A program made the translations under genes and the position numbers. A DNA stretch of 64,000 nucleotides from Maridesulfovibrio sp. (lineage in GTDB: Bacteria > Desulfobacterota > Desulfovibrionia > Desulfovibrionales > Desulfovibrionaceae). Shown in pieces: positions 1 to 64,000 of the stretch (positions within the stretch are counted from its first letter, which is position 1; each line of letters opens with the position of its first letter). Location of the stretch: assembly GCF_963677005.1 (NCBI RefSeq), contig NZ_OY781616.1:372001-436000 (forward strand), in the 5' to 3' direction. The notes below the pieces were generated by a model that saw nothing but the letters and a program-made list of their open reading frames with translations, searched no databases and was not told the origin of the DNA.

Positions 1-992
1 AGGGTGAGGTCTCCGGAAACCGTTCCTGAAAGCACGCGGCAGATGGTCAGTTGCCCTGCAAAAGGGTCCGCCAGTGTTTTGAATACAAAGCAGGCCACCG
101 GGGCCTCCGGGGAAGAATCAAGAGTTGAGCCGTCTTCACCTGTCCATTGGGCATGTTCGAGCGGGGAGGGTAGATATGTCTGGATTGCATCCAGAAGGAG
201 GCTGCCGCCTTTGTTCTCTAATGCGGAGCCGATGCAGACCGGGAAGAGGGAGCGTGTTTTTACTCCGGCACTCAGGCCTTTAGCTATTTCTTCTTCGGTA
301 AGTTCACCTTCTTCAAGGTATTTTTCCATAAGATCTTCATCACTTTCAGCGATGTTCTCAATCATGGTTTCGCGGAGGACTTCAATCTCCTCGGCTATGT
401 CGGCGGGGATATCGCATTTGGAGGCCTCTCCGTTCTCTTCGAACTTGTAGGCCTGTCCGGAAAGCATATCAACCACGCCGGTGAAATTTTCCTTGCTTCC
501 TATCGGATACTGGAGCAGTACAGGGCTGATTCCGAGGGAGTTGCCGATGCTGTTGAATGCTGCATCGAAATCTGCACGGTCACGATCCATTTTATTGATG
601 AAGATAACGGTGGGAAGTCCGGCCTTTTCAACAGCGGCCCAGGCTTTGCGGGAAAGCGGTTTTACTCCGTCCACGGCGTCAATGGTGAAGACAACGCCGT
701 CGGACGCCGCTAGAGAGTAGGGCAGGTCTCCGCAGAAGTTCGCATCACCCGGAGTGTCGATGAGATAATGGTCGTTTTTTTTCCACTTGTATCCTGCGAA
801 ACCGGATTGAATGGAGCCGCGGCGTTTTATCTCTTCCGGCTCGGTGTCAAGGGCGGTAGTTCCGTCCTCTATTTTTCCGAGTCTGTCTATGACCCCGGTA
901 CTGAAAAGAATCATCTCGGCGGTGGAGGTTTTGCCGCAACCGCCGTGGCCTACAAGTGCAAAAGTCCTTTGATTTTGTAAAGCTTCAGACAT
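1..992 (-). CDS. EF-G2-type translation factor GTPase, N-terminal part (runs off the left edge)
   Basis: About 330 residues of the N-terminus are present; the gene continues beyond base 1. The start ATG is the complement of 990-992 (MSEALQNQ). The P-loop is GHGGCGKT at residues 15-22, followed by a DTPG G3 motif and an NKMD G4 motif, so it is a GTP-binding translocase-type GTPase. The P-loop has GGCGKT where canonical FusA has DAGKT, and the following IDRLGKIEDG / EEIKRRGSI segment resembles the second, paralogous EF-G class (TM_1651 type) rather than the str-operon FusA. That class is usually dispensable and of less certain function (inference from family). It stands alone and is divergent from the ParB-like gene. 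No ribosomal neighbours are visible, which also argues against housekeeping fusA. Confidence 0.88.
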   Translation of the reverse strand, partial: MSEALQNQRTFALVGHGGCGKTSTAEMILFSTGVIDRLGKIEDGTTALDTEPEEIKRRGSIQSGFAGYKWKKNDHYLIDTPGDANFCGDLPYSLAASDGVVFTIDAVDGVKPLSRKAWAAVEKAGLPTVIFINKMDRDRADFDAAFNSIGNSLGISPVLLQYPIGSKENFTGVVDMLSGQAYKFEENGEASKCDIPADIAEEIEVLRETMIENIAESDEDLMEKYLEEGELTEEEIAKGLSAGVKTRSLFPVCIGSALENKGGSLLLDAIQTYLPSPLEHAQWTGEDGSTLDSSPEAPVACFVFKTLADPFAGQLTICRVLSGTVSGDLT

Positions 993-1191
993 TCAACAAC
1001 TCCGTTTCTTCTGAATGTTCCAGCCTGGATTTTTCAATCCGGCTTAAAGGTCTAAAGGTGCAACTTATAATTCTTCCTAATGATCCCTATAGGTACACCC
1101 CTGCTAACATGTCAAGCGTAGATAATTTATTTAATTTCGTGCACAACGGGTCACTGTACATGTCTTTTTTCTTTTTGAGAGGTTTGATAAA

Positions 1192-2145
1192 TTGAATGAT
1201 CCAATAGTATACAGCCTTGATCCGGCTGAAATAGAGTGTTCCGGGCCGTGGCTTCTTCATGATTCCACGCCTGTGGCGAATATTGTTCCGTCCTTTGCGA
1301 AAAGGGGACAGCTTGTTCCTGTTCTGCTGGTAAAAGACGGTGAAAAGACGTTGCTCGTTGCAGGCCGGGCGCGTGTGGCTGCCGCCCGTGAACTGGGAAG
1401 AAAAGTCACTGGAATATACATTGATGCCCCGGACGATATTTCACGTGCTGTTGCGCATCTTGAAGAAAACAGTTCTCGAACAGCCGACGAATGCGTAAAA
1501 AGTAATACCTTCAGATTTTTTGCCGAGCGCATGGAAAAAGCGGACATGGCAAAGACGCTTGGAGCGCTTTTCGGGATCAGTCCCAATTCGCGGGAAATGA
1601 CGTTCCGGCTGGACTGGCTGGATCTGGAACCTGTTTTTGACACCCTGCTCGCAGCCGGAAATATCCCTTTGCCTGCGGTTGCCGTTCTCGGCCGCATGTC
1701 GGCAGGAGACAGAGCGGCTGTGCTGCCGTTTTTTGAAAAGATCGGCTGGTCCCGATCCAATGCAGTGAATTTTCTTACCTGGTTATATGAAACAGCCAGG
1801 CGGGAAGGCCAGACCGTTTCGGGACTCATAGAATCTTCAGGACTTGCGCCTGCCACGGAAGGCGAATCCCCGAAGGATGCCGTGTCCCGTTTGTGCAGGG
1901 CGGCAAGGATGCTCAGATATCCGCATCTGGTCGAGCTTGAGTGCGCTCATGCGAAACTGGTCTCCGAGATATGTGCCGGAACCCGCTGGAAGGTGGAGCC
2001 ATCCGGAATATTCGAGACCGGCGAGGTGGTTATGCAGACCCGTTTCAAATCCCGTGAGATGATGCGCAAGGCCGTGGCCGACCTTGAAACAATCGAAAAG
2101 TTTGCCGGCTGGGAAGATATTTTCGATCTGGGCAGGGATAAGTAA
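1192..2145 (+). CDS. ParB/Spo0J N-terminal-like protein (ParB-like nuclease fold), coupled to SPL-like gene
   Basis: 317 residues with a TTG start, preceded by GAGAGG; the nearby ATG is out of frame. The first ~90 residues (a PAxI-type opening, then a V-P-V-L-L-V strand and G-R-A-R-V-A-A-A-R-E-L-G) match the ParB N-terminal fold with its GxRR-like helix. The middle looks helical and could hold an HTH-like region. It is not near origin genes and has no ParA partner, so chromosome partitioning is unlikely. The stop codon overlaps the ATG of the radical SAM gene downstream (TAATG), so the two are translationally coupled and probably act together. Function unknown; DNA binding or a DNA-processing accessory for the lyase-like partner is inference. 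Confidence 0.75.
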   Translation: MNDPIVYSLDPAEIECSGPWLLHDSTPVANIVPSFAKRGQLVPVLLVKDGEKTLLVAGRARVAAARELGRKVTGIYIDAPDDISRAVAHLEENSSRTADECVKSNTFRFFAERMEKADMAKTLGALFGISPNSREMTFRLDWLDLEPVFDTLLAAGNIPLPAVAVLGRMSAGDRAAVLPFFEKIGWSRSNAVNFLTWLYETARREGQTVSGLIESSGLAPATEGESPKDAVSRLCRAARMLRYPHLVELECAHAKLVSEICAGTRWKVEPSGIFETGEVVMQTRFKSREMMRKAVADLETIEKFAGWEDIFDLGRDK

Positions 2146-3245
2146 TGGCAGGTACATTTCAGCTTCCCGCACACCTGAAGGGATTGGAAAAAATTTATAT
2201 TGACCGGAGCATGGCCGAAACCCCGCTCAGTGCAAGGGTACAGTCCCGGTTGCCGGACCTGCCCGTGGAAATTGTCGACCCGGACGATTTTCCTCATGCT
2301 GAAGCCGGTGGGAAACAGGCTCTGTACCTCAAGGAATACAAGGGAAAGTTCCTGCGTTTCTGCCCCGGTACGCGCTACTATCATTGCTGCGGCTACCGGA
2401 TTATTCACATCGGGGAAAACTGCCCCATGGCCTGTTCCTACTGCATTCTGCAGGCTTATTTTCAGGACCGGCTGCTCAAGGTCTGGGCCAATCAGAGTGA
2501 TCTGTTCAGCGAACTGGGCAAGGCGTTTTCCGCCGATCCGTCCACCCGCTACAGGGTCGGAACCGGAGAGTTCACCGATTCTCTGGCCCTCGAGGCGGTA
2601 ACCGAATACAGCCGTGATCTGATCGAATTTCTCGGCGATCATCCCAATGTCTGTCTGGAACTCAAGTCCAAGGTGATTGATCTTTCCTGGATGGACGTGG
2701 TCAAACGAGTTGACCGGGTGCTGCCGGCATGGTCGCTCAATGCACCGTTTGTTAACGAGCATGAGGAGTTCGGGGTGTCCACCCTGCGGGAGCGTCTTGA
2801 GGCCGCGCGAACTTGTGCGGAAGCCGGTTTCCGGGTCTGTCTGCATTTCGACCCGATCATCCGTTTTCAAGGCTGGCGGGAGGGATACGCTGAGATTATC
2901 GACATGATTTTCGATTACCTGAAGCCCGAACAGATCGCTTACATGAGTCTCGGATCGTTCCGGCATATGCCGCACTTGAAGCCGATTATTGAACGCAACT
3001 TTCCAGAAACAACCTACATCTACGATGAGTTCATTACCGGGAATGACAACAAGTTGCGGTTGCTCCGGCCTTTGCGCGTTCGCCAGTTCAAATTCATGGT
3101 CGACAGATTGCGCAGCCATGGGATGGACAGGCAGCTTTATTTCTGCATGGAATCCACTGAAAACTGGCAGGATGTTTTCGGATACACGCCAAAGGATCTT
3201 GGCGGGCTGGGTCGTCATCTGATGAGTCAGGCCTTCGGAGACTGA
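2145..3245 (+). CDS. Spore photoproduct lyase family radical SAM protein
   Basis: 366 residues. The [4Fe-4S]/SAM motif is C93-P-M-A-C97-S-Y-C100 followed by ILQAYF, the arrangement seen in the SPL family (CxxxCxxC with a Gln-aromatic segment). Downstream segments such as VGTGEFTDS, LELKSK, WSLNAP and CLHFDPI fit the radical SAM TIM barrel of this family. True SplB repairs spore photoproduct thymine dimers in sporulating Firmicutes; this organism shows no sign of sporulation, so the substrate is unknown and DNA repair is only an inference. The start overlaps the stop of the ParB-like gene. No terminator was identified directly after it. Confidence 0.88.
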   Translation: MAGTFQLPAHLKGLEKIYIDRSMAETPLSARVQSRLPDLPVEIVDPDDFPHAEAGGKQALYLKEYKGKFLRFCPGTRYYHCCGYRIIHIGENCPMACSYCILQAYFQDRLLKVWANQSDLFSELGKAFSADPSTRYRVGTGEFTDSLALEAVTEYSRDLIEFLGDHPNVCLELKSKVIDLSWMDVVKRVDRVLPAWSLNAPFVNEHEEFGVSTLRERLEAARTCAEAGFRVCLHFDPIIRFQGWREGYAEIIDMIFDYLKPEQIAYMSLGSFRHMPHLKPIIERNFPETTYIYDEFITGNDNKLRLLRPLRVRQFKFMVDRLRSHGMDRQLYFCMESTENWQDVFGYTPKDLGGLGRHLMSQAFGD

Positions 3246-3475
3246 TACCGAGATTGTTTGCTGTTGCAGTCTTGCAGAGCATTCCTTTGTTTTGAAAGAT
3301 AAAAGCCGTATTGCACAAAATAATGTGCAGGTTTTGTCTGTTTGTTGTGCAGGATGGTGCACATTGTTACGGGGGAAGGCTCTATCCATTTGCGTATCTT
3401 GCCGCTATTGCATCATATTTTGGCATGGCACACTATATGTATTTGTTCAGGTAAAAGGAAACAGCGAGGTGTGTT

Positions 3476-3748
3476 ATGGAAATTCTGAGTTCTTTCGGCA
3501 ACTGGTGCAGCGGTCTTTCATTCGGTCACGGCGCAGGGTACGGAATGAGCGGATGGATGCCGTTTCATTTCGGAGGCATTCTGCAGCTTTTGGTCATCGG
3601 CCTGATTATTTATTTTACCGTACGCTTGTTCCGTCGGCCTGATACCGGAGTCCGTTCGGATACGTCTCTTGATATTCTGAAGAAGCGCTATGCTTCCGGT
3701 GAAATTGACGAGAGCATCTATACCCGCATGAAGGACGAGCTCAGGTAG
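3476..3748 (+). CDS. Small membrane protein with C-terminal SHOCT domain
   Basis: 90 residues. The N-terminus is Gly/Met/His-rich, then one hydrophobic segment (LLVIGLIIYFTVRLF, about residues 37-53), then a Short C-terminal Domain (SHOCT): LDILKKRYASGEIDESIYTRM. SHOCT domains are found at the ends of many small membrane or secreted proteins and are thought to be oligomerisation or regulatory modules; no specific role can be assigned. A GTG/ATG start preceded by a GAGGTG ribosome site is seen at about 3469. It stands alone between the SPL-like gene and an unknown gene. Confidence 0.75.
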   Translation: MEILSSFGNWCSGLSFGHGAGYGMSGWMPFHFGGILQLLVIGLIIYFTVRLFRRPDTGVRSDTSLDILKKRYASGEIDESIYTRMKDELR

Positions 3749-3916
3749 CTCATTCCGCACCTTGATATATCTTCAGCGGCGGGCTTTTTTTGTAAAGACA
3801 AGAGTCCGTTCCGCTGTAAGGGTGTATATTCTCTTTCAATGACCGCACCGGGCATAATCCGGTTTGATATACTGCAAAACTTGGTGTAATAACTCGATTA
3901 AAGGGGGATTATACCT

Positions 3917-4387
3917 ATGTCCTTGCAAGATTACAAAAGCAGAATAGACCGCCTCCAGAAAGGCCTCGGCAAGGCCTTTGCAGAAAATCCTTTTATCCTG
4001 AACATTCCGGGGAAATCCATTGCCCTGAAGGTTGACCCTTATTATTACGTGGCTTTTGAACCTGCATTCACGGAAAATCTCAGCCGTTTCGGGGTGATGC
4101 TGCAGAAGAACGTGCGGGATACCCTCGTGCGTACCGGCAATCTGGTCACGGATCAGCAGACGCGCAATCCGATTGTAAAAATACGTATGAAGTGGGACGA
4201 GCGAACCTATTCCATGCAGGTCTGTTTCGTGGAATCCGGATTTATAGATCAGGCCCTCAAGATTTACGGCGGGGTGAAGGCAGAGATCGGTCTGGCCGAA
4301 ATCCGTATACTGTCTTCCGAGCGGGAAAGACTGGAAAAGTTTTTCGGGGAACGGACCCTTTTGAAATCCGTAGCTTTTGTGGATTAG
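3917..4387 (+). CDS. Conserved-looking hypothetical cytoplasmic protein
   Basis: 156 residues, not recognised. It starts at ATG after AAGGGGGATT. There is no signal peptide and no membrane segment; it has mixed alpha/beta character with a charged N-terminal helix (DYKSRIDRLQKGLGKAF) and a hydrophobic middle with DPYYYVAFEP. Only one Cys is present, so a metal site is unlikely. It is single, with intergenic gaps on both sides. Codon use matches the neighbours, so I take it to be a real core gene of unknown function. Confidence 0.65.
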   Translation: MSLQDYKSRIDRLQKGLGKAFAENPFILNIPGKSIALKVDPYYYVAFEPAFTENLSRFGVMLQKNVRDTLVRTGNLVTDQQTRNPIVKIRMKWDERTYSMQVCFVESGFIDQALKIYGGVKAEIGLAEIRILSSERERLEKFFGERTLLKSVAFVD

Positions 4388-4735
4388 GTTCCGCCCGTCA
4401 ATGGGCTGTGAGTGCGCGTTCGGTCCTTTTTAGGAATATTTCTTTTTTTCTTAACGTTTCCAGCCGCTAATTTGTTTCCCTATAAATGCATAACCTTGCT
4501 GAAAATGTAATGTAGAGCCACTATGTAAAGTGATGCCCCGGTCTTGATCTCTTTTTTGTTCTGTCATGACATAACGCTGTCATCTTTTGTTGTATCTGGT
4601 AACATTTATTATGATAGTAATATGTTGTTTTGGTCTTGCAGAATCATTCTGGTTTTTATTGTGCTTGTGGGGTATAAAACAAACAGTTGAGATTGTCTTA
4701 AAATCTATGACTGCCGACTTTTCTACTGGAGCAAC
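4388..4735. other. Intergenic stretch, no gene seen
   Basis: About 350 bp, AT-rich toward the right. It has stops in all frames and no convincing coding sequence, RNA gene or strong hairpin. It presumably carries the promoter for the membrane protein that follows; I cannot choose a single -35/-10 pair with confidence. Confidence 0.5.
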
Positions 4736-5314
4736 ATGTCTCGCAATACAATAATATTTTCAATTTCAGCCTTTGTTGCAGTCTTTTTTGCCGTCTGGTT
4801 TTCCGTGCCCAGGCCCGAAATAGTTGTTTCCATTCTTATCAGGCTGGTTTCCTTTTTCATCGCCGTATATGTTGCATTGAAATACAGGGAGTGGAAGGTT
4901 CTGTTTCTGGGGGGCATGTTTTTACTCATGGCGGTCAGGCAGGCTATGACTTTTCTGCTCTGGACAAATGTTCTTCCCCGAAATCAGCTGACAAACGCAT
5001 TGAGCGAAGTTCCAGGATTTGTTGTCACAGTACTGTCCCTTGTTTCGGTGGTCTACCTTGGTCTTATTCTGTCCGGCAAAATCAGGCAGATTGAAACGCA
5101 GGAAGACCGTATAAAGACCTTGAACGACCTGCTGCCCATATGTGCCAAGTGCAGAAAGGTCCGAGATGATGACGGCTACTGGAAGGAACTTGAAACATAT
5201 ATAGAAAGCCATACCGAGTCGCAGTTCAGCCACGGACTTTGCGAATCGTGTGCAGACGAGCTTTACGGGGAACAGGAATGGTATAAGAACTCGAAGAAAA
5301 AGCGGGGCCGATAG
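4736..5314 (+). CDS. Membrane protein with C-terminal Cys-rich zinc-ribbon-like sensor tail
   Basis: 192 residues. Four hydrophobic segments cover about residues 5-25, 32-48, 54-76 and 95-115, then a short coiled segment (IRQIETQEDRIKTLNDLLP). The tail has ICAKCRKVRDDDGYW and, about 25 residues on, LCESCADELYG: two CxxC pairs around a conserved aromatic/acidic core. This tail is common at the ends of PAS, response-regulator and kinase proteins of Desulfovibrio-like bacteria, where it probably binds a metal or a redox partner (inference). Here it sits on a membrane domain with no kinase or cyclase output. The DNA end overlaps the longest possible start of the next gene. Confidence 0.75.
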   Translation: MSRNTIIFSISAFVAVFFAVWFSVPRPEIVVSILIRLVSFFIAVYVALKYREWKVLFLGGMFLLMAVRQAMTFLLWTNVLPRNQLTNALSEVPGFVVTVLSLVSVVYLGLILSGKIRQIETQEDRIKTLNDLLPICAKCRKVRDDDGYWKELETYIESHTESQFSHGLCESCADELYGEQEWYKNSKKKRGR

Positions 5315-5396
5315 TTCCTGGCTCTATGTCCCGGTACATTTTATCGGGCCTGCCTGTTCCCACATAATTGCCCTCCATCCTTTACTCCCGCTTGTC

Positions 5397-7841
5397 TTGA
5401 ATCCTGTTGCGGGTTATGCCCTTGCCATGCACAAGGACAACCTTTTCAAAGAAGGGATCAATCTTGCCCCGCAGGATCTGATTCGCTACGAACATATGCT
5501 CAAGGACCTGATTCGGGAGTTCCTGCCCTTTGAATCATACAGCCTTTTTTTTCCCCGCCCGCCAAAGGGTAAATTCCGTGCGGAATTTGCTTTTGACTAC
5601 AATGAAGACAGCGGACAGCTGATGCTGCCGCTGCGTCTGCGCGGACGAGGAATGTGCTATTTCATAGCCAGGGGCGTAACTCTGGAGAATTCGCAACTTG
5701 CGGCTCCGTATCTGGAAGCTCTGGGTGAATCCGTCCTTGAAAAGATGCTTCTGTACAAGGGGTCAATCACCGATCCTCTGACCGGCATGGTGACAAGTGA
5801 TTATTTCATGTCGAAACTGATCAAGGAGCTTGACCTTATCCAGAACTGCATGATGCCGGCTCCGGGAGGTTGCAAGGACCCCGGAATTCCCACATTCAGC
5901 GGTTCGGTAGGGATTGTGCTGCTGGATATGGACAATTTTCAGCGCATCAATGACCGCTACGGATACAAGCTGGGCGACGATATTATCGCCGATGTCGCTT
6001 CCCGGATCAGTGATGCCGTGTTCGAGTCCGTTGTCTGTGCCCGCGTTTTTGACGATAAATTTGCTTTGCTTATACCGGACGGGCGCCCGAAGACCTGTGC
6101 CGGTCTGGCCGGGGAACTGCGTGCCCTGATAGAATCGATGAACATAACCGATCCTGTAACCGGGGATGTGATTCGGATCAGCGCGAGCGCGGGGTTTGCC
6201 AATTATCCGCAGTCATTGTCCGGGCCGCATTTCAAACGCAGTGCCGGGGAGCAGGCCCGTATCCTCATGAGGAAGGGGGCCAAGGCCGTTGCAACAGCCA
6301 AGGATTTCGGTCGCAACTGCGTTTTTGCTTATTCCGATATTCTCAAGAAGGGCGCGAAAGTACTTGAGGTGCTGCCCCTGCAGCGTCTGGCCCTGAGCAT
6401 CGGCGGAAGTGTTGATGCGCGTGAGGGCGGACGTTTTCTGGTCTGGTCACCTGATTATCAGGCCGGGACGCAGGTTCGCATTACCGAGGACGAGAGAATT
6501 TCCGGTTCCTACCCGACCATGTACAAGGCTGAGGTGGTGATAATAGAGGTGCAGGAAGAAATAGCCTTTGCCGAGATTCTGCATCTGAGTGATCCCGCAT
6601 GGCCTGTTGCAGAGGGCGACCGGTTGACCATGCTCAATGAAAAAGACAGCTTTTTCGATGTGCAGGCAGGGCCGGAAGCTCCTGGCGGGCCGCAGCGCGA
6701 TATGGTTACCGGGCTGTATAATTACCGGGAATTCATAAGCCGCTACAGCCGGATGCGCCAGAACATGGACAGGTTTTCCGTCGCCGTCCTTCGCCTTGCT
6801 TCCAATCCGACCGAACACGGCGGTAACTTCCAGAAGCTGACCGATGCCCAGGTCCAGAAGGTCTCCTCACGTGCTGAAACCTTTTTCTGCGAATCATGCA
6901 TGGGCGGACGTTACAGCCTGAACAGCCTGATTTATTTTTTCCCGCATGAGGATTCCGATGCGGTTGTGGAAAATATTCTGCGGCTGGTGCGCGAATGTTC
7001 AAACGACTTTGAAATAGAACTCGCCGCCGGGGTGGCCTCTTTTCCTTTTCTTAATTACCGGCGCAGTGAAATTCTGGATAACTGCCGCAAGGGGCTGGAT
7101 CATTCCCTCATGCTTGAGAAGCCCATGGTGGCCCAGTTCGATTCCGTTTCGCTCAATATTTCCGCAGACCGCCTGTACGTTGACGGCGATATTTACGGTG
7201 CCATCGAAGAATTTCGTCTGGCGCTGCTGGCTGACTCGGATAATATTCTGGCCCGCAATTCACTTGGGATATGTTATGCTCAGGTCGGCAAGCCGGAGCA
7301 GGCCCGCAAGCAGTTCGAGGAAGTGCTGTCCATAACTCCGCGCAACATAATGGCCCTGTATAATCTCGGGTGGACCTGCCAGATGCTCGGTAACCCGGAA
7401 AAAGCCCGTGAAGCTTACGAACGCTGTCTGGAGCTTGAGCCGGACAATGTCTTTTCTCTCGTAAGGCTGGGAGTTCTGGCCGAGCATGATCAGGGACTTG
7501 AAGAGGCCGAGGCCTATTTTCTGCGTGCTGCGGAACTGAAGGGAGGAGATTCCCTGGCCATGCGGCATCTTGCCCGGATCGCTTATGCGCGTAAGGATGT
7601 GGACAAGGCGCGTGAGTATCTGCACCGCGCTTTGAATGCCAACCACAACGATGCCGCGGCCATGAATATGCTGGCCCGGATTTACCTTGAATGCGGGGAG
7701 GATCCCCAGATTGCCGAAGTGCTTGCCCGGCAGAGTGCGGCACTGAAACCCGGGAAGGACCAGTTCTGGGAAACACTGGCACAGGCTCTTGAGGTGCAGG
7801 AAAAATACGAGGAAGCGGCCGAAGTTCGTTCCCGGTTCTGA
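5397..7841 (+). CDS. Protein with two degenerate GGDEF domains and C-terminal TPR array
   Basis: The open frame extends back to 5250, overlapping the previous gene by 65 bp; I prefer a start at TTG 5397 or ATG 5427, because similarity-like content begins near HKDNLFKEG. Order: an N-terminal alpha/beta domain; a GGDEF-like domain (SITDPLTGMVTSDYF, then LLDMDNFQRINDRYG) whose signature is F-D-D-K-F instead of GG(D/E)EF; a beta-rich linker; a second, more decayed GGDEF-like domain (DMVTGLYNYREF); then about six TPRs (roughly the last 210 residues). The first domain keeps DxxNFxxIND but not the catalytic loop, so cyclase activity is unlikely; GTP or c-di-GMP sensing or scaffolding is inference. 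It lies just upstream of the Wsp-like operon. Confidence 0.78.
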   Translation: MNPVAGYALAMHKDNLFKEGINLAPQDLIRYEHMLKDLIREFLPFESYSLFFPRPPKGKFRAEFAFDYNEDSGQLMLPLRLRGRGMCYFIARGVTLENSQLAAPYLEALGESVLEKMLLYKGSITDPLTGMVTSDYFMSKLIKELDLIQNCMMPAPGGCKDPGIPTFSGSVGIVLLDMDNFQRINDRYGYKLGDDIIADVASRISDAVFESVVCARVFDDKFALLIPDGRPKTCAGLAGELRALIESMNITDPVTGDVIRISASAGFANYPQSLSGPHFKRSAGEQARILMRKGAKAVATAKDFGRNCVFAYSDILKKGAKVLEVLPLQRLALSIGGSVDAREGGRFLVWSPDYQAGTQVRITEDERISGSYPTMYKAEVVIIEVQEEIAFAEILHLSDPAWPVAEGDRLTMLNEKDSFFDVQAGPEAPGGPQRDMVTGLYNYREFISRYSRMRQNMDRFSVAVLRLASNPTEHGGNFQKLTDAQVQKVSSRAETFFCESCMGGRYSLNSLIYFFPHEDSDAVVENILRLVRECSNDFEIELAAGVASFPFLNYRRSEILDNCRKGLDHSLMLEKPMVAQFDSVSLNISADRLYVDGDIYGAIEEFRLALLADSDNILARNSLGICYAQVGKPEQARKQFEEVLSITPRNIMALYNLGWTCQMLGNPEKAREAYERCLELEPDNVFSLVRLGVLAEHDQGLEEAEAYFLRAAELKGGDSLAMRHLARIAYARKDVDKAREYLHRALNANHNDAAAMNMLARIYLECGEDPQIAEVLARQSAALKPGKDQFWETLAQALEVQEKYEEAAEVRSRF

Positions 7842-7905
7842 TTTTTCGGCATAACGTGCTGGCTGTGGCGGCAGCGGGGACAAACAGAGGAAAGGTATCG
7901 GACCC

Positions 7906-8505
7906 TTGTTGAGGATTGCGGTTGTATTGTACCTGATTATCAGCGGAGTATTGCTTTTCCGCATGATTATACCGGATGAAGCCGAGCGCAGTTATGCTCC
8001 GGGCATGCGGTTCAAGGTGCAGCAGAGGGTTCTTGTGGCCGGAAAGGAACGCAGGCCGGTTACTCCTCTTTTCAGTCAGGTTGCGGAAGAGTTTTCCCTG
8101 CAGCCGGAAATTCTGCATGCCATAGCGGCCTATGAAAGCGGGTACAACCCTTGGGCTTTGAATATTGAAGGACGCAGCGTATATCCGAAGACGCGTGAAG
8201 AGGCGCTTAAGATTATAGAAAAGAATCGCGGAAGAAGTTTCGATGTCGGCTTGATGCAGGTGAATTCCTACTGGATTGACAAGTTCGGACTGAGCGTGAA
8301 GGACGCGCTGGAGCCGGAGGAAAATCTGCGTCTGGGAGCCTGGATTCTTCGCTATTGTCTTGATCGGTACGGTTATAACTGGAAAGCCGTGGGGGCCTAT
8401 CATACCGGTTCTCCGAAAAATCTTCCCGAAAGGTCCAGAGCCTACGCAGTGGAAGTCATGAACAGGTATCGTGATCTGCTGGCGGAATCCGGTAACGGAA
8501 AATGA
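7906..8505 (+). CDS. Lytic transglycosylase, SLT (goose-lysozyme-like) domain
   Basis: 199 residues, TTG start after AGAGGAAAGG. An N-terminal hydrophobic segment (residues 5-22) acts as signal anchor, so the enzyme sits in the periplasm. The SLT domain begins near residue 60: HAIAAYESGYNP gives catalytic Glu77, then FDVGLMQVN (the conserved GLMQI-type motif) and VGAYHTGSP (the AYNxG-type motif). It cleaves peptidoglycan glycan strands to give 1,6-anhydromuramic acid ends. It ends about 100 bp before the first CheW gene, so it may not belong to that operon. Such small SLT proteins often serve assembly of wall-spanning machines; here no such machine is adjacent. Confidence 0.88.
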   Translation: MLRIAVVLYLIISGVLLFRMIIPDEAERSYAPGMRFKVQQRVLVAGKERRPVTPLFSQVAEEFSLQPEILHAIAAYESGYNPWALNIEGRSVYPKTREEALKIIEKNRGRSFDVGLMQVNSYWIDKFGLSVKDALEPEENLRLGAWILRYCLDRYGYNWKAVGAYHTGSPKNLPERSRAYAVEVMNRYRDLLAESGNGK

Positions 8506-8608
8506 TTGCATGAGCATGCTCTGAAAGTTTAAATAATTGTGAAGGGCAGGACTGTGCGGTTCTTTTGCCTGCCGGTTGCAGCCCTGAACCTGTTTACGGC
8601 GTAATGAT

Positions 8609-9091
8609 ATGAATGAATACGACTATGTGGTTTTCGAGATAGATGATGTCCGTCTGGCAGTGCCTTCCTCCGTGGTGGACAAGGTGGAGCGTGCCGTGCA
8701 GCTTACAGCCGTTCCTGACGGTCCGGAGTCTGTTCTCGGAGTGGTCAGTGACGGTGGCGAAATAGTGCCTGTTCTAGGATTGCGTACCCGGTTCGGGATG
8801 AAGGAACGGGATATCCGCCTTTCCGACAGGCTGCTTTTCTGCCGCAGTTGCGGAAGGAGAATTGCGGTCATTGCCGATAGTGTTCAAGCCGTAAGCGAGA
8901 TTGCCCCGGAAAAGTGCCGCAGTTCTGCAGAAATATGGCCGGGAGTTCTGTTTATCGAGTCCGTGGCCGATATTGATGGGGACGTTGTGCTTGTGCAGGA
9001 TATGGATGCTGTTTTGAATTCGGAACTGGAACTCAAGCTGGATGATATTTTAAGGGCTTTGCGGCTGCGGTCGACGGAGGAAGTCGACTAG
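8609..9091 (+). CDS. CheW-like adaptor (first of two), Wsp-like operon
   Basis: 160 residues forming one CheW/SH3-like domain: an early VFEIDDVRLAVPSSVVDKVERAV strand-turn segment, then GVVSDGGEIVPVLGLRTRFG, the classic CheW pattern of the regulatory fold. It links a chemoreceptor to the CheA kinase. It is followed with no gap by the CheR gene (stop at 9091, next ATG at 9092), which shows an operon. The order CheW, CheR-TPR, CheW, CheA-REC, CheB equals wspB-C-D-E-F. No receptor gene (wspA) lies upstream, so the input receptor must be encoded elsewhere. Confidence 0.88.
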   Translation: MNEYDYVVFEIDDVRLAVPSSVVDKVERAVQLTAVPDGPESVLGVVSDGGEIVPVLGLRTRFGMKERDIRLSDRLLFCRSCGRRIAVIADSVQAVSEIAPEKCRSSAEIWPGVLFIESVADIDGDVVLVQDMDAVLNSELELKLDDILRALRLRSTEEVD

Positions 9092-10639
9092 ATGTGTGAC
9101 ATTCTTGATGATGGACATATCCGAAAACTGGCGGAAATGGTACGCGGCAGATACGGACTTGATTTCGGCCCGGACCGGTGGCGCGACCTCAGACAGGCAG
9201 TACAGAATTTTCATACAGATTGCGACAGGTTCTCTTCTGCAGAGGAGTGTCTGGAATACATCCTCTCCACAGGTGTTTCCAGTCGCGATCTGGAGATGTT
9301 CATCAATCGGCTTACAATCGGGGAAACTTATTTTTTCAGGGACCCTCAAGCCCTTGATGTACTTGAGCGCGAAGTGCTGCGCGGAATGAACGGGCGTGGC
9401 AGCGGAATGGGCGGAGCTGTGCGTATCTGGTCCATGGCCTGTGCTACAGGCGAGGAACCGTACACCATGGCCATGATCTGCCGGAGGTCGAATATTCGCA
9501 GCGAAATTATCGGCACGGATATAGACAGCATGGCTCTGGCTAAGGCCGCTGAGGGCTGCTACCGGAAATGGTCGTTCCGTACCGGGTCCATGGCCTTTCG
9601 GGACATGTATTTCCGCAGTACAGGGCCTAACGGTTTTCTGCTCGACAAATCCATACGGGGCATGGTTGCCCTTTCAAGGTTCAACCTCATCGGTGATGAG
9701 GTCCCGTCTTCATTTATGAATATGGATATTGTCCTGTGCCGTAACGTGCTGATGTATTTTTCAAATTCCGGGGTCGATAAGGTGCTGGGGAAAATATGGT
9801 CCAGCCTGGCTCCGGGAGGCCTGCTGGTAGTAACACCGAGCGAGTCTGCCCTGGTCTCGTCAAGGGGGCGGTTCGAGCCGGTCCTTCATGATCAGGTAAC
9901 TTTTTTTCGCAAGAATGAAGGCTATGTCCCGGAAAGTCTTTATCCGGCCTTCTCTGTGCAGGAGGGTTCAGACTCGGAAGCCCCGTATGCAGAAGTTTGC
10001 AGTTATGAGTCCGGTGCCGGATTCTGTCTCGGTGAAAGCGATTTTGAAGACCCTGCCGGGAACTTTATGCATGAGGAGAGTTCCGGGTATTTTGAGAGCA
10101 GGAGTGAAAATGATTCCGAAGTTTCTCCTGCGGAATGTAATGACTGCCTGGCCGAAGCGGCAAGGCTTCAGCAAAATGGGGAGGAGGAAAAAGCTTTGGC
10201 TTTGCTGCGCAATGAAATTGAACGCGGTGGCAGAGCCTCTGAAGCTTCGGTTTATTTTGCAATGGCCGGGATTCTGGCAGATACGGGCAGGCTTGAAGAG
10301 GCCGCAAAATGCTGTGAGCACGCAATCGATATCGATCAGATAGTTTCCGAATTTCATTTTCTGATGGGGCAGATCAGGGAATTGCAGGGCCGGACGGAGC
10401 AGGCACTGGCCGAGTTGCGCAATGCTGTTTTTCTTGATCCCGCATTTATTATGGCGCACGTCCTGATGGGTAATATTTTTGTTGAACAGAATGATTATCC
10501 TTCTGCCGTACGCCATTTTCGTATAGCGTTGCAGGAACTGGAAGTTCTGGATGCCGTTGAAATAGTACCGTATTCTGACGGAACCACTGCTGCCGGACTG
10601 ATAAGTATGGTCGGTGTTGTACAGCGTAGTCTCGCCTAG
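9092..10639 (+). CDS. CheR methyltransferase with C-terminal TPRs (WspC-like)
   Basis: 515 residues. Residues ~1-80 form the CheR N-terminal helical domain, ending in LTIGETYFFRD, a family hallmark. The SAM-binding domain carries WSMACATGEEPYTMAM (117-124 CATGEEPY) and later VLCRNVLMYF, which match CheR motifs. It methylates receptor glutamates using SAM. An acidic, Glu/Ser-rich linker (about 285-345) leads to three or so TPRs (about 350-480), the WspC arrangement. It abuts both CheW genes. The TPRs probably help dock to a cognate receptor (family knowledge). Confidence 0.9.
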   Translation: MCDILDDGHIRKLAEMVRGRYGLDFGPDRWRDLRQAVQNFHTDCDRFSSAEECLEYILSTGVSSRDLEMFINRLTIGETYFFRDPQALDVLEREVLRGMNGRGSGMGGAVRIWSMACATGEEPYTMAMICRRSNIRSEIIGTDIDSMALAKAAEGCYRKWSFRTGSMAFRDMYFRSTGPNGFLLDKSIRGMVALSRFNLIGDEVPSSFMNMDIVLCRNVLMYFSNSGVDKVLGKIWSSLAPGGLLVVTPSESALVSSRGRFEPVLHDQVTFFRKNEGYVPESLYPAFSVQEGSDSEAPYAEVCSYESGAGFCLGESDFEDPAGNFMHEESSGYFESRSENDSEVSPAECNDCLAEAARLQQNGEEEKALALLRNEIERGGRASEASVYFAMAGILADTGRLEEAAKCCEHAIDIDQIVSEFHFLMGQIRELQGRTEQALAELRNAVFLDPAFIMAHVLMGNIFVEQNDYPSAVRHFRIALQELEVLDAVEIVPYSDGTTAAGLISMVGVVQRSLA

Positions 10640-10647
10640 GGAGCTTG

Positions 10648-11220
10648 ATGACCATGGAAGATAGCAGGTCTTTGGAATTTTTTTGCAGGGAAAGTGACCG
10701 CGAATTATTGCGTGAGCGTGCCGCCAGGCTGGCCCGCAAGGTAGAAGCTGAAAAAATCGGCGAGGTGCGCTCGGTCCATGCCAAGGATTACGTTACCTTT
10801 GTTATGGGGGGAGACCTTTACGGCATTGAGGCTGCGTATGTAAGTGAGGTGTATGAACCGGAAAATCTGGTTCAGCTTCCATGCACTCCCGAATTTCTGT
10901 CCGGGGTGATCAGTGTCCGCGGGAGAATCTGGGCGGTGATAGATCTTTGTCGTTTTTGGGGGATAGGTCGGCTGTCATCCGGGTCACTTCCTAGCGCTAT
11001 CCTGCTAAATGACGGAGATACGGAGTTAGCGCTTGCTGTGGATGAAATAAGGGATGTAATCCCTGTTGATGATTTCGCCCACAAGCCGCTGGCAGAAGGA
11101 CAAAGTGCCATATCCCGCTATTCCTTCGGTATGACCGAGAATCGTATGGTGCTTTTGCGGGCCAAGGTGCTGCTTGGAGAAGAGGCTTTTGTGGTCAATG
11201 AATTTGTCGGTGGAATTTAA
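10648..11220 (+). CDS. CheW-like adaptor (second of two, WspD-like)
   Basis: About 190 residues. Starts are possible at TTG 10645, ATG 10648 and ATG 10654; the TAGGGAG ribosome site at 10637-10643 leaves too little room for TTG, so I prefer ATG 10648 or 10654. A charged N-terminal helix of about 45 residues is followed by a full CheW domain: YVTFVMGGDLYGIEAAYVSEVYEP, then GVISVRGRIWAVIDLCRFWG. It resembles WspD, the second adaptor of Wsp systems. It lies between the CheR and CheA genes, 5 bp after the former. Confidence 0.87.
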   Translation: MTMEDSRSLEFFCRESDRELLRERAARLARKVEAEKIGEVRSVHAKDYVTFVMGGDLYGIEAAYVSEVYEPENLVQLPCTPEFLSGVISVRGRIWAVIDLCRFWGIGRLSSGSLPSAILLNDGDTELALAVDEIRDVIPVDDFAHKPLAEGQSAISRYSFGMTENRMVLLRAKVLLGEEAFVVNEFVGGI

Positions 11221-11241
11221 GGTTTTCGCGGAAGGCGTAAG

Positions 11242-13566
11242 ATGTCCATGAACGAAGAAGAATTGAAGAAGAGACTGCTGGCTGCTTTCAGAAGTGAGAG
11301 CGCGGAGCGGATGCGTGTGCTTTCTTCCGATTTTTTACGGCTGGAAAAAGGCGCTCCAGAGGACGAGGCTTTGAAATTGATCGAGTCTTCATACAGGGAG
11401 TTGCACAGTCTCAAGGGAGCTTCTCGTGCTGTGGGCCTTGGTTCACTGGAAAAATTCTGCCAGGCCTTCGAATCTTTTTTTTCCGCATTCAAGAAAAAGC
11501 GTGCGATTCCGTCTAAGCATGTCTGTTCGGTAATGCTGGGCTGGCTGGACATACTTGAAGATCTCATGGCCGGGGAGGATGAGTCCGAGTCGGCTTTATC
11601 CGGTCCGGCTGTTGCCGTTGCCATGTCCCGGATGCAGGACATGGCCGAGGGACGGGATTCCGGAAATGATGTGCCGGAATATGTTCCAGAGGAGCAGACC
11701 GGTGCCACGGTAGTTTCTGAGACAGTTCCGCCCGCCGGGATATTGGAAAAAGGCGGAAATCGGGCTGCTGTACAAACCGGACCGGCGAAGGGAAAAGGTC
11801 TTCCCGAAAAAGTGGTTCCGGTTGAAATGCGGGCTGCTCGAAATGACTACGTGCGCCTGAGTTCTTCATTTATAACCGGGCTGCTGCTTCGCTCCGAGGA
11901 TTTGATTTCCGTAAAAAATGCTCAGGCTGAACGGGTGCGGGACATTCGTGATCTTGAAAAGGTTTTCGCCGACTACCGTACCGCTTTTCAGGATATTTTG
12001 GGGGATGGCAGGCAGGGAGCGGATGAAGAACAGGTTTCCGCCTACGCTGACGCAGACAAGAAGCTTGACGCCTTCGCTCGCAGGTTGTCTCAGCTTGCCG
12101 CAACAACCCGCAAGGCCCAGTGGGAGCTGGGCTCCAAGGTTGATTCTCTTCTGGCTGATTTCAAGAGTTCAATGTTGCTGCCTTTTTCTTCACTGCTGGA
12201 AATGTTTCCGCGTATGGTCCGTTCTTTGGCAGCGGAGCAGGGCAAAAAGTGCGAATTGGAAATTTCCGGTGAAAATGTGCGTATTGACCGGAGAATTCTG
12301 GATATTCTGAATGATCCGCTCATGCACATGGTCAGGAATTCAATAGACCACGGCATTGAGAGTATTCATGAGCGTGTAGAAGCCGGTAAACCCGAGGCGG
12401 GAAAGATTATGTTTTCCGTCACCCAGACAGACCGGGATGTGGTTAAGATCGTTTACGGTGATGATGGACGAGGGGTGAGCTACGCGAAACTGCGTGAAAA
12501 AGCAGTGAAACAGGGCTTTTTTTCCGCTGACGAAGTTGAGGGAATGGACCGGCGATCAATTCTGGAGCTCGTTTTTGTGTCGGGCATGTCCACCAGTGAA
12601 ATAATTACGGATATTTCCGGGCGCGGACTTGGTATGTCCATCGTCAGGGACAAGATCGAGTCGGTTGGAGGCAGCGTAGTGGTTGCCAGTCCGGAGGGAA
12701 AGGGGATAAGAATAGTTATTAATATCCCGGTAGCCCTGACCTCCTTCCGGGGAATAGTGGCAGAGGCCGGCGGAAGGTCTTTTGTGGTACCCAAGTCCGT
12801 GGTGCGCAAGGTTCTGCTGATTCGGCAGGAGGATATAGGTACAGCCGGGGGACGAGAAACGATTGTGTTTTCCGGGCGTCCTGTTCCGCTGGTCGGGCTT
12901 GCCGATATTCTGGAACTTGATTCCGGGGAGACAGAGCGCAAGTCATTTCCTGTTTTTATAATGGGCAAGGGTCGGAAGACAGTGGCGATAAGTCTGGAGG
13001 GACTCTGCGGCGAAGAGGACGTAATGGCCAAAACCATGGGGCCCATGTTGAAGAGGGTGCGCAACATTTCAGGTATTTCAATGCTCGGCAGCGGAGAACT
13101 TGCACCTATCCTGCACGGTCCGGATATGATTCGTACCGCCCTTGGTGTCGGGTCCGGGTTAAGGACACACTCTTTCTCGCATCTGGCCGGTAAAAAGGAG
13201 AAAAAGACGGTCCTGATTGCAGAGGATTCAATTACTTCGCGTATGCTGCTTAAGAATGTGCTGGAAGCTGCCGGGTATAATGTGCGCACTGCCGTGGACG
13301 GGCGTGACGCTTTAAGCTCCATAAAGCAGGAGTTGCCGGACATTCTGGTCTCGGACGTGGAAATGCCGCACATGGACGGCTTTACACTGACGGCATCCAT
13401 AAGGAAAATGCCTCAGGCTGCGAGTCTGCCTATCGTGCTGGTTACATCTCTGGGATCACAGGAGGACCGTAAACGCGGTGTTGAGTCCGGTGCAGATGCT
13501 TATATCATCAAATCAAGCTTTGATCAGGGCAGCCTGCTGGATGTTGTTTCCAGGTTGATAGGATGA
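11242..13566 (+). CDS. Hybrid CheA kinase with receiver domain (WspE-like)
   Basis: 774 residues. Domain order: Hpt with phospho-acceptor His55 in ELHSLKGASRAVG; linker with dimerisation helices; HATPase with N-box LMHMVRNSIDHGIE, G1 DDGRGV and G2 GRGLGMSIV; a CheW-like regulatory domain (TSFRGIVAEAGGRSFVVP); and a C-terminal receiver (VLIAEDSITSRM, phospho-Asp in LVSDVEMPHMDG, Lys in YIIKSS). It autophosphorylates and should pass phosphate to its own receiver and to CheB. In Pseudomonas Wsp the target is the diguanylate cyclase WspR; none is encoded in this operon. The start is the ATG 11242, after a GGAAGGCG ribosome site. Confidence 0.9.
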   Translation: MSMNEEELKKRLLAAFRSESAERMRVLSSDFLRLEKGAPEDEALKLIESSYRELHSLKGASRAVGLGSLEKFCQAFESFFSAFKKKRAIPSKHVCSVMLGWLDILEDLMAGEDESESALSGPAVAVAMSRMQDMAEGRDSGNDVPEYVPEEQTGATVVSETVPPAGILEKGGNRAAVQTGPAKGKGLPEKVVPVEMRAARNDYVRLSSSFITGLLLRSEDLISVKNAQAERVRDIRDLEKVFADYRTAFQDILGDGRQGADEEQVSAYADADKKLDAFARRLSQLAATTRKAQWELGSKVDSLLADFKSSMLLPFSSLLEMFPRMVRSLAAEQGKKCELEISGENVRIDRRILDILNDPLMHMVRNSIDHGIESIHERVEAGKPEAGKIMFSVTQTDRDVVKIVYGDDGRGVSYAKLREKAVKQGFFSADEVEGMDRRSILELVFVSGMSTSEIITDISGRGLGMSIVRDKIESVGGSVVVASPEGKGIRIVINIPVALTSFRGIVAEAGGRSFVVPKSVVRKVLLIRQEDIGTAGGRETIVFSGRPVPLVGLADILELDSGETERKSFPVFIMGKGRKTVAISLEGLCGEEDVMAKTMGPMLKRVRNISGISMLGSGELAPILHGPDMIRTALGVGSGLRTHSFSHLAGKKEKKTVLIAEDSITSRMLLKNVLEAAGYNVRTAVDGRDALSSIKQELPDILVSDVEMPHMDGFTLTASIRKMPQAASLPIVLVTSLGSQEDRKRGVESGADAYIIKSSFDQGSLLDVVSRLIG

Positions 13567-13815
13567 GTTTGTATTCAGGCTCGTGCGTAGGGTCGGAATT
13601 TTCAGAAATTTTTCCTGTTACCGGGATCGCTGATTTGAAGGTTATGGTAATGGATGTTTGTTTTTTGGTGTTGCGTAAGGCATGTCCTTTTACAGGAACA
13701 TGTCAGTTGGGTGTGCTACCGAATATTGGATGAAGATCATGTTCTGGATGATTGAATTTTTCAGTACGTGGAATTCATTCTCGTATTGTTATTTGCTTAT
13801 TGCTGCGGGGTGGAA

Positions 13816-14871
13816 GTGATCAAGGTATTGATTGTGGACGATTCAGCCGTGGTGCAGGAATTGTTTACGGAAATGTTCGGGCGTGAAGGTGATTTCGAGG
13901 TGGTCGGGTGCGCCGGAAATCGTGACGAGGCTCTGCAGAAAGTCAGAGAACTCCGCCCTGATGTCGTCACCATGGATGTTAACCTTCCGGGATGTGACGG
14001 TTTCAGCGTTACGCGCATGATTATGGAAGAGTGTCCGGTTCCGATAGTTATTGTAAGCGCCTTTTACAGTTCCCAGGATGCCGAACTGGGATTCAGACTG
14101 CTTGATACAGGGGCGTTGGCTTTTCATGACAAGCCCGCATACGGGAGCCCTGATTTCCATGACAGCATGAAGGAAATTATCATGTCTGTGCGGCTTATGT
14201 CCGAAGTCCGGGTGGTAAGACGTAAAAGCCGTTTCCGGCACAGCAGCAGGGAATCCGGAAAAGTTGCTCCGGCACGGACTGCGTTTTCCGGAAACACGCG
14301 CAAGGTTGTCTGCATAGGAGCGTCAACAGGGGGGCCGCAGGCAGTCAAACAGGTGCTCATGGATATTCCAGTCGGATTCAGCGCTCCCGTAATTATTGTT
14401 CAACATATGTCCTGCGGATTTACTCAGGGCATGGTCAACTGGCTGCGCGAAAATACCGGGCACGATATAATGATTGCCAAGGCCGGTGATGTTTTCAAGC
14501 CCGGTGTCGTTTATTTCGCACCGGAAGGATATCACCTTGAAATTTCCGCTACTCGCACTGCCGTTCTGTCCGAAGATCCGCCCATGAACGGCATCAGGCC
14601 GTCTGTATCATCTCTTTTTGCCTCTGCTGCTAGGAATCTGGGGCGGGCCTGTGTAGGAGTACTGCTGACGGGAATGGGGCGGGACGGTGCTGCTGAATTA
14701 CTTGAAATACGCAAAATGGGCGGCCATACAATAGCCCAGGACGAAGAGACATCGATTGTGTTCGGAATGCCCGGAGAGGCAGTAAAAATAGGGGGGGCCG
14801 TTTCAGTGCTGCCTCTTGACAGAATCGGCCCGGAGATCACGAAAATAGTTTATTCCGGGGCGGGAGAATAA
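13816..14871 (+). CDS. CheB receptor methylesterase with receiver domain (WspF-like)
   Basis: 351 residues from GTG 13816, chosen because the CheY fold begins exactly there (V-I-K-V-L-I-V-D-D) with GGGGTGGAA upstream; the frame stays open for 16 more codons upstream but those are unlikely. The receiver keeps D8, D9 and phospho-Asp54 in TMDVNLPG. The esterase domain shows CIGASTGGPQAV (catalytic Ser), IVQHMSCGF (His) and LLTGMGRDGA (Asp). It removes methyl groups from receptor glutamates when phosphorylated by CheA. It follows CheA by a 249-bp gap and abuts the hybrid kinase. Confidence 0.9.
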   Translation: MIKVLIVDDSAVVQELFTEMFGREGDFEVVGCAGNRDEALQKVRELRPDVVTMDVNLPGCDGFSVTRMIMEECPVPIVIVSAFYSSQDAELGFRLLDTGALAFHDKPAYGSPDFHDSMKEIIMSVRLMSEVRVVRRKSRFRHSSRESGKVAPARTAFSGNTRKVVCIGASTGGPQAVKQVLMDIPVGFSAPVIIVQHMSCGFTQGMVNWLRENTGHDIMIAKAGDVFKPGVVYFAPEGYHLEISATRTAVLSEDPPMNGIRPSVSSLFASAARNLGRACVGVLLTGMGRDGAAELLEIRKMGGHTIAQDEETSIVFGMPGEAVKIGGAVSVLPLDRIGPEITKIVYSGAGE

Positions 14872-14874
14872 GTA

Positions 14875-17352
14875 GTGTTAAACAGCCATATCCTGATAGT
14901 TGAGGACAGTCTTACACAGGCAGTCAAGCTTGAGTTCTTTCTGGTTGGCAAAGGGTACACGGTATCACTTGCGTCAACCGGTGAAGATGCCCTTGAACTT
15001 ATGGCCGGCAAAAATATAGATTTGGTTATAAGCGACGTAATAATGCCGGGTATGGATGGTTACGAATTGTGCGAGAGTATCCGCGGCAATTCCAACTACG
15101 GTAATGTTCCGGTTATTCTGCTGACCAGCCTTTCCGATCCGGGAGATATTATCAAGGGCTTGAAAAGTGGAGCCACCAACTTTGTAACCAAGCCTTATGA
15201 TGAAGATTTTCTGCTGGGCCGTATCAATTCTGTGCTGAGAGACGGCCGGTTTGATCTGGATCAGCGTGCAACACAGGAAGTAAGTTTTGATTTTCATGGT
15301 GAAAAACATGTTTTACGGGCCGATTTCAGTCAGGTTTTTCATTTGCTGCTTACTACCTATGAGAACACGTTGCTGCAATCCCGCCAGCTTGATGCAGCCC
15401 ACCGCAAACTTGTTTCCCATGAAGAGCAACTCAGTTCGGTTCTATCTTCCATGGCGGCTAAAATCGCGGTTCTTGGTCCTGATTTGAAGATTATGGCCAC
15501 CAATGAGTCCTGGCGTGCTCTTTTTATTCCCGGCCAGAGCGAGACCGATATTACCGGTCGTGATTTTGCGGAAGCCATTGCCGAATCCGGGTGCATGCCG
15601 GAATCCCTTGACGCCCTGCTTGAGGGGGTGAGGTCAGTCATCACCGGTAGCACGGGTAAGTTTTCGCATGAGTATTCCATTGAGCATAAGGCCGGAGCGG
15701 AAGCTTCATGGTATATGCTTGAGGTGACCCCCATGCGCGGGAAATCCGGCGGGGCGGTTGCGTCTTTTATTGAAATAACCGAACGCAAGAATATGGAGAG
15801 GGAGCTTATCGAGGCCAGGGATGCCGCGGAAAAGGCCAATCGGTTTAAATCCCGTTTTCTCGCTTCCATGAGCCACGAGATACGCACCCCGCTGAACGCT
15901 GTTATCGGGATGACCGATTTGACCCTGCGTTCGGAACTCACTGCCGAGCAGGTTGAGAATCTGGATATTGTACGCGTTTCCGCCTCGCAATTGCTGACCC
16001 TTATTAACGATATTCTGGACCTTTCCAAGGTTGAAGCAAAGATGCTGAAGCTTGAGAAAAACGACTTCAGCCTTAGCGAAGCCCTGTATGCCGTGGTGAA
16101 AAGCATGGAGCAGCAGGCAAAGGATAAAGGGCTGGTTCTCAGTCTGGATCTTGATGAAGATGTGCCTGAAGTGGTTTGCGGCGATGAAGGGCGTTTGAAA
16201 CAGATTCTGTACAATCTGGTCGGCAACTCGCTCAAATTTACCGATCAGGGCGGAATCTTCGTTCAGGTTTCAACTCTGGACGGATGCATTCATTCCGGGC
16301 AGGTGCTGCTGCAGGTTTCCGTAAGGGACACCGGCATAGGCATACCAGAGGATAAGCAGGCCGTTATTTTTGAAAGTTTTCGTCAGGCCGACGACACCAC
16401 CACTAGAAAGTTCGGGGGAACCGGACTCGGACTCGCCATTTCCCGAGAACTGGTGGAGATGATGGGGGGCGAGATCGGAGTGCGCAGTTCCGAAGGGTGC
16501 GGCAGTGTTTTTACCTTTACGGTTTTCTTGCAGCCCGGAGATCCTTCAACCCTTATATCCAACGGGAAGGAAAAGAAGACTGTTTCCAGAGCCGACAGCA
16601 AGGTCAGCATTCTGCTGGTTGAGGACAACCCCATAAATGTGAAAGTGGCCACCAGCCTTCTGACCAAGATGGGACACAGTGTAACGGTTGCCGGTAACGG
16701 TGTGGAAGCAATAAGTATGCTGCCGGGGCTGTCTGTGGACCTTGTCCTGATGGATCTTGAAATGCCTGAAATGGATGGTTTCAACGCATCCAGGAATATT
16801 CGGATGGGCATTGCAGGGGAGGCCAACAGGGATGTCCCCATAATAGCAATGTCGGCTCATGCCATGTCCGGAATCAAGGAAAAATGTATTAAGTACGGCA
16901 TGAACGATTACATAGCAAAACCCGTACGGTATAATGAACTGCATCGGATTGTTCAGGATACTATGAAAACAAGGACGGAGGAACCTGCGGTTGAGGTCAT
17001 CAGCGGAGTCCAGACGGCTCCGATTTTAGATCTGGAAAAAGCGTCCGACATGTATCACGGAGATTCCGAGCTTTATTCCGAATTATGTTCCATGTTTCTC
17101 ACCGATGTTGAAGACGAGATAAAAAGTTTTGATCACGCCTGGAGCGCTGACGACCGGGACACCGCGCGCAGGATTGCCCATACCCTGAAGAGCAGTTGCG
17201 CGGCGATTTGCGCTCCGCACGCACGGGTTGTTGCAATGGAGTTGGAAAAGGCCGTTCTGGCTGATGATCCGAATGCCGTCAACTACTGTCTGGAGCGTTT
17301 CAGGGAGCAGTCGCAAAAGATCAGAACTGCGCTGGCTACCACCGAACAGTAA
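14875..17352 (+). CDS. Hybrid histidine kinase REC-PAS-HisKA-HATPase-REC-Hpt
   Basis: 825 residues, GTG start three bases after the CheB stop. Order: receiver with phospho-Asp54 (VISDVIMPGMDG); PAS-like region about 190-310; HisKA with His334 in SMSHEIRTPLN; HATPase (NLVGNSLKFTD, DTGIGIP, GGTGLGL); second receiver with Asp627 (VLMDLEMPEMDG); Hpt with His769 (IAHTLKSSCAA). No membrane segment, so it is cytoplasmic. The N-terminal receiver makes it a plausible phospho-target of the CheA upstream, linking the Wsp-like array to a phosphorelay (inference from architecture and coupling). The final response regulator is not encoded nearby. Confidence 0.9.
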   Translation: MLNSHILIVEDSLTQAVKLEFFLVGKGYTVSLASTGEDALELMAGKNIDLVISDVIMPGMDGYELCESIRGNSNYGNVPVILLTSLSDPGDIIKGLKSGATNFVTKPYDEDFLLGRINSVLRDGRFDLDQRATQEVSFDFHGEKHVLRADFSQVFHLLLTTYENTLLQSRQLDAAHRKLVSHEEQLSSVLSSMAAKIAVLGPDLKIMATNESWRALFIPGQSETDITGRDFAEAIAESGCMPESLDALLEGVRSVITGSTGKFSHEYSIEHKAGAEASWYMLEVTPMRGKSGGAVASFIEITERKNMERELIEARDAAEKANRFKSRFLASMSHEIRTPLNAVIGMTDLTLRSELTAEQVENLDIVRVSASQLLTLINDILDLSKVEAKMLKLEKNDFSLSEALYAVVKSMEQQAKDKGLVLSLDLDEDVPEVVCGDEGRLKQILYNLVGNSLKFTDQGGIFVQVSTLDGCIHSGQVLLQVSVRDTGIGIPEDKQAVIFESFRQADDTTTRKFGGTGLGLAISRELVEMMGGEIGVRSSEGCGSVFTFTVFLQPGDPSTLISNGKEKKTVSRADSKVSILLVEDNPINVKVATSLLTKMGHSVTVAGNGVEAISMLPGLSVDLVLMDLEMPEMDGFNASRNIRMGIAGEANRDVPIIAMSAHAMSGIKEKCIKYGMNDYIAKPVRYNELHRIVQDTMKTRTEEPAVEVISGVQTAPILDLEKASDMYHGDSELYSELCSMFLTDVEDEIKSFDHAWSADDRDTARRIAHTLKSSCAAICAPHARVVAMELEKAVLADDPNAVNYCLERFREQSQKIRTALATTEQ

Positions 17353-17440
17353 CAGGGCGAGGGCGCGACATGTGCCGAGGTCCGTTGTTCTCCAGATCTG
17401 CCCGGCATAGTTTGTTGCAAGGTAATTTTTTTCAATTCGA

Positions 17441-17482
17441 AACCAATAAGGGCTGCGAGGATTCCCGCAGCCCTTATTGGTT
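17441..17482 (+). terminator. Strong rho-independent terminator
   Basis: A perfect 17-bp inverted repeat, 17441-17457 with 17466-17482, has an 8-base loop and is followed on the plus strand by TTTATTTTTTT. It ends the Wsp-like operon and may also act against transcription from the converging phosphoglucomutase gene, though the T tract exists only on the plus strand. Confidence 0.9.
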
Positions 17483-17500
17483 TATTTTTTTAATCACTTC

Positions 17501-19150
17501 TTATTTCAATGCGACCTTGAACGCAGCGTTGACAATGGTCGCCGCTTCTTCCTGAATTGCCACGAGATGGGCAAGTCCTTTAAATGATTCCGCGTAAATC
17601 TTGTATATTGATTCCGTGCCGGAAGGGCGTGCTGCAAACCATCCGTTTTCAGTGACCACCTTCAGTCCGCCGATGGCTTCGCCGTTACCCGGAGCAGCGG
17701 TCAGCCGTTCCTCAATTTTTTCTCCGGCAAGGGTCTTGGCCTGGACCATTTCAGGAGTAAGGATGCTGAAGGCTTTTTTCTGTTCCTCAGTGGCTGGAGT
17801 ATCCAGTCGTTTATAAACCGGACTTCCGAAGTCTTTTTCAAGGGCGGTATAATGTTCTCCCGGATCTTTCCCGGTGGTCGCGGTTATTTCTGCGGCAAGG
17901 AGGTTCATTATGATTCCGTCTTTGTCCGTAGTCCAGACCGTGCCGTCTTTGCGCAGGAATGATGCTCCGGCACTTTCTTCTCCGCCGAATCCGCATGTCC
18001 CGGCAAAAAGAGGGTCTACAAACCATTTAAAACCGACCGGTACTTCCATAAGCGGTCTGTTTATGGATTTTGCCACCCGGTCTATCATGGAGCTTGAAAC
18101 CAGAGTCTTGCCCACGGTAAGGTCTTCCCGCCATTGGGGCCTGTTCTTGTACAGGTATTCTATGGCAACGGAAAGGTAATGGTTCGGATTCATAAGTCCG
18201 CGACTCTTGGTGACTATCCCGTGGCGGTCGGTATCCGGGTCATTGGCAAAAGAGATGTCGAATTTGTCCTTGAGTTCTATCAATCCGGCCATTGCATAGG
18301 GGGAAGAGCAGTCCATGCGGATTTTGCCGTCCTTGTCCACGTGCATGAAGGCATACATGGGATCAAGTTTCTTGTTCACGACACTCAGGTTGAGTTTGTA
18401 GCGTTCCGCAATGGGTTCCCAGAAATCTATGGCTGCGCCGCCGAGAGGGTCCACCCCGATGCTAAGTCCTGCCGCAGCAATGGACTCCATGTCCACGATG
18501 TTTTCAAGGTCGTTGATATAGGGTGTGGCGAAATCATATTCGCGGGTTGTCTCCGCGGCCATGGCCCTGCCTCTCGGTATCCTTTTGACATCCTTGAGAC
18601 CGTTCCTCAGAATTTCGTTGGCCCTGTTCTGTATGGTGCTGGTTACGGCCGTTCCGGCAGGCCCGCCGCTCGGAGGGTTGTATTTGAATCCTCCGTCCCG
18701 CGGGGGGTTGTGCGATGGAGTTATTACAACGCCGTCGGCAAAACCGTCCTTGCGTACTTTGTTGTACCTCAGGATGGCGTGAGAAATTGCCGGTGTCGGG
18801 GTATATCCCTTGTCGTTGATAAGAACGGTGACGCCGTTTGCGGCAAAGACTTCCAGCGCGGAAATCTGTGCCGGTTCGGAAAGGGCGTGCGGGTCTTTAC
18901 CCATGTAGAGCGGGCCGGTGTAGCCCATGGATTTTCTGTATTCACAAATCGACTGAGCTATGGCCAGGATATGGTCTTCGTTGAATGAACCGTCCAGCGA
19001 TGATCCTCTGTGTCCGGAAGTCCCGAAAGACACGAGCTGGGAGTCTACGGAAGGATCAGGCTTGACGGTATAGTAGGCCGAGACAAGTTTTGGTATGTTT
19101 TCAAGGATTTCAGCCGGTGCCGGCTTTCCTGCTAGTGCGCTGAGTGACAT
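17501..19150 (-). CDS. pgm: Phosphoglucomutase, alpha-D-glucose-phosphate specific
   Basis: 549 residues, the usual length of the bacterial Pgm class. It shows [11 protein letters not shown] near residue 45, the phospho-serine loop [19 protein letters not shown], the metal-binding loop [11 protein letters not shown] and the sugar-binding GEESAGASF. It interconverts glucose-1-phosphate and glucose-6-phosphate for glycogen and nucleotide-sugar metabolism. It is monocistronic, converges on the hybrid kinase and shares the terminator region. ATG start with CGGAGGA upstream. Confidence 0.95.
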
Positions 19151-19429
19151 TTCGTCCTCCGGTGTTATCTGTACGAGTGGAGAATATCAAAGAAATATAA
19201 AAAAACAACAGTTGCCGGATTTTTTTTGATTGATTGTAACTTCCGGCAATCCTTGTGCTCGTGTATCTGTTACAGTTAACAGGTCGGGCCTCCCTTTGTC
19301 TATAACGCCTGCAGACCCAGTCCGGTGAAAATCATTGAGCTTCAGTGGTTCTCAGGTTTGTTTTCCCGATTGAACCGGATTTTTATTCCGTGCGGGGTGC
19401 CTGTGATTTTGTTGTATTTGGTGGCGTGA

Positions 19430-19873
19430 TCAGTTGAATATAAAGTCCCAGTTCAGTTTTGTCCCGTAAAGAAAACAGAAACCTGTCAGCAGCGATACCA
19501 AGGAGAAGGCAATCTCCCTGGGCTGCACCCTGCGAGATCCGGTCATAACAAAGTACAATTGGAGGGGAAGCGCAAGTCCGCGCAGGCCGAAGATTGTGCC
19601 GATCAGCAGCAGCACCGGCCCCAGAAAGGGCAGTCTGTGGATTTCGCCTGCTCCGGAAAAGGCGTAAAGTCCGAATGTGGCGATTACCGTGGCTATGAAT
19701 GCGGTAACCAGCGCCGGGATGCTGGAGTTTCGTTCTGCCATTGAACTCAGGTCTTCACCTGCACCGAAATAGCGGTAGGCGGCAGGGCCTGCGATTATAA
19801 TGGCCACGTGCAGTATCGCTACCAAAAAACAGATTGTTCCACCCAGATTAAGCAGGTGTGCGGGATTAAACAT
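19430..19873 (-). CDS. Four-helix membrane protein, unknown
   Basis: 147 residues with four hydrophobic segments at about 8-30, 52-72, 80-102 and 120-140. No charged motif, Cys cluster or recognisable family signature. It follows the Cys-rich DUF3795-like gene by 14 bp and is probably co-transcribed with it. It could be a small transport or stress membrane protein, but nothing in the sequence decides this. Confidence 0.65.
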   Translation of the reverse strand: MFNPAHLLNLGGTICFLVAILHVAIIIAGPAAYRYFGAGEDLSSMAERNSSIPALVTAFIATVIATFGLYAFSGAGEIHRLPFLGPVLLLIGTIFGLRGLALPLQLYFVMTGSRRVQPREIAFSLVSLLTGFCFLYGTKLNWDFIFN

Positions 19874-19887
19874 GTGCCTGATCCGTC

Positions 19888-20349
19888 TCAGGGATAACGC
19901 GGTTTATCGGCCTGGAATCTTATAAATTCATCCACGCCGTGTTTTTGCATGAGCTGGTTGTTCCGCTGCCATCTGCCCAGCAGATTTTCCGGCAACCCGG
20001 TCTTTCCGCAGTCCGGAAATTCTCTGCATTGGAAACAGAATTCGATCTCGTGTTCCCGTACGCATTGTTCCACCTTGCATTGTGGCAGACATATTCTGGT
20101 TTCGGATCTGCAACCGCCGCATTTCGGTGCGGCCAGGCTTTCCAGAAGTGCTCGGAATTCCGCGTAGTGACTCATGGCCGGATTGAAGCTTTCCAGGCGT
20201 TGAGCGTATACTTCAAAGTTCGGACCGAGAATCTCTGCTATTTTCTTTGCATGGTTGGAAACAGTGCCTTCGGCGCAGCCTACGCAGCGGGAGCAGTCCA
20301 GGCCGCACGGAGAAAGCAGATGTCTTGGGAATGGTTGTGGAGTGTGCAT
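19888..20349 (-). CDS. DUF3795-like Cys-rich protein
   Basis: About 153 residues; ATG 20349 preferred over a TTG two codons upstream. It has 11 or more Cys: PCGLDCSRCVGC at the start, CGGCRSETRICLPQC in the middle, then CVREHEIEFCFQCREFPDC. This fits the DUF3795 family, small proteins presumed to bind zinc or an Fe-S cluster; no function is established. Upstream gene of a probable pair with the four-helix membrane protein. Confidence 0.75.
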   Translation of the reverse strand: MHTPQPFPRHLLSPCGLDCSRCVGCAEGTVSNHAKKIAEILGPNFEVYAQRLESFNPAMSHYAEFRALLESLAAPKCGGCRSETRICLPQCKVEQCVREHEIEFCFQCREFPDCGKTGLPENLLGRWQRNNQLMQKHGVDEFIRFQADKPRYP

Positions 20350-20479
20350 TTTCAATATCCAGGTTCAGGATTGGAAAGATTAATGATTGTAATTGGCCTG
20401 TAGGTCCGAATATAAATCAGATCACCGTAAATTACGAGAGGTATCGGCGCTGAAAAATTATTGTGGCCGGCAGATAGAG

Positions 20480-20512
20480 AAAAGCCTCCTTCCTGAAGAG
20501 AAGGAGGCTTTT
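20480..20512 (-). terminator. Terminator after the TPR gene
   Basis: A perfect 13-bp inverted repeat (20480-20492 with 20500-20512) with a 7-base loop; the arm ends give AAAA/TTTT flanks, so it can act in both directions. It lies in the 266-bp gap downstream of the TPR gene. Confidence 0.8.
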
Positions 20513-20621
20513 GCTGATAATATGTTAATCCGGGCGGCCTATTTGTTTTTTCCGGTCATGAAAGAAATTCGTTTGACCGAGACTGTCTGTAGGCACCGGA
20601 TTTTATCTGCCGGTTGCGACT

Positions 20622-21242
20622 CTAGCGGTACTGTTCCAGTTCCTTGAGAAAGTCGGCAGATACTTCAAAGCCGGTTTTTATGGCCTTGTCTACACATTCA
20701 ACGGCTTTTTTGTAGTCTTTCTTTTCAACATAGCACAGGGCAAGGTTGTTCCAGGCAGGGCCGAAGTTTTCTTCAAGCTTCAGGGCTTTTTCACATACTT
20801 CCATGCAGTCGTCTATCTCTCCTTCATTGTAGTAGGCACTGCCGAGTGTGGACAGGGCCTGGATGAAGTTGGGGTCGTATTTGACGGCGCGTTTCAAGGC
20901 TTTGATAGCCTTGTCCACTTCACCCTGCTGCATGTAAACATAGCCGATGTTGCCCCAGGGGACGGCGAAGAAGGGGCGCTGCTGTGTGGCGGATATGTTG
21001 TAACGCAGGCAGCCGTCAAGGTCGCCGCGCTGCATTGCAATTCCGCCGAGCTGAACGTAGGCTTCGGCCATTTTGGGAGATTCATCGATGGCGGCGAGAA
21101 ACTCGCGTTCCGCTTCCATGAAATCCCGTTTTGCAAGATATGCCACACCCAGATTGTAGCGGGTGTTGCTGCAGGTGGGACTTGCTTCCTGTTTCTTTTT
21201 CAGGTCTGCTATATAGTCATCAAGATTATCAAATTTCTGCAC
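20622..21242 (-). CDS. TPR-repeat protein
   Basis: 206 residues, GTG start with a GAGGTGAT ribosome site. About four and a half TPRs fill the protein after residue 20, with consensus pairs such as YNLGVAYL, AYVQLGGIA, PWGNIGYVYM, ALSTLGSAYY and AWNNLALCYV. No signal peptide, so a cytoplasmic scaffold. The repeats are regular and match neighbours in composition. It is the last of a run of minus-strand small genes (YkgJ-like, unknown, TPR). Confidence 0.82.
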   Translation of the reverse strand: MQKFDNLDDYIADLKKKQEASPTCSNTRYNLGVAYLAKRDFMEAEREFLAAIDESPKMAEAYVQLGGIAMQRGDLDGCLRYNISATQQRPFFAVPWGNIGYVYMQQGEVDKAIKALKRAVKYDPNFIQALSTLGSAYYNEGEIDDCMEVCEKALKLEENFGPAWNNLALCYVEKKDYKKAVECVDKAIKTGFEVSADFLKELEQYR

Positions 21243-21310
21243 GGAATCACCTCATAATATTTCAAAAGTTCTGTTGCCGTCGTGGCCGGGGCGTACTGCC
21301 GTGAAGGGGA

Positions 21311-21658
21311 TCAAACCTTTTTGCCTTCTTTTTCAAGCAGTTCGTTATACCATACACAAAAGTCAAAAATGGGGCGGACTCTTTCGAAGTTCATGGCCAG
21401 CATTACTCCGAACTCAGCCGCTGCCTGAGCATACTCGGAGTTGCGGTTCGCCTTGACTTCGCGGACAAATTCCTCGCAGAGCTGCTGGGAAGTTCTTCCG
21501 GTAATGTCTTTGCGCATATCGATAGGGTCGAAAGGCAACTGGAACGGATCCCATTCATCATATCCGATTTTGTCAACAAACCTGCGCCGACGCGGCGACA
21601 GTTTTTCGTACATGATCCGCTTTTGTTCTTCAATTTCTTCCAGGCTGGGGTTGGCCAC
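21311..21658 (-). CDS. Small hypothetical protein downstream of the YkgJ-like gene
   Basis: 115 residues from GTG 21656-21658, chosen because AGAGGAG sits seven bases upstream; a longer frame to 21817 overlaps the upstream gene and reads as Arg/Pro-rich noise there. The protein opens with a charged helix (LEEIEEQKRIMYEKL), then RRRRFVDKIGYDEWDPFQLP, and is otherwise helical. Not recognised. It sits 31 bp after the YkgJ-like gene, so likely the same operon. Confidence 0.65.
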   Translation of the reverse strand: MANPSLEEIEEQKRIMYEKLSPRRRRFVDKIGYDEWDPFQLPFDPIDMRKDITGRTSQQLCEEFVREVKANRNSEYAQAAAEFGVMLAMNFERVRPIFDFCVWYNELLEKEGKKV

Positions 21659-21689
21659 TTGATAGCTCCTCTGCGTAAACGAACTGGGG

Positions 21690-22460
21690 TTATTGTTTCG
21701 GCGCAGCACCGAGTTCAACGGAGTAGTTGCAGGTGGCGCATGCCGATTTGTCTTCATTGCATGTGCTGCACGCCTCGGACGGAGCCTTGGCCGGAGCCGG
21801 TTTTTCAACCTTTTCACCTGTGTTGGCTCCCAGATATTCCGGAGTATAGTCGGTAAGCAGGGCCATGGATGCCGGAACCAGCACTTCGGGCAGTTCCCGC
21901 AGGCTTGAGTTTACGGATGCAGCCAGTTCCTCGCTTAATTCCATAAGCTTGGACTGCAGGGTATCCATATTCATTGTGGGGTATGATTTACCCGGTGCGA
22001 ATCCTGATTTCTGGCAGGAGTGTGCTTCTCCTCCGATATTCATGGGTACGCCGTAAATACGGCAGGTAAGGGGTCTGGATTCGTAAACTGCGCAGAGGTC
22101 ATCCTTATTCAGGAGCGGGCAGCGGACACGAGCCAGTGATACTTCCCTGAGAATTTCAGTTGCGGAACTCCCGGCCTGGCTTGCTTTGAAAGCGCGTCTT
22201 TTGATCTTGTGCACCTGCCTGTCGGCAACGTCCGCTTTCTGCATGATGTCAGAGCGTTCCATACCGCTGTATTTTTCATTGAACTTGTGGTTCAGGTAAA
22301 CGGCTTCCACAAGTGTAAGGTCGAAAAGGGCGTGACAGCAGTCGCTGCATCCTTTCCCGCATTTGATGCCGCCGTCTGTCTGTTCAGCGATTTTATTGAA
22401 GGCCTTGTCCACCTCTGCGACAAGAGCTTCATATTTTTCAAAAACTTCTTTGAACTCCAA
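21690..22460 (-). CDS. YkgJ-family cysteine-cluster protein
   Basis: 256 residues, TTG start with GGGAGG seven bases upstream. The core has KCGKGCSDCCHALFDLT, later RVRCPLL, then LCAVYESRPLTCRIYG, the CxxxCxxCC and RPLxCR signature of the YkgJ/zinc- or Fe-S-binding family. The exact reaction is unknown for the family. An unusual C-terminal tail repeats Cys pairs (CSTCNEDKSACATCNYS), which could hold another metal. First gene of a small-gene operon with the unknown and TPR genes. Confidence 0.82.
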   Translation of the reverse strand: MEFKEVFEKYEALVAEVDKAFNKIAEQTDGGIKCGKGCSDCCHALFDLTLVEAVYLNHKFNEKYSGMERSDIMQKADVADRQVHKIKRRAFKASQAGSSATEILREVSLARVRCPLLNKDDLCAVYESRPLTCRIYGVPMNIGGEAHSCQKSGFAPGKSYPTMNMDTLQSKLMELSEELAASVNSSLRELPEVLVPASMALLTDYTPEYLGANTGEKVEKPAPAKAPSEACSTCNEDKSACATCNYSVELGAAPKQ

Positions 22461-22798
22461 AGTAAAACCTCCCTAAAACGTATATGACCGGAGAGCATGA
22501 CGCGAAAAAAGCGTAAACTCAAATAAACTAAGTCTTAAAGTCCAGCAGTCAATCGCCTGCATGAAAATAATCAACGGTTCTTTCATGTGTGCAGCATGCG
22601 GAATGAATTTCCGTCCCGGTACGAGTAGAAAACCGTTGCGGCGCAAAAAATTGGAAGGGGGAGACAGGCGAATATGGAATCTAGACACCGGCAGGATCAA
22701 ATTATTGCTGTGGATTGCATCCGTCAATTAAAGAGCAGGCGGGAATCCGGTTACCCATGATTCCCGCCTTTTCGGTCTTTCTGCTGAAAAAGAGCTTC
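22461..22798. other. Intergenic stretch with ferredoxin terminator
   Basis: About 340 bp between the YkgJ-like and ferredoxin genes, both minus-strand. It contains the terminator at 22737-22769; the rest is presumably promoter for the YkgJ-like operon. No coding sequence is supported. Confidence 0.5.
22737..22769 (-). terminator. Terminator after the ferredoxin gene
   Basis: An 11-bp perfect inverted repeat (22737-22747 with 22759-22769), GC-rich stem, followed by T-rich sequence on the plus side. Placed 30 bp past the ferredoxin stop. Confidence 0.75.
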
Positions 22799-22987
22799 TT
22801 ACTGCTCTTCAACAGTGATAGCGCCCTGCTCACATACTTCAACGCAGGATTCGCAGCCGAGACATTCGTCTTCGTTTACTGCTACAGCCTTACCGTCCTG
22901 AAGTTCGTAAACTTCGGTAGGACATACGTCAACGCATTCGCCGTCGCCGTTACATTTGTCGGTATCAATAGTGATAACGTAGCTCAT
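22799..22987 (-). CDS. Small two-cluster ferredoxin with Asp in first cluster motif
   Basis: 62 residues from ATG 22985-22987, picked over a start 12 codons upstream because GGAGGG lies seven bases before it. First motif: C12-N-G-D15-G-E-C18-V-D-V-C22-P, i.e. CxxDxxCxxxCP with Asp where the second Cys usually is. Second motif: C42-x2-C45-x2-C48-x3-C52. Asp-containing motifs occur in Pyrococcus ferredoxin and Desulfovibrio africanus ferredoxin III and allow [3Fe-4S]/[4Fe-4S] interconversion. Cytoplasmic low-potential electron carrier, partner unknown. Confidence 0.9.
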   Translation of the reverse strand: MSYVITIDTDKCNGDGECVDVCPTEVYELQDGKAVAVNEDECLGCESCVEVCEQGAITVEEQ

Positions 22988-23329
22988 AGTGTTACCCTCC
23001 AAAAGATTGATTTTTTCAGCCACTGATCGCCTGCGTACACTATGCCATACGGCGACGCAGTATATATTCTTAAGGTTTTGCCGGACAATCCCGGTCTATA
23101 CCCCGACACAGGGCTATTGGAATTGGGATATCCACAACACCTGTCCATGTCAAGAACACATCGGGGAAAAATACAATAAACCTGCCATCGTTTTCGGCTC
23201 GGCTAAACCGTGAATTTAAATACATTTGACGAAAGATATTTTTAGGGCCGCAGAATGGTGACTTTGGCGGAGCATTTATTTAATAGAATTCTTTACCAGT
23301 AATTTTAGCCGAATTTTTCAGGAGTAGCT
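22988..23329. other. Divergent intergenic region, no gene seen
   Basis: About 340 bp between the divergent ferredoxin and aminopeptidase genes, so it must hold promoters in both directions. I see no strong palindrome or RNA structure. Confidence 0.5.
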
Positions 23330-24529
23330 ATGCTGAGCAAGGAACAGCTTGAGAAATATGTTGATGCCCTGTGGTGGGGACTTACAACCGCCAGAACAAA
23401 GCCTTACGAAAAAGGCGATATGATTTTAATCCGTTACGAAGCGGAGGCACAGCCGCTTGCCGAGGTCATGTTCCGCCACCTTATTGAAAAGGGAATGAAT
23501 CCGGTTCCGCGTCTTTCGCTGAGCCCGGACATGGAAAAGAGTTTTTACGGTCTTGGGAACGATGACCAGCTTGAATTTATTGCGCCGGGTGACAAGGAGT
23601 TCACCGACAATCTTCATGGACTTATTGTGCTGCTGGCACCGGCTTCCCTGACCCACCTTGCCGAAGTGGATCCCTCCCGCATGGGAAAATGCGCTGTGGC
23701 CCGCAAGGTTCTGCGCGACATAATGGAAGTGCGCGAGCAGAAGGGCGAACTGGGCTGGACCCTTTGTTCCTATCCCACAAAGGCCATGGCCGAATCCGCA
23801 GGACTGTCCATTGAGGAATTCACCGCGCAGATAGTCAAAGCCTGCTATCTTGACGAGGAAGATCCGGCCGCGTGCTGGAACGGAGTATTCGAGAAGGCCG
23901 CAGAAGTGAAGTCCTGGCTGAACGGCCTGGGCATAGAATCGTACCGTGTGGTTACCGAGGATATGGATCTGGTGGTAAAGCACGGCGAGTTGCGCCAGTG
24001 GATAGGTGTATCCGGGCACAATATTCCGAGCTTTGAACTCTTCATATCCCCTGACTGGCGGGGCACATCCGGTGTGTACTATGCCGATCAGCCCTCATTC
24101 CGGTCCGGGAACTACGTGGAAGGCGTAAGGCTCGTTTTCGAGGACGGTGTGGCAACACAGATAAGTGCAAAGGAAGGCGAGGAGTTTGTTAAAAAACAAC
24201 TGGCCATGGATATCGGGGCTTCCCGTCTTGGCGAATTTTCACTTACCGACCGTCGTTTTTCCCGCATAGACAAGTTTATGGCCAACACCCTCTATGATGA
24301 AAACTACGGTGGTGAATTCGGAAACTGCCATGTTGCTGTCGGCGCTTCCTATGCCGATACTTATGCCGGGGATCAGGAAGAACTGGACGAGTCCCGCAAG
24401 GATGAACTCGGCTACAACACATCCGCGTTGCACTGGGATCTGGTCAATACTCAGGACAAGACTGTCTACGCCAGACTCAAAGACGGCAGCGAGGTCGTCA
24501 TATACAAGTCCGGAGAGTTTCAGATTTAA
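23330..24529 (+). CDS. M29-family metallo-aminopeptidase
   Basis: 399 residues, the usual length. Family features: N-terminal KGDMILIRYEAEAQPLAEVMF; the middle ISPDWRGTSGVYY; and in the C-terminal half GGEFGNCHVAVGASY and ALHWDLV, which carry metal-binding Glu/His/Asp residues. M29 enzymes (AmpS, PepS, aminopeptidase T) remove N-terminal residues from peptides in the cytoplasm with two divalent metals. Single-gene unit with ATG start after CAGGAGTA. Confidence 0.88.
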   Translation: MLSKEQLEKYVDALWWGLTTARTKPYEKGDMILIRYEAEAQPLAEVMFRHLIEKGMNPVPRLSLSPDMEKSFYGLGNDDQLEFIAPGDKEFTDNLHGLIVLLAPASLTHLAEVDPSRMGKCAVARKVLRDIMEVREQKGELGWTLCSYPTKAMAESAGLSIEEFTAQIVKACYLDEEDPAACWNGVFEKAAEVKSWLNGLGIESYRVVTEDMDLVVKHGELRQWIGVSGHNIPSFELFISPDWRGTSGVYYADQPSFRSGNYVEGVRLVFEDGVATQISAKEGEEFVKKQLAMDIGASRLGEFSLTDRRFSRIDKFMANTLYDENYGGEFGNCHVAVGASYADTYAGDQEELDESRKDELGYNTSALHWDLVNTQDKTVYARLKDGSEVVIYKSGEFQI

Positions 24530-24571
24530 GGAAGCCTGTTTTTATTATTTGAAGCGCTTCGCGTTTCTTAT

Positions 24572-24603
24572 GATTTGATTTCGCCGCCGGCGGCCAAAGG
24601 GGC
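24572..24603 (+). repeat. Dispersed GC-rich repeat, copy 1
   Basis: This 32-base segment matches the complement of 29108-29139 at 30 of 32 positions. It contains the palindromic GCCGCCGGCGGC core followed by CAAAGGGGC. It lies in the intergenic gap after the aminopeptidase. I associate such repeats with Desulfovibrio genomes, but the copy number here must be checked by search. Confidence 0.7.
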
Positions 24604-24640
24604 CGCGACCCTTTGGAATCCCAGCTGGTTTAAATATGAA

Positions 24641-24675
24641 AAACGGGCCGCTATATTTAATATCGCGGCCCGTTT
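24641..24675 (+). terminator. Terminator after the aminopeptidase gene
   Basis: An 11-bp inverted repeat (24641-24651 with 24665-24675) with a 13-base loop and flanking A/T tracts; can act for the aminopeptidase and the converging barrel gene. Confidence 0.8.
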
Positions 24676-24764
24676 CTTGTCTGTTCAGGCTTCATGTCCG
24701 GCAGGGCGGAAAAGGTCAATCCTACAGACGCCCGGCCTCCACATGAAATTATCTAATCAGGATA

Positions 24765-26293
<1,529 letters not shown>

Positions 26294-26330
26294 CTATTAG
26301 CGGTGTTGCCGGAGATTTTTCCTACAAAGA

Positions 26331-26362
26331 ACCCCCTGCACAACGAGCGCTGCACAGGGGGT
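26331..26362 (-). terminator. Terminator after pheT
   Basis: ACCCCCTG (26331-26338) pairs with CAGGGGGT (26355-26362), with extra pairing possible inside the loop. It is placed 25 bp past the pheT stop and ends the translation operon. Confidence 0.7.
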
Positions 26363-26387
26363 GATTTATTGCTATGACTTGCGGAGG

Positions 26388-28787
26388 CTAGAACCTGATC
26401 GGAAGAGCTTTTTCAAGGGCAGCAAGAACTTTTGCGTGTTCCTTGTCTACAGCCTTGTCGGTCAGGGTCTTCTGTCCATGGCGGTAGGTCAGGCGGAACG
26501 ACAGATTGCGTTCCTCGTCCTGTCCTTCGGGAACAAAGACATTGACCAGTTCCACGGATTCCAGCAGGGGCAGTCTGAGATCAAGGATTGCCTTGTTGAT
26601 GGTTTCCGCATGCAGGGATATCGGACCGATAACGGTCACATCGCGTCTGGAGGGCGGAAATACCGGCAGGGAAGAGAACTGGATTTTATGCGCCATTACA
26701 AGTTCGCGCAGCAGATCAGCATTCAGATCGGCCATCCATACTTCCTTTCTGGCGTGGTATTTGTCGGCAATGGCCGGTGTGACCATTCCGATAATTCCTA
26801 TTTCCCTGTCACCCAGCGATACTTTGACACACGGTTCGAGGTAGCTGCTTTCTTCTGCGAGAGAAAATTGCGCTTCACCCAGTTTAAGGCTGACCAGCAG
26901 ATGCTCGACAAGTCCTTTCACATCAAGATAATCGGCATCGCCGTGCTCGTTCGGCCATTCGGCCTTGCTGCGTGAGCCGGTAAGCATTATTCCCAGACGG
27001 GACTGTTCTCTGGTCTCGGTATCGGATTCCGGGTCTTTGAGGAATTTTTTGGCTATCTCAAAAATACGGATATGCGAGTTGCCCTGAGCTATGTTGTGTC
27101 TGACGGTGCCGAGCAGACCGGGAGCGATCTCGGTGCGCAGAACATTCTGGTCTTCGCTAAGAGGGTTGGCGATGTTGACGCGGCCTTCTTTCGGGAGACC
27201 CAGCAGGTCCAGATCCTCATCTCCCACAAAACTGTAGTTGATGGCTTCGTGCAGACCTACCCCGCGTCCCCAGTATTTGAGGCGGCGATTGAAGCCGTAC
27301 GGAGTATCAGCCGCAACGGAGGATTCGAATGTTTTGGATATGCGGGGCAGCACGGATGGAATTTTGTCCATGCCGTAGTAACGGGCAACCTCTTCGTAAA
27401 GGTCGGCCTCGCGTTCCAGGTCGAGCCTGTATGAAGGCGTGCTTACCTTCCAGCATTCGGAATCCGAGTCGTCAACGTCAAGCCCCATAAGTGTGAAAGC
27501 CTTTTTGCTGAATTCCGGTTCAAGTTCCAGACCCAGGAATGCGTTGCAGCGGGCATGGCGGTACTTGTGGGTGCGGTCATGCCACGGAGCAGGTTCGTTT
27601 TTGACCACCCCGGAAACCACTTTTGCTCCGGACAGTTCGCTCATCAGCTGAGCGGCACGGTCCATGGCATAGGTGTTCAGCACCTGATCGACACCGCGTT
27701 CGAAACGGTAGGATGCTTCGGAAGGCAGTGCCAGACGGCGGGCCGTCTTGCGGATCAAAGCCGGTTTGAACACAGCGGATTCAATGATGACGTTGGTGGA
27801 ATTGTCGCTGATTTCAGAGTTCATCCCACCCATAACTCCGGCCAGGGCAACAGGGCGTTCCGCATCCCAGATCAGCAGGTCGGAACCGATAAGTTTGCGT
27901 TCCTGCTCGTCGAGAGTGGTGAACTTCATTCCGTCGGGTGCGAAGCCCACACGGATTTTGCCACCCTTGACCAGATCTCCGTCAAAAGAGTGCAGGGGCT
28001 GGCCCAGTTCGAAAAGTATGTAGTTGGTTACATCAACGATATTGCTGATGGGCCGGACTCCCACGGAGAGCAGGCGGTAGCGTATCCAGTCCGGAGAGGG
28101 CGCGATCTTCGCTCCCTGAAGTATTCTGGCCTGATAGAGCGGGCAGATATCCGGATCATCTATTTCGATCTTGAGCAGGTTGTTGGCATTGCCGCCGGAT
28201 TCCGTAAGGTTCAGCTTCGGAAGGGTCAGCGGAATATCGAAAGCGAGGCTGGCTTCACGGGCGATTCCAAGCATGGACAGGCAGTCGGCACGGTTGGGGG
28301 TGATACCCAGATCCAGCACTGTGTCTTCCATGTTCATGGCTTCGGTGAATTTTGCGCCAGGCTTAATACCTTCGGGGAGCACCATGATGCCTTCATGGCT
28401 GTCCGAAAGTTCAAGTTCGCGTTCGGAACAGATCATTCCGTGTGATTTTACTCCGCGAAGTTTGGCCTTTTTGATCTTGAGACCGCCGGGCATGGTAACG
28501 CCCACCTTGGCGACCGGCACATTCTGGCCCTGCGCCACGTTCGGCGCACCGCAGACGATGTCGAGAAGCTCGCCTTCACCAACATCAACCTTGCAGATGG
28601 ACAGTTTTTCGGCTTCGGGGTGCTTGCCGCACTCCACAACATGGCCGACAACGATGTCCTTGATCGCTTCAAACGGATTGAAAATTTCTTCCAGCTCAAG
28701 GCCGAGCATGGTCAGCCTGTCGCCAAGCTCCTGGATTTCGCCCTCGTAAGGAACGAACTCCCGCAGCCATTGCATGCTTAAAAGCAT
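26388..28787 (-). CDS. pheT: Phenylalanyl-tRNA synthetase beta subunit
   Basis: 799 residues, normal length. N-terminal PheT motif (MQWLREFVPY), an EMAP-like tRNA-binding domain at about 40-150 (VGHVVECGKHPEAEKLSICKV), B3/B4 editing and B5 domains (GITPNRADCLSMLGIAREAS), and a C-terminal anticodon-binding FDX-ACB domain (FPPSRRDVTVI). With PheS it forms the alpha2-beta2 enzyme that charges tRNA-Phe. It is 422 bp from pheS, unusually far, with repeat sequence between. Confidence 0.97.
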   Translation of the reverse strand: MLLSMQWLREFVPYEGEIQELGDRLTMLGLELEEIFNPFEAIKDIVVGHVVECGKHPEAEKLSICKVDVGEGELLDIVCGAPNVAQGQNVPVAKVGVTMPGGLKIKKAKLRGVKSHGMICSERELELSDSHEGIMVLPEGIKPGAKFTEAMNMEDTVLDLGITPNRADCLSMLGIAREASLAFDIPLTLPKLNLTESGGNANNLLKIEIDDPDICPLYQARILQGAKIAPSPDWIRYRLLSVGVRPISNIVDVTNYILFELGQPLHSFDGDLVKGGKIRVGFAPDGMKFTTLDEQERKLIGSDLLIWDAERPVALAGVMGGMNSEISDNSTNVIIESAVFKPALIRKTARRLALPSEASYRFERGVDQVLNTYAMDRAAQLMSELSGAKVVSGVVKNEPAPWHDRTHKYRHARCNAFLGLELEPEFSKKAFTLMGLDVDDSDSECWKVSTPSYRLDLEREADLYEEVARYYGMDKIPSVLPRISKTFESSVAADTPYGFNRRLKYWGRGVGLHEAINYSFVGDEDLDLLGLPKEGRVNIANPLSEDQNVLRTEIAPGLLGTVRHNIAQGNSHIRIFEIAKKFLKDPESDTETREQSRLGIMLTGSRSKAEWPNEHGDADYLDVKGLVEHLLVSLKLGEAQFSLAEESSYLEPCVKVSLGDREIGIIGMVTPAIADKYHARKEVWMADLNADLLRELVMAHKIQFSSLPVFPPSRRDVTVIGPISLHAETINKAILDLRLPLLESVELVNVFVPEGQDEERNLSFRLTYRHGQKTLTDKAVDKEHAKVLAALEKALPIRF

Positions 28788-29209
28788 TTGAGCCTCCAGC
28801 AGTCTTTATCTCACTGCGTGATATTTATATTTATCTGAAAGCAAAACAGTTTTACCCGGTGAGCCGCCTACGGTTTTATGCCTCCGGCGGCCCTCCGGGG
28901 GCCAAAGAAATTTTTTGTAAAAAGTTTCTCTGGACTCTTCAAAAACTTTTATTATGGCTTCGCCAGGCGTTGACGTTAAAATTATCCGGATATGGATTGA
29001 AGAAAGATTCCGTAAGGTGGACATTGATAAGGAAGCTTGTTTTACTTCTCTGCGCAATGTGCCGTTTATCAGGAGCGAAAGCCTGCTAGGGAGTGCAGAG
29101 GGGGTTAGCCCCTTTGCCCGCCGGAGGCGAAATCAAATCATCAATATCTCAAAATCAGCCCTGTGGGGCTTCCGGAAGCTGTCAACGTCAAGTTGCAGCG
29201 AATCTATAA
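28788..29209. repeat. pheS-pheT spacer carrying repeat elements
   Basis: A 422-bp non-coding spacer between genes that normally abut or nearly so. It contains the complement of the dispersed repeat at 29108-29139, and at 28880-28905 a related GC-rich palindrome (CCTCCGGCGG ... CCGGGGGCC). Short GC-rich palindromic segments alternate with T- and A-rich stretches. Only short stop-rich frames occur here, so I see no gene. Confidence 0.7.
29108..29139 (-). repeat. Dispersed GC-rich repeat, copy 2
   Basis: Complementary to copy 1 at 24572-24603 with two mismatches in 32. It lies in the pheS-pheT spacer, 70 bp past the pheS stop. Confidence 0.75.
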
Positions 29210-30259
29210 TCAGGAAAACTGTTCAAGGAACCGGACATCGTTTTCAAAGAACATGCGCAGGTCGCCGATGCCGTATTTGAGCATGGCCACACGTTCGATG
29301 CCGAGTCCGAAAGCGAAACCGGAGAATTTCTCGGTATCGTAATCAACTGCTTTCATAACATTGGGATCAATCATACCGCAGCCGAGAATTTCCACCCATC
29401 CAGTCTGCTTGCAGACGCGGCAGGGTTTCCCGTCCACGGTTCCTTTGCCTCCGCACATAACGCAGGAAATGTCCACTTCCGCGCTGGGCTCGGTAAAGGG
29501 AAAAAAGCTGGGGCGGAAGCGCACAGCTGTTTTGGGGCCGAAAAGCTGCTGCACGAACGCGGTAAGCGTTCCGCGCAGGTCGGCCATGCTTACGTTCCGG
29601 TCAACCAGAAGACCTTCGATCTGATGGAACATCGGGGTATGGGTCAGGTCGGAATCACGACGGTAGACCTTTCCCGGTGCAATGGCTGCCACAGGAGGAA
29701 CATTGGCCAGCATGGTGCGTACCTGCAAAGGAGATGTATGGGTGCGCATCAGTATGGAGTCGGAAATGTAGAGCGTGTCCTGCATATCGCGGGCAGGGTG
29801 TTCCGGCGGCATGTTCAGTGCTTCAAAGTTGTACCAGTCGTTTTCGACTTCCGGTCCTGAGACTACTTCAAAGCCCAGCCCGATGAAAACATCGCAGATT
29901 TCATCCATGGCAAGGGTAACCGGGTGCAGAGAACCCTCGGGCGGTCTGCGGCCGGGCATGGTCGGGTCGAAACGTGAAAGGCTCTCAGCGGCAGCTGCTT
30001 TTTCAAGCTGGCTCTGTCTTCCCTCAATTATGTCGGTGAGAGCGGCCTTAACCTCGTTTGCTTTTTTACCTGCTACTGGTTTGTCTTCATTCGGAAGAGA
30101 GGGCAGTCCGGACATGATCTTTGCAACGCGGCCTTTGCGGCCAAGCAGATCGACACGGATTTCTTCCAGTTCAGACAAAGAAGAAGCCTGATCCAGGCGA
30201 GCTTCGCACTCCGGGACCAGGCCTTCAAGTTCCTGTAACAGGGACTTTACGTCCGACAC
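29210..30259 (-). CDS. pheS: Phenylalanyl-tRNA synthetase alpha subunit
   Basis: 349 residues. N-terminal coiled coil, then the class II core with [14 protein letters not shown], motif 2 around [14 protein letters not shown] and the C-terminal motif 3 [14 protein letters not shown] Cys-rich insertion ([19 protein letters not shown]) is common in this subunit. It starts one base after rplT ends, so it is translationally close to the ribosomal genes. Confidence 0.97.
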
Positions 30260-30260
30260 T

Positions 30261-30614
30261 TTAGTTTACCTGAGCTTTAGCGGTCTCAACCACTTTGGCG
30301 AATGCTGCTGCATCGCTTACGGCCAGATCGGCGAGGACTTTACGGTTCAGGATCACACCGGCAGCGGACAGCCCGTGAATGAGACGGCTGTAGGACATGC
30401 CGTTGAGGCGTGCTGCAGCGTTGATACGCTGGATCCAGAGATTGCGCATCTGACGTTTGCGCTGTTTGCGGCCGACGTAGGCCATGCAGAGCGAGCGTTC
30501 AACACGCTCTCTGGCGGTACGGTAAAGGGTGGATCCGGAGCCACGGAACCCCTTGGCCATCTTCAAATATTTTTTATGACGCCTCTTAGCGGCAATACCA
30601 CGTTTTACTCTCAT
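30261..30614 (-). CDS. rplT: Ribosomal protein L20
   Basis: 117 residues, basic, with the family opening [18 protein letters not shown] and [17 protein letters not shown]. Binds 23S rRNA early in 50S assembly; in other bacteria it also represses its own operon through the infC-rpmI leader. Operon order is infC, rpmI, rplT. Confidence 0.98.
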
Positions 30615-30704
30615 TGTATTCCTCCAGGAATCTTCTAAAACCAGCCACGAACGTAGTTCCGCGAACTGGAGTGTTCAATTATTGTTGTTCTTGCAGACAG
30701 CGTA

Positions 30705-30902
30705 TTAGGAGTAGGGGAGCATACGTCTGACCTGGCCGATATTGGCACTGTCGACGGTGGAGCTCTGACCCAGTCTGCTCTTACGTTTTGCGTTTTTCTT
30801 GGTAAGAATGTGACGCAGACCCTGACGACGACGTTTGAATTTGCCGCTGCCGGTCTTGGTGAAACGCTTGGCTGCGCCTCTTCTTGTTTTCATCTTGGGC
30901 AT
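30705..30902 (-). CDS. rpmI: Ribosomal protein L35
   Basis: 65 residues: MPKMKTRRGAAKRF, GSGKFKRRRQGLRHILTKK, RKSRLGQSSTVD. Normal L35 in the usual place between infC and rplT, with TAAGGAGG-type ribosome site upstream. Confidence 0.97.
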   Translation of the reverse strand: MPKMKTRRGAAKRFTKTGSGKFKRRRQGLRHILTKKNAKRKSRLGQSSTVDSANIGQVRRMLPYS

Positions 30903-30947
30903 TTTTATCCTCCTTGGGAAATTCCGGCAGTACGCCGGAAAAGACCT

Positions 30948-31493
30948 TTATTTTTTCACAGGGGCCAGCATCATGTTCATGGTGCGGCCTTCAGACCTGG
31001 GGGCCTGCTCCATTTTGGAGATATCCTGAGTATCCTCTTTGACCCGTTCCAGAACTGCCAGGCCTCTGTCCTTGTGGACAATTTCACGGCCCCTGAAAAA
31101 AATCGTGACCTTGCACCTGTCACCGCCTTCCAGGAACCGGCGGATGTGCTTGAGCTTAGTCAGGTAATCGTGCTCGTCTGTCTTGGGTCGAAACTTGACT
31201 TCCTTGATCTGAATTACAGTCTGTTTCTTTTTGGCTTCCTGCTTGCGCTTCTGCTGCTGATACTTGAACTTGCCATAGTCCATTATCTTGCAAACAGGCG
31301 GATCTGCCTTTTCTGCAACCTCTACCAGATCAAGACCTCGGTCCTGTGCTAATTCAAGGGCTTGCTTAGTCGGAATAACTCCCAACTGGTTACCCTCATC
31401 GTCAATAACCCTGACCTGAGGAACTCGAATGCGCTCGTTTCGGCGGGCACCGTCATCCCGTTGGGGACGCCTACCGTCTCTCTGAAAAGCTAT
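30948..31493 (-). CDS. infC: Translation initiation factor IF-3 with probable ATA start codon
   Basis: 181 residues if started at ATA 31491-31493. The first in-frame standard start is TTG 31383-31385, which would remove the N-terminal domain; upstream of it the frame still encodes IF-3 sequence ([18 protein letters not shown]). GGAGG at 31502-31506 lies eight bases before the ATA. Family features: [20 protein letters not shown] and KIMEV-like C domain. IF-3 starting at rare codons (AUU in E. coli) lets it repress its own translation by proofreading the start codon. The start lies inside the last codons of thrS. Confidence 0.93.
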
Positions 31494-33408
31494 AGCTCAT
31501 GCCTCCGCGTTTGAATGGTTCATCAATGGCGGTCGAAATAAGCTCTGCCGCATCATCAAGAGACTTGAGTCCGGGGTCTTCCCCGTCGCGGGCCCTTACG
31601 TTGACCGATTCCGCTGCGACTTCTTTGTCGCCAACTACCAACATGAACGGGATTTTTTCAAGCTGGGCCTCCCGTACTTTGTAGCCCAGTTTTTCATTTC
31701 GGTCGTCGACCTCGGCACGAATGCCTTTTTCCTGCAGAAAGTGCAAGACTTTTTGTGCAAATTCATTCTGTGCGTCGGTGACTGTGAGTATTTTTGCCTG
31801 AACGGGGGAAAGCCAGGCAGGCAGTGCTCCGCCGGTATGTTCAAGCAGAACACCGATGAAGCGTTCGATGGATCCCAGAATGACCCGATGCAACATTACA
31901 GGTCTGTGACGTTCACCATCCTCGCCCACATAGCTCAAGTCGAACCGATCTGGCAAGGTAAAATCACACTGGATTGTAGCACATTGCCAGCGACGTTCAA
32001 GTGCATCTTTTATGATGATGTCGATTTTCGGTCCGTAGAAAGCACCGTCGCCCTCATTGATGGAATATTCCAGTCCCATTTCATTGAGTGCGTCAGTGAG
32101 AGCGTTTGTAGCTCTTTCCCAATCCTCGTCAGAACCGATGGCCTTTTCCGGCCTGGTGCTGATTTCGGCTTCATATTCAAATCCGAACAGGTTCATTACA
32201 TCGCCGACGAATTTAGCAACTCCGATAATTTCGTCCCTGAGCTGGTCAGGGCGGCAGATGAGGTGCGCGTCATCCTGAGTGAAGGAGCGCACGCGCAGCA
32301 GCCCGTGCAGAACGCCGGATTTCTCGTGGCGATGCACGACCCCCAGTTCAAAATAGCGCTGGGGCATGTCGCGGTAGCTGCGAAGTCTGGATTTGAATAC
32401 CAGCATGTGAGAGAGGCAGTTCATGGGCTTGATGCCGTATGACTGCTCATCAATCTCAGTGAAATACATGTTTTCGCGGTAGTTGTCGTAGTGACCGGAG
32501 CGTTCCCAGAGTTCTCTCTTGAGAATGAGCGGGCCCTGTACGAACTGGTAGCCGCGTTTGAGGTGTTCCTTACGCTCGAAGTCTTCGATGATAGCGCGGA
32601 TGAGCGCGCCTTTGGGATGCCAGATGATCATTCCGGCTCCGACTTCGGGGCTTACGGAGAACAGGTCCAGCTGAGTGCCGAGTTTGCGGTGGTCGCGTTT
32701 TTTGGCTTCTTCAAGCTGGTTCAGGTGTTTTTTCAGCGCCTTGGGGTCGGCGAAAGCCGTGCCGTAGATGCGCTGCAACTGCTGGCGGTGTTCATCCCCG
32801 CGCCAGTATGCACCGGCTACGGAAAGCAGTTTGAATGCCTTGATCATCCCGGTGCGGGCTACGTGGGGACCGCGGCAGAGGTCTGAAAAATCACCGTTGG
32901 TGTATACGGATACTACGTCCGCACCCAGGTCGTTGATCAGTTCAACCTTGTAGTCTTCGCCCATACCTCCGAATTTGCTGATGGCATCTCCGCTGGAGAG
33001 AACTTCGCAGGAAAATTCTTCGTCCGCACCTACTCGGCGCAGCATTTCCGCTTCAATCGCTTCCAGATCTTCGGGAGTGAAGGGGCGTTCGTAGTCAAAA
33101 TCGTAGTAAAAACCGTTTGCTATCGCCGGTCCGATAGTTACCTTGGCTGCGGGAAAAAGTTTTTTTACCGCTTCAGCCATAAGGTGGGCAGTGGAATGGC
33201 GGATGACGGCAAGTCCTTCGTCAGAGTCACCCATGACCGGTTCAAGGACGGTACAGTCGGCAGGCACGGTGGCGGTCAGGTCAAGAAGAGTGTCACCGCA
33301 TTTGGCGACTACAACGTTCTTGAACTGCTTTTTGGACAAGGCCTCCCGGAGAACCTCGCCGCAAAGCGCACCCTGCTGAACCTCAAGTTCTTTACCTGCA
33401 ACTTGCAT
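31471..33408 (-). CDS. thrS: Threonyl-tRNA synthetase
   Basis: 645 residues. N-terminal TGS domain, then the editing domain with [16 protein letters not shown] and [13 protein letters not shown], and the class II core ([30 protein letters not shown]), ending in the anticodon-binding domain. Charges tRNA-Thr. First gene of the translation cluster; its end overlaps the infC start region by 23 bases. Confidence 0.97.
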
Positions 33409-33805
33409 ATCCTTATCTCTCTTTGCGGAAAATTTGTGTCCGTCCCCGAGAGGGCGGCCGTTTCAATTGTGTCCACCTGACAAAACAGGGCCGAAGGGTC
33501 ATTCCAATCGGCAGTAATTATTGATTTCAGGTGAAAAAAAATATTTAAGCGCCAGAAATCGCGCACATTGTTTTTAATGCACGAAAGGCGGTATTTTTAT
33601 CCGACTATATTTGAGAAGTCAAGGCATTCGCGGCCTTGCGGGGAGGGAATTGTAAATAAAGCTGAACTGAACGTTTTCGACACGCACAAACAATTTCCCG
33701 GTGTCGTCATGATTGTCAACAGTGATATTTATGATAATTATTGCGAGCTCCGTTAAAGACCTGTGAAGTTTTATCTCACAGGCCTTTGACGGTGATTGTT
33801 TATGA
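33409..33805. other. Intergenic region upstream of thrS
   Basis: About 400 bp. It must carry the thrS promoter and leader. A short hairpin (33760-33766 with 33776-33782) near the right end is a likely terminator for the DUF2059 gene. A 62-codon plus-strand frame at 33568-33756 has no visible ribosome site or family signature, and I do not call it. Confidence 0.5.
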
Positions 33806-34354
33806 CTATTGTTTCTTGTCTTTTTTCGCGGGAATTTTCCCTTCTTTCTGTAATTGTTCCAGCTTGGCGGTAAGTTTTTCTTCCAAGGACGCTTTTATAA
33901 TCCTTGCGGCAAACTGCTGTCCTCTTTGCTGTGATTTTACAATTACAGCTGGTAATTTTTCCAAACTTTTTTTGCCGGTAGGGGTTTTATAGAAAGCGGC
34001 AATGTCTTTTAATTCCTTCTCGTTAAATTCTTCCATGTAGATTGTGGCAAACATTTGTTTAAGTTCGGTTTGCACCTGTGGTTCGGCTAAAGTTTCATTT
34101 ATCGCTTCCTTAAGCGCCCCTGCAAGAACATCACTGTATGGAGCGGTTTTGGGGTCGTTTTTGAACATTTGGTCGGCCAGCTTCGATGTCATCATATCAC
34201 ATGTGATAATAAATTTATCTATCAGTCCTGCCTGATCTATCAATTCGTATGCAGCGGCCATGCGACCGTCATTTCCGGCCTGGGCAGGAATCTGATTTGC
34301 AGTTATGAAAGCCGTGACGAATGCACAGATGACAAGTATTTTGAATTTTTTCAT
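33806..34354 (-). CDS. DUF2059-like secreted protein
   Basis: 182 residues. Signal peptide about 1-27 ending in PAQA. Then a helical domain with YMEEFNEKELKDIAAFYKTPTGKKSLEKLP, the hallmark of DUF2059 (a small periplasmic protein family of unknown function), and a Lys-rich tail. AGGAGA ribosome site before the ATG. Single gene. Confidence 0.85.
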   Translation of the reverse strand: MKKFKILVICAFVTAFITANQIPAQAGNDGRMAAAYELIDQAGLIDKFIITCDMMTSKLADQMFKNDPKTAPYSDVLAGALKEAINETLAEPQVQTELKQMFATIYMEEFNEKELKDIAAFYKTPTGKKSLEKLPAVIVKSQQRGQQFAARIIKASLEEKLTAKLEQLQKEGKIPAKKDKKQ

Positions 34355-34592
34355 GGGTTCTCCTGTTTGAGTATTGAGTGTGAATTTTTCAGTGTGAACG
34401 AGAATTCTGATTTTCTGCCTCTGTCCAGTGCATGTCTGGATTTAATTATTTCGGCATAATTTGTCTTAAGCTGAGCTTTTAATCTTTGTTATACAATTAA
34501 TCAATCTTTATTCAGTCTTTGTATAATTCCATCTCTGGTTTCTATTGCGTAGGGCGTTACAGTTACCGAAGGTGCAGATTGTCCTACACAAA

Positions 34593-34627
34593 AAGGCTCA
34601 GGACATTGGTTTTATGTCCTGAGCCTT
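34593..34627 (-). terminator. Terminator after the thioesterase gene
   Basis: A perfect 14-bp inverted repeat (34593-34606 with 34614-34627), loop 7 bases, with AAAA on the left giving a U tract on the minus strand. It ends the TetR-shc-thioesterase operon. Confidence 0.85.
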
Positions 34628-34653
34628 GAATTCATGTTTTGAATAATAAGGAT

Positions 34654-35379
34654 TTATTTGATCTGCAGTGCGAAAGCCGCTCTGTCCTCGGTTTCATTTA
34701 TTCCGAGCAGTTCAAAGCCTCCGTCCCGGCTTTCGCAGTCCATGAGTTTTATCACGTTGCCCTCAAATACTTCAGAAAGAAAGGCTATGCGTATGGATTT
34801 GACTTTGTTCTGGTCGAATCCGAGCGGGCGCAGGCTGTCCAGAGACCAGCGCAGGTACTCTGTATTGTTAACGTGTCCATTGGCATCCAGCGAACTGTAG
34901 CCCACTTTCAGGGTTCTTATTTCCCTTTCCGGAGTTCCCGGCCTCAACCTTTTCATTGCATCTGGAAAAACCGTTTTGTCCTGCGCCTTAAGGTTAAGTG
35001 CTTTGTCTACCAGCACCGGTTTTCGTGTTGCTGAGTCCAGAACCATCCATTCTGATGAGGCGCGGATTATCTCCCTGCCTGATGCGTCACAGCCGCAGAA
35101 ATCGCGGAAGGCACGGAGTTTTTTAGCCCCGCGGGACCATGTTTCCAGTGCGAATTTCTTTTCACGCAAAGGGAGTTCTTCAACTTCTATGCGCAGTGAA
35201 GTCAGTACCCAGAAGCTGTTTCTGGCCGCCATGTCCGCAATGCCGAATCCCAGACTGTCCGCGTGGGCTGTCGCGGCTTCCTGAAGACGACACATCAGCC
35301 AGTGGCAGTGCATGCGGTCATCAGGGCCTGTTTCGTATGCCGGGACCCTGTTCTCAATCAGAAACGAGTTTCCTGACAT
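34654..35379 (-). CDS. Acyl-ACP thioesterase (FatA/B-like)
   Basis: 241 residues with two hot-dog domains: the first includes DRMHCHWLMCRLQEAATAHADSLG, the second SSLDANGHVNNTEYLRW with the Asn/His catalytic residues of the plant and bacterial acyl-ACP thioesterases. It releases fatty acids from acyl carrier protein. It starts one base after shc ends and shares its ribosome site region (GGGAGGAAATGG), so they are coupled. Why a fatty-acid release enzyme is tied to hopanoid synthesis is not shown by the sequence; a joint membrane-lipid response is inference. Confidence 0.87.
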   Translation of the reverse strand: MSGNSFLIENRVPAYETGPDDRMHCHWLMCRLQEAATAHADSLGFGIADMAARNSFWVLTSLRIEVEELPLREKKFALETWSRGAKKLRAFRDFCGCDASGREIIRASSEWMVLDSATRKPVLVDKALNLKAQDKTVFPDAMKRLRPGTPEREIRTLKVGYSSLDANGHVNNTEYLRWSLDSLRPLGFDQNKVKSIRIAFLSEVFEGNVIKLMDCESRDGGFELLGINETEDRAAFALQIK

Positions 35380-35380
35380 G

Positions 35381-37501
35381 TTACCATTTCCTCCCGAGAT
35401 CGAGAGGCTTTTTGCGGCGCATCATTATCTGCCTGGTGTCTTCTTCGGCTGAAAAACGCTGGTAGACACCTAAGGCCCACATGGGAAAATATTGCGAGTA
35501 TCCGTGATAGCGCAGGTAGAACACGCGCGGGAAACCGGTTCCGGTGAAATATTTTTCATCCCAGCTGCCGTCTTCTTTCTGTGTGTCCAGCAGATAGCGG
35601 ATACCACGGCTGACTGCCACACTGTGCACCCGTCCGGCGGCCATCAGGCCCAGCAGCGCCCACGATGTCTGGGAAGCGGTGGATTCGCCAAGGCCTGCGT
35701 AGTTGCGGTCATTGTAGCTCAGGCAGCTTTCACCCCACCCGCCGTCTTTGTTCTGGTGTTTTTCAAGCCATTCAACAGCCTTGCAGACATAGGATGAGTT
35801 CATGTCCTCTCCTGCCTGGCGAAGCCCGCAGAGTACGGACCACGTACCATAAATATAGTTGACTCCCCAGCGACCGAACCAGCAGCCTTCGTCTTCCTGT
35901 TCGCGTTTGAGGAATTCGATGCCTTCTTTTATCGGCCTGAAGCTTTTGTCATAACCGATTACTCCCAGCAGTTCTATTACTCTGGCCGTCAAGTCCGATG
36001 TGGGCGGGTCCAGCAGTGCGCCGTGGTCGGCAAAGGGTATGTCATTCAGGTACTCGGCGCAGTTGTCTATGTCGAAGGCCGCCCAGCCTCCGTTGGAGGA
36101 CTGCATGCCGATCAGCCAGTTGACACCCTTTACGAAATTTTCACGCCGGTCCTTTCTTTCGAGCTCCCCGGCCCGGCAGAAGGCCATAAGCACCATGGCC
36201 GTGTCGTCCAGATCAGGGTAGAATGTGTTTTCGAACTGGAAGGCCCATCCTCCGCCAGCAAGGGCAGGGGCCTTGGATTTCCAATCTCCCTTGAAGAAAA
36301 TCTGCTGGCCCCAGAGCCAGTCTACAGCCTGTTGTGTTGACTGGCTTTTCTGCTCCTCACCGGCTTCCATCATTGCCGAAAGAGCCAGGCAGGTGTCCCA
36401 TATGGGCGAGTTGCAGGGTTGGCACAAAGCCTGTCTGGTATTGCCTGCAGTTCCCTGTTCCGGTGAAATATCGAGTTCCGGGGCTGCGGACAGGTCGCGT
36501 CCGGCTGAAACAACGGTATGCTCCCACGGTGATTTCTCGGGCACGTGAAATTTATCAATCATGAGGTCGTCCACGGCTTGCAGGCCGCGTGCGTAGTCCG
36601 GGTCCGATTCATCATAGCCCAGCAGGTGCAGAGCGGTTACCGCGTTGGCCATGGCCGGATAGATGGCGCCTATGCCGCCGCGGCCGGACATATGTTCGCG
36701 GGTCCATTTTTCCGCGAATTTCATAGCCTTTTTGTTGATGCCGGACGGAATCAGATGCATCGTCCGCTTGAGGATGCGGTCCAGAAGTATGAATGCGTTT
36801 TTGCGCCAGCCTTTGTCGCGGTACTTATCTATATGTATGTGTTCCTCGGCCGGTTTGCAGAAAAGTTCCGGCACCGCCTCTTCCGGCCGCAGCCTGCACA
36901 CCGGGCGTTTGGCGTAGATGATCAGCAGGGGATAAATAACCGAGCGGGACCAGTACGAAACCTTGTTCAGGTGGAAAAAGAACCATTCCGGCAGAAGCAC
37001 GATTTCCACGGGCATGGCCGGCGGGCAGTGCCAGGGAATCTGTCCGAATGTGGCAAGGCAGATGCGGGTGAACACGTTGGATGTTTCCGCGCCGCCCTTG
37101 GCCAGAATAATACGTCTGGCCCGGACCATGTGTTCCGCGTTTTGGTCATCCCCCAGCATCTTCAGGGCCATGTATGCCTTTACGGATGCGCTTATGTTTG
37201 CCGGTCCGTCCAGATCGTGCAGCGGCCAGCCTCCATCGGGCATCTGTTTTGCGCGAATGTAGTTGCCCAGCCGTTCGGCAAGGCCCTTATCCATTTCGCG
37301 GCCGAGAAAACGGTTGAACATGATGTATTCGGAAGGAATGGTTACATCGGCTTCAAGGGCGAAAACCCAGTATCCGTCCGGTGCCTGCAGGGAGCGGAAC
37401 CTTTTCATGAGTTTTTTCAGTGCGTCTTTAGGCTGAAGGAGCGATACAACGTGGCTGTTCTTTGCTTTGCTTTGGCTTCTGGCGGCGCTTCTTTTATTCA
37501 T
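35381..37501 (-). CDS. shc: Squalene-hopene cyclase
   Basis: 706 residues. The catalytic DxDDTA motif appears as YPDLDDTAMVL, and multiple QW-type repeats (GGWGESCLSYND, GGWAAFDIDN, DGGWPLHDLDG, DGYWVFALEAD) form the alpha-alpha barrels. It cyclises squalene to hopene/hopanol, membrane-rigidifying hopanoids, as a monotopic membrane enzyme. Slightly longer than the usual 630-680. It is under a TetR regulator encoded immediately upstream. No squalene synthase genes are in the window. Confidence 0.95.
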   Translation of the reverse strand: MNKRSAARSQSKAKNSHVVSLLQPKDALKKLMKRFRSLQAPDGYWVFALEADVTIPSEYIMFNRFLGREMDKGLAERLGNYIRAKQMPDGGWPLHDLDGPANISASVKAYMALKMLGDDQNAEHMVRARRIILAKGGAETSNVFTRICLATFGQIPWHCPPAMPVEIVLLPEWFFFHLNKVSYWSRSVIYPLLIIYAKRPVCRLRPEEAVPELFCKPAEEHIHIDKYRDKGWRKNAFILLDRILKRTMHLIPSGINKKAMKFAEKWTREHMSGRGGIGAIYPAMANAVTALHLLGYDESDPDYARGLQAVDDLMIDKFHVPEKSPWEHTVVSAGRDLSAAPELDISPEQGTAGNTRQALCQPCNSPIWDTCLALSAMMEAGEEQKSQSTQQAVDWLWGQQIFFKGDWKSKAPALAGGGWAFQFENTFYPDLDDTAMVLMAFCRAGELERKDRRENFVKGVNWLIGMQSSNGGWAAFDIDNCAEYLNDIPFADHGALLDPPTSDLTARVIELLGVIGYDKSFRPIKEGIEFLKREQEDEGCWFGRWGVNYIYGTWSVLCGLRQAGEDMNSSYVCKAVEWLEKHQNKDGGWGESCLSYNDRNYAGLGESTASQTSWALLGLMAAGRVHSVAVSRGIRYLLDTQKEDGSWDEKYFTGTGFPRVFYLRYHGYSQYFPMWALGVYQRFSAEEDTRQIMMRRKKPLDLGRKW

Positions 37502-37563
37502 GTTTAAATCCTTATCGTATACGTGCAGACGGTCTTGTTCGGTTTTCGCGCGAAAAGTTTGAT

Positions 37564-38178
37564 TTAGTATGGCAGTCTGCCGATGGCGTCAACTGCGGAA
37601 TCTATAACCTGTTTTTTCAGTTTATCCTGCGGTCCCCACTCGAAAGACGGATATGTTATCAGGAGCGAGGTCAGCCCGTGCGTTGCGGCCAGCACGGAAT
37701 GTGTTGCCACGATGATGTCTTCTTCCCGGGCGTTGTCCGGCATGCATTTGCGGACGCAGGTACTGATGCGGTCATACATAGTTCTACCCAGCGGATTGTG
37801 CTGGAAATGATCATTCTGGTCTTTCCACAGGTCGCTTTCCATCATGAAACCGACTCGGTAAGCGTTCGGGTTTTGCAGTCCCATGTCCACAAGGGTGTGC
37901 AGAATCTGTTTGAGTGCGTCTCTGGGAGAAGTTGTGAGAGATATTATTTTATTGATATGCTGAAGGAAATCCCGGTAGGTCTCCTCGGTCAGGCATAGAA
38001 ATAATTCTTTTTTGTCTTTGAAGTGGTGGTAGATGGTAGTCGGCGAATATCCGATGGTTGTCGCCAGTTTACGCATTGAAACCTGAGCGTAGCCGTGCTC
38101 GGCAAAAAGCTTGCGGGCTGCATCCAGTATCAGCATGCGCAAAGGTTGCTGCTGTGTTGCTATTGTTTTGGTATTCAT
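37564..38178 (-). CDS. TetR-family regulator of shc operon
   Basis: 204 residues from ATG 38176-38178, chosen over an upstream ATG because GGGAGAA lies five bases before it and the longer frame would run through the palindromic operator. HTH: YAQVSMRKLATTIGYSPTTIYHHF. A helical effector domain follows. It is 62 bp upstream of shc on the same strand and likely represses its own operon through the palindrome at 38192-38210. Confidence 0.9.
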   Translation of the reverse strand: MNTKTIATQQQPLRMLILDAARKLFAEHGYAQVSMRKLATTIGYSPTTIYHHFKDKKELFLCLTEETYRDFLQHINKIISLTTSPRDALKQILHTLVDMGLQNPNAYRVGFMMESDLWKDQNDHFQHNPLGRTMYDRISTCVRKCMPDNAREEDIIVATHSVLAATHGLTSLLITYPSFEWGPQDKLKKQVIDSAVDAIGRLPY

Positions 38179-38191
38179 ACTTTTCTCCCAA

Positions 38192-38210
38192 AGCTTAACA
38201 GTGTTAAGCT
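38192..38210. promoter_or_regulatory. Palindromic operator upstream of tetR-shc
   Basis: A 19-bp perfect palindrome around one central base (AGCTTAACA-G-TGTTAAGCT), 13 bp upstream of the regulator's start codon. Size and symmetry fit a TetR operator; assignment to the adjacent regulator is inference. Confidence 0.75.
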
Positions 38211-38348
38211 GCAAGGTTTCTGTCATGAATAATCTATTGTGTCAAGCTATGGCACAAGATGATTTTTCCGAATAGACAACTTAAGGTTTTTGGTGGACTT
38301 TCGGTGTTCTGAGTGCTCAAAAAATACGGGAAAAGGTTGATAAAATGC

Positions 38349-38377
38349 TTGCAATGGCTAAGAGTGTTGTATATGTA
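38349..38377 (+). promoter_or_regulatory. Probable sigma-70 promoter of tRNA-Arg
   Basis: TTGCAA at 38349-38354, a 17-base spacer and TATGTA at 38372-38377, some 58 bases upstream of the tRNA. No other promoter in the gap fits as well. Confidence 0.5.
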
Positions 38378-38434
38378 TTCTCCCCTCAGGCGTTAAACAG
38401 CGATTGTTCATTCGCCTGACCACAGTTTCAGCGT

Positions 38435-38511
38435 GGCCCCGTAGCTCAGTAGGATAGAGCACAGGATTCCTAATCCTGGTGCCGCAGGTTCGATTCCTGC
38501 CGGGGTCACCA
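38435..38511 (+). tRNA. tRNA-Arg (anticodon CCT), CCA encoded
   Basis: Acceptor GGCCCCG pairs with CGGGGTC; D arm with AGCTCAGT; anticodon stem CAGGA/TCCTG with loop TTCCTAA; T loop GGTTCGATTCC; encoded 3' ACCA. Reads the rare AGG codon. It is the left border of an AT-rich accessory stretch; I found no duplicated tRNA 3' end to mark an attachment site. Confidence 0.95.
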
Positions 38512-38536
38512 TCTAGTACAAAACTAGTATAATATT

Positions 38537-38569
38537 AAAGGGTTAACTCATTTTCTGAGTTAACCCTTT
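38537..38569. terminator. Terminator after tRNA-Arg
   Basis: A perfect 14-bp inverted repeat (38537-38550 with 38556-38569), 5-base loop, 26 bases after the tRNA, with a T tract to its right. Confidence 0.85.
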
Positions 38570-38690
38570 TCTGCGTTTATTTGCGGTTTTTTTGGGGTGC
38601 TGCCAACCTTTGGTGTCAACCGGGGGTGGGCTGGTGGTATTGTGATTGTTGTTATAAGTATAATATTGTTGTGAGGTTTGTTTGGTGTAA

Positions 38691-40763
38691 CTAGCTTAAT
38701 TTATTAATTACAATTTGGAGTTCGTACAAAAACGAATCTAAGATGCGTTGTTGTAATACGAAGTAAAAATCTTCAACTTGTGATGGATTTTTCCCTTCTA
38801 AATCGTTGTCTAAAAAGGTAATTAATTGTTCACTTACATTGTTATTTAATTGTAAGTGGTCTCTTTCATGTCTATATACTCTGATCTTGTGCAATACATG
38901 GAATAAGTTAGGGTAAGTGGTCTTTACTTCTTCCCAAAAGTATTTTTGTTTATTAATTGATCTTCCGTAAATATCTATAGATTCGACAAAGCACCTGTAG
39001 CAGACATTAATAAAAGCAGTGAAACTGTCGATGTTTTCAGCTACTGTAACATTAGAAAACCGATCAGCTTCAGGAAATGAATTTACTCCAAAAAGAATTG
39101 TGCCGTTGAGATTTGAGATAATTCTCTCAAGCATTCTAATATCTGATTTGATCTCTTCAACACGTCTTTTGAGCCAAGATTCTCTATGTTTAGTTTCAAT
39201 GATTTTGAAAACCAGTTGACGTTTTTCCCTACGCGCAAGCTCAGTGCCAACGTATTTGCAGACGACTGGTATCATCGGTAAGTATTCTTGGTTTTCTTCT
39301 TTTAAAATACCATAGTTTTTTAAATGTTTAATATATGTTTCGCCTTCAGCAAGATCTATGAAATCGACCATCTGATTGCTTGATAACAATTCAAGCATAG
39401 TATATTCGTCAGGATAAAATTCTTTCAATTCTGAAACAACATGGTCACAATAGAAAACTAATTCTGAGTCACATCGATCTTTTGTGTTTTTGAATATTTC
39501 ACGAGATATTGAAATTGGTTTTTGTTCACTTTGCGAGATGATTGTGTTGAGCCAACTACAGCAAAGCCTTGTCAATAAAGGGTGTCCACCGTACCACTCA
39601 TGTACATCATCAATTGCTTCATGTGTAAATCTTATCCCCATACGCTTGCCTAAGCGTTTAATCATGATTCTTACTTCTTCAGACGAAAATCCTGTCAAAT
39701 ATTTATGAGTTACAATTCCAAAGAGTGGGTTCTGAACTCCTGAAACTGTGTTTATCTCAACAACAGAGGGGTTTACACCAGAGATTATAAAAGAGAAGTT
39801 TTTTACCTGACTTTGACATGACCACATTGTCTGCCAAAAATCTAAAAATTCTTCATGCCAATGCTTGTCAATTTTTGCAACAAAAGAAATAAACTCAATT
39901 TCATCAAACATTATACAAATTTGTTTGTCGATTTCTCTTGCTTTTTTTATTAACTCTAAAAACGACCTTGAAGCTTTTCTGTCATCAAATACATAGTCAT
40001 TTTCAATGTCGAGTTTAGTTGCTATTTGTTCAGCAATATCTCCTAGTAGCTCATACCAATGCGATTTTCTCACATCAGGCAATTTACAATCAATATAAAT
40101 CACAAGTGAGAATCTTTCGCCTTCAATGAGGCGTCTAATTTTAAAAAGAAAAGAAGTTTTGCCTGTTTTTCTTAATCCAAAAATTGCTTTATTCTCTTTT
40201 CTTTTTACCGCATCAATATACTCCATGACTAACTGTTGGCGTCCAAAGAAATAAGTGTCTTCGACTAACGGTAGAGAATAATTGAATAAATCTCTACCAA
40301 AAAATTGTTCATTCAATTTGTTCCTGATATACCAAGGGTCTCCACGACTTTCTTCTAATTCATCCTTTGTGAAGGAAACTATGATTCTAGATTCTTGCCT
40401 AGATGATGTATAGTCATCAAGCCACTCTCTAACATTGTCTGCGTCTGACACTAAAAAATAATTTAGTGTTTCTACACGTCCTTTTGCTGGTGATTGTGAA
40501 AAAATTTGCTCTATTGCTTGCAAGGTTCTTGGTTCCATGCGCTGATATGGTGCATATACAAGCATTAGTTCGTTATCAAAGCCGTATGATTCTTTGAAGT
40601 GATCTTCAGGGGACAAAAAAAATACTTTTAAAGAGGTATTGTATTCAACTCGCTCTCTAGCCCAAGTGACAAAAAAACCACTCAGGAAAGGTGTCAGCAT
40701 TCTTTCTTCATGTGGAAAACGACTCAGGTAATTGTCGCGAACTTCTCTTCGTATTGTGCCCAT
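38691..40763 (-). CDS. STAND/AAA-like ATPase of accessory island
   Basis: 690 residues. N-terminal ~170-residue domain not recognised; then FFGRQQLVMEYIDAV, Walker A GLRKTGKTS at about 196-204, Walker B ICIMFDEIEF at about 282-291 and the sensor region FSFIISGV; then a winged-helix-like segment (HPLLTRLCCSWL) typical of novel STAND ATPases; and a helical C-terminal ~200 residues. Such proteins act as signal-triggered switches, many in anti-phage defence (family knowledge). It is AT-rich relative to the neighbours and lies next to a tRNA, so it was probably acquired. No nuclease or other partner gene is directly adjacent; a defence role is inference. Confidence 0.75.
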   Translation of the reverse strand: MGTIRREVRDNYLSRFPHEERMLTPFLSGFFVTWARERVEYNTSLKVFFLSPEDHFKESYGFDNELMLVYAPYQRMEPRTLQAIEQIFSQSPAKGRVETLNYFLVSDADNVREWLDDYTSSRQESRIIVSFTKDELEESRGDPWYIRNKLNEQFFGRDLFNYSLPLVEDTYFFGRQQLVMEYIDAVKRKENKAIFGLRKTGKTSFLFKIRRLIEGERFSLVIYIDCKLPDVRKSHWYELLGDIAEQIATKLDIENDYVFDDRKASRSFLELIKKAREIDKQICIMFDEIEFISFVAKIDKHWHEEFLDFWQTMWSCQSQVKNFSFIISGVNPSVVEINTVSGVQNPLFGIVTHKYLTGFSSEEVRIMIKRLGKRMGIRFTHEAIDDVHEWYGGHPLLTRLCCSWLNTIISQSEQKPISISREIFKNTKDRCDSELVFYCDHVVSELKEFYPDEYTMLELLSSNQMVDFIDLAEGETYIKHLKNYGILKEENQEYLPMIPVVCKYVGTELARREKRQLVFKIIETKHRESWLKRRVEEIKSDIRMLERIISNLNGTILFGVNSFPEADRFSNVTVAENIDSFTAFINVCYRCFVESIDIYGRSINKQKYFWEEVKTTYPNLFHVLHKIRVYRHERDHLQLNNNVSEQLITFLDNDLEGKNPSQVEDFYFVLQQRILDSFLYELQIVINKLS

Positions 40764-41095
40764 ATGTGAACCTCGTGCGAGTATTGAATATTTAGAATAA
40801 TAGTTTTGCAGTCAAGGAAACTCTAATCATACCTGCGAGTTGTAGTCAAAGAATAATTTTATTGGAGCGTTAAAAGCATTTGCTAAGTTTAATTGTAGTA
40901 GATATATTAAATTATCTCAGAGCATTACAAGCAATTTGCATCGACTTTATTCAACTCCACCAGAACACATCCCCAACACTGATCCCCAGAATCACCCCAA
41001 AAAATCACCAACCCCCAGTGACCAAATCAAACCAATCAGGGTAACCTTCAATTTTCAGTATTATTTAACAATATGAAATTGAAGGAGATTTACTG
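40764..41095. other. Island spacer with first copy of 112-bp repeat
   Basis: 332 bp: the promoter side of the ATPase gene (left) and the leader of the DUF6573-like gene (right, within the repeat). No gene is seen. Confidence 0.5.
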
Positions 41096-41098
41096 ATG
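40987..41098 (+). repeat. 112-bp imperfect direct repeat, left copy
   Basis: Matches 42484-42595 with five substitutions and no gap. It starts at CAGAATCACC and runs through the ATG of the DUF6573-like gene. It contains an inverted repeat CCTTCAATTTTCA / TGAAATTGAAGG whose right arm overlaps the ribosome site GAAGGAG. Confidence 0.9.
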
Positions 41099-41458
41099 GT
41101 AATTAACTGCGATCCACTGTTTCGGATGATCTATTCCTATACTCGGAAACAGGCGATTGAAGACGGAAATTTAATCGATGTGACCGAACAGTCTAAGGGA
41201 ACCGGTTTCAAGGTTCCAGTAGCGGTGTCAGTGACCTTGTACGAAAGATACATCACACCACCGAAAGGACTTGAAGGCGAAGGACAGAGCGTAGAAGGGC
41301 GACTCCACGATCTCTTCACCATGTGCTTACTCGCGATGCAGGATAAACTGGACCAGAGCAGGATAAGCTTTCAGGTCTTGTTTTTAACCAAGTCATCGCC
41401 GAGGACCATTGAAGAAATAGAAGTGGTGTGCCAGTGCGGTCCAGTATCTTGTTTGTGA
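41096..41458 (+). CDS. DUF6573-like protein of mobile or accessory DNA
   Basis: 120 residues. MIYSYTRKQAIEDGNLIDVT, then GFKVPVAVSVTLYERYI and a C-terminal helix and strand (QVLFLTK) fit DUF6573, a family carried by plasmids, phages and integrative elements. No function is established. ATG start with GAAGGAG in the hairpin arm. Its leader is the left copy of the 112-bp repeat. Base composition is nearer to the chromosome than the AT-rich gene that converges on it. Confidence 0.7.
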   Translation: MVINCDPLFRMIYSYTRKQAIEDGNLIDVTEQSKGTGFKVPVAVSVTLYERYITPPKGLEGEGQSVEGRLHDLFTMCLLAMQDKLDQSRISFQVLFLTKSSPRTIEEIEVVCQCGPVSCL

Positions 41459-41472
41459 TGTAAGTTGTTAAT

Positions 41473-42288
41473 TCAGTTCTTATTGTTGAGGTAGTTTAAA
41501 ATTTGAGAAAAAGATTTCAAAACTAATTTTTTGTCATCTATTACGAGTGAAGCGTCAAAATTGAAAAAGAGGTTGTTATCAAGTAAGAGACTTGCAATAT
41601 ATGGATGTGTCAGTACGATAGAGTTTGGGAATTTATTATATATTTTTTTGAAAAAAAATACTGTTGTTGCAGGGCTCCAATGTTTGTGTTGAGGGTGTTT
41701 GGGGTGTGCATAGGCAATATCTTCGTAACTCACAGTTTCATTTGCTGAGTAAATTACTATTTCTTTTATTCCAGATTTAAATAGCATTTTTCTATAATTC
41801 TTAATTGCTTCCGTTAAAATTTTACCCCTATTTATATTGTTGTGTAGGTTGCAGTGCGCAATAAATAACAACATGTCTGTGTTTTCTGGGTTATAAGGTT
41901 GTTGTATTTTAGGTAATATGCATTTATATTTTCCCCATGTTCCAAGTACAGTAGAGTTTTTCAAAGATATGAGTTGCAAAAAATCGTCAGATACATGTAA
42001 ATTAGATATTAAAAAATCATTGTTTATTGTATTATATCTTATATTGTTCTTATTAATGTTGTTAAACCATGCTTTATCAGATATTAATGTAGATAATTGA
42101 TAAATAAGTGCGTTTATTATTTGCGAGTTTGCGCTAATTATATTGTCTTTATCTGGTATAGAAGATAGGTTGTATTTGTTGTGTTGTATGCAGTTGTAGT
42201 CTTGAAGTATGTTTTTGCTTAATTGTATAGATTTTTGTAATACTCTTATCGCTTCAAATTGGTTGTTTAAAATGTCTTCTTTAGGCAT
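41473..42288 (-). CDS. AT-rich unknown protein in repeat-bracketed cassette
   Basis: 271 residues, strongly AT-rich with many Asn and Ile, unlike all neighbours, a sign of transfer. Not recognised. It has a helical N-terminus, then a segment with LLFIAHCNLHNNINRG and HPKHPQHKHWSPATTVFFFKK, where several His and Asp residues could be catalytic, and no signal peptide or membrane helix. It converges on the DUF6573-like gene with a 14-bp gap. Both genes lie between the two 112-bp repeats. An effector or toxin-like role is speculation. Confidence 0.65.
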   Translation of the reverse strand: MPKEDILNNQFEAIRVLQKSIQLSKNILQDYNCIQHNKYNLSSIPDKDNIISANSQIINALIYQLSTLISDKAWFNNINKNNIRYNTINNDFLISNLHVSDDFLQLISLKNSTVLGTWGKYKCILPKIQQPYNPENTDMLLFIAHCNLHNNINRGKILTEAIKNYRKMLFKSGIKEIVIYSANETVSYEDIAYAHPKHPQHKHWSPATTVFFFKKIYNKFPNSIVLTHPYIASLLLDNNLFFNFDASLVIDDKKLVLKSFSQILNYLNNKN

Positions 42289-43069
42289 TAAAGTGTTCCT
42301 CTTTAAAGATGCTGTAATGTTTAATTATATAGATGCGTTTTGTCTTTTACTTTAAATATCATGTGTTTGATCATTCTTTATAGCAATAAAATCAGATTAT
42401 GATTATTTTACATTTTCGGTCAACCGAAGAAATCGAAGCCACCGCAACGATCCAAATAATCCACCCCCCCCCGACATAATTCACAGAATCACCCCAAAAA
42501 ATCACCAACCCCCAGTGACCAAATTAAACCAATCAGGATAACCTTCAATTTTCAGAATTATTTAATAATATGAAATTGAAGGAGATTTGCTGATGCAGCG
42601 CTTCTGTGTATTAGTTCCTGCGCAACGTAGCGATTTCTGATAAAGAAAGTGTCATGGATTACTTCTTTGATGATTGCTGCTCCTGTCATATTAGTCAGAA
42701 GTACAATACTCAAGATTAATGTTGTCAGAATTATTGATTTTTATGATTTTCATTTCACGAAAGGAATATCCAGAAGCTCTTAAACTATGGTTAAACAGCT
42801 TTGGAGCAGATTTATCGTATCTTTTTTGCCCCTCACCAGTTCGTGAGTCGTCATGATTTACGTTTTTTTGAGTGGCCAACCACATTTTTGCGCGCACGGA
42901 AATGTTTTGGCATTTATCCACTGTTTCTGTGCTCCGACAACAAGTTCCCGCTGTGGTTGGTACAAGTCAGAGTATAGTTGAATTAACAATCTCACGGGAG
43001 GGTAATCCGTTGACATTTCATGGCAAACAGGTTGGATTGTTCAGTGATTGTGTAACTTCGGAGTGGGCC
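42289..43069. other. AT-rich intergenic region with right repeat copy and no confident gene
   Basis: About 780 bp. It holds the right copy of the 112-bp repeat; the ATG ending that repeat opens only a 15-codon frame. A 76-codon minus-strand frame at 42691-42921 (GTG start) has no family match I recognise. The end of the region is promoter for the lipoprotein gene. It reads like decayed accessory DNA. Confidence 0.5.
42484..42595 (+). repeat. 112-bp imperfect direct repeat, right copy
   Basis: 107 of 112 positions equal the left copy at 40987-41098, 1,497 bp away. It keeps the inverted repeat, the ribosome site and the ATG, but the frame stops after 15 codons, so the gene it once led is gone or was replaced. 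Confidence 0.9.
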
Positions 43070-44404
43070 ATGAAACGATTACTTATATCTCTTTTTTGTA
43101 CCCTGCTGGTTGCGGGATGTTTCAGCAGAACCAACATCCCCATCGGCGACCTGTCAAATCTGCCGCAGGATGCCGGAGCCTTTAACGACCTTGTTCCAGA
43201 CACCCGGCTTATTTCTCAGCCGGAACAGGATGCTGCATACCATCGGTTTCTTGCCGCCCATTTCGGCCCATGGGATCAGTCAGAGCCTGTTCACTCCGCA
43301 GAAGATGTTTTTTGGGGAATAAGGGTCTATGGCCCTAAAAAAATATATGGGGAAAACACGTTGCCCCGTTCGCCGGGCTGGATGCTCAGAATGGAGCAGC
43401 TTTCATGCATGGATAGCTATCCTTCCATGTCGAGACGGGCCATTGCCGTTACCAACACCAGCATGCGTGTGCTGCCGACCCTTCGTCCCGCCTTTTACGA
43501 CTTTGCCGAAGCAGGCGAAGGTTTTCCCTTCGATTACATGCAGAACTCCCTTGTCCTTGCGGGAACACCGCTTTACGCAAGCCATATGAGCGCGGACGGC
43601 GCGTGGGTCATGGTGGAATCTCGTTTCGCCTTCGGCTGGGTGCCGGTGACAGATATCGGCTGGGTGGATGAGGACTTTGCAAAGACCTTCCGTTCCGGAC
43701 TGTACGGAGCGGTCATTCAGGATGAAGTTCCGGTGGCGAAGCTTGACGGTAGCTACCAATTCACCGCGAACGTAGGGACCATTTTGCCGTATGCCCCGGC
43801 CCGCCCGGGAAGCAGACGTATTTACTTTCATATCCCCGTCCGTGACCGGAATGGCAACGCTGTTCTTGCTACAGCGGCCCTTCGTCCCGAGGTAGTGGAT
43901 GTCATGCCAATTCCTGCTACGCCCGCTAACTTCAGCATGATTATCAACAACATGCTCGGTCGCCAGTACGGATGGGGCGGTCTGTATCAAGACCGCGACT
44001 GTTCATCCTCCACGATGGATCTCATGGCCGGTTTTGGTATCTATCTTCCCCGCAATTCAAGCCAGCAGGTCAAGGTAGGCCAATTGTTTTCATTGGAAGG
44101 CATGGACAGGGATGAGAAAAAAAAGAGCATCATCAGCCAGAGCACTCCTTTTCTGACCCTTATCCGCAAGCCCGGACATATCATGCTCTACATAGGCCAG
44201 CGCAATGGAGAGCCTGTTGTTTTTCACTCTGTCTGGGGATTGAAGACGAAGACAAATGGGAAATTAGGCCGCAAAATTATTGGCGGAGCCGTGATAACCA
44301 CACTGGAACCCGGGCTGGAACAACCTGATTTGGCCCGACCGGACGGAATCCTGTTGGAGACGGTTTATTCCGCTTCAAATTTGCCCGGAATTACAGAAAA
44401 ATAA
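43070..44404 (+). CDS. SH3 / NlpC-P60 lipoprotein, cell-wall peptidase
   Basis: 444 residues from ATG 43070; an upstream extension lacks sense. Lipobox LLVAGC gives lipid-anchored Cys17. Then an N-terminal region, SH3-like modules (about 110-290) and an NlpC/P60 domain with nucleophile Cys in DRDCSSSTMDLM and His in RKPGHIMLYIG. It should cut peptide stems of peptidoglycan at the cell envelope. GC content returns to chromosomal level, so this gene marks the end of the island. Confidence 0.9.
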   Translation: MKRLLISLFCTLLVAGCFSRTNIPIGDLSNLPQDAGAFNDLVPDTRLISQPEQDAAYHRFLAAHFGPWDQSEPVHSAEDVFWGIRVYGPKKIYGENTLPRSPGWMLRMEQLSCMDSYPSMSRRAIAVTNTSMRVLPTLRPAFYDFAEAGEGFPFDYMQNSLVLAGTPLYASHMSADGAWVMVESRFAFGWVPVTDIGWVDEDFAKTFRSGLYGAVIQDEVPVAKLDGSYQFTANVGTILPYAPARPGSRRIYFHIPVRDRNGNAVLATAALRPEVVDVMPIPATPANFSMIINNMLGRQYGWGGLYQDRDCSSSTMDLMAGFGIYLPRNSSQQVKVGQLFSLEGMDRDEKKKSIISQSTPFLTLIRKPGHIMLYIGQRNGEPVVFHSVWGLKTKTNGKLGRKIIGGAVITTLEPGLEQPDLARPDGILLETVYSASNLPGITEK

Positions 44405-44487
44405 ATGCGTATAATTTTTCAAATCCTGTTTTGACTGCTTTCGTTCAGATTTGCGTATTACGTTTTTCGCAAAGGTGTCAGGGTAAG

Positions 44488-45204
44488 CTATTTCATGATT
44501 GAAGCATAGGTCCCATCCAATTTCATTTCCTGTAATGTCTTTGCCAGAGGAATTACAAGGGCTTCATGCTTACAATTAAGGTAGGCGTAAAATGGCAGTG
44601 AGGTTAGTGCCGGTTTTAGTTTTCGTATGCCCTTGGTGCGGAATTCTTCCTTAACTAAAAAACGGTCTATTGCGGGGCCATCAAGAATAATATCAGCCCT
44701 GCCCTTAAGGAGAAAACGAAGTAGACTTGTCTGTGAATCCACCTCATAAAATTGCGCTGCGTACCTGGCTGCTTTTTTAAAAGCCCAGAGACCTCTGATT
44801 GCCGCCACTCTATGTCCTCTTAGGTCTTCCCAGCCGTTAGGAATTTCGATCTCTTTGGTAGAATAGGCGTAGCCTTCTCCTGTCAGCAGGGCTTCAGGAA
44901 CCCTGATCAGGTTTGTGTATGTTTTTTCGATTCCCGCGACCCTGAGAGCCTCCCCGTCGACAGCACCGGAATTAGAATTTTTCAATGCACGTTTGCTAGG
45001 GTAGGATTCTAATTGGAATCTATAGCCAAGTCTTCTGAAAGCTTCGCTCAAAATCAGAGATACGTGTTTATAGTAAACTCCTTTTTGGACCTGTGTTGAG
45101 AAAACCATTAAGCCCTTATCAGCATGAACATTTGTTGCAAATAGCAATAATATCCATAGAGTACAGCTGATACTTGTTTTAAATGGGATGGTTTTTGTTC
45201 GCAT
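44488..45204 (-). CDS. Orphan periplasmic solute-binding-like protein
   Basis: 238 residues. Signal peptide about 1-28 (ends VHA). Then the family 3 fold: LSEAFRRLGYRFQLE, LRGHRVAAIRG, LKGRADIILDGPAIDRFL, and a C-terminal LQEMKLDGTYASIMK as in amino-acid binding proteins. No ABC transporter genes are nearby, so it may sense rather than transport. Single gene with no clear terminator. Confidence 0.78.
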   Translation of the reverse strand: MRTKTIPFKTSISCTLWILLLFATNVHADKGLMVFSTQVQKGVYYKHVSLILSEAFRRLGYRFQLESYPSKRALKNSNSGAVDGEALRVAGIEKTYTNLIRVPEALLTGEGYAYSTKEIEIPNGWEDLRGHRVAAIRGLWAFKKAARYAAQFYEVDSQTSLLRFLLKGRADIILDGPAIDRFLVKEEFRTKGIRKLKPALTSLPFYAYLNCKHEALVIPLAKTLQEMKLDGTYASIMK

Positions 45205-45763
45205 GTTGAATAATTAATGCTTAATTTTAGCGATTCGCCAGTTTAAACTGCAGTGTTTCCTGTATCTCATCTTGTGTGAATTTTTTCAGTCACCTCTCAA
45301 AATAATTTGATCCATTTGGTGGATGGGTGAGTATTCAAACAAAGCCAATAAAACAAAATTAATCGACGATGTCCAGAATACTAACGATTACTATCAATTG
45401 TTTAATGGGGTAGGCTGGATAGAGCCTGGATTTTGCTGATGTAATATGTCGAGAACCTAGGCATTTAATAGATTCTGTGGGTTTCGGGGTGTTTTTAATC
45501 TTACAGCCTGAGAACTGAATCCTTCGGCACCAGAGGTATACAGCTTAATTTGCAAATTCATAGAGCTATAAATTTTATTATCAAATATAAAAAATCAAAC
45601 ACATCTTGGCACCCAATTGCTCATGAACTTATTGAAATATAATTGATTATTTTTAGATTATGGTTTTTGTAGTCAAGGTGTTATTTTGGTAGTTTAATTG
45701 CTTAAAGGTGTGCCGGGTTTTTACTTCATGACCATAGTTCGAATTGTGTAAAGGGAGACGAAG
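45205..45763. other. Long intergenic region, no gene seen
   Basis: About 560 bp, AT-rich, between two divergent binding-protein genes. It has stops in all frames. It must contain both promoters; no palindrome or RNA structure stands out. Confidence 0.5.
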
Positions 45764-46546
45764 ATGTTTAAGATAGTCAACTTGTCAATCGTTGCGGTCA
45801 TGGTAGTAATTTTTATTCCGATTTATGCTTCGGCATTTACGTTGAAAACATATTATCAGGACGGTTTTCCCAAGTATTATATTGAAAATGTGGATAATGT
45901 CTGTGTTGTCCGTGGATTGTGTTCTGAAATTATAAAACTGATTGAAGAAAAAGCGCCGAATATCAAGTTTGATGCTCCTCCTGAGTTGGTTAAATTTAGC
46001 CGGATAAAACATGATTTGTATAATGGGGTGATAGATGTCTTTTTAGGGATGACCCGTACCCCCTCGCGAGAAAACCAATTTATTTATTTGGATCCTCCGC
46101 TATACAGAATTAGACATGTGCTTGCTATGCGCCGTGATGATTATGTAGAAATTAAAAGTTTCAATGACATCCGGAGGCTTAAGGGAAATGGGAAAATTTT
46201 GACAAATCACGGGACTTCTTCCGAGAAATTTTTAACTAAACAGGGCGGTCTTGTCATAGATGCAGGAGCTACAACTCTTTCGCAGAACCTGATGAAATTG
46301 GACAAGGGAAGAGGCCGGTTTATATATTTCCATGATCTTGGCCTTATTAACACAATACGGCATGGAGGGTGGGGTAAAAAAGTAAAGATTTTACCTGTAG
46401 TATTTTATACCTATTCACATTACTTGGTTTTCTCCAAACACGCAGATCCGGAAGCCGTGAAAATTGTTCAACGGGTTTTAAATGAAATTGCAGAAAGTGG
46501 AGAACTGCAATCAGTTACAGCACAATACTTCAAGGATATTATTTGA
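45764..46546 (+). CDS. Second orphan periplasmic solute-binding-like protein
   Basis: 260 residues. Signal peptide about 1-24 (ends YASA). The SBP family 3 fold is seen in VRGLCSEIIKLIEEKAPNIKF, GVIDVFLGMTRTPSRENQFIYLDPPLY and DIRRLKGNGKILTNHG. No transporter genes adjoin. It is divergent from the other orphan binding protein but not closely similar to it. Confidence 0.78.
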   Translation: MFKIVNLSIVAVMVVIFIPIYASAFTLKTYYQDGFPKYYIENVDNVCVVRGLCSEIIKLIEEKAPNIKFDAPPELVKFSRIKHDLYNGVIDVFLGMTRTPSRENQFIYLDPPLYRIRHVLAMRRDDYVEIKSFNDIRRLKGNGKILTNHGTSSEKFLTKQGGLVIDAGATTLSQNLMKLDKGRGRFIYFHDLGLINTIRHGGWGKKVKILPVVFYTYSHYLVFSKHADPEAVKIVQRVLNEIAESGELQSVTAQYFKDII

Positions 46547-46575
46547 AACAGGCTAAAGTAATACTGGCAATATCT

Positions 46576-46607
46576 GATCTTGCCATATTTTCCCGGATTG
46601 CAAGATC
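46576..46607. terminator. Possible bidirectional terminator
   Basis: GATCTTGC (46576-46583) pairs with GCAAGATC (46600-46607) between two convergent genes. The 16-base loop and lack of a long T tract make it weak. Confidence 0.4.
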
Positions 46608-47199
46608 AAGCCTGATCCTTTATTCCGCGATGCCCGATTATTTTCCGGCGTATCAGAAATGCATCTATTACGAAAATCAACGATATTAGTTGCTGTGCCA
46701 TAAGTATATAAAAACCTTGTAGTCCCATTAAAGCTGCACAGGATACATTTCCGAGCATAAGCCATAAGTACCCTTGCTGATCGTCCTGGGCCATCATATA
46801 TGTTCCGAGTAGAAATCCTGCTGCTATGCCTAGTTCCAGTAATTGGGTTGTGTCTGTGAGCCCTCCATATTCATACAGACTTATTCCAAGGCCGACGGCA
46901 ACAGATGCTTTTGCAAGTATATTTAACCATTTGGGTTCTGCTCCATGACCTCTCCAGGCAATGATCAATCCTGAAATCATGGCCGGGGCACCGCCAGATT
47001 CAACCGAAGCTGCAATCCAGTTGTGTTCTGATACGAATACTATAATCCATGCGGGTAGTCCTGCCAGATAAACTACCCATGATCTTATGCGCCATGATTT
47101 TCGATTGAATTCCTTTGAACTCCTTTCCGCTCTTGAAAAGAAAAATTTGTTAAGCAGATAAAACAATCCACCCCATATCTGAAGAATGTCGTAAGGCAT
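46606..47199 (-). CDS. Multi-pass membrane protein, unknown
   Basis: 197 residues with about five or six hydrophobic segments (LQIWGGLFYLLNKFFF, WVVYLAGLPAWIIVFV, APAMISGLIIAW, IAAGFLLGTYMM, YLWLMLGNVSCAALMGLQGFYILM). It has the general look of YgjV- or PnuC-like small transport proteins, but I cannot assign it. It is divergent from the LysR gene, which may regulate it. Confidence 0.65.
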   Translation of the reverse strand: MPYDILQIWGGLFYLLNKFFFSRAERSSKEFNRKSWRIRSWVVYLAGLPAWIIVFVSEHNWIAASVESGGAPAMISGLIIAWRGHGAEPKWLNILAKASVAVGLGISLYEYGGLTDTTQLLELGIAAGFLLGTYMMAQDDQQGYLWLMLGNVSCAALMGLQGFYILMAQQLISLIFVIDAFLIRRKIIGHRGIKDQA

Positions 47200-47344
47200 T
47201 AATTAAACTCGTTTTAGTTTTGTGCAAAGTTTATTGTTACATGTGAAAATAGCTAAGAATAATTGCGTGGGCATTTTGTGACTTCCAAGGATTGTGGTAT
47301 TGCAAAATCTTGTTTGTTGTGTCCAACGAAAATGCTTGATAGGT

Positions 47345-47365
47345 TTAATCGAGAAGTCCGATTAA
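47345..47365. promoter_or_regulatory. Inverted repeat upstream of lysR-type gene
   Basis: TTAATCG (47345-47351) and CGATTAA (47359-47365) around a 7-base spacer, directly before the ribosome site AAGGAGAGGG. It could be an autoregulatory operator or a hairpin limiting translation. Confidence 0.5.
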
Positions 47366-47375
47366 GGAGAGGGTT

Positions 47376-48257
47376 ATGGATTTATGTAAAATCAAGACAT
47401 TCAGAATGGCGGCAGTAATGTTGAATTTCAACAAAGCTGCCGAAGCCTTGAATCTTGCTCAATCGACTGTTTCTGCTCAGGTCAAAAGCCTTGAAGATGA
47501 GCTCGGAGAGCTTTTGTTCAAAAGGATTCATAAAAAGATTGTGTTGACTGATGCCGGCGAAACAATGTTGTTTTATGCAAATAAAATGCTATCCATAGAG
47601 GAAGAAGCTCGTGCTAATATTTCTAATAAATTAAGCCCGGTAGGAACCATTCGTCTGCTTGTGCCTGAAGCTGTGGCATCAACTTATTTGCCTGGTGTGT
47701 TAAATAAATACCTGAGTCTCCATCCATTTGTAAATTTTGATATTTCCAATTGTTCCCAAAGTGGGCTGGAAAATGAATTGCGTACTGAGTCAGTTGATTT
47801 TGCGTTTATATTTTCTAAGCATATTGATTCTATTAATCTGCATTCAGAGATCGTTCTGGTTGAAGATTTTGTAATTGTGACAAGAGCTGATTCTTATTTA
47901 TCTAGTAAAATTGATGTTGATATTTCGGACTTGAATGGACAGACCGTGTTATTACCGAAAGCTGGGTGTGGTCATGGCTTGCTTTTGAAGCAGATGTTAA
48001 ATTTAGATATAGTTAAACCTTCTTCAGTTATAGAATCTACAAGTGTTGAGGCTATCAAAAATTATATTAAAGAAAATGATTGTATTGCAGTGTTGCCAAG
48101 AATTTCGATTCAAGACGAATTATTGAAAAAGCATATTGTTGAGTTGGACTGGCCCAACAAGCTTACTATAGAGGTCATTATGGTTTGGCATAAGAATAGA
48201 ATCCTTTCGCCTACCTTATTAGATTTTATGGAATTGGCCAGAAATATGCGTGATTGA
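47376..48257 (+). CDS. LysR-family transcriptional regulator
   Basis: 293 residues. N-terminal winged HTH: FNKAAEALNLAQSTVSAQVKSLEDELGELLFKR. Then the effector domain with IRLLVPEAVASTYLPGVL. Its nearest targets are the divergent membrane protein and the SDR gene 76 bp downstream. AT-richer than the surroundings. Co-inducer unknown. Confidence 0.93.
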   Translation: MDLCKIKTFRMAAVMLNFNKAAEALNLAQSTVSAQVKSLEDELGELLFKRIHKKIVLTDAGETMLFYANKMLSIEEEARANISNKLSPVGTIRLLVPEAVASTYLPGVLNKYLSLHPFVNFDISNCSQSGLENELRTESVDFAFIFSKHIDSINLHSEIVLVEDFVIVTRADSYLSSKIDVDISDLNGQTVLLPKAGCGHGLLLKQMLNLDIVKPSSVIESTSVEAIKNYIKENDCIAVLPRISIQDELLKKHIVELDWPNKLTIEVIMVWHKNRILSPTLLDFMELARNMRD

Positions 48258-48333
48258 GGACTGTTGACGACAATTTTCAATGAAGTACACGCGATGTGAT
48301 TGATTATATGTAATTGTAACCAAAGGAAGTAAC

Positions 48334-49038
48334 ATGCAGAACAAGAATGTTCTTATAACTGGAGGCAACAAGGGAATCGGCCTTGAGCTTACCGGAAGAT
48401 TCATCGAAAACGGGGCGAATGTCATTGTTGTTGCCCGCGATTTTTCCAGTTTCACGTTCAACAACCATCCGCAGGTAACGACTGTTGCTTATGACTTCAA
48501 AAATGTGTCCGGAATTCCGGAGCTTGTTGCAGACCTGCCTGACATAGACGTTCTGGTTAACAATGCCGGAATCATGTTCGCGACACCCTACGATCAATAT
48601 ACTGAACAGGCTGTCCATGATATCTTGAAAATCAACATAGAAGCTCCGGTGGCCATGATCACGGAGGTTTCCAGGTCAATGATTGAACGCAAACGTGGGC
48701 GCATTGTTAACAACGCATCCATTGCCGGACAGATTGGCCACCCCGATGTCTGGTACGGCATCACTAAAGCCGGCCTGATCAACGCGACCAAAAGTTTCGC
48801 CAGGATTCTGGGGCCTCACGGCATCGTGATTAATGCTGTAGCCCCCGGACCCATTGAAACGGATATGCTTCATACTATTCCAATTGAACGCCGCAACCAG
48901 ATTAAATCCGTTGTTTATAGCGGACGTTTCGGTCATCCCGAAGAAGTCGCCGAAGCCATGTACTGGCTGGCAACAGATTGCCCGGAATATATCAACGGCA
49001 CCTGTATAGACATCAACAACGGTTCTTTTCCTCGCTAA
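48334..49038 (+). CDS. Short-chain dehydrogenase/reductase
   Basis: 234 residues. Rossmann motif TGGNKGIG at about 9-16, NNAGI, the catalytic Ser in NNASIAG and YGITK (Tyr-x3-Lys), and AVAPGPIETDML. NAD(P)-dependent oxidoreductase; the substrate cannot be told. It closely follows the lysR-type gene and may be its target. Confidence 0.92.
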   Translation: MQNKNVLITGGNKGIGLELTGRFIENGANVIVVARDFSSFTFNNHPQVTTVAYDFKNVSGIPELVADLPDIDVLVNNAGIMFATPYDQYTEQAVHDILKINIEAPVAMITEVSRSMIERKRGRIVNNASIAGQIGHPDVWYGITKAGLINATKSFARILGPHGIVINAVAPGPIETDMLHTIPIERRNQIKSVVYSGRFGHPEEVAEAMYWLATDCPEYINGTCIDINNGSFPR

Positions 49039-49143
49039 GAAAACAGCCTCTCTTTCTTTGTATGGGAGGGGAGGCAAGATTTATTTCATTATTATAGTTT
49101 GATTTTCAGCACTTCTCTGGATTGTCTGGTCAGGTATGAATCA

Positions 49144-50373
49144 TTACCCCTGTGATGCCATTTTTTTATCTTTATTCGCAAATAATTGAGTTTGATTCCT
49201 GCCAAGTTCCTTCGCCTTGTATAAAGCTTCGTCAGCCTGGTGGAGAACTTCCTCAAATGAATATCCGTCCTTTCCTATCTCGCTCAGCCCGATACTGATC
49301 GTTATTTGTTTAACAGGCACATCAAATTGTAATTCGCTTATCGCTTCCCGCATTCGTTCTGCCAATCTGAGCCCCTGCTCAAGCTCGGTCTGAGGCAGCA
49401 GCATGCTGAATTCCTCCCCGCCCAGACGTCCGAAGATATCGTTGGTTCGGCGCATTGAATTCAAAGTCTGGGCAACTACTGTCAGGACCCTGTCGCCAAC
49501 ATAGTGTCCGTGGGTGTCATTAACTGATTTGAAATTATCAATATCGAACATCAGCAGGCAATAGGTGTTTCCATAGCGTTTGAAACGGTCTTGCTCTTTC
49601 TCGGCGCAGCACATGAAATGGCGGCGGTTGAAAATGCCGGTCAATTCATCAGTAATTGCCAGTTGTTCAAGCTTGGAGTTTATCTCTTTTTTTTGACTGA
49701 TCTCTTCCTGTAGTTGGATATTCAGCTTTTGGACTTTCTGAAGTGCCGCAAAACGCAGCCGTTCACTTTTTAATCTGGTAAGTAACAGATATGCTCCTAA
49801 TATATTGGCAAAAATGAAAAATAGAGCAAGTTGAATACAATTGGTCCACTTGGGAACAGTAAACGAAGCAAGGGCCACTACGTATAGAATAGAAGCCAGT
49901 GAGGAAGTCCAGAGTATTGTTTTAAGGTCCTGTGGGATAAGCAGGTACATCAAAAAAATGATTAGCAGTGTAAACGGGACACTGAATTCGAGATTCGGAG
50001 TATATAGCAGAACAGCCTCAACTGTTTCATAGATTCCAAGCGGACAAAAGAAAGCCAGCCATAGCTTATTCATTGTTTCAGAGCTGGTTTGCCTGCGGGA
50101 TGCAAAGAAAAGAAAAATACCGGCAAGGGAGACAAGCAAACGGGCAATGGTCAAGCCTTTAACAATTGGGGTAGCACCGAGATCGACCCATGTCCCGATT
50201 CCGGCAAGGCCGTAGGCCAGTCCGCCAACCCCTCCGATGATTCCAAGTCTATTTCGCTTATCCGGCCAAGTTTCGGCAGAAAAGTCTTTTTCAAATGTCT
50301 GGTTTTTAAATTTTCCGTCCCATGAGAATTCAGGATTGTCTGCTGAATCTTCTGCGGATACATATAAGGACAT
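49144..50373 (-). CDS. Membrane diguanylate cyclase
   Basis: 409 residues. About six or seven hydrophobic segments in residues 45-210, a coiled coil (KVQKLNIQLQEEISQKKEINSKLEQL), then a GGDEF domain beginning ITDELTGIFNRRHF, with DIDNFKSVNDTHG and intact RLGGEEF. An RTND sequence five residues before GGEEF is a product-inhibition I-site. It should make c-di-GMP from two GTP. It is the only intact GGDEF domain in the window and is not linked to the Wsp-like operon. Confidence 0.92.
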   Translation of the reverse strand: MSLYVSAEDSADNPEFSWDGKFKNQTFEKDFSAETWPDKRNRLGIIGGVGGLAYGLAGIGTWVDLGATPIVKGLTIARLLVSLAGIFLFFASRRQTSSETMNKLWLAFFCPLGIYETVEAVLLYTPNLEFSVPFTLLIIFLMYLLIPQDLKTILWTSSLASILYVVALASFTVPKWTNCIQLALFFIFANILGAYLLLTRLKSERLRFAALQKVQKLNIQLQEEISQKKEINSKLEQLAITDELTGIFNRRHFMCCAEKEQDRFKRYGNTYCLLMFDIDNFKSVNDTHGHYVGDRVLTVVAQTLNSMRRTNDIFGRLGGEEFSMLLPQTELEQGLRLAERMREAISELQFDVPVKQITISIGLSEIGKDGYSFEEVLHQADEALYKAKELGRNQTQLFANKDKKMASQG

Positions 50374-50694
50374 AGTTTCCCTCTATATAGTAGTTGAATC
50401 AGAGCCAAAAATTGATAACAGTTACATATGATGAAATGCAAATGTAAATTCCAATATTGACCTATCCGACTGAGAGTATTGGATTCAATGTTTATGTGGC
50501 TTTTCTCAAGAAATACATTTTTTACCCTTCATTTCCCTCGCTCACTTAATAGTTGACAACTAAAAAAATGGAATGCAAATATTGTCCTACAAAAATTGTC
50601 GAACAATGTTGCAGATAGTATTCTTCTTTCATTGATACTGCTGCTTGTTTCTTATCTCTGTTTTGACAAAAACTTCTGAATTTTTAGGGTAATA
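50374..50694. promoter_or_regulatory. Intergenic region with promoter and operator repeats for the ABC operon
   Basis: 320 bp between divergent genes. It holds three short TTG-CAA palindromes: 50551-50561, 50581-50592 and 50595-50607, the last two sharing ATTGTCxxACAA. The motifs resemble operators of GntR-family (FCD) regulators; such a regulator is encoded at the end of this operon. TTGACA at 50553-50558 may be a -35 element overlapping the first. Confidence 0.55.
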
Positions 50695-51570
50695 ATGAAA
50701 AATACGGACGAAATTATTCCACTGCGGCATTATGGCCGCTGGTTTTCGGGTGCGGTTCTCATCATCATATTCGGAGTTATTGTTCATGCTTTCATGGTCG
50801 GGCAGATAGACTGGCCTGTTGTGGGCAAGTTCTTTTTTTCTCCTTCACTGATCTCCGGCCTCGGCAATACTATTCTGATAACTGTCTGCTCCATGTTCGT
50901 GGGAATAATTCTCGGCGTTGTTTTTGCCGTTATGCGTTTATCGGAAAATCCGGTCATGCGCTGGTTTGCAGGGCTGTACGTCTGGCTTTTCCGTGGAACT
51001 CCGGTTTATCTGCAACTGCTTATCTGGTTTAACCTTGCGCTGATTTTTCCTGTCATCAACCTCGGCTTTGCCGAATACCGTATGGTTGATGTGATGACCC
51101 CGTTTATGGCGGCTCTGTTCGGCCTTGGACTGAATGAAGGAGCTTATCTGACCGAGATTGTGCGAAGCGGTATTCTTTCCGTGGACAAAGGGCAGCTTGA
51201 CGCTGCGACCACACTTGGAATGACCCGTCTGCTTGCCATGCGCCGCATTGTTCTGCCGCAGGCCATGCGGGTAATTATCCCGCCTGTGGGCAATGAATTT
51301 ATCGGGCTGCTGAAAACATCATCAATGGCCAGCGCGATTGCCTTCACCGAACTTTTGCACCGTGCGCAGCTTATATATTTTGTGAATGCCAAGGTTATGG
51401 AGCTGCTGATTGTCGCAACCGGATGGTATCTGATTGTCGTCACGATCCTGAGTGTTCTTCAGATGGGTATTGAACGCTATTTCAATCGCGGCCACAATTT
51501 TTCCAGTAACAAGAATTTGTTTGATATTTTAATTTCATACATTCTACCTAAAAAACAGATGGGAGCATAA
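50695..51570 (+). CDS. Polar amino-acid-type ABC transporter permease
   Basis: 291 residues, His/Glu/Gln/Arg/opine class. Five or so membrane segments; conserved cytoplasmic EAA loop [22 protein letters not shown] and [20 protein letters not shown]. Forms the membrane pore with the ATPase two bases downstream and binding protein. The operon also holds an imidazolonepropionase homologue, so an imidazole-type or amino-acid ligand is plausible (inference). Confidence 0.92.
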
Positions 51571-51572
51571 TT

Positions 51573-52343
51573 ATGTCAGATTCCAATCCCATGCTCCGAA
51601 TCCAGAATGTCCATAAGTCATACGGCGCGCATGAAATTTTAAAAGGCATTGATATGGAAGTTCATAAAGGGGATGTGCTCTGTCTGCTCGGACCTTCCGG
51701 GTCAGGAAAGAGTACTCTTCTGCGCTGCATCAATCACTTGGAAAAAATCAATGCCGGACGCATTTACGTTGATAACGAGCTTGTAGGAATGACTGAGCGC
51801 AACGGCAAGCTCTATGAGCAGAACGAAAAACAGCTCTGCCGCATGCGTGGTAAAATCGGCATGGTCTTTCAGAATTTCAATCTTTTCCCGCACATGACTG
51901 TTCTTGAAAATATTATTGAAGGGCCGGTTTACGTGCAGGGAAAAAATCCCGCAAAGATGAAAGAGCGTGCTTATGGCCTGCTGGAAAAGGTCGGTTTGAG
52001 GGATTGGGCGGACCGCTTCCCGAAACAGCTTTCCGGTGGACAGCAGCAACGCGTGGCGATTGCCCGTTCACTGGCAATGGAACCGGCCCTGATGCTGTTT
52101 GATGAACCCACAAGCGCACTTGACCCAGAACTGGTCGGGGAAGTGCTTAATGTTATGCGCGACCTTGCCGGGAGCGGTATGACCATGGTCGTAGTCACAC
52201 ACGAAATGGAGTTCGCCAAAAACGTTGCCAGCAAAGTCGTCTTTATGGATGACGGATATGTTCTGGAGTCCGGCACACCGGAAGAGGTCTTCGGCAATCC
52301 TAAAAATGAGCGGACCAGGGCTTTCATAGGAGCTATAGCCTAG
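51573..52343 (+). CDS. Polar amino-acid-type ABC transporter ATPase
   Basis: 256 residues. Walker [11 protein letters not shown]-loop [13 protein letters not shown], signature LSGGQQQR, Walker [13 protein letters not shown], and H-loop VVVTHEM. Energises uptake through the permease; GlnQ/HisP class. Confidence 0.95.
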
Positions 52344-52498
52344 CTCCTGTCTTTATTGAGATAAAATAAGACAAGGTTGATACGGAATTAGAATCTACTG
52401 GAAGGTCCGAATGATACTCACCTGACTCGGTCATTAGAGATTTTCAGTAACTCTTAACTCGTATGTTTGTTTGTAATATTCAACACCAGCAATGGTAA

Positions 52499-53368
52499 AT
52501 GTATGAGGAAATGACATTGCTTAAAAAAATTATTGCTGCATCAGTATGTCTGCTGGCTCTGAGTTTGTCTGGAATATGCTTTGCTTCCGGTCTTCATGAT
52601 ATGTTGCCTGATTCAATCAAGTCCAGTGGTAAAATCGTCATCGGTATTAACGGTATTTTCGCCCCCATGGAGTATCAGGACCCTGAGTCCGGTAAATTGG
52701 TGGGTATCGATGTGGAAATTGCCGATGCCATTGCCAAGGAGCTTGGTGTTAAAGTCCAGTATGACGACCAGCAGTTTGACCAGTTGATAAACTCTATCAA
52801 CACCAAAAGGGTCGATATGGTTATCTCCGGCATGTCCGACAGTGCTGTGCGTAGAAAGACTCTCGATTTTATCGACTATTTCAACTCCGGAACACAGTGC
52901 TTTGTTCCAAAAGCTCTCGCAGGTCAGATCAAAAGTCTGGAAGACCTCAGCGGTAAAACTCTGGCTGTGTCCGCTTCAACCGATTACCTCACAACCATGC
53001 AGAGATGGAGCAAGGAAAATCTTGTTGCCAAGGGAAAAGCAGGAATCAACATCATGGCTGTAGATTCCGCAGGCTCTGCTCGTATGCAGATGGTTCAGGG
53101 ACGTGCTCAGGCATCAGCTCTGAGTCCTGAAGCTCTCGGCTGGGTCAATATTCAGCAGAACAATGCCTATGTAGCTGTCGGTCCTCTCCTTGAGTCCAAT
53201 CCTTACGGAATTGCTTTCAGCAAGGATAATACCCAATTGCGTGATGCAGTTTTCGCAGCACTTGAAAAAGTTTTTGCTGACGGAACTTATATGAGCATTC
53301 TCAAAAAATGGGGTGCAGACTCCGGTGCACTGGCTAAACCGCTTATCAATGGCGAATCACCTAAATAG
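52499..53368 (+). CDS. Periplasmic solute-binding protein of the ABC transporter
   Basis: 289 residues; the ATG at 52511 is an alternative start. Signal peptide ends about residue 30 (GICFA-SG). SBP family 3: GKIVIGINGIFAPMEYQDPES, GIDVEIADAIAKELGV, INTKRVDMVISGMSDSAVR. Delivers the ligand to the permease. A strong terminator follows, so it is separable from the genes downstream. Confidence 0.93.
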   Translation: MYEEMTLLKKIIAASVCLLALSLSGICFASGLHDMLPDSIKSSGKIVIGINGIFAPMEYQDPESGKLVGIDVEIADAIAKELGVKVQYDDQQFDQLINSINTKRVDMVISGMSDSAVRRKTLDFIDYFNSGTQCFVPKALAGQIKSLEDLSGKTLAVSASTDYLTTMQRWSKENLVAKGKAGINIMAVDSAGSARMQMVQGRAQASALSPEALGWVNIQQNNAYVAVGPLLESNPYGIAFSKDNTQLRDAVFAALEKVFADGTYMSILKKWGADSGALAKPLINGESPK

Positions 53369-53384
53369 GTTCTAAAAAATTATG

Positions 53385-53419
53385 CAGGGGAAACACTTCG
53401 TCATGAAGTGTTTCCCCTG
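53385..53419 (+). terminator. Strong terminator after the binding-protein gene
   Basis: A perfect 15-bp inverted repeat (53385-53399 with 53405-53419), 5-base loop, followed by TTTTTT. It should limit readthrough from the transporter genes into the AroM-hutI-gntR genes. Confidence 0.93.
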
Positions 53420-53451
53420 TTTTTTAGGTAAGGAACTTTTAAAAGTCGGTT

Positions 53452-54135
53452 ATGAGTAAAAGATATAAATTGGGGTTAGTTACGCTGGGGCAATCGCCGC
53501 GTGTTGATGTTGAGCCTTCACTGCGTTCCATACTGGGAGATGATATTCAGGTTTGTCAGCGGGGGGCACTGGATGGGCTTTCCGCTCAGGAAATAAAGAG
53601 CCTTGCTCCGGTTGAGGGAGAGGCCGGCATTGAGACCTGTATGCATGGTGAAAACAGCATTGTTAACGGCGTTTATGTTGCCAAAAAATATTTATTGCCA
53701 AGACTTGTTGATGCTGCAGAATTTTTAGAAAAACAGTGCGATTATTTTTTCCTGCTGTGTTCGGGGCAGTTCCCTGATCTGAAAAAGGCCGTACCCGGAA
53801 TTATCGAGCCGATAGTCATAATTCGGTCCGTAGTAGAATCAATTGCCGCAAACGGGCATTTATGCATTGTCGGGCCGCAATCGGATATGAGCGCGGCACC
53901 TGCTCAGTGGGCTCCCTATGCGGCTGAAGTTTCGACTTCAGCCGCTTCACCTTATGACGGCAACGATGTTCTTGCTCTGGCTGCCGAGGGGGCAAAGAAC
54001 AGCGGAGCCGATTTTATTCTTATGGATGATATGGGGTTTACTGAAAGCCAGCGCAAACTCGTGCATGAAGTTTCCGGTATAACAACGTTGGGCGCTTTAA
54101 GCATAACTGCGCGGGTTCTCCAGGAACTGATATAA
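53452..54135 (+). CDS. AroM-family protein
   Basis: 227 residues: GLVTLGQSPRVDVEPSL at the start, the family hallmark, then GALDGLSAQEIKSLAP and LLCSGQFPDLKK. AroM lies near aroL in E. coli, but its activity is not established. Here it sits between an ABC transporter and an imidazolonepropionase homologue, suggesting a role in catabolism of the imported compound (inference). Confidence 0.85.
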   Translation: MSKRYKLGLVTLGQSPRVDVEPSLRSILGDDIQVCQRGALDGLSAQEIKSLAPVEGEAGIETCMHGENSIVNGVYVAKKYLLPRLVDAAEFLEKQCDYFFLLCSGQFPDLKKAVPGIIEPIVIIRSVVESIAANGHLCIVGPQSDMSAAPAQWAPYAAEVSTSAASPYDGNDVLALAAEGAKNSGADFILMDDMGFTESQRKLVHEVSGITTLGALSITARVLQELI

Positions 54136-54210
54136 AATGTTATGAGCAGCATCAATTGATTGATCTCCATTTGAGTGCGTGAAGTTATTGAATCAAATTA
54201 AGAGAGTGTA

Positions 54211-55470
54211 ATGAACGGTAACCTTACCATTATCAATGCAGCCAGTCTGGTATGCATATCTGATAGAAACAGACCGAGAGCCGGAAAGGCTCAGGGTGAA
54301 CTTGATATAATTCGGGGTGGGGCTGTTGCTATCCGCGAAGGTGAAATCGTATCAGTCGGGACCACTGCTGAAATTTTGAAAAAGTATGGAGATGATACCG
54401 AACTGCTGGACGCGACAGGGAAGACGGTCCTTCCGGGCCTTGTTGAGTGCCATTCGCACCCGATATTTGCAGGCAACAGGCATTGGGAATATGTTCGCAG
54501 GCTTGAAGGGGCAAGCGGAAAGGATATCCGTGCCGAGGGCGGCGGAATATGGTCCACAATCGTGAATACCCGTAAGGCCTCGGATGAAGAGCTGATCAGC
54601 AATACTGTGCGTGCTTTTAATCAGATTGCCGCCGGTGGAGTTACAACCCTTGAAGTAAAATCAGGCTACGGTCTTGATAAAGAAGGAGAACTGAGGCTCT
54701 TAAGGCTTCTCAAAGAGGCTGCGCAACAGACTCCGATGGACATTGTAGTTACCTTTCTAGGTGCGCATATAGCGCCGCAGGATGGTCGCAGCACTGCCGA
54801 GTTCGTTGAATCGGTCAAAAAGGAAATGCTGCCTGCCGTAGCGGAGCAGGGTATAGCCGAGTCGCAGGATCTGTCCTGTGAGAATGGTGATTTTTCAGCT
54901 TCCCAAGCCAAAGAACTTATTGAAATTTCATCCTCTTTCGGCTTACCAGTGCATGTGCACGCTGACGCCTCTTCCGATTCTCGTGGTTGGCGTACGGCTG
55001 TTGAGGGGCATGCTCTTTCTGCGGATCATCTGACTTATACCCCGGATGAAGAAATCTTTTCTGTCGGGGCGACAGATACCGTTGCGGTCCTTCTGCCGGT
55101 TGCAGAGCAGTTTTATCTTGATGAGCGCAAAGCCAATGGACGGTTGTTCATCAGGAATAATGTTCCTGTCGCTGTAGCAACAGATTACTGCTCATCGTTT
55201 CAGGCTACATCGTTGCCTTTAACCATTGCGGCAGCCTGTTCGTGGTTTAAATTCACTCCGGCGGAAGCAATTGTCGGGGCCACATTGAATGCAGCCTATG
55301 CCCTTGGTAAAAATAGGGATCGTGGTTCACTGGATGTCGGCAAACGGGGTGATATCACTATTTTTAATTGTGAGCATCCAAATCAGTTGGGTACAGCAAT
55401 CGGTGCCCCTATTGTGGATAAGTCAATTTCCCGGGGGAATATTATCTGGGAATCAATGAATAAAATATAG
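54211..55470 (+). CDS. hutI: Imidazolonepropionase homologue
   Basis: 419 residues. Amidohydrolase metal site HSHPIFAG, then family sequence RLEGASGKDIRAEGGGIWSTI, EVKSGYGLD, FLGAHIAP, LSADHL and VPVAVATD. True HutI opens imidazolonepropionate to formimidoylglutamate in histidine breakdown. The conserved HAE segment reads HVHADASSDSRGW, with Asp in place of Glu. hutH and hutU are absent from the window, so an altered substrate (another imidazolone) is possible. Confidence 0.82.
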   Translation: MNGNLTIINAASLVCISDRNRPRAGKAQGELDIIRGGAVAIREGEIVSVGTTAEILKKYGDDTELLDATGKTVLPGLVECHSHPIFAGNRHWEYVRRLEGASGKDIRAEGGGIWSTIVNTRKASDEELISNTVRAFNQIAAGGVTTLEVKSGYGLDKEGELRLLRLLKEAAQQTPMDIVVTFLGAHIAPQDGRSTAEFVESVKKEMLPAVAEQGIAESQDLSCENGDFSASQAKELIEISSSFGLPVHVHADASSDSRGWRTAVEGHALSADHLTYTPDEEIFSVGATDTVAVLLPVAEQFYLDERKANGRLFIRNNVPVAVATDYCSSFQATSLPLTIAAACSWFKFTPAEAIVGATLNAAYALGKNRDRGSLDVGKRGDITIFNCEHPNQLGTAIGAPIVDKSISRGNIIWESMNKI

Positions 55471-55477
55471 AGCTTTT

Positions 55478-56164
55478 ATGACAACCGATCAGAGTAAACA
55501 AACTGGAATAAGCAGTGTGGCAAAAGTGGCCGCCTCATTGAGGAGGGCTATTTTTGACGGAACTTTTTTGCCCGGTGATCAGCTGAAGGAAGTAGCTCTT
55601 TCCCGTTCCCTTGGGGTTTCCAGAGGCTCTGTGAGAGAAGCGCTGCGTATATTATCCATGGAAGAACTGGTGGCGCATCTCCCAAATAAAGGAGCTTCCG
55701 TCCGCAAATTGGATTTGGATGAAATTGAAGATATATTTTTGACCCGCCATATCCTGGAGATCAAGGCCTGCGAGAGCATTCCGACTGCCTCAGAACGACT
55801 GCTGGCCGATTTGGTGGAAAAGACCAAGGCGTATGAGGCTGTAGGTGAACTTGATGATCCGGTTACGATTGCCAACGCACATATTAATTATCACAGGGCG
55901 TTGGTCGGGTTGACCGGGAGTATAAAACTTGCTGACCTGGAAGAGAGCCTGATGCGGACTTTGCAGGTTATCATCGCCTGCATTGAAAATGACCGGGATG
56001 ATACTCAAAATGAAATCGCCAACCACAAGCATATGACCGCGATGGTCCTGGCCGGTGATGTTGCCGGGGCAAAAAAATGGGTTGAGGACTATATTCCGAA
56101 TGGAAAGGATTTTGTAATCCAGCATATTCTTTCACAAAAAAACACACTGAGGTTAGGCCGTTGA
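55478..56164 (+). CDS. GntR-family (FCD) regulator
   Basis: 228 residues. wHTH: DQLKEVALSRSLGVSRGSVREALRIL; then an all-helical FCD domain with LTRHILEIKACE and NYHRALVGLTG. It starts seven bases after the hutI stop. A likely regulator of this cluster acting at the TTG-CAA repeats near 50551-50607 (inference). Confidence 0.9.
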   Translation: MTTDQSKQTGISSVAKVAASLRRAIFDGTFLPGDQLKEVALSRSLGVSRGSVREALRILSMEELVAHLPNKGASVRKLDLDEIEDIFLTRHILEIKACESIPTASERLLADLVEKTKAYEAVGELDDPVTIANAHINYHRALVGLTGSIKLADLEESLMRTLQVIIACIENDRDDTQNEIANHKHMTAMVLAGDVAGAKKWVEDYIPNGKDFVIQHILSQKNTLRLGR

Positions 56165-56205
56165 TTGGTTTACGACCATTTCTGATAATTTTGTTTTTAG
56201 AAATT

Positions 56206-56229
56206 AATCCAGTCCTGAGGGGCTGGATT
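56206..56229 (+). terminator. Terminator after the gntR-type gene
   Basis: AATCCAG (56206-56212) with CTGGATT (56223-56229), followed by T residues. Confidence 0.6.
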
Positions 56230-56404
56230 TTTATTTGCTGACGGCAGAACTGAAGTGAAATGCCTAGGACCAGATAATTCAGTTCCTTCAGGTGTAACGG
56301 TATCTTTTGTGGTGGCCGTGAGTCTCTAAGGTTAAGTCGCCGTCCGGTGTATGTTTGGATTTACAGGTAGTCCCTCTGTTCATTTCGCCCATGTACTGAG
56401 GGGT

Positions 56405-56437
56405 AAATACCCTTGAACCGGTGATCCAAGGGTATTT
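56405..56437 (-). terminator. Terminator after the DsrE-like gene
   Basis: A perfect 11-bp inverted repeat (56405-56415 with 56427-56437), 8 bp past the stop of the DsrE-like gene on the minus strand. Confidence 0.75.
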
Positions 56438-56444
56438 CCTGAAA

Positions 56445-56795
56445 TTAGAAATTGAATACTTTTGCATCTGCCGCCATGTCGATGAGGTGGGGGCCGCCGT
56501 CCAACTGCATGTTTGAATGAAATGTAGCTTCGTCTAAATTGCGGTTGTTGGCGCACGGAGTACAAATGCCCGTCTTCACTTCATTCTCGATCAGGTAAGG
56601 CAGATAATCCTGAGGACAATCTCCTGTAGTTGTCTTCCGGGTCAAATCCCTGCCTGTGACCGCCCATTCTACGCCGCCGTCAATGAAGAACATATCCACA
56701 TGATGCCCTTTACTGTGAGCGATCTTAGCGAATTGAAAGCATCTGGTTGCAGCTTCATTGTCATCTTTACTCAGCACAAATAAAAAATTAGCCAT
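56445..56795 (-). CDS. DsrE-family protein
   Basis: 116 residues, a single DsrE/TusD-like alpha/beta domain: NFLFVLSKDDNEAATRCFQFA at the start, DMFFIDGGVEWA and a CTPC pair (Cys78, Cys81) in TGICTPCANNR. Members bind or transfer sulfane sulfur. It is its own unit, separated from the nitrogenase-like operon on the same strand by a 300-bp gap with a hairpin. A link to that operon is only suggested by position. Confidence 0.82.
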   Translation of the reverse strand: MANFLFVLSKDDNEAATRCFQFAKIAHSKGHHVDMFFIDGGVEWAVTGRDLTRKTTTGDCPQDYLPYLIENEVKTGICTPCANNRNLDEATFHSNMQLDGGPHLIDMAADAKVFNF

Positions 56796-57097
56796 GATAT
56801 CTCCCGTGATTTGTCTCGGTTATTCTGATCAGCATAAATACTAACCAATTAGAAGGTGCATAGCATAATATGCTGTATACAGGAACAGATTCGGTGAAGT
56901 GGTAATAGCTGACCGAAAGAGTAGATAAATTCGATTTTATTTCCGGTGCGGCTCAAGCTGCGGTGCTGTTTGATTAAATCATATGTGATAGTGAAGGCAT
57001 TACTGTTGAGCAGAAAAATTTATCATGGAAGCGATATGTTTTCTGTATCGGAGCAAGTCGTTAAAGACTTGCTCCGATACTATAAGGGTGTATGTTT
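56796..57097. other. Gap after the nitrogenase-like operon
   Basis: 300 bp; carries the hairpin at 57045-57080 and probably the promoter of the DsrE-like gene. No gene seen. Confidence 0.5.
57045..57080 (-). terminator. Strong hairpin downstream of the nitrogenase-like operon
   Basis: A perfect 15-bp inverted repeat (57045-57059 with 57066-57080), 6-base loop, 18 bp past the stop of the last gene. The downstream T tract is poor, but its position fits a terminator. Confidence 0.75.
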
Positions 57098-58300
57098 TTA
57101 GTCTTCCAACAGGCGTGAAGCCAGATACTCATATCCTTTGTCCGCCAGGTATTCATATTCCATATCCCAATGAATTCTTGCACTCATGGCAGTGTGGGGA
57201 ACCGGAATGAATGAGGTGTCCCCTGCAAGCATGGAACGGTAGCACGGGTCGGCTATAATTAAATCCACGTCCGGATCGTTCATCAGCTTTTCTATCTGTT
57301 TTTCATCATCGGTGCTGAGGTCGCCCGGACCTTGCTCGACCAGCGTTCCCCTGCACCCTTCGTAGTCGAGAAAGAGCGCTCCACTTGGGGTGACGGAAAC
57401 CACGTCCACTCTGTCCATTCCGAAATCATGGGCTAAAGAGTATTTTATCCCGTAGCTGAGCACCGGTTCGCCTATAATCACGGCGTGCTTGTATTTGGTG
57501 TATTCACTTATTTTGGATGGGATGGGGGTGTCTCCCTCAAGTATGTCCATAAATGCGTTACACCCTGCCAGCCCCACCGGCATACCCACTACAAAGGGAA
57601 TTCCATAATCCTTAAACATGCGGTTTGCCAGATCCAGTCCGCTTGTGGATACAACGGCGTTAATTTCGGCGCCGGGGGCTTTGCGGATTCCTTCAAGCGG
57701 GTCGTTCTGTTCCGGTAGCGAGCCCGAGAAGTTCCCGACTATCTTGTAATTATTTTCGCTCAGTATATCTGTCAGTGGCTGGAAATGCGTCTCCTTGCCG
57801 GTGGAAAGGTGGATAGCCCCCAGAATGTTGATGCCGCCGGAAATTTTGGGTGTATCCGGGTCCATGAATCTGTCGGCAAGAGAGAGGAATGCTTTGGACG
57901 CACCTTCGGGATACGGTTCCGAACCGGCCGTAGGCACCATGAACACGGGTATGTCGATGCGTGATTCTATTGTCCGGGCAAAACCTTTGAGATCGGTTCC
58001 GATTATTTCGGAGATCGGGGTTCCGGTCAGAGCCACGAACCTGGAGTTCAGCCCTTTGGCCGTATCCACGATATTGTCGATGAATTTGTTGTCGTTTCCA
58101 AGGATGACGTCCATTTCCAGAAGTCCTGCGCCCACTACTGTGGCCGGGCCCCTGTACCATCGCGGCTCATCTTCGATGTTTATGTGCCATGCTCCGCCGG
58201 CCGGTCCGTATACAACAACAAGTCCTTCGAAATCGTATAATGCCGAACTGGCCCCGAAATAGCCTGTGGCTAAGGGGAGAAGGTGATGATATTCTTGCAT
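57098..58300 (-). CDS. NifK-like component of a nitrogenase-like reductase, cluster cysteines lost
   Basis: 400 residues, shorter than NifK. The family frame is recognisable: VVYGPAGGAWHI where nitrogenase has GPxGC, and LTGTPISEIIGTDLKGF where it has a Cys before the ExxGDD-type loop. Both positions, and the expected N-terminal Cys, are not Cys here, so this subunit cannot give P-cluster-type thiolates; an Asp ligand, as in DPOR's BchB, is possible. Cys occur only further on (AGC, EGC, DPC). Last gene of the operon, 9 bp after the NifD-like gene. Presumed partner subunit of the NifD-like protein. Confidence 0.8.
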   Translation of the reverse strand: MQEYHHLLPLATGYFGASSALYDFEGLVVVYGPAGGAWHINIEDEPRWYRGPATVVGAGLLEMDVILGNDNKFIDNIVDTAKGLNSRFVALTGTPISEIIGTDLKGFARTIESRIDIPVFMVPTAGSEPYPEGASKAFLSLADRFMDPDTPKISGGINILGAIHLSTGKETHFQPLTDILSENNYKIVGNFSGSLPEQNDPLEGIRKAPGAEINAVVSTSGLDLANRMFKDYGIPFVVGMPVGLAGCNAFMDILEGDTPIPSKISEYTKYKHAVIIGEPVLSYGIKYSLAHDFGMDRVDVVSVTPSGALFLDYEGCRGTLVEQGPGDLSTDDEKQIEKLMNDPDVDLIIADPCYRSMLAGDTSFIPVPHTAMSARIHWDMEYEYLADKGYEYLASRLLED

Positions 58301-58309
58301 ATCTGATCC

Positions 58310-59608
58310 TTATATAAGAAAATCGTGGGCGTAGATCCAATCGTAGTTGTCGACCGGATTTTCCATTGCTTCGCAGGTTTGTTCCAGCATCCAGCCGGTG
58401 GCTTCATAGCCGTATTTCTGTTCCTGATAGCGCGAGAGGGGGACGTTGACCGCATTGGTGCAGAATATACCTGCATCAACTCCGTAGGCCACATCGATGT
58501 GGTCGAAGGTGGAGGTCTGTCCGCACAGGGCTGGATGTGAGGCGTTGTAGACCTGAATATCCGGTTTGATCGTGCGTAGCTGTTCAATTAATTTCCATTC
58601 ATAGGGCTTGATGGTTCCCCGCGCAAACATGGTATCAACATTGATGCCGTTCTCCACAAGAAAGAGGGTCAGTTCGAAGGGGCTGCCGTTGATGCTGCAT
58701 CCGACCGCGACTGATTTACTGCGCAGTTTATCCAGCATCGGTTGAGCGGCTTTTTGGGCATCGGCCGCAATTTCATCCACATACAGTTCTTTGCCCACCG
58801 CATCGCCGACAAGTTCATATTGTTTTTTGATGGTCGAAAAACCATACGAGGTGGGTGCAAAGCAGGTGGGGATGTCCATTTCACTTTCCAGCTTTCCGCT
58901 TAATCCGTTGGCCAGAGGATGAAGTACCACCGAAGCCCGCGCATGGGCCATGCGGGAGAAGGTTTCCAGGTCCGGGCAAAGCGGAATCTGGACTACGTCA
59001 TTTAATCCTGCGGCTGAAAGAACCTGATAGAATTCCCCGGAATCGGACAATGGCATGAAGGTTCCGAGCAGATTGATCCGGTTTTCCTCCGGGTTGCGCT
59101 CTTCGTGTTTGAGAAATTCATAAAAGGAAGTATAGGCTGAAGTGAACGGAGATTCCTTGAGCCCGATGGTGATTGGCGCCATGGCTCCGAGAATGATCCG
59201 TTTGCCGGTGGATTTTTCCAGCCGTTTTATTACTCCGGTAAAATCCGTGCCGAGTATGTAGTCCGGACAGCCGACAATGAGAAAGGCGACTTTTTCTTCC
59301 CGGCGCGAGAGAATATCCGCCATGCCCTGTTCCACTTTGGGTAAATGGTTGCCCATGGACATATCCAGTTCCGACAGGCAGAGCATGTGGAAACGTTCGG
59401 TGAATCCCCTTGCGTGGGCCATGAATGCGGAATGGCGCAGGCAGGCCGAGGGGCCGATCATGATTGCCACGGACTGAGGAAGCAACAGGCAGGTCTCAAT
59501 CACGCCCCATCCGGCCAGGTTCGGGCCGACGCCCTCAAGCGGTGCAAAAGGGAAATCTGATTTTTCCCGAAGCTGTTCCACCCTTATCCGGGTGTCATCC
59601 AAATTCAT
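58310..59608 (-). CDS. NifD-like component of a nitrogenase-like reductase
   Basis: 432 residues from ATG 59606-59608 (AGGAG seven bases upstream; a longer frame has no support). Three Cys sit at the positions that bind the Fe-S cluster in this superfamily: Cys40 in VIETC, Cys56 in IGPSAC and Cys114 in IVGCPDYILGTDF. The GxxPDYxxGTDF loop matches the family loop after the third Cys. With only three thiolates here and none in the partner, one [4Fe-4S] cluster per half is likely, as in DPOR, rather than a P-cluster. Cofactor ligands of true NifD (Cys275, His442) have no obvious equivalents. Substrate unknown. Confidence 0.82.
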   Translation of the reverse strand: MNLDDTRIRVEQLREKSDFPFAPLEGVGPNLAGWGVIETCLLLPQSVAIMIGPSACLRHSAFMAHARGFTERFHMLCLSELDMSMGNHLPKVEQGMADILSRREEKVAFLIVGCPDYILGTDFTGVIKRLEKSTGKRIILGAMAPITIGLKESPFTSAYTSFYEFLKHEERNPEENRINLLGTFMPLSDSGEFYQVLSAAGLNDVVQIPLCPDLETFSRMAHARASVVLHPLANGLSGKLESEMDIPTCFAPTSYGFSTIKKQYELVGDAVGKELYVDEIAADAQKAAQPMLDKLRSKSVAVGCSINGSPFELTLFLVENGINVDTMFARGTIKPYEWKLIEQLRTIKPDIQVYNASHPALCGQTSTFDHIDVAYGVDAGIFCTNAVNVPLSRYQEQKYGYEATGWMLEQTCEAMENPVDNYDWIYAHDFLI

Positions 59609-59648
59609 ATCTGTTCTCCTGTGTTGGCGGTGCCTTGATAATATCCGG

Positions 59649-60401
59649 TTATTCGGCGAAATTAATGATGGTCCGGGCCAGATCAAAAAAACGTTCCGAA
59701 GTAGGCTGGGTCCTGTCTCCTTCCACGATGGTTTTTCCTTCCTCCTCAAATTTGTGAATAGTCGTATCCCGAGGGATGACGCCGATAATGGAGGTATCCA
59801 TCCTGTGGGCGAATTCCTTCACCCGTTCCACTTCATCGGCCATGTCCCGGCAGTTGAGGATCAGCCCGCCAAGTTCGGCGTAGTTGCGGTCCGCGAAGTT
59901 GCGAAGGGCCAGAATGATGTTTTCGGCGGCCAGCAGGGCCATTTTTTCTCCGGAAGTGACAATACAGACCTTGTCTGCGAATCCTTCGCGCATTGGTACG
60001 GCAATTCCTCCGCATACGACATCGGCCAGAATGTCATAGAGGACCACATCCGGTTTGTAGATATCGTAGGCGTTCATTTCATCAAGCAGGTCGAAAGCTG
60101 TAAGCATTCCCCGGCCGAAACAGCCCACGCCCGGAGTGGGACCGCCTATCTCCATGCAGGTGACATTGCCGAAACCTTTCTGGGCGATGGCGTCCAGGGT
60201 TTCCGGTTTTCCATGCTCCTGAAGGTATTGCAGGATGGGCGGCGGGGGAGTGCCTCCAAGCAGGTTGATGGTCGAGTCTGTTTTGGGGTCACAACCCAGT
60301 TGCATGACGTTATGACCGTTCAGTCCCAGCGCGGCTGAAATGCCGGAGGTTACTGTCGACTTGCCTATGCCGCCCTTGCCGTAAATGGCTACCTTGATCA
60401 A
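59649..60401 (-). CDS. NifH-like ATP-dependent reductase
   Basis: 250 residues, TTG start overlapping the stop of the radical SAM gene by four bases, with AGGAG seven bases upstream. P-loop GKGGIGKST (9-17), GCDPKTDST, and both bridging-cluster cysteines: Cys94 in GVGCFGRG and Cys130 in DVVCGG. It should form a homodimer with a [4Fe-4S] cluster and pass electrons to the D/K-like complex with ATP hydrolysis. A Phe replaces the usual Ala after Cys94. The 250-residue length fits BchL/CfbC-type proteins. Confidence 0.92.
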   Translation of the reverse strand: MIKVAIYGKGGIGKSTVTSGISAALGLNGHNVMQLGCDPKTDSTINLLGGTPPPPILQYLQEHGKPETLDAIAQKGFGNVTCMEIGGPTPGVGCFGRGMLTAFDLLDEMNAYDIYKPDVVLYDILADVVCGGIAVPMREGFADKVCIVTSGEKMALLAAENIILALRNFADRNYAELGGLILNCRDMADEVERVKEFAHRMDTSIIGVIPRDTTIHKFEEEGKTIVEGDRTQPTSERFFDLARTIINFAE

Positions 60402-61408
60402 AGTGTTGCTCCTTGCAGTTTGAGTGAATGGCCTTTGGTATGGTTTTCCGTCCTTCCGGCCCGAGCCAGCACGTTTCTCGCTTCATCCACGGAAACATAG
60501 CGCTTGTGGGTGGTAATCTGGAATTCATATTCGATTTTGTCTGTCTTGCTTTTTAAAAACGGATTGCAATTTGGCATCACAACATTGGCTCCGCCCTTGG
60601 TGAGTGCCTTGAATTGCCCGTTGTCCGGGTCCAGTGTGGCAACTGTGTTTGCTGCGGCTATATGCGAGTTGCCCGTGACTATCCTTGTAAGCGCGAAAGT
60701 CCTGAGCATCAGGTCCATATCGCCTGCTGGATCATCTTTTAGCGGTGTCTGGGCATGGGGAATGAAGGGACCTATGTTGATCATGTCCGGCTGGAAGTCC
60801 TGAAAAAAGAGAATGTCTTCACACAGGTCTTCCGGTGTCTGGCCCGGCAACCCGACTATATTCCCCACGCCGACCTGAAAACCGAGTTCGCGCAGCGTGT
60901 CGATGAGCCGCAGGCGGTCGACCAGTTTGAGGCCTGATCTCATGCGTGAATAGAGATCGGAATTCATGGTTTCATGTTTCATGAGATAACGCTCGGCACC
61001 GGCGCTTCTGAAGGCGGCGTAATCTTCACGGGAGCGCTGTCCCAGGCTCAAGGTTACGGCCACATCCGCTTTTCCCATGATGCGTTCGACTATGGAGCAG
61101 ATTGTTGATCGAGTGAAATGCGGGTCTTCTCCAGATTGCAGAACCACAGTCTTAAGCCCCGCCTCGGCAATGGACAGGGCTGTCTCGACAATTTGGTCTT
61201 CGGTCATACGGAAGCGTTTACACTGGTCATTGTCCTTCAGGAGTCCGCAGTAGATGTCGTTACACCGGCAGTAGTTTGAAAAGTGCACCACTCCGCGTAG
61301 TTGGGCCGTATCTCCAACCTGATCCCGGCGTACCCGGTCCGCCTTTTCAAACAGAGTTTCCTGTCCGGATTCATCCAGAAGGGCGTCAAGAATATCTTTT
61401 CTATTCAT
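60398..61408 (-). CDS. HydE/BioB-like radical SAM protein with rearranged cluster motif
   Basis: 336 residues, ATG after GGAAG. It resembles HydE/PylB/BioB proteins: VVHFSNYCRCN, LQSGEDPHF, LSLGQRS, VGVGNIVGLPGQT, NIGPFIPHAQTPL and ANTVATLDP. The usual C-x3-C-x2-C is C47-R-C49-N-D51-I-Y-C54: first and third Cys keep their spacing, but Asp is at the second Cys position and a Cys sits two residues earlier. It may build a cofactor for the hydrogenase-like or nitrogenase-like partners. Second gene of the operon. Confidence 0.88.
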   Translation of the reverse strand: MNRKDILDALLDESGQETLFEKADRVRRDQVGDTAQLRGVVHFSNYCRCNDIYCGLLKDNDQCKRFRMTEDQIVETALSIAEAGLKTVVLQSGEDPHFTRSTICSIVERIMGKADVAVTLSLGQRSREDYAAFRSAGAERYLMKHETMNSDLYSRMRSGLKLVDRLRLIDTLRELGFQVGVGNIVGLPGQTPEDLCEDILFFQDFQPDMINIGPFIPHAQTPLKDDPAGDMDLMLRTFALTRIVTGNSHIAAANTVATLDPDNGQFKALTKGGANVVMPNCNPFLKSKTDKIEYEFQITTHKRYVSVDEARNVLARAGRTENHTKGHSLKLQGATL

Positions 61409-61434
61409 CTTCCAAGTTCCTTTGGCGTTATGGG

Positions 61435-63060
61435 CTAGGCTGCGGTCACGGTTGTCAGACCTGTGTTATGGTCTTCGATCAATACGTAGCAGGTGTTGCA
61501 TGGGTCCAGTTCATGTAGAGTCCTCAGGATTTCCACAGGATATTCCGGGTTTGATACCGGTGTCCCCATAAGGGCGTGTTCCAAAGGACCGGGCTCACCC
61601 CTGCTGTCGCGTGGAGAAAAATTCCATAATGATGGAATCAGATATTCGTGCTTGGTTATTTGTTTCCGATCCCAGTGTACGGTGTGAGTAAGAATACCCC
61701 GTGGCACGTCTACACGGCCTATCCCGGTTCCTTCTGCGGGTAGGGAGAAATCAACGTGATGCCGGTTTTCTGTTGTTACAAGAGATTCAAGTTTGTCCAC
61801 GCTGCTGCAAATAGAATCCATCAAAGCGGAGGACTCTATCCCACGGGACAGGACTCTGCCCATCATGGAAGTCATGTCTTTAATGGATATTCCACAGTCA
61901 CATGAAACGCGCAAAAAAGTCTGCTGCATTACGCTTTGCTCAGCACTTAAGTCGCAAAGAACTCGTGCCAGCGGTCCCACTTCGCACGCCAGATTTTTAT
62001 GGCGCGGGGCAGGCAGCCAAAAAGAACGGGGGGCATTCCAGCTGAACAAAGGTCTGTCCTGTTTGGCGGATAGCCGATAGTTTCGGCGGTCCATGTCATT
62101 CCACTGTGGTTCACATTCTTCCCGGACGACCGGATTTTCGTAGCGGGAGAGTTCCCATGGTGCCGTCTGATCCTTTGAAATTTTCAATTTGCAGGTTGTT
62201 TCGTTCGCATACGCCATGAAAGATGTATTTTTACCCAGGCTGACCAAATGTGGATAGGCTTTAGCAAGCCTCGCCAAGTCTGAAGGGAAGGTTTTACAGA
62301 TGAATGCCCGGCACTCTTCAAGGTGGGCGCGTAGTTCTTCAACGGTTGCTGCGTTTAAATTCAAGTCGGCGGGGAGCCCTCCTATGTGGTAGGCTTTGAA
62401 CTCCTTCGGGGTGCAGCCCAGCAGTTTTAAGGCTTTTTGCAGGGAAAAACCGGCTTGCACAGATGAAAAAGCATGTCCGTGAAGCAGCAGGTGTAATTCT
62501 TCCCGGCCGCTGTATTCTCCATAACTATGTACCGATTTCAGTTCTTTGTCCGCCAGGGGGCGGAGATTGTCCTGAACGGAACGAAAGTGAGTTGCATTTT
62601 CTCCCCAGACAGATGTCATGCGGGCTGTTTTAACCGGATCGGCGCGTAGGGCAGCTTTTAAATTTACCCAGTCGGAAAGGTGAAATTGATAGAAATGCTG
62701 CAGGTGCGTCTGAATAAAACGTATGTCTTGAATCAATTCGCGCACTAAGATTGCGCTTTCGGGCAGAACTACGTCGGCGGAATTTTCAACGGCCCTTATT
62801 GCGGCGAGAGTATGGCCGTCATTGCATAGACAGTGTGCTTTGGGAGCGAAACAGAGCCGTCCTTGTCTGTCGTTTTTTCTTTGCAGCAACATATTTATGT
62901 CTCGCATCATGCGTCCGGTGCTCCATGCTTTGTCCACCCGCCCATCTACCAGACGAATACAGGTGACAAATGTGTTGCCCTGACACTGAACAATTTTTTG
63001 AGCGACAGAATCCGGCTTGGCTGGCGATTCGGCCAGACGAACGGCTACGGAATACGGCAT
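61435..63060 (-). CDS. [NiFe]-hydrogenase large-subunit-like protein without small subunit
   Basis: 541 residues, first gene of the operon, ATG with GAGGAGG upstream. Large-subunit signatures: N-terminal L1-like region H76-C77-L-C79-N-D-G-H83 followed by TLAAIRAVENS; L4-like PRGILTH and LWNFSPRD; and C-terminal DPC521NTC524. In hydrogenases L1 is RxCGxCxxxH; here the outer Cys position is His76, with an extra Cys at 77 and another at 70. The residue three after the last Cys is Leu, not the His/Arg used by the maturation protease. No small subunit, Hyp genes or protease are in the window. The metal site is therefore probably changed. Confidence 0.85.
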   Translation of the reverse strand: MPYSVAVRLAESPAKPDSVAQKIVQCQGNTFVTCIRLVDGRVDKAWSTGRMMRDINMLLQRKNDRQGRLCFAPKAHCLCNDGHTLAAIRAVENSADVVLPESAILVRELIQDIRFIQTHLQHFYQFHLSDWVNLKAALRADPVKTARMTSVWGENATHFRSVQDNLRPLADKELKSVHSYGEYSGREELHLLLHGHAFSSVQAGFSLQKALKLLGCTPKEFKAYHIGGLPADLNLNAATVEELRAHLEECRAFICKTFPSDLARLAKAYPHLVSLGKNTSFMAYANETTCKLKISKDQTAPWELSRYENPVVREECEPQWNDMDRRNYRLSAKQDRPLFSWNAPRSFWLPAPRHKNLACEVGPLARVLCDLSAEQSVMQQTFLRVSCDCGISIKDMTSMMGRVLSRGIESSALMDSICSSVDKLESLVTTENRHHVDFSLPAEGTGIGRVDVPRGILTHTVHWDRKQITKHEYLIPSLWNFSPRDSRGEPGPLEHALMGTPVSNPEYPVEILRTLHELDPCNTCYVLIEDHNTGLTTVTAA

Positions 63061-63400
63061 TATGCCTCCTCATTTACCTGAGGAAAAGAGAAAGCGGGGA
63101 GTGGAAGGGCGACGCAGACGCAGAAAGGCGGCACGTCGTAACACGACACACTCGCCCTTGAGGTCAGAAATTCCCTTCCCGCAGGATGTGTAAATAATTA
63201 ATCTGATATCTCATTAACCGCGCAAGTGCTACTAGTCAATAGAATGTATTGGTGTGTTGTGATAATTTTATAAAAAGTAGCACGATGTGCGAGGTCTTGT
63301 GGTTGGGGGGGGTGGGCGAGTATTTGCTTTCTTGGTTGTGGTGTGGATCAGTATGCTTCGAATGCGTGTACAGGTCTTTGAGGAATTTAAGTGCTTTTAG
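63061..63400. other. Leader and promoter region of the nitrogenase-like operon
   Basis: 340 bp between the edge gene and the operon. It contains the promoter at 63211-63239 and a structured leader. AAGGGCGA-type arms at 63105-63112 and 63152-63159 close a stem enclosing GTCGT/ACGAC (63135-63139 with 63143-63147). I cannot match it to a known riboswitch class. Confidence 0.5.
63211..63239 (-). promoter_or_regulatory. Probable sigma-70 promoter of the nitrogenase-like operon
   Basis: On the minus strand TTGACT (63234-63239), a 17-base spacer and TAATGA (63211-63216). This would place the transcript start near 63204 and give a leader of about 140 bases. Confidence 0.5.
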
Positions 63401-64000
63401 TCAGTTGTTTAAGTATGTTGACTCGGAAAAGTTTGCCACTATATCGTTGCCCTTGCCAAGATTGTTTTTCACTATCTCCACAAGTTTAGGCATTGATACT
63501 GAAGGGTTGGTTTTTACTATTTCTTTGAGCAAACCGAATGCTTTTTCTGGTTGTTGCAGTGCCGCATAGCTTTTAATTGCATGAACGTGATGGAATGTTT
63601 TTGCATCTTTGGATAATGAATTATAGATATGAATGTATTCTTCTGGGTCTGAGTTAACCATTGAATATGAAATACGCCAGCTGTTGTAGACTTCAATTTC
63701 GTAGTTGGATGATACTGCTTTAAATAAATCATTTTCAGAGTACCATCGTTGAGTCTGAGTGCAACCGGGATTTAAAATGTTGAGTAGGTGCTTGTAGGAA
63801 ACCGGGTGTTTATAGAAAACACTGTCCCGGTTTTCTGTATACATCTCTCTGGCAACAAAATATCTTCTGATGTACCATGACATGTGCGGATTTTCACCTT
63901 TTTTCAGCGCGTCATAATATTCTTTGCCACCTAATCTGGATTTGCAGTTTTCATCGGGTAAAGCCAATTTTGCCAATCGCGGCAGGGTGTGATCAGGGGC
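63401..64000 (-). CDS. Unidentified protein, C-terminal part (runs off the right edge)
   Basis: The last 200 or so residues are visible; the frame stays open to base 64000, so the N-terminus lies outside the window. The sequence is helical (LFKAVSSNYEIEVYNSWRISYSMV, YIHIYNSLSKDAKTFHHVHAIKSYAALQQPEKAFGLLKEIV), like helical repeat or TPR proteins, AT-rich. Not recognised. Confidence 0.6.
   Translation of the reverse strand, partial: APDHTLPRLAKLALPDENCKSRLGGKEYYDALKKGENPHMSWYIRRYFVAREMYTENRDSVFYKHPVSYKHLLNILNPGCTQTQRWYSENDLFKAVSSNYEIEVYNSWRISYSMVNSDPEEYIHIYNSLSKDAKTFHHVHAIKSYAALQQPEKAFGLLKEIVKTNPSVSMPKLVEIVKNNLGKGNDIVANFSESTYLNN

Follow-up and report, generated by a model that had tools for sequence, protein, structure and literature searches.

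An operon joining a hydrogenase-like protein, an altered HydE and a nitrogenase-like trio: a candidate replacement for HydG in [FeFe]-hydrogenase assembly

An operon of five genes in Maridesulfovibrio sp. encodes a [NiFe]-hydrogenase large-subunit-like protein (HYL), a HydE-family protein with an altered cluster motif (HydE') and a nitrogenase-like trio (H, D and K). These genes probably constitute a branch of [FeFe]-hydrogenase H-cluster assembly that replaces HydG and is fed by a unit made by the Hyp proteins. H-cluster assembly is taken as the purpose because gene neighbourhoods and genome content both point there: the gene order is conserved, with hyd and hyp genes as neighbours in many loci, and every genome of the class with the D gene (D+) carries hydA and hydF, mostly without a clear HydG. 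In the textbook route, HydE, HydF and HydG alone build the catalytic centre of [FeFe]-hydrogenase, with CO and CN derived from tyrosine.

The operon and its genomic surroundings

The window, a stretch of 64,000 nucleotides of contig NZ_OY781616.1, contains at positions 57098..63060 five open reading frames on the minus strand, in the order HYL-HydE'-H-D-K. These genes are HYL (541 aa, 61435..63060), HydE' (336 aa, 60398..61408), H (250 aa, TTG start, 59649..60401), D (432 aa, 58310..59608) and K (400 aa, 57098..58300); their successive spacings of 26 bp, a 4-bp overlap, 40 bp and 9 bp are those that the preliminary description had reported. The hairpin that it placed at the end of the operon was also recovered: directly after K, at 57045..57080 on the minus strand, a perfect 15-bp stem folds at -27.8 kcal/mol (z -9.1; 0 of 200 shuffles equally stable) and is a probable 3' end signal, though it has no T-run and is missing from the output of the terminator scan. 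The single upstream promoter claimed alongside these features found no confirmation in the sigma-70 scan, which gave no minus-strand site upstream of 63060 and, over the whole region, 3 sites against 7.1 expected by chance. An ORF and family search of the operon genes found no small subunit within the operon. In this window the operon has neither hyd nor hyp genes as neighbours, which counts against the H-cluster reading.

Conservation beyond this genome had been set as the test of the grouping, and the gene set is kept far outside it. The order HYL-HydE'-H-D-K was found in all 18 further Desulfovibrionaceae loci (HYL is cut by the contig end in L009), and the order HydE family-H-D-K in the four deeper loci; the end of the HydE motif is unreadable in L017 and L018, and D and K lie about 1 kb apart in L017. 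Loci of a gut-type genus (g18) carry HydE and two H-D-K sets. In the stretches examined, hydF was accompanied by aspA or further hyd genes in 8 of the 18 sister loci, and a hypC, hypD or hypE gene was present in 8 (in L009 just a 28-bit HypC). Hyd or hyp neighbours were found in 12 sister loci and in none of the other 6, some stretches ending at contig ends. The products of hypC, hypD, hypE and hypF build the Fe(CN)2CO unit that [NiFe] enzymes contain. In the thermophile locus L016, the order is hydA-hydB-TM1266-hypE-hypC-aspA-hydF-hydE'-H-D-K-hypF-hypD, and models over their cut-offs confirmed HydA, TM1266, HydF, HypC, HypD, HypE and HypF in L015 and L016. Similarly, the g18 genome G131 carries on one strand hydA-hydB-TM1266-hydE-hydF-H-D-K-H-D-K-hypF-hypC-hypD-hypE.

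Association with the absence of HydG

All 29 D+ genomes of the class carry hydF, as against 177 of the 348 class genomes overall, and all 29 carry hydA (28 over the cut-off, with that of G116 below it). HydG was detected in only 5 of the 29 at E<=1e-100, or in 8 by the curated cut-off. In three g18 D+ genomes, the HydG model finds a match at 1e-97 to 1e-99 that exceeds the curated cut-off; we take it as a putative paralogue because g18 genomes lacking hydF (G170, G120 and G159) give similarly strong matches. Among hydF-carrying genomes, those without HydG comprised 24 with D and 16 without it, and those with HydG comprised 5 and 132, respectively, so that D goes with the absence of HydG (p=1.6e-14, relatedness not corrected). 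The clear HydG still present in five D+ genomes counts against the replacement reading. Moreover, since 16 of the 40 genomes with hydF and without HydG also lack D, the loss of HydG must have other explanations or be in part an assembly gap, and the idea that H/D/K accounts for all genomes lacking HydG was rejected. Of these 16, eight were tested for hydA, which was absent from three and present in five; a search with PF00148 at 1e-8 gave nothing but strong Nif-like sets in two and no match in the other 14. In 10 of the 19 HYL-type genomes, HydE' is the only HydE match (TIGR03956, E<=1e-30), no HydG exceeds the cut-off and hydA is held.

The Maridesulfovibrio genome itself encodes hydF, hydE, aspA, TM1266, hydB and hydA at C1:1914737-1921132, with HydA and HydF both over their cut-offs, and no match reaches the HydG cut-off of 312.15 bits. 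Its two HydG-model matches are HydE' itself and, as the better one with 208.8 bits, a radical-SAM ORF beside a ThiG-like ORF, which we take to be ThiG, the radical-SAM ORF hence presumably being ThiH. The genome also holds a HydE with the normal motif, as well as another HydF match and another [FeFe]-type gene, none of which the model explains.

Two hypD genes were found in 15 of the 31 D+ genomes tested and in none of the 14 g18 genomes without D, and in 13 of those 15 one hypD lies close by on the H-D-K contig. In the HypD tree, the locus HypD of g18 (8 sequences) and of the thermophile G420 group apart from other HypD (98/93), a grouping that carries a long-branch warning, and those of HYL-type operons do not form one group. 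No hypD was found in G301, which is D+ and lacks HydG. At 1e-10, no [NiFe] large subunit was detected in 8 of the 10 g18 D+ genomes. HypB is kept in 6 of these 8 and a second HypD in 6; therefore, a divergent Ech-like enzyme may exist and the Hyp set may serve beyond the H-cluster, weakening the argument that Hyp must serve the H-cluster given that g18 lacks a [NiFe] enzyme.

Proposed route and relation to known systems

The preliminary description proposed a dedicated reductase and cofactor-building pathway acting on or through a hydrogenase-like scaffold, which is still the best reading. We infer the flow of the Fe unit, and the identity of the bond reduced by H/D/K, to be as follows. The HypCDEF proteins would make an Fe(CN)x(CO) unit to be carried by HYL, the predicted ATP-driven, nitrogenase-like H/D/K complex would then reduce this unit, HydE' is predicted to shape or pair Fe units, and HydF would then pass the cluster to HydA. 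The reduction would most likely be either that of Fe(II) to Fe(I) or one of CO2 or surplus cyanide that sets the CO:CN ratio; in the textbook route, the Fe(II) to Fe(I) step is carried out by HydE through radical chemistry. Loci without HYL may use their own dedicated HypD instead. Only tentatively do we extend this to the full proposition that neither HydG nor a normal radical-SAM HydE is needed to build an H-cluster, with cyanide coming from carbamoyl phosphate via HypCDEF, a decommissioned large subunit holding Fe(CN)(CO), a nitrogenase-like ATP-driven complex reducing it to Fe(I) and an Asp-ligated HydE' pairing the units.

The set shares with HydE-HydF-HydG maturation the target hydA and the partners HydF, aspA and TM1266, but differs in that HydG was not found here, HydE' has CX3DX2C, and the Hyp proteins, HYL and the nitrogenase-like trio are added. 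According to the available text of PMC6212873, HydE, HydF and HydG occur in all microorganisms with [FeFe]-hydrogenase and all three are essential. That of PMC9431212 reports organisms with [FeFe]-hydrogenase and missing hydG, with no settled explanation. If this operon is a missing route, the same organometallic cofactor would be reached through the [NiFe] ligand factory and a nitrogenase-like machine, and a nitrogenase-like complex would gain a job in building a hydrogenase metal centre. E. coli makes its own Hyp proteins and would, if the route holds, be a chassis for [FeFe]-hydrogenase without HydG. The operon also touches on the question of the CO source for such sites in anaerobes; the metabolic origin of CO is described as a matter of ongoing debate in the accessible part of PMC4161419, and HypX as a CO source in that of PMC6802093.

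The preliminary description knew of no described system combining these parts, which is only partly right. In the available text of Dos Santos et al. (2012; PMC3464626), a single sentence already points out, for Coprococcus catus and other Firmicutes, NifHEN-like proteins associated with those of hydrogenase maturation, and a possible role in metallocluster assembly is suggested. By description alone, those sets resemble ours in having two closely linked copies (Coprococcus and Dorea), as in the g18 loci, and differ in that HydG loss, a Hyp link, HYL and the Asp motif are absent from that text. In our literature search, neither the loss of HydG together with these parts, nor HYL, nor the Asp motif turned up as described, and no biochemistry on these proteins was found.

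The nitrogenase-like trio

The family matches of the operon proteins (PF00374, TIGR03956, PF00142 and PF00148) agree with the hydrogenase-like, HydE-like and nitrogenase-like identities first given to them. H, a predicted NifH-like ATP-driven reductase also placed by a tree, matched PF00142 with 259 bits, contains both the P-loop and GVGC, and scored 283 bits against the nifH model, under its cut-off of 394.35. D and K resemble nitrogenase component-1 subunits (PF00148, 88.7 and 91.9 bits, respectively), and their predicted structures have a nitrogenase-type fold (pLDDT 86.6 and 80.2). K scored 16.5 bits against nifD (cut-off 653.55) and 16.1 against nifK (cut-off 427.3), and D matched neither model at 0.1. 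Nitrogenase NifHDK has six P-cluster cysteines, three per subunit. Here, D has three invariant cysteines (56, 114 and 383; alignment of 20 homologues) and K none (alignment of 14). Matches to the BchL, BchX, BchN, BchB, CfbC and CfbD models were all far under the cut-off, and H/D/K fall below every curated family cut-off that they matched.

Nitrogen fixation was rejected on the scores against the Nif models, and because the genome has PF00148 genes elsewhere, at C1:3670030-3677906 and C1:4016968-4020095, whose matches are full-length and far stronger. Tetrapyrrole reduction (DPOR, COR, CfbCD) was likewise rejected on its sub-cut-off scores. The H/D/K of a Sporomusa plasmid, whose neighbourhood contains an iron ABC transporter, is a different system.

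Methylthio-alkane reductase (Mar), DPOR, NifEN and the Mo, V and Fe nitrogenases share with the trio the architecture of H plus D/K and the component-1 fold, and differ from it in sequence, with 12-19% identity among the 50 fold matches listed for each of D and K (TM about 0.6-0.7; the models inform on fold at family level only). Among PDB sequences, the D profile matched Mar best (68 bits), but with 18-19% identity by fold. The fold matches bear on an alternative that we consider unlikely, though the strongest of those weighed, in which D/K would serve mainly as a scaffold where H and HydE' help to join two Fe(CN)(CO) units, much as NifEN serves FeMo-co; the role of D/K would then be assembly rather than catalytic reduction. 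The combination of HydE', H and D/K recalls that of NifB, NifH and NifEN, and the best NCBIfam match of K is NifE (40 bits) and its best PDB fold match NifEN; the available text of PMC3464626 holds sequence unable to separate the two roles. However, D and K find their fold matches across nitrogenase, Mar, DPOR and NifEN alike, and HYL and HydF are already carrier-like.

The hydrogenase-like protein HYL

HYL, searched without its start Met, matched PF00374 with 268.6 bits and is a likely Fe(CN)2CO scaffold. A profile built for it from 22 homologues could be aligned to solved [NiFe] large subunits along almost their entire length. At the N-terminal site, CLCNDGH (residues C77-H83; 62812..62832, minus strand), which aligns to ACGVCTYVH of 1yq9, the first cysteine of the canonical CxxC is lost, C79 and H83 are kept and a new cysteine, C77, is present. 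Among the 22 aligned sequences, C79 and H83 are invariant, C77 occurs in 20 and Cys at position 76 in none, its place being taken by H (14), A (4), T (2), N or S; the N-terminal CxxC with both metal cysteines, a feature of [NiFe] large subunits, is therefore missing. The PF00374 fold and DPCxxC, two further features, are present: CNTC of DPCNxC (C521-C524; 61489..61500, minus strand) aligns to DPCIAC, with both metal cysteines kept in 22/22. Three residues after the last cysteine, [NiFe] large subunits have a His that is both the cleavage site and an Mg ligand, and at which the mature protein ends; HYL and its homologues have V (13), R (7) or L (2) there, never His.

As judged from the alignment, HYL has kept the Fe-bridging cysteines, but one of the Ni ligands and the His used in processing are gone. 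With these two and a small subunit in the operon all missing, a catalytic [NiFe]-hydrogenase was rejected. Compared with HypCDEF maturation, HypC/D/E/F genes lie in many loci, and HYL resembles the recipient protein of the Fe(CN)2CO unit but is without one of its Ni ligands and without the His at the C-terminus.

The preliminary description came close to placing the end point of the pathway in this protein. In such a reading, H/D/K and HydE' would build a modified Fe-only or Ni-free site on HYL as a new enzyme, with [FeFe]-hydrogenase a mere neighbour, and HYL does retain most of the fold together with D130 (21/22), R454 (the arginine of PRG) and both Fe-bridging cysteines, with HypC/D/E adjoining it in 8 of the 18 sister loci. 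We regard it as improbable: HYL is absent from the g18 loci and from both thermophile loci that are complete upstream (L015 and L016), which nevertheless have H-D-K, hydA and hydF, and the presence of hydA and hydF in all 29 D+ genomes and the lack of a small subunit in the operon also speak against it.

HydE' and the azadithiolate bridge

Equally improbable is that H/D/K supplies the azadithiolate bridge (DTMA) rather than CO and CN, Hyp replacing the diatomic supply only. In the stretches read, the g18 loci have H-D-K twice and lack aspA, so that one set could make the bridge. However, aspA, linked to the nitrogen supply of DTMA in the available text of PMC11736057, still adjoins hydF in each of the 8 HYL-type loci whose stretch includes hydF, as well as in the two complete thermophile loci.

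In the preferred H-cluster route, HydE' would act on the Fe units. It matched the HydE model TIGR03956 with 268.8 bits, over the curated cut-off of 254.6, and a solved HydE with 263 bits. Instead of the CX3CX2C cluster motif of HydE and other radical SAM enzymes, it has CX3DX2C (CRCNDIYC; 61247..61270, minus strand), with Asp51 in place of the middle cysteine. Cluster motif and pocket are altered together in HydE', a point in favour of this route. Among the best 120 of 5822 relatives, the middle position is Asp in 80 of the 117 that are readable and Cys in 37 (3 unreadable), and the 37 Cys types are ordinary HydE except one. Compensation by a cysteine at position 49 was rejected, Cys being there in only 55 of the 80. 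The preliminary description contained neither the CX3DX2C motif of HydE' nor the missing first N-terminal CxxC cysteine of HYL, and both alter its reading.

Conservation of the operon

The operon at 57098-63060 of the window (bases 372001-436000 of a one-contig, 4.26-Mb genome) lies on the minus strand. By family matches, its genes encode a protein resembling the [NiFe]-hydrogenase large subunit (HYL), a member of the HydE family with an altered radical-SAM motif (HydE'), a NifH-like protein (H) and a pair of proteins resembling nitrogenase component 1 (D and K). ORF positions bear out the five minus-strand genes and the spacing given in the preliminary description, and the hairpin it placed at the operon end corresponds to a stable 15-bp stem downstream of K; the upstream promoter it proposed was not confirmed in a sigma-70 scan. 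The same strand also encodes a DsrE-family protein (PF02635, 64 bits) past the downstream end of the operon, at window 56445-56795.

A profile built from 20 D proteins (A1) matched 29 of 348 class genomes at 1e-40. Nineteen of these genomes, the Maridesulfovibrio genome included, matched strongly (728 bits or more) and belong to 8 genera, while the ten weak matches (182-221 bits) all fall in a gut-type genus, here called g18. Within Maridesulfovibrio, strong matches were found in 2 of the 17 genomes listed, this one counted. In a phylum sample, D was matched in 7 of 395 genomes, two of them new thermophiles, and a protein search returned further matches, as matches alone, in Thermodesulfobium narugense and Lebetimonas. 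The preliminary description's grouping of the genes also holds beyond this genome: the order HYL-HydE'-H-D-K is kept in all 18 further strong loci, with HYL cut by a contig end in L009. In four deeper loci (two Desulfofervidaceae, one Thermodesulfatator and one Desulfobacterales) the order is HydE-H-D-K; no HYL turned up in their stretches, of which only those of the thermophile loci L015 and L016 are complete on the upstream side, L017 and L018 starting inside or near hydE.

Distribution of D and HydG

Among the 348 class genomes, hydF was present in 177 and HydG above cut-off in 155. All 29 genomes with D (D+) carry hydF and hydA, the hydA match of G116 being under the cut-off, and five of them (G089, G094, G287, G321 and G328) have HydG at E<=1e-100. 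Among hydF-positive genomes, presence of D is associated with absence of HydG: they divide into 24 D+ and 16 D- where HydG is absent, and 5 D+ and 132 D- where it is present (Fisher p=1.6e-14, kinship ignored). The curated HydG cut-off moves three g18 genomes to the HydG-positive side, giving 21/15 versus 8/133 (p=1.2e-11, kinship ignored). Both p values overstate the case because the genomes are related. The Maridesulfovibrio genome has no HydG over the cut-off; its best match to the HydG model (208.8 bits vs 312.15) adjoins a ThiG-like ORF, which we take to be ThiG.

The 16 hydF-positive genomes with neither HydG nor D, in which no nitrogenase-like set of the H/D/K kind was found, are a real limit on this association. 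When eight of them were tested for hydA, three were without it and five had it. The genomes G231, G244, G249, G254 and G341 carry hydA and hydF with no HydG above cut-off and no D, which would reflect gaps in the assemblies or else a further route; G341 has no HydE match at 1e-30 either.

Hydrogenase genes near the loci

No hyd or hyp gene adjoins the operon in the window. The hydA, hydB, TM1266, aspA and hydF genes of this genome, and a hydE with CX3CX2C, are located 1.5 Mb from it, with a 201-aa ORF between aspA and hydE (L074:10400-11005); a second HydF match and a second [FeFe]-type gene (C1:2504922) are also present. Neighbourhoods were searched with hyd and hyp proteins from thermophile and g18 loci, several stretches ending at contig ends. 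Among the 18 strong loci, hydF with aspA or other hyd genes was found in eight and a hypC/D/E gene in eight, with only a 28-bit HypC in L009; one or the other occurs in 12, and neither in six, some stretches being cut by contig ends.

The order in L016 is hydA-hydB-TM1266-hypE-hypC-aspA-hydF-hydE'-H-D-K-hypF-hypD, and HydA, TM1266, HydF, HypC, HypD, HypE and HypF of L015 and L016 all exceed NCBIfam cut-offs. The g18 order, complete in G131, is hydA-hydB-TM1266-hydE-hydF-H-D-K-H-D-K-hypF-hypC-hypD-hypE. All ten g18 loci contain hydF (in two pieces in L062), the remaining genes being incompletely seen per locus, mostly through contig or stretch ends; L062 has no hypC/D/E between hypF and the contig end. 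In the five g18 HydF proteins read (e.g. L068:4496-5704), the CxH...HCxxC iron-sulphur motif is CTHHRQC...LCGGC, with the His ahead of the last Cys pair missing and one Cys gained.

Protein features

HYL can be aligned with [NiFe] large subunits of solved structure (426 bits to 1yq9). Five residues are kept in 22 of 22 rows: C79 (the second Cys of the N-terminal pair), H83, C521 and C524 of DPCNxC, and the PRG-motif arginine R454; D130 is kept in 21. C79 and C524 correspond to the positions that bridge Fe and Ni in [NiFe] enzymes. The first Cys of CxxC, a terminal Ni ligand in those enzymes, and the cleavage-site His are missing, and C77 (20/22) and C359 (22/22) are new. This residue pattern would fit a holder of an Fe(CN)2CO half-site without nickel.

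HydE' has the motif CX3DX2C, as opposed to the textbook CX3CX2C. Among the best 120 of 5822 matched relatives, the motif site was readable in 117, with Asp in 80 and Cys in 37. The HydE' signature, defined at eight other positions, reached at least 6/8 in 79 of these 80 Asp types and was found in a single Cys type, P0280, which has Cys at position 51 together with all eight residues and is either a natural intermediate or a reversion. Compensation for the lost Cys by Cys at position 49 was rejected, since that position varies (Cys in 55/80). Pocket residues are altered along with the cluster motif (E42H, Y66F, P251A, T253A, T254N, A255T, T282N and Y296F). HydE' is the sole HydE match at 1e-30, with HydG absent, in 10 of the 19 strong genomes (seven at least 99% complete), and likewise the sole HydE match at this threshold in both thermophile genomes; g18 HydE keeps CX3CX2C in the seven loci where it was read. 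Either an Asp-ligated cluster still does radical chemistry, or another way serves that step.

H, D and K score below each curated nitrogenase, DPOR, COR and CfbCD cut-off among the models matched. D has three invariant Cys and K none; in g18, K proteins retain a single Cys, within a GC motif. For the AlphaFold models of D (pLDDT 86.6) and K (pLDDT 80.2), nitrogenase, Mar, DPOR and NifEN are matches of about equal quality among the 50 listed (12-19% identity, TM about 0.6-0.7). A tree built from 28 H proteins places those of the window and the thermophiles in one clade (95/93) and four NifH in another (99/98); the grouping of window, thermophile and g18 H (90/93) is not firm, and the long branches of BchL and BchX prevented their placement.

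Of the 45 genomes tested for HypD, 44 gave a match; the exception is G301 (D+, without HydG). Two hypD genes occur in 15 of 31 D+ genomes and in none of 14 D- g18 genomes, one of the two lying near D in 13 of the 15; in G116 and G134 it is on a different contig. In a HypD tree of 35 rows, the locus copies of g18 (eight) and of the thermophile G420 (one) cluster together, separate from the remaining 26 (98/93, recovered in 97% of bootstrap trees, with a long-branch warning). The six copies at HYL-type operons fall among copies from elsewhere in these genomes, the locus copy in G285 being nearly identical to one of these. We read this as two solutions, a dedicated HypD in loci without HYL and an ordinary Hyp product passed via a [NiFe]-like receiver in loci with it. 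No [NiFe] large subunit was matched at 1e-10 in 8 of 10 g18 D+ genomes; because HypB and a second HypD are each present in six of these eight, we do not claim that they are devoid of [NiFe] enzymes.

Proposed route and earlier work

In the known route, as set out in the available part of PMC11736057, HydG makes Fe(II)(Cys)(CO)2(CN). HydE adenosylates this product, takes its iron to Fe(I) and has been proposed to join two such units; the bridge is added by HydF acting alongside an ammonia-lyase and the glycine cleavage system. Tyrosine is given as the source of all five CO and CN ligands (PMC3105041, in excerpt). The present system departs from this: no HydG was found, HydE has an altered form, and Hyp genes and a predicted low-potential reductase driven by ATP come in addition. 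Most simply, the Fe(CN)x(CO) unit would come from Hyp and the electrons from H/D/K, candidate reductions being that of Fe(II) to Fe(I), that of CO2 to CO, or that of a surplus cyanide. Iron-bound CO2 on HypC and HypCD is mentioned as a possible CO precursor in an excerpt of PMC4161419.

Excerpts of earlier work describe the three maturases as essential and present in every [FeFe]-hydrogenase microorganism (PMC6212873), and report HydF in 200 genomes, of which 189 have HydE and 179 HydG, with a few species having hydrogenase genes yet lacking all three maturases (PMC3226654). In some Clostridium acetogens hydG is missing, for which an atypical HydG or the use of free CO and CN was hypothesized (PMC9431212); as worded in the part available, neither hypothesis involves nitrogenase-like proteins. 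The closest earlier work, judged by its accessible portion, is that of Dos Santos et al. (2012, PMC3464626). In Coprococcus catus and Dorea longicatena it describes a linked pair of NifHEN-like copies; for Coprococcus and other Firmicutes it notes that such proteins are associated with those of hydrogenase maturation, and it suggests a role in metallocluster assembly. The association of nitrogenase-like and maturation proteins is therefore not wholly new. In searches of the open-licence PMC literature we recognized no description of a HydG-free H-cluster route with these parts; as far as those searches reach, the novelty lies in the loss of HydG, in HYL, in the Asp motif and in the link to Hyp.

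Other nitrogenase-like sets

On the Sporomusa termitida plasmid pSPTER, an operon for an iron ABC transporter precedes a NifH/D/K-like trio (L088:14995-18267); genes for TonB-dependent receptors lie close by, and no hydrogenase gene is annotated in that stretch. The H of this trio is 53.5% identical to that of the window; the trio is a different, unexplained nitrogenase-like system. Besides its main nif-type cluster (3670030-3677906), the Maridesulfovibrio genome itself has a second pair of nitrogenase type (L085, C1:4016968-4020095), accompanied by a separate NifH-like gene whose product groups with a Paraburkholderia NifH in the H tree.
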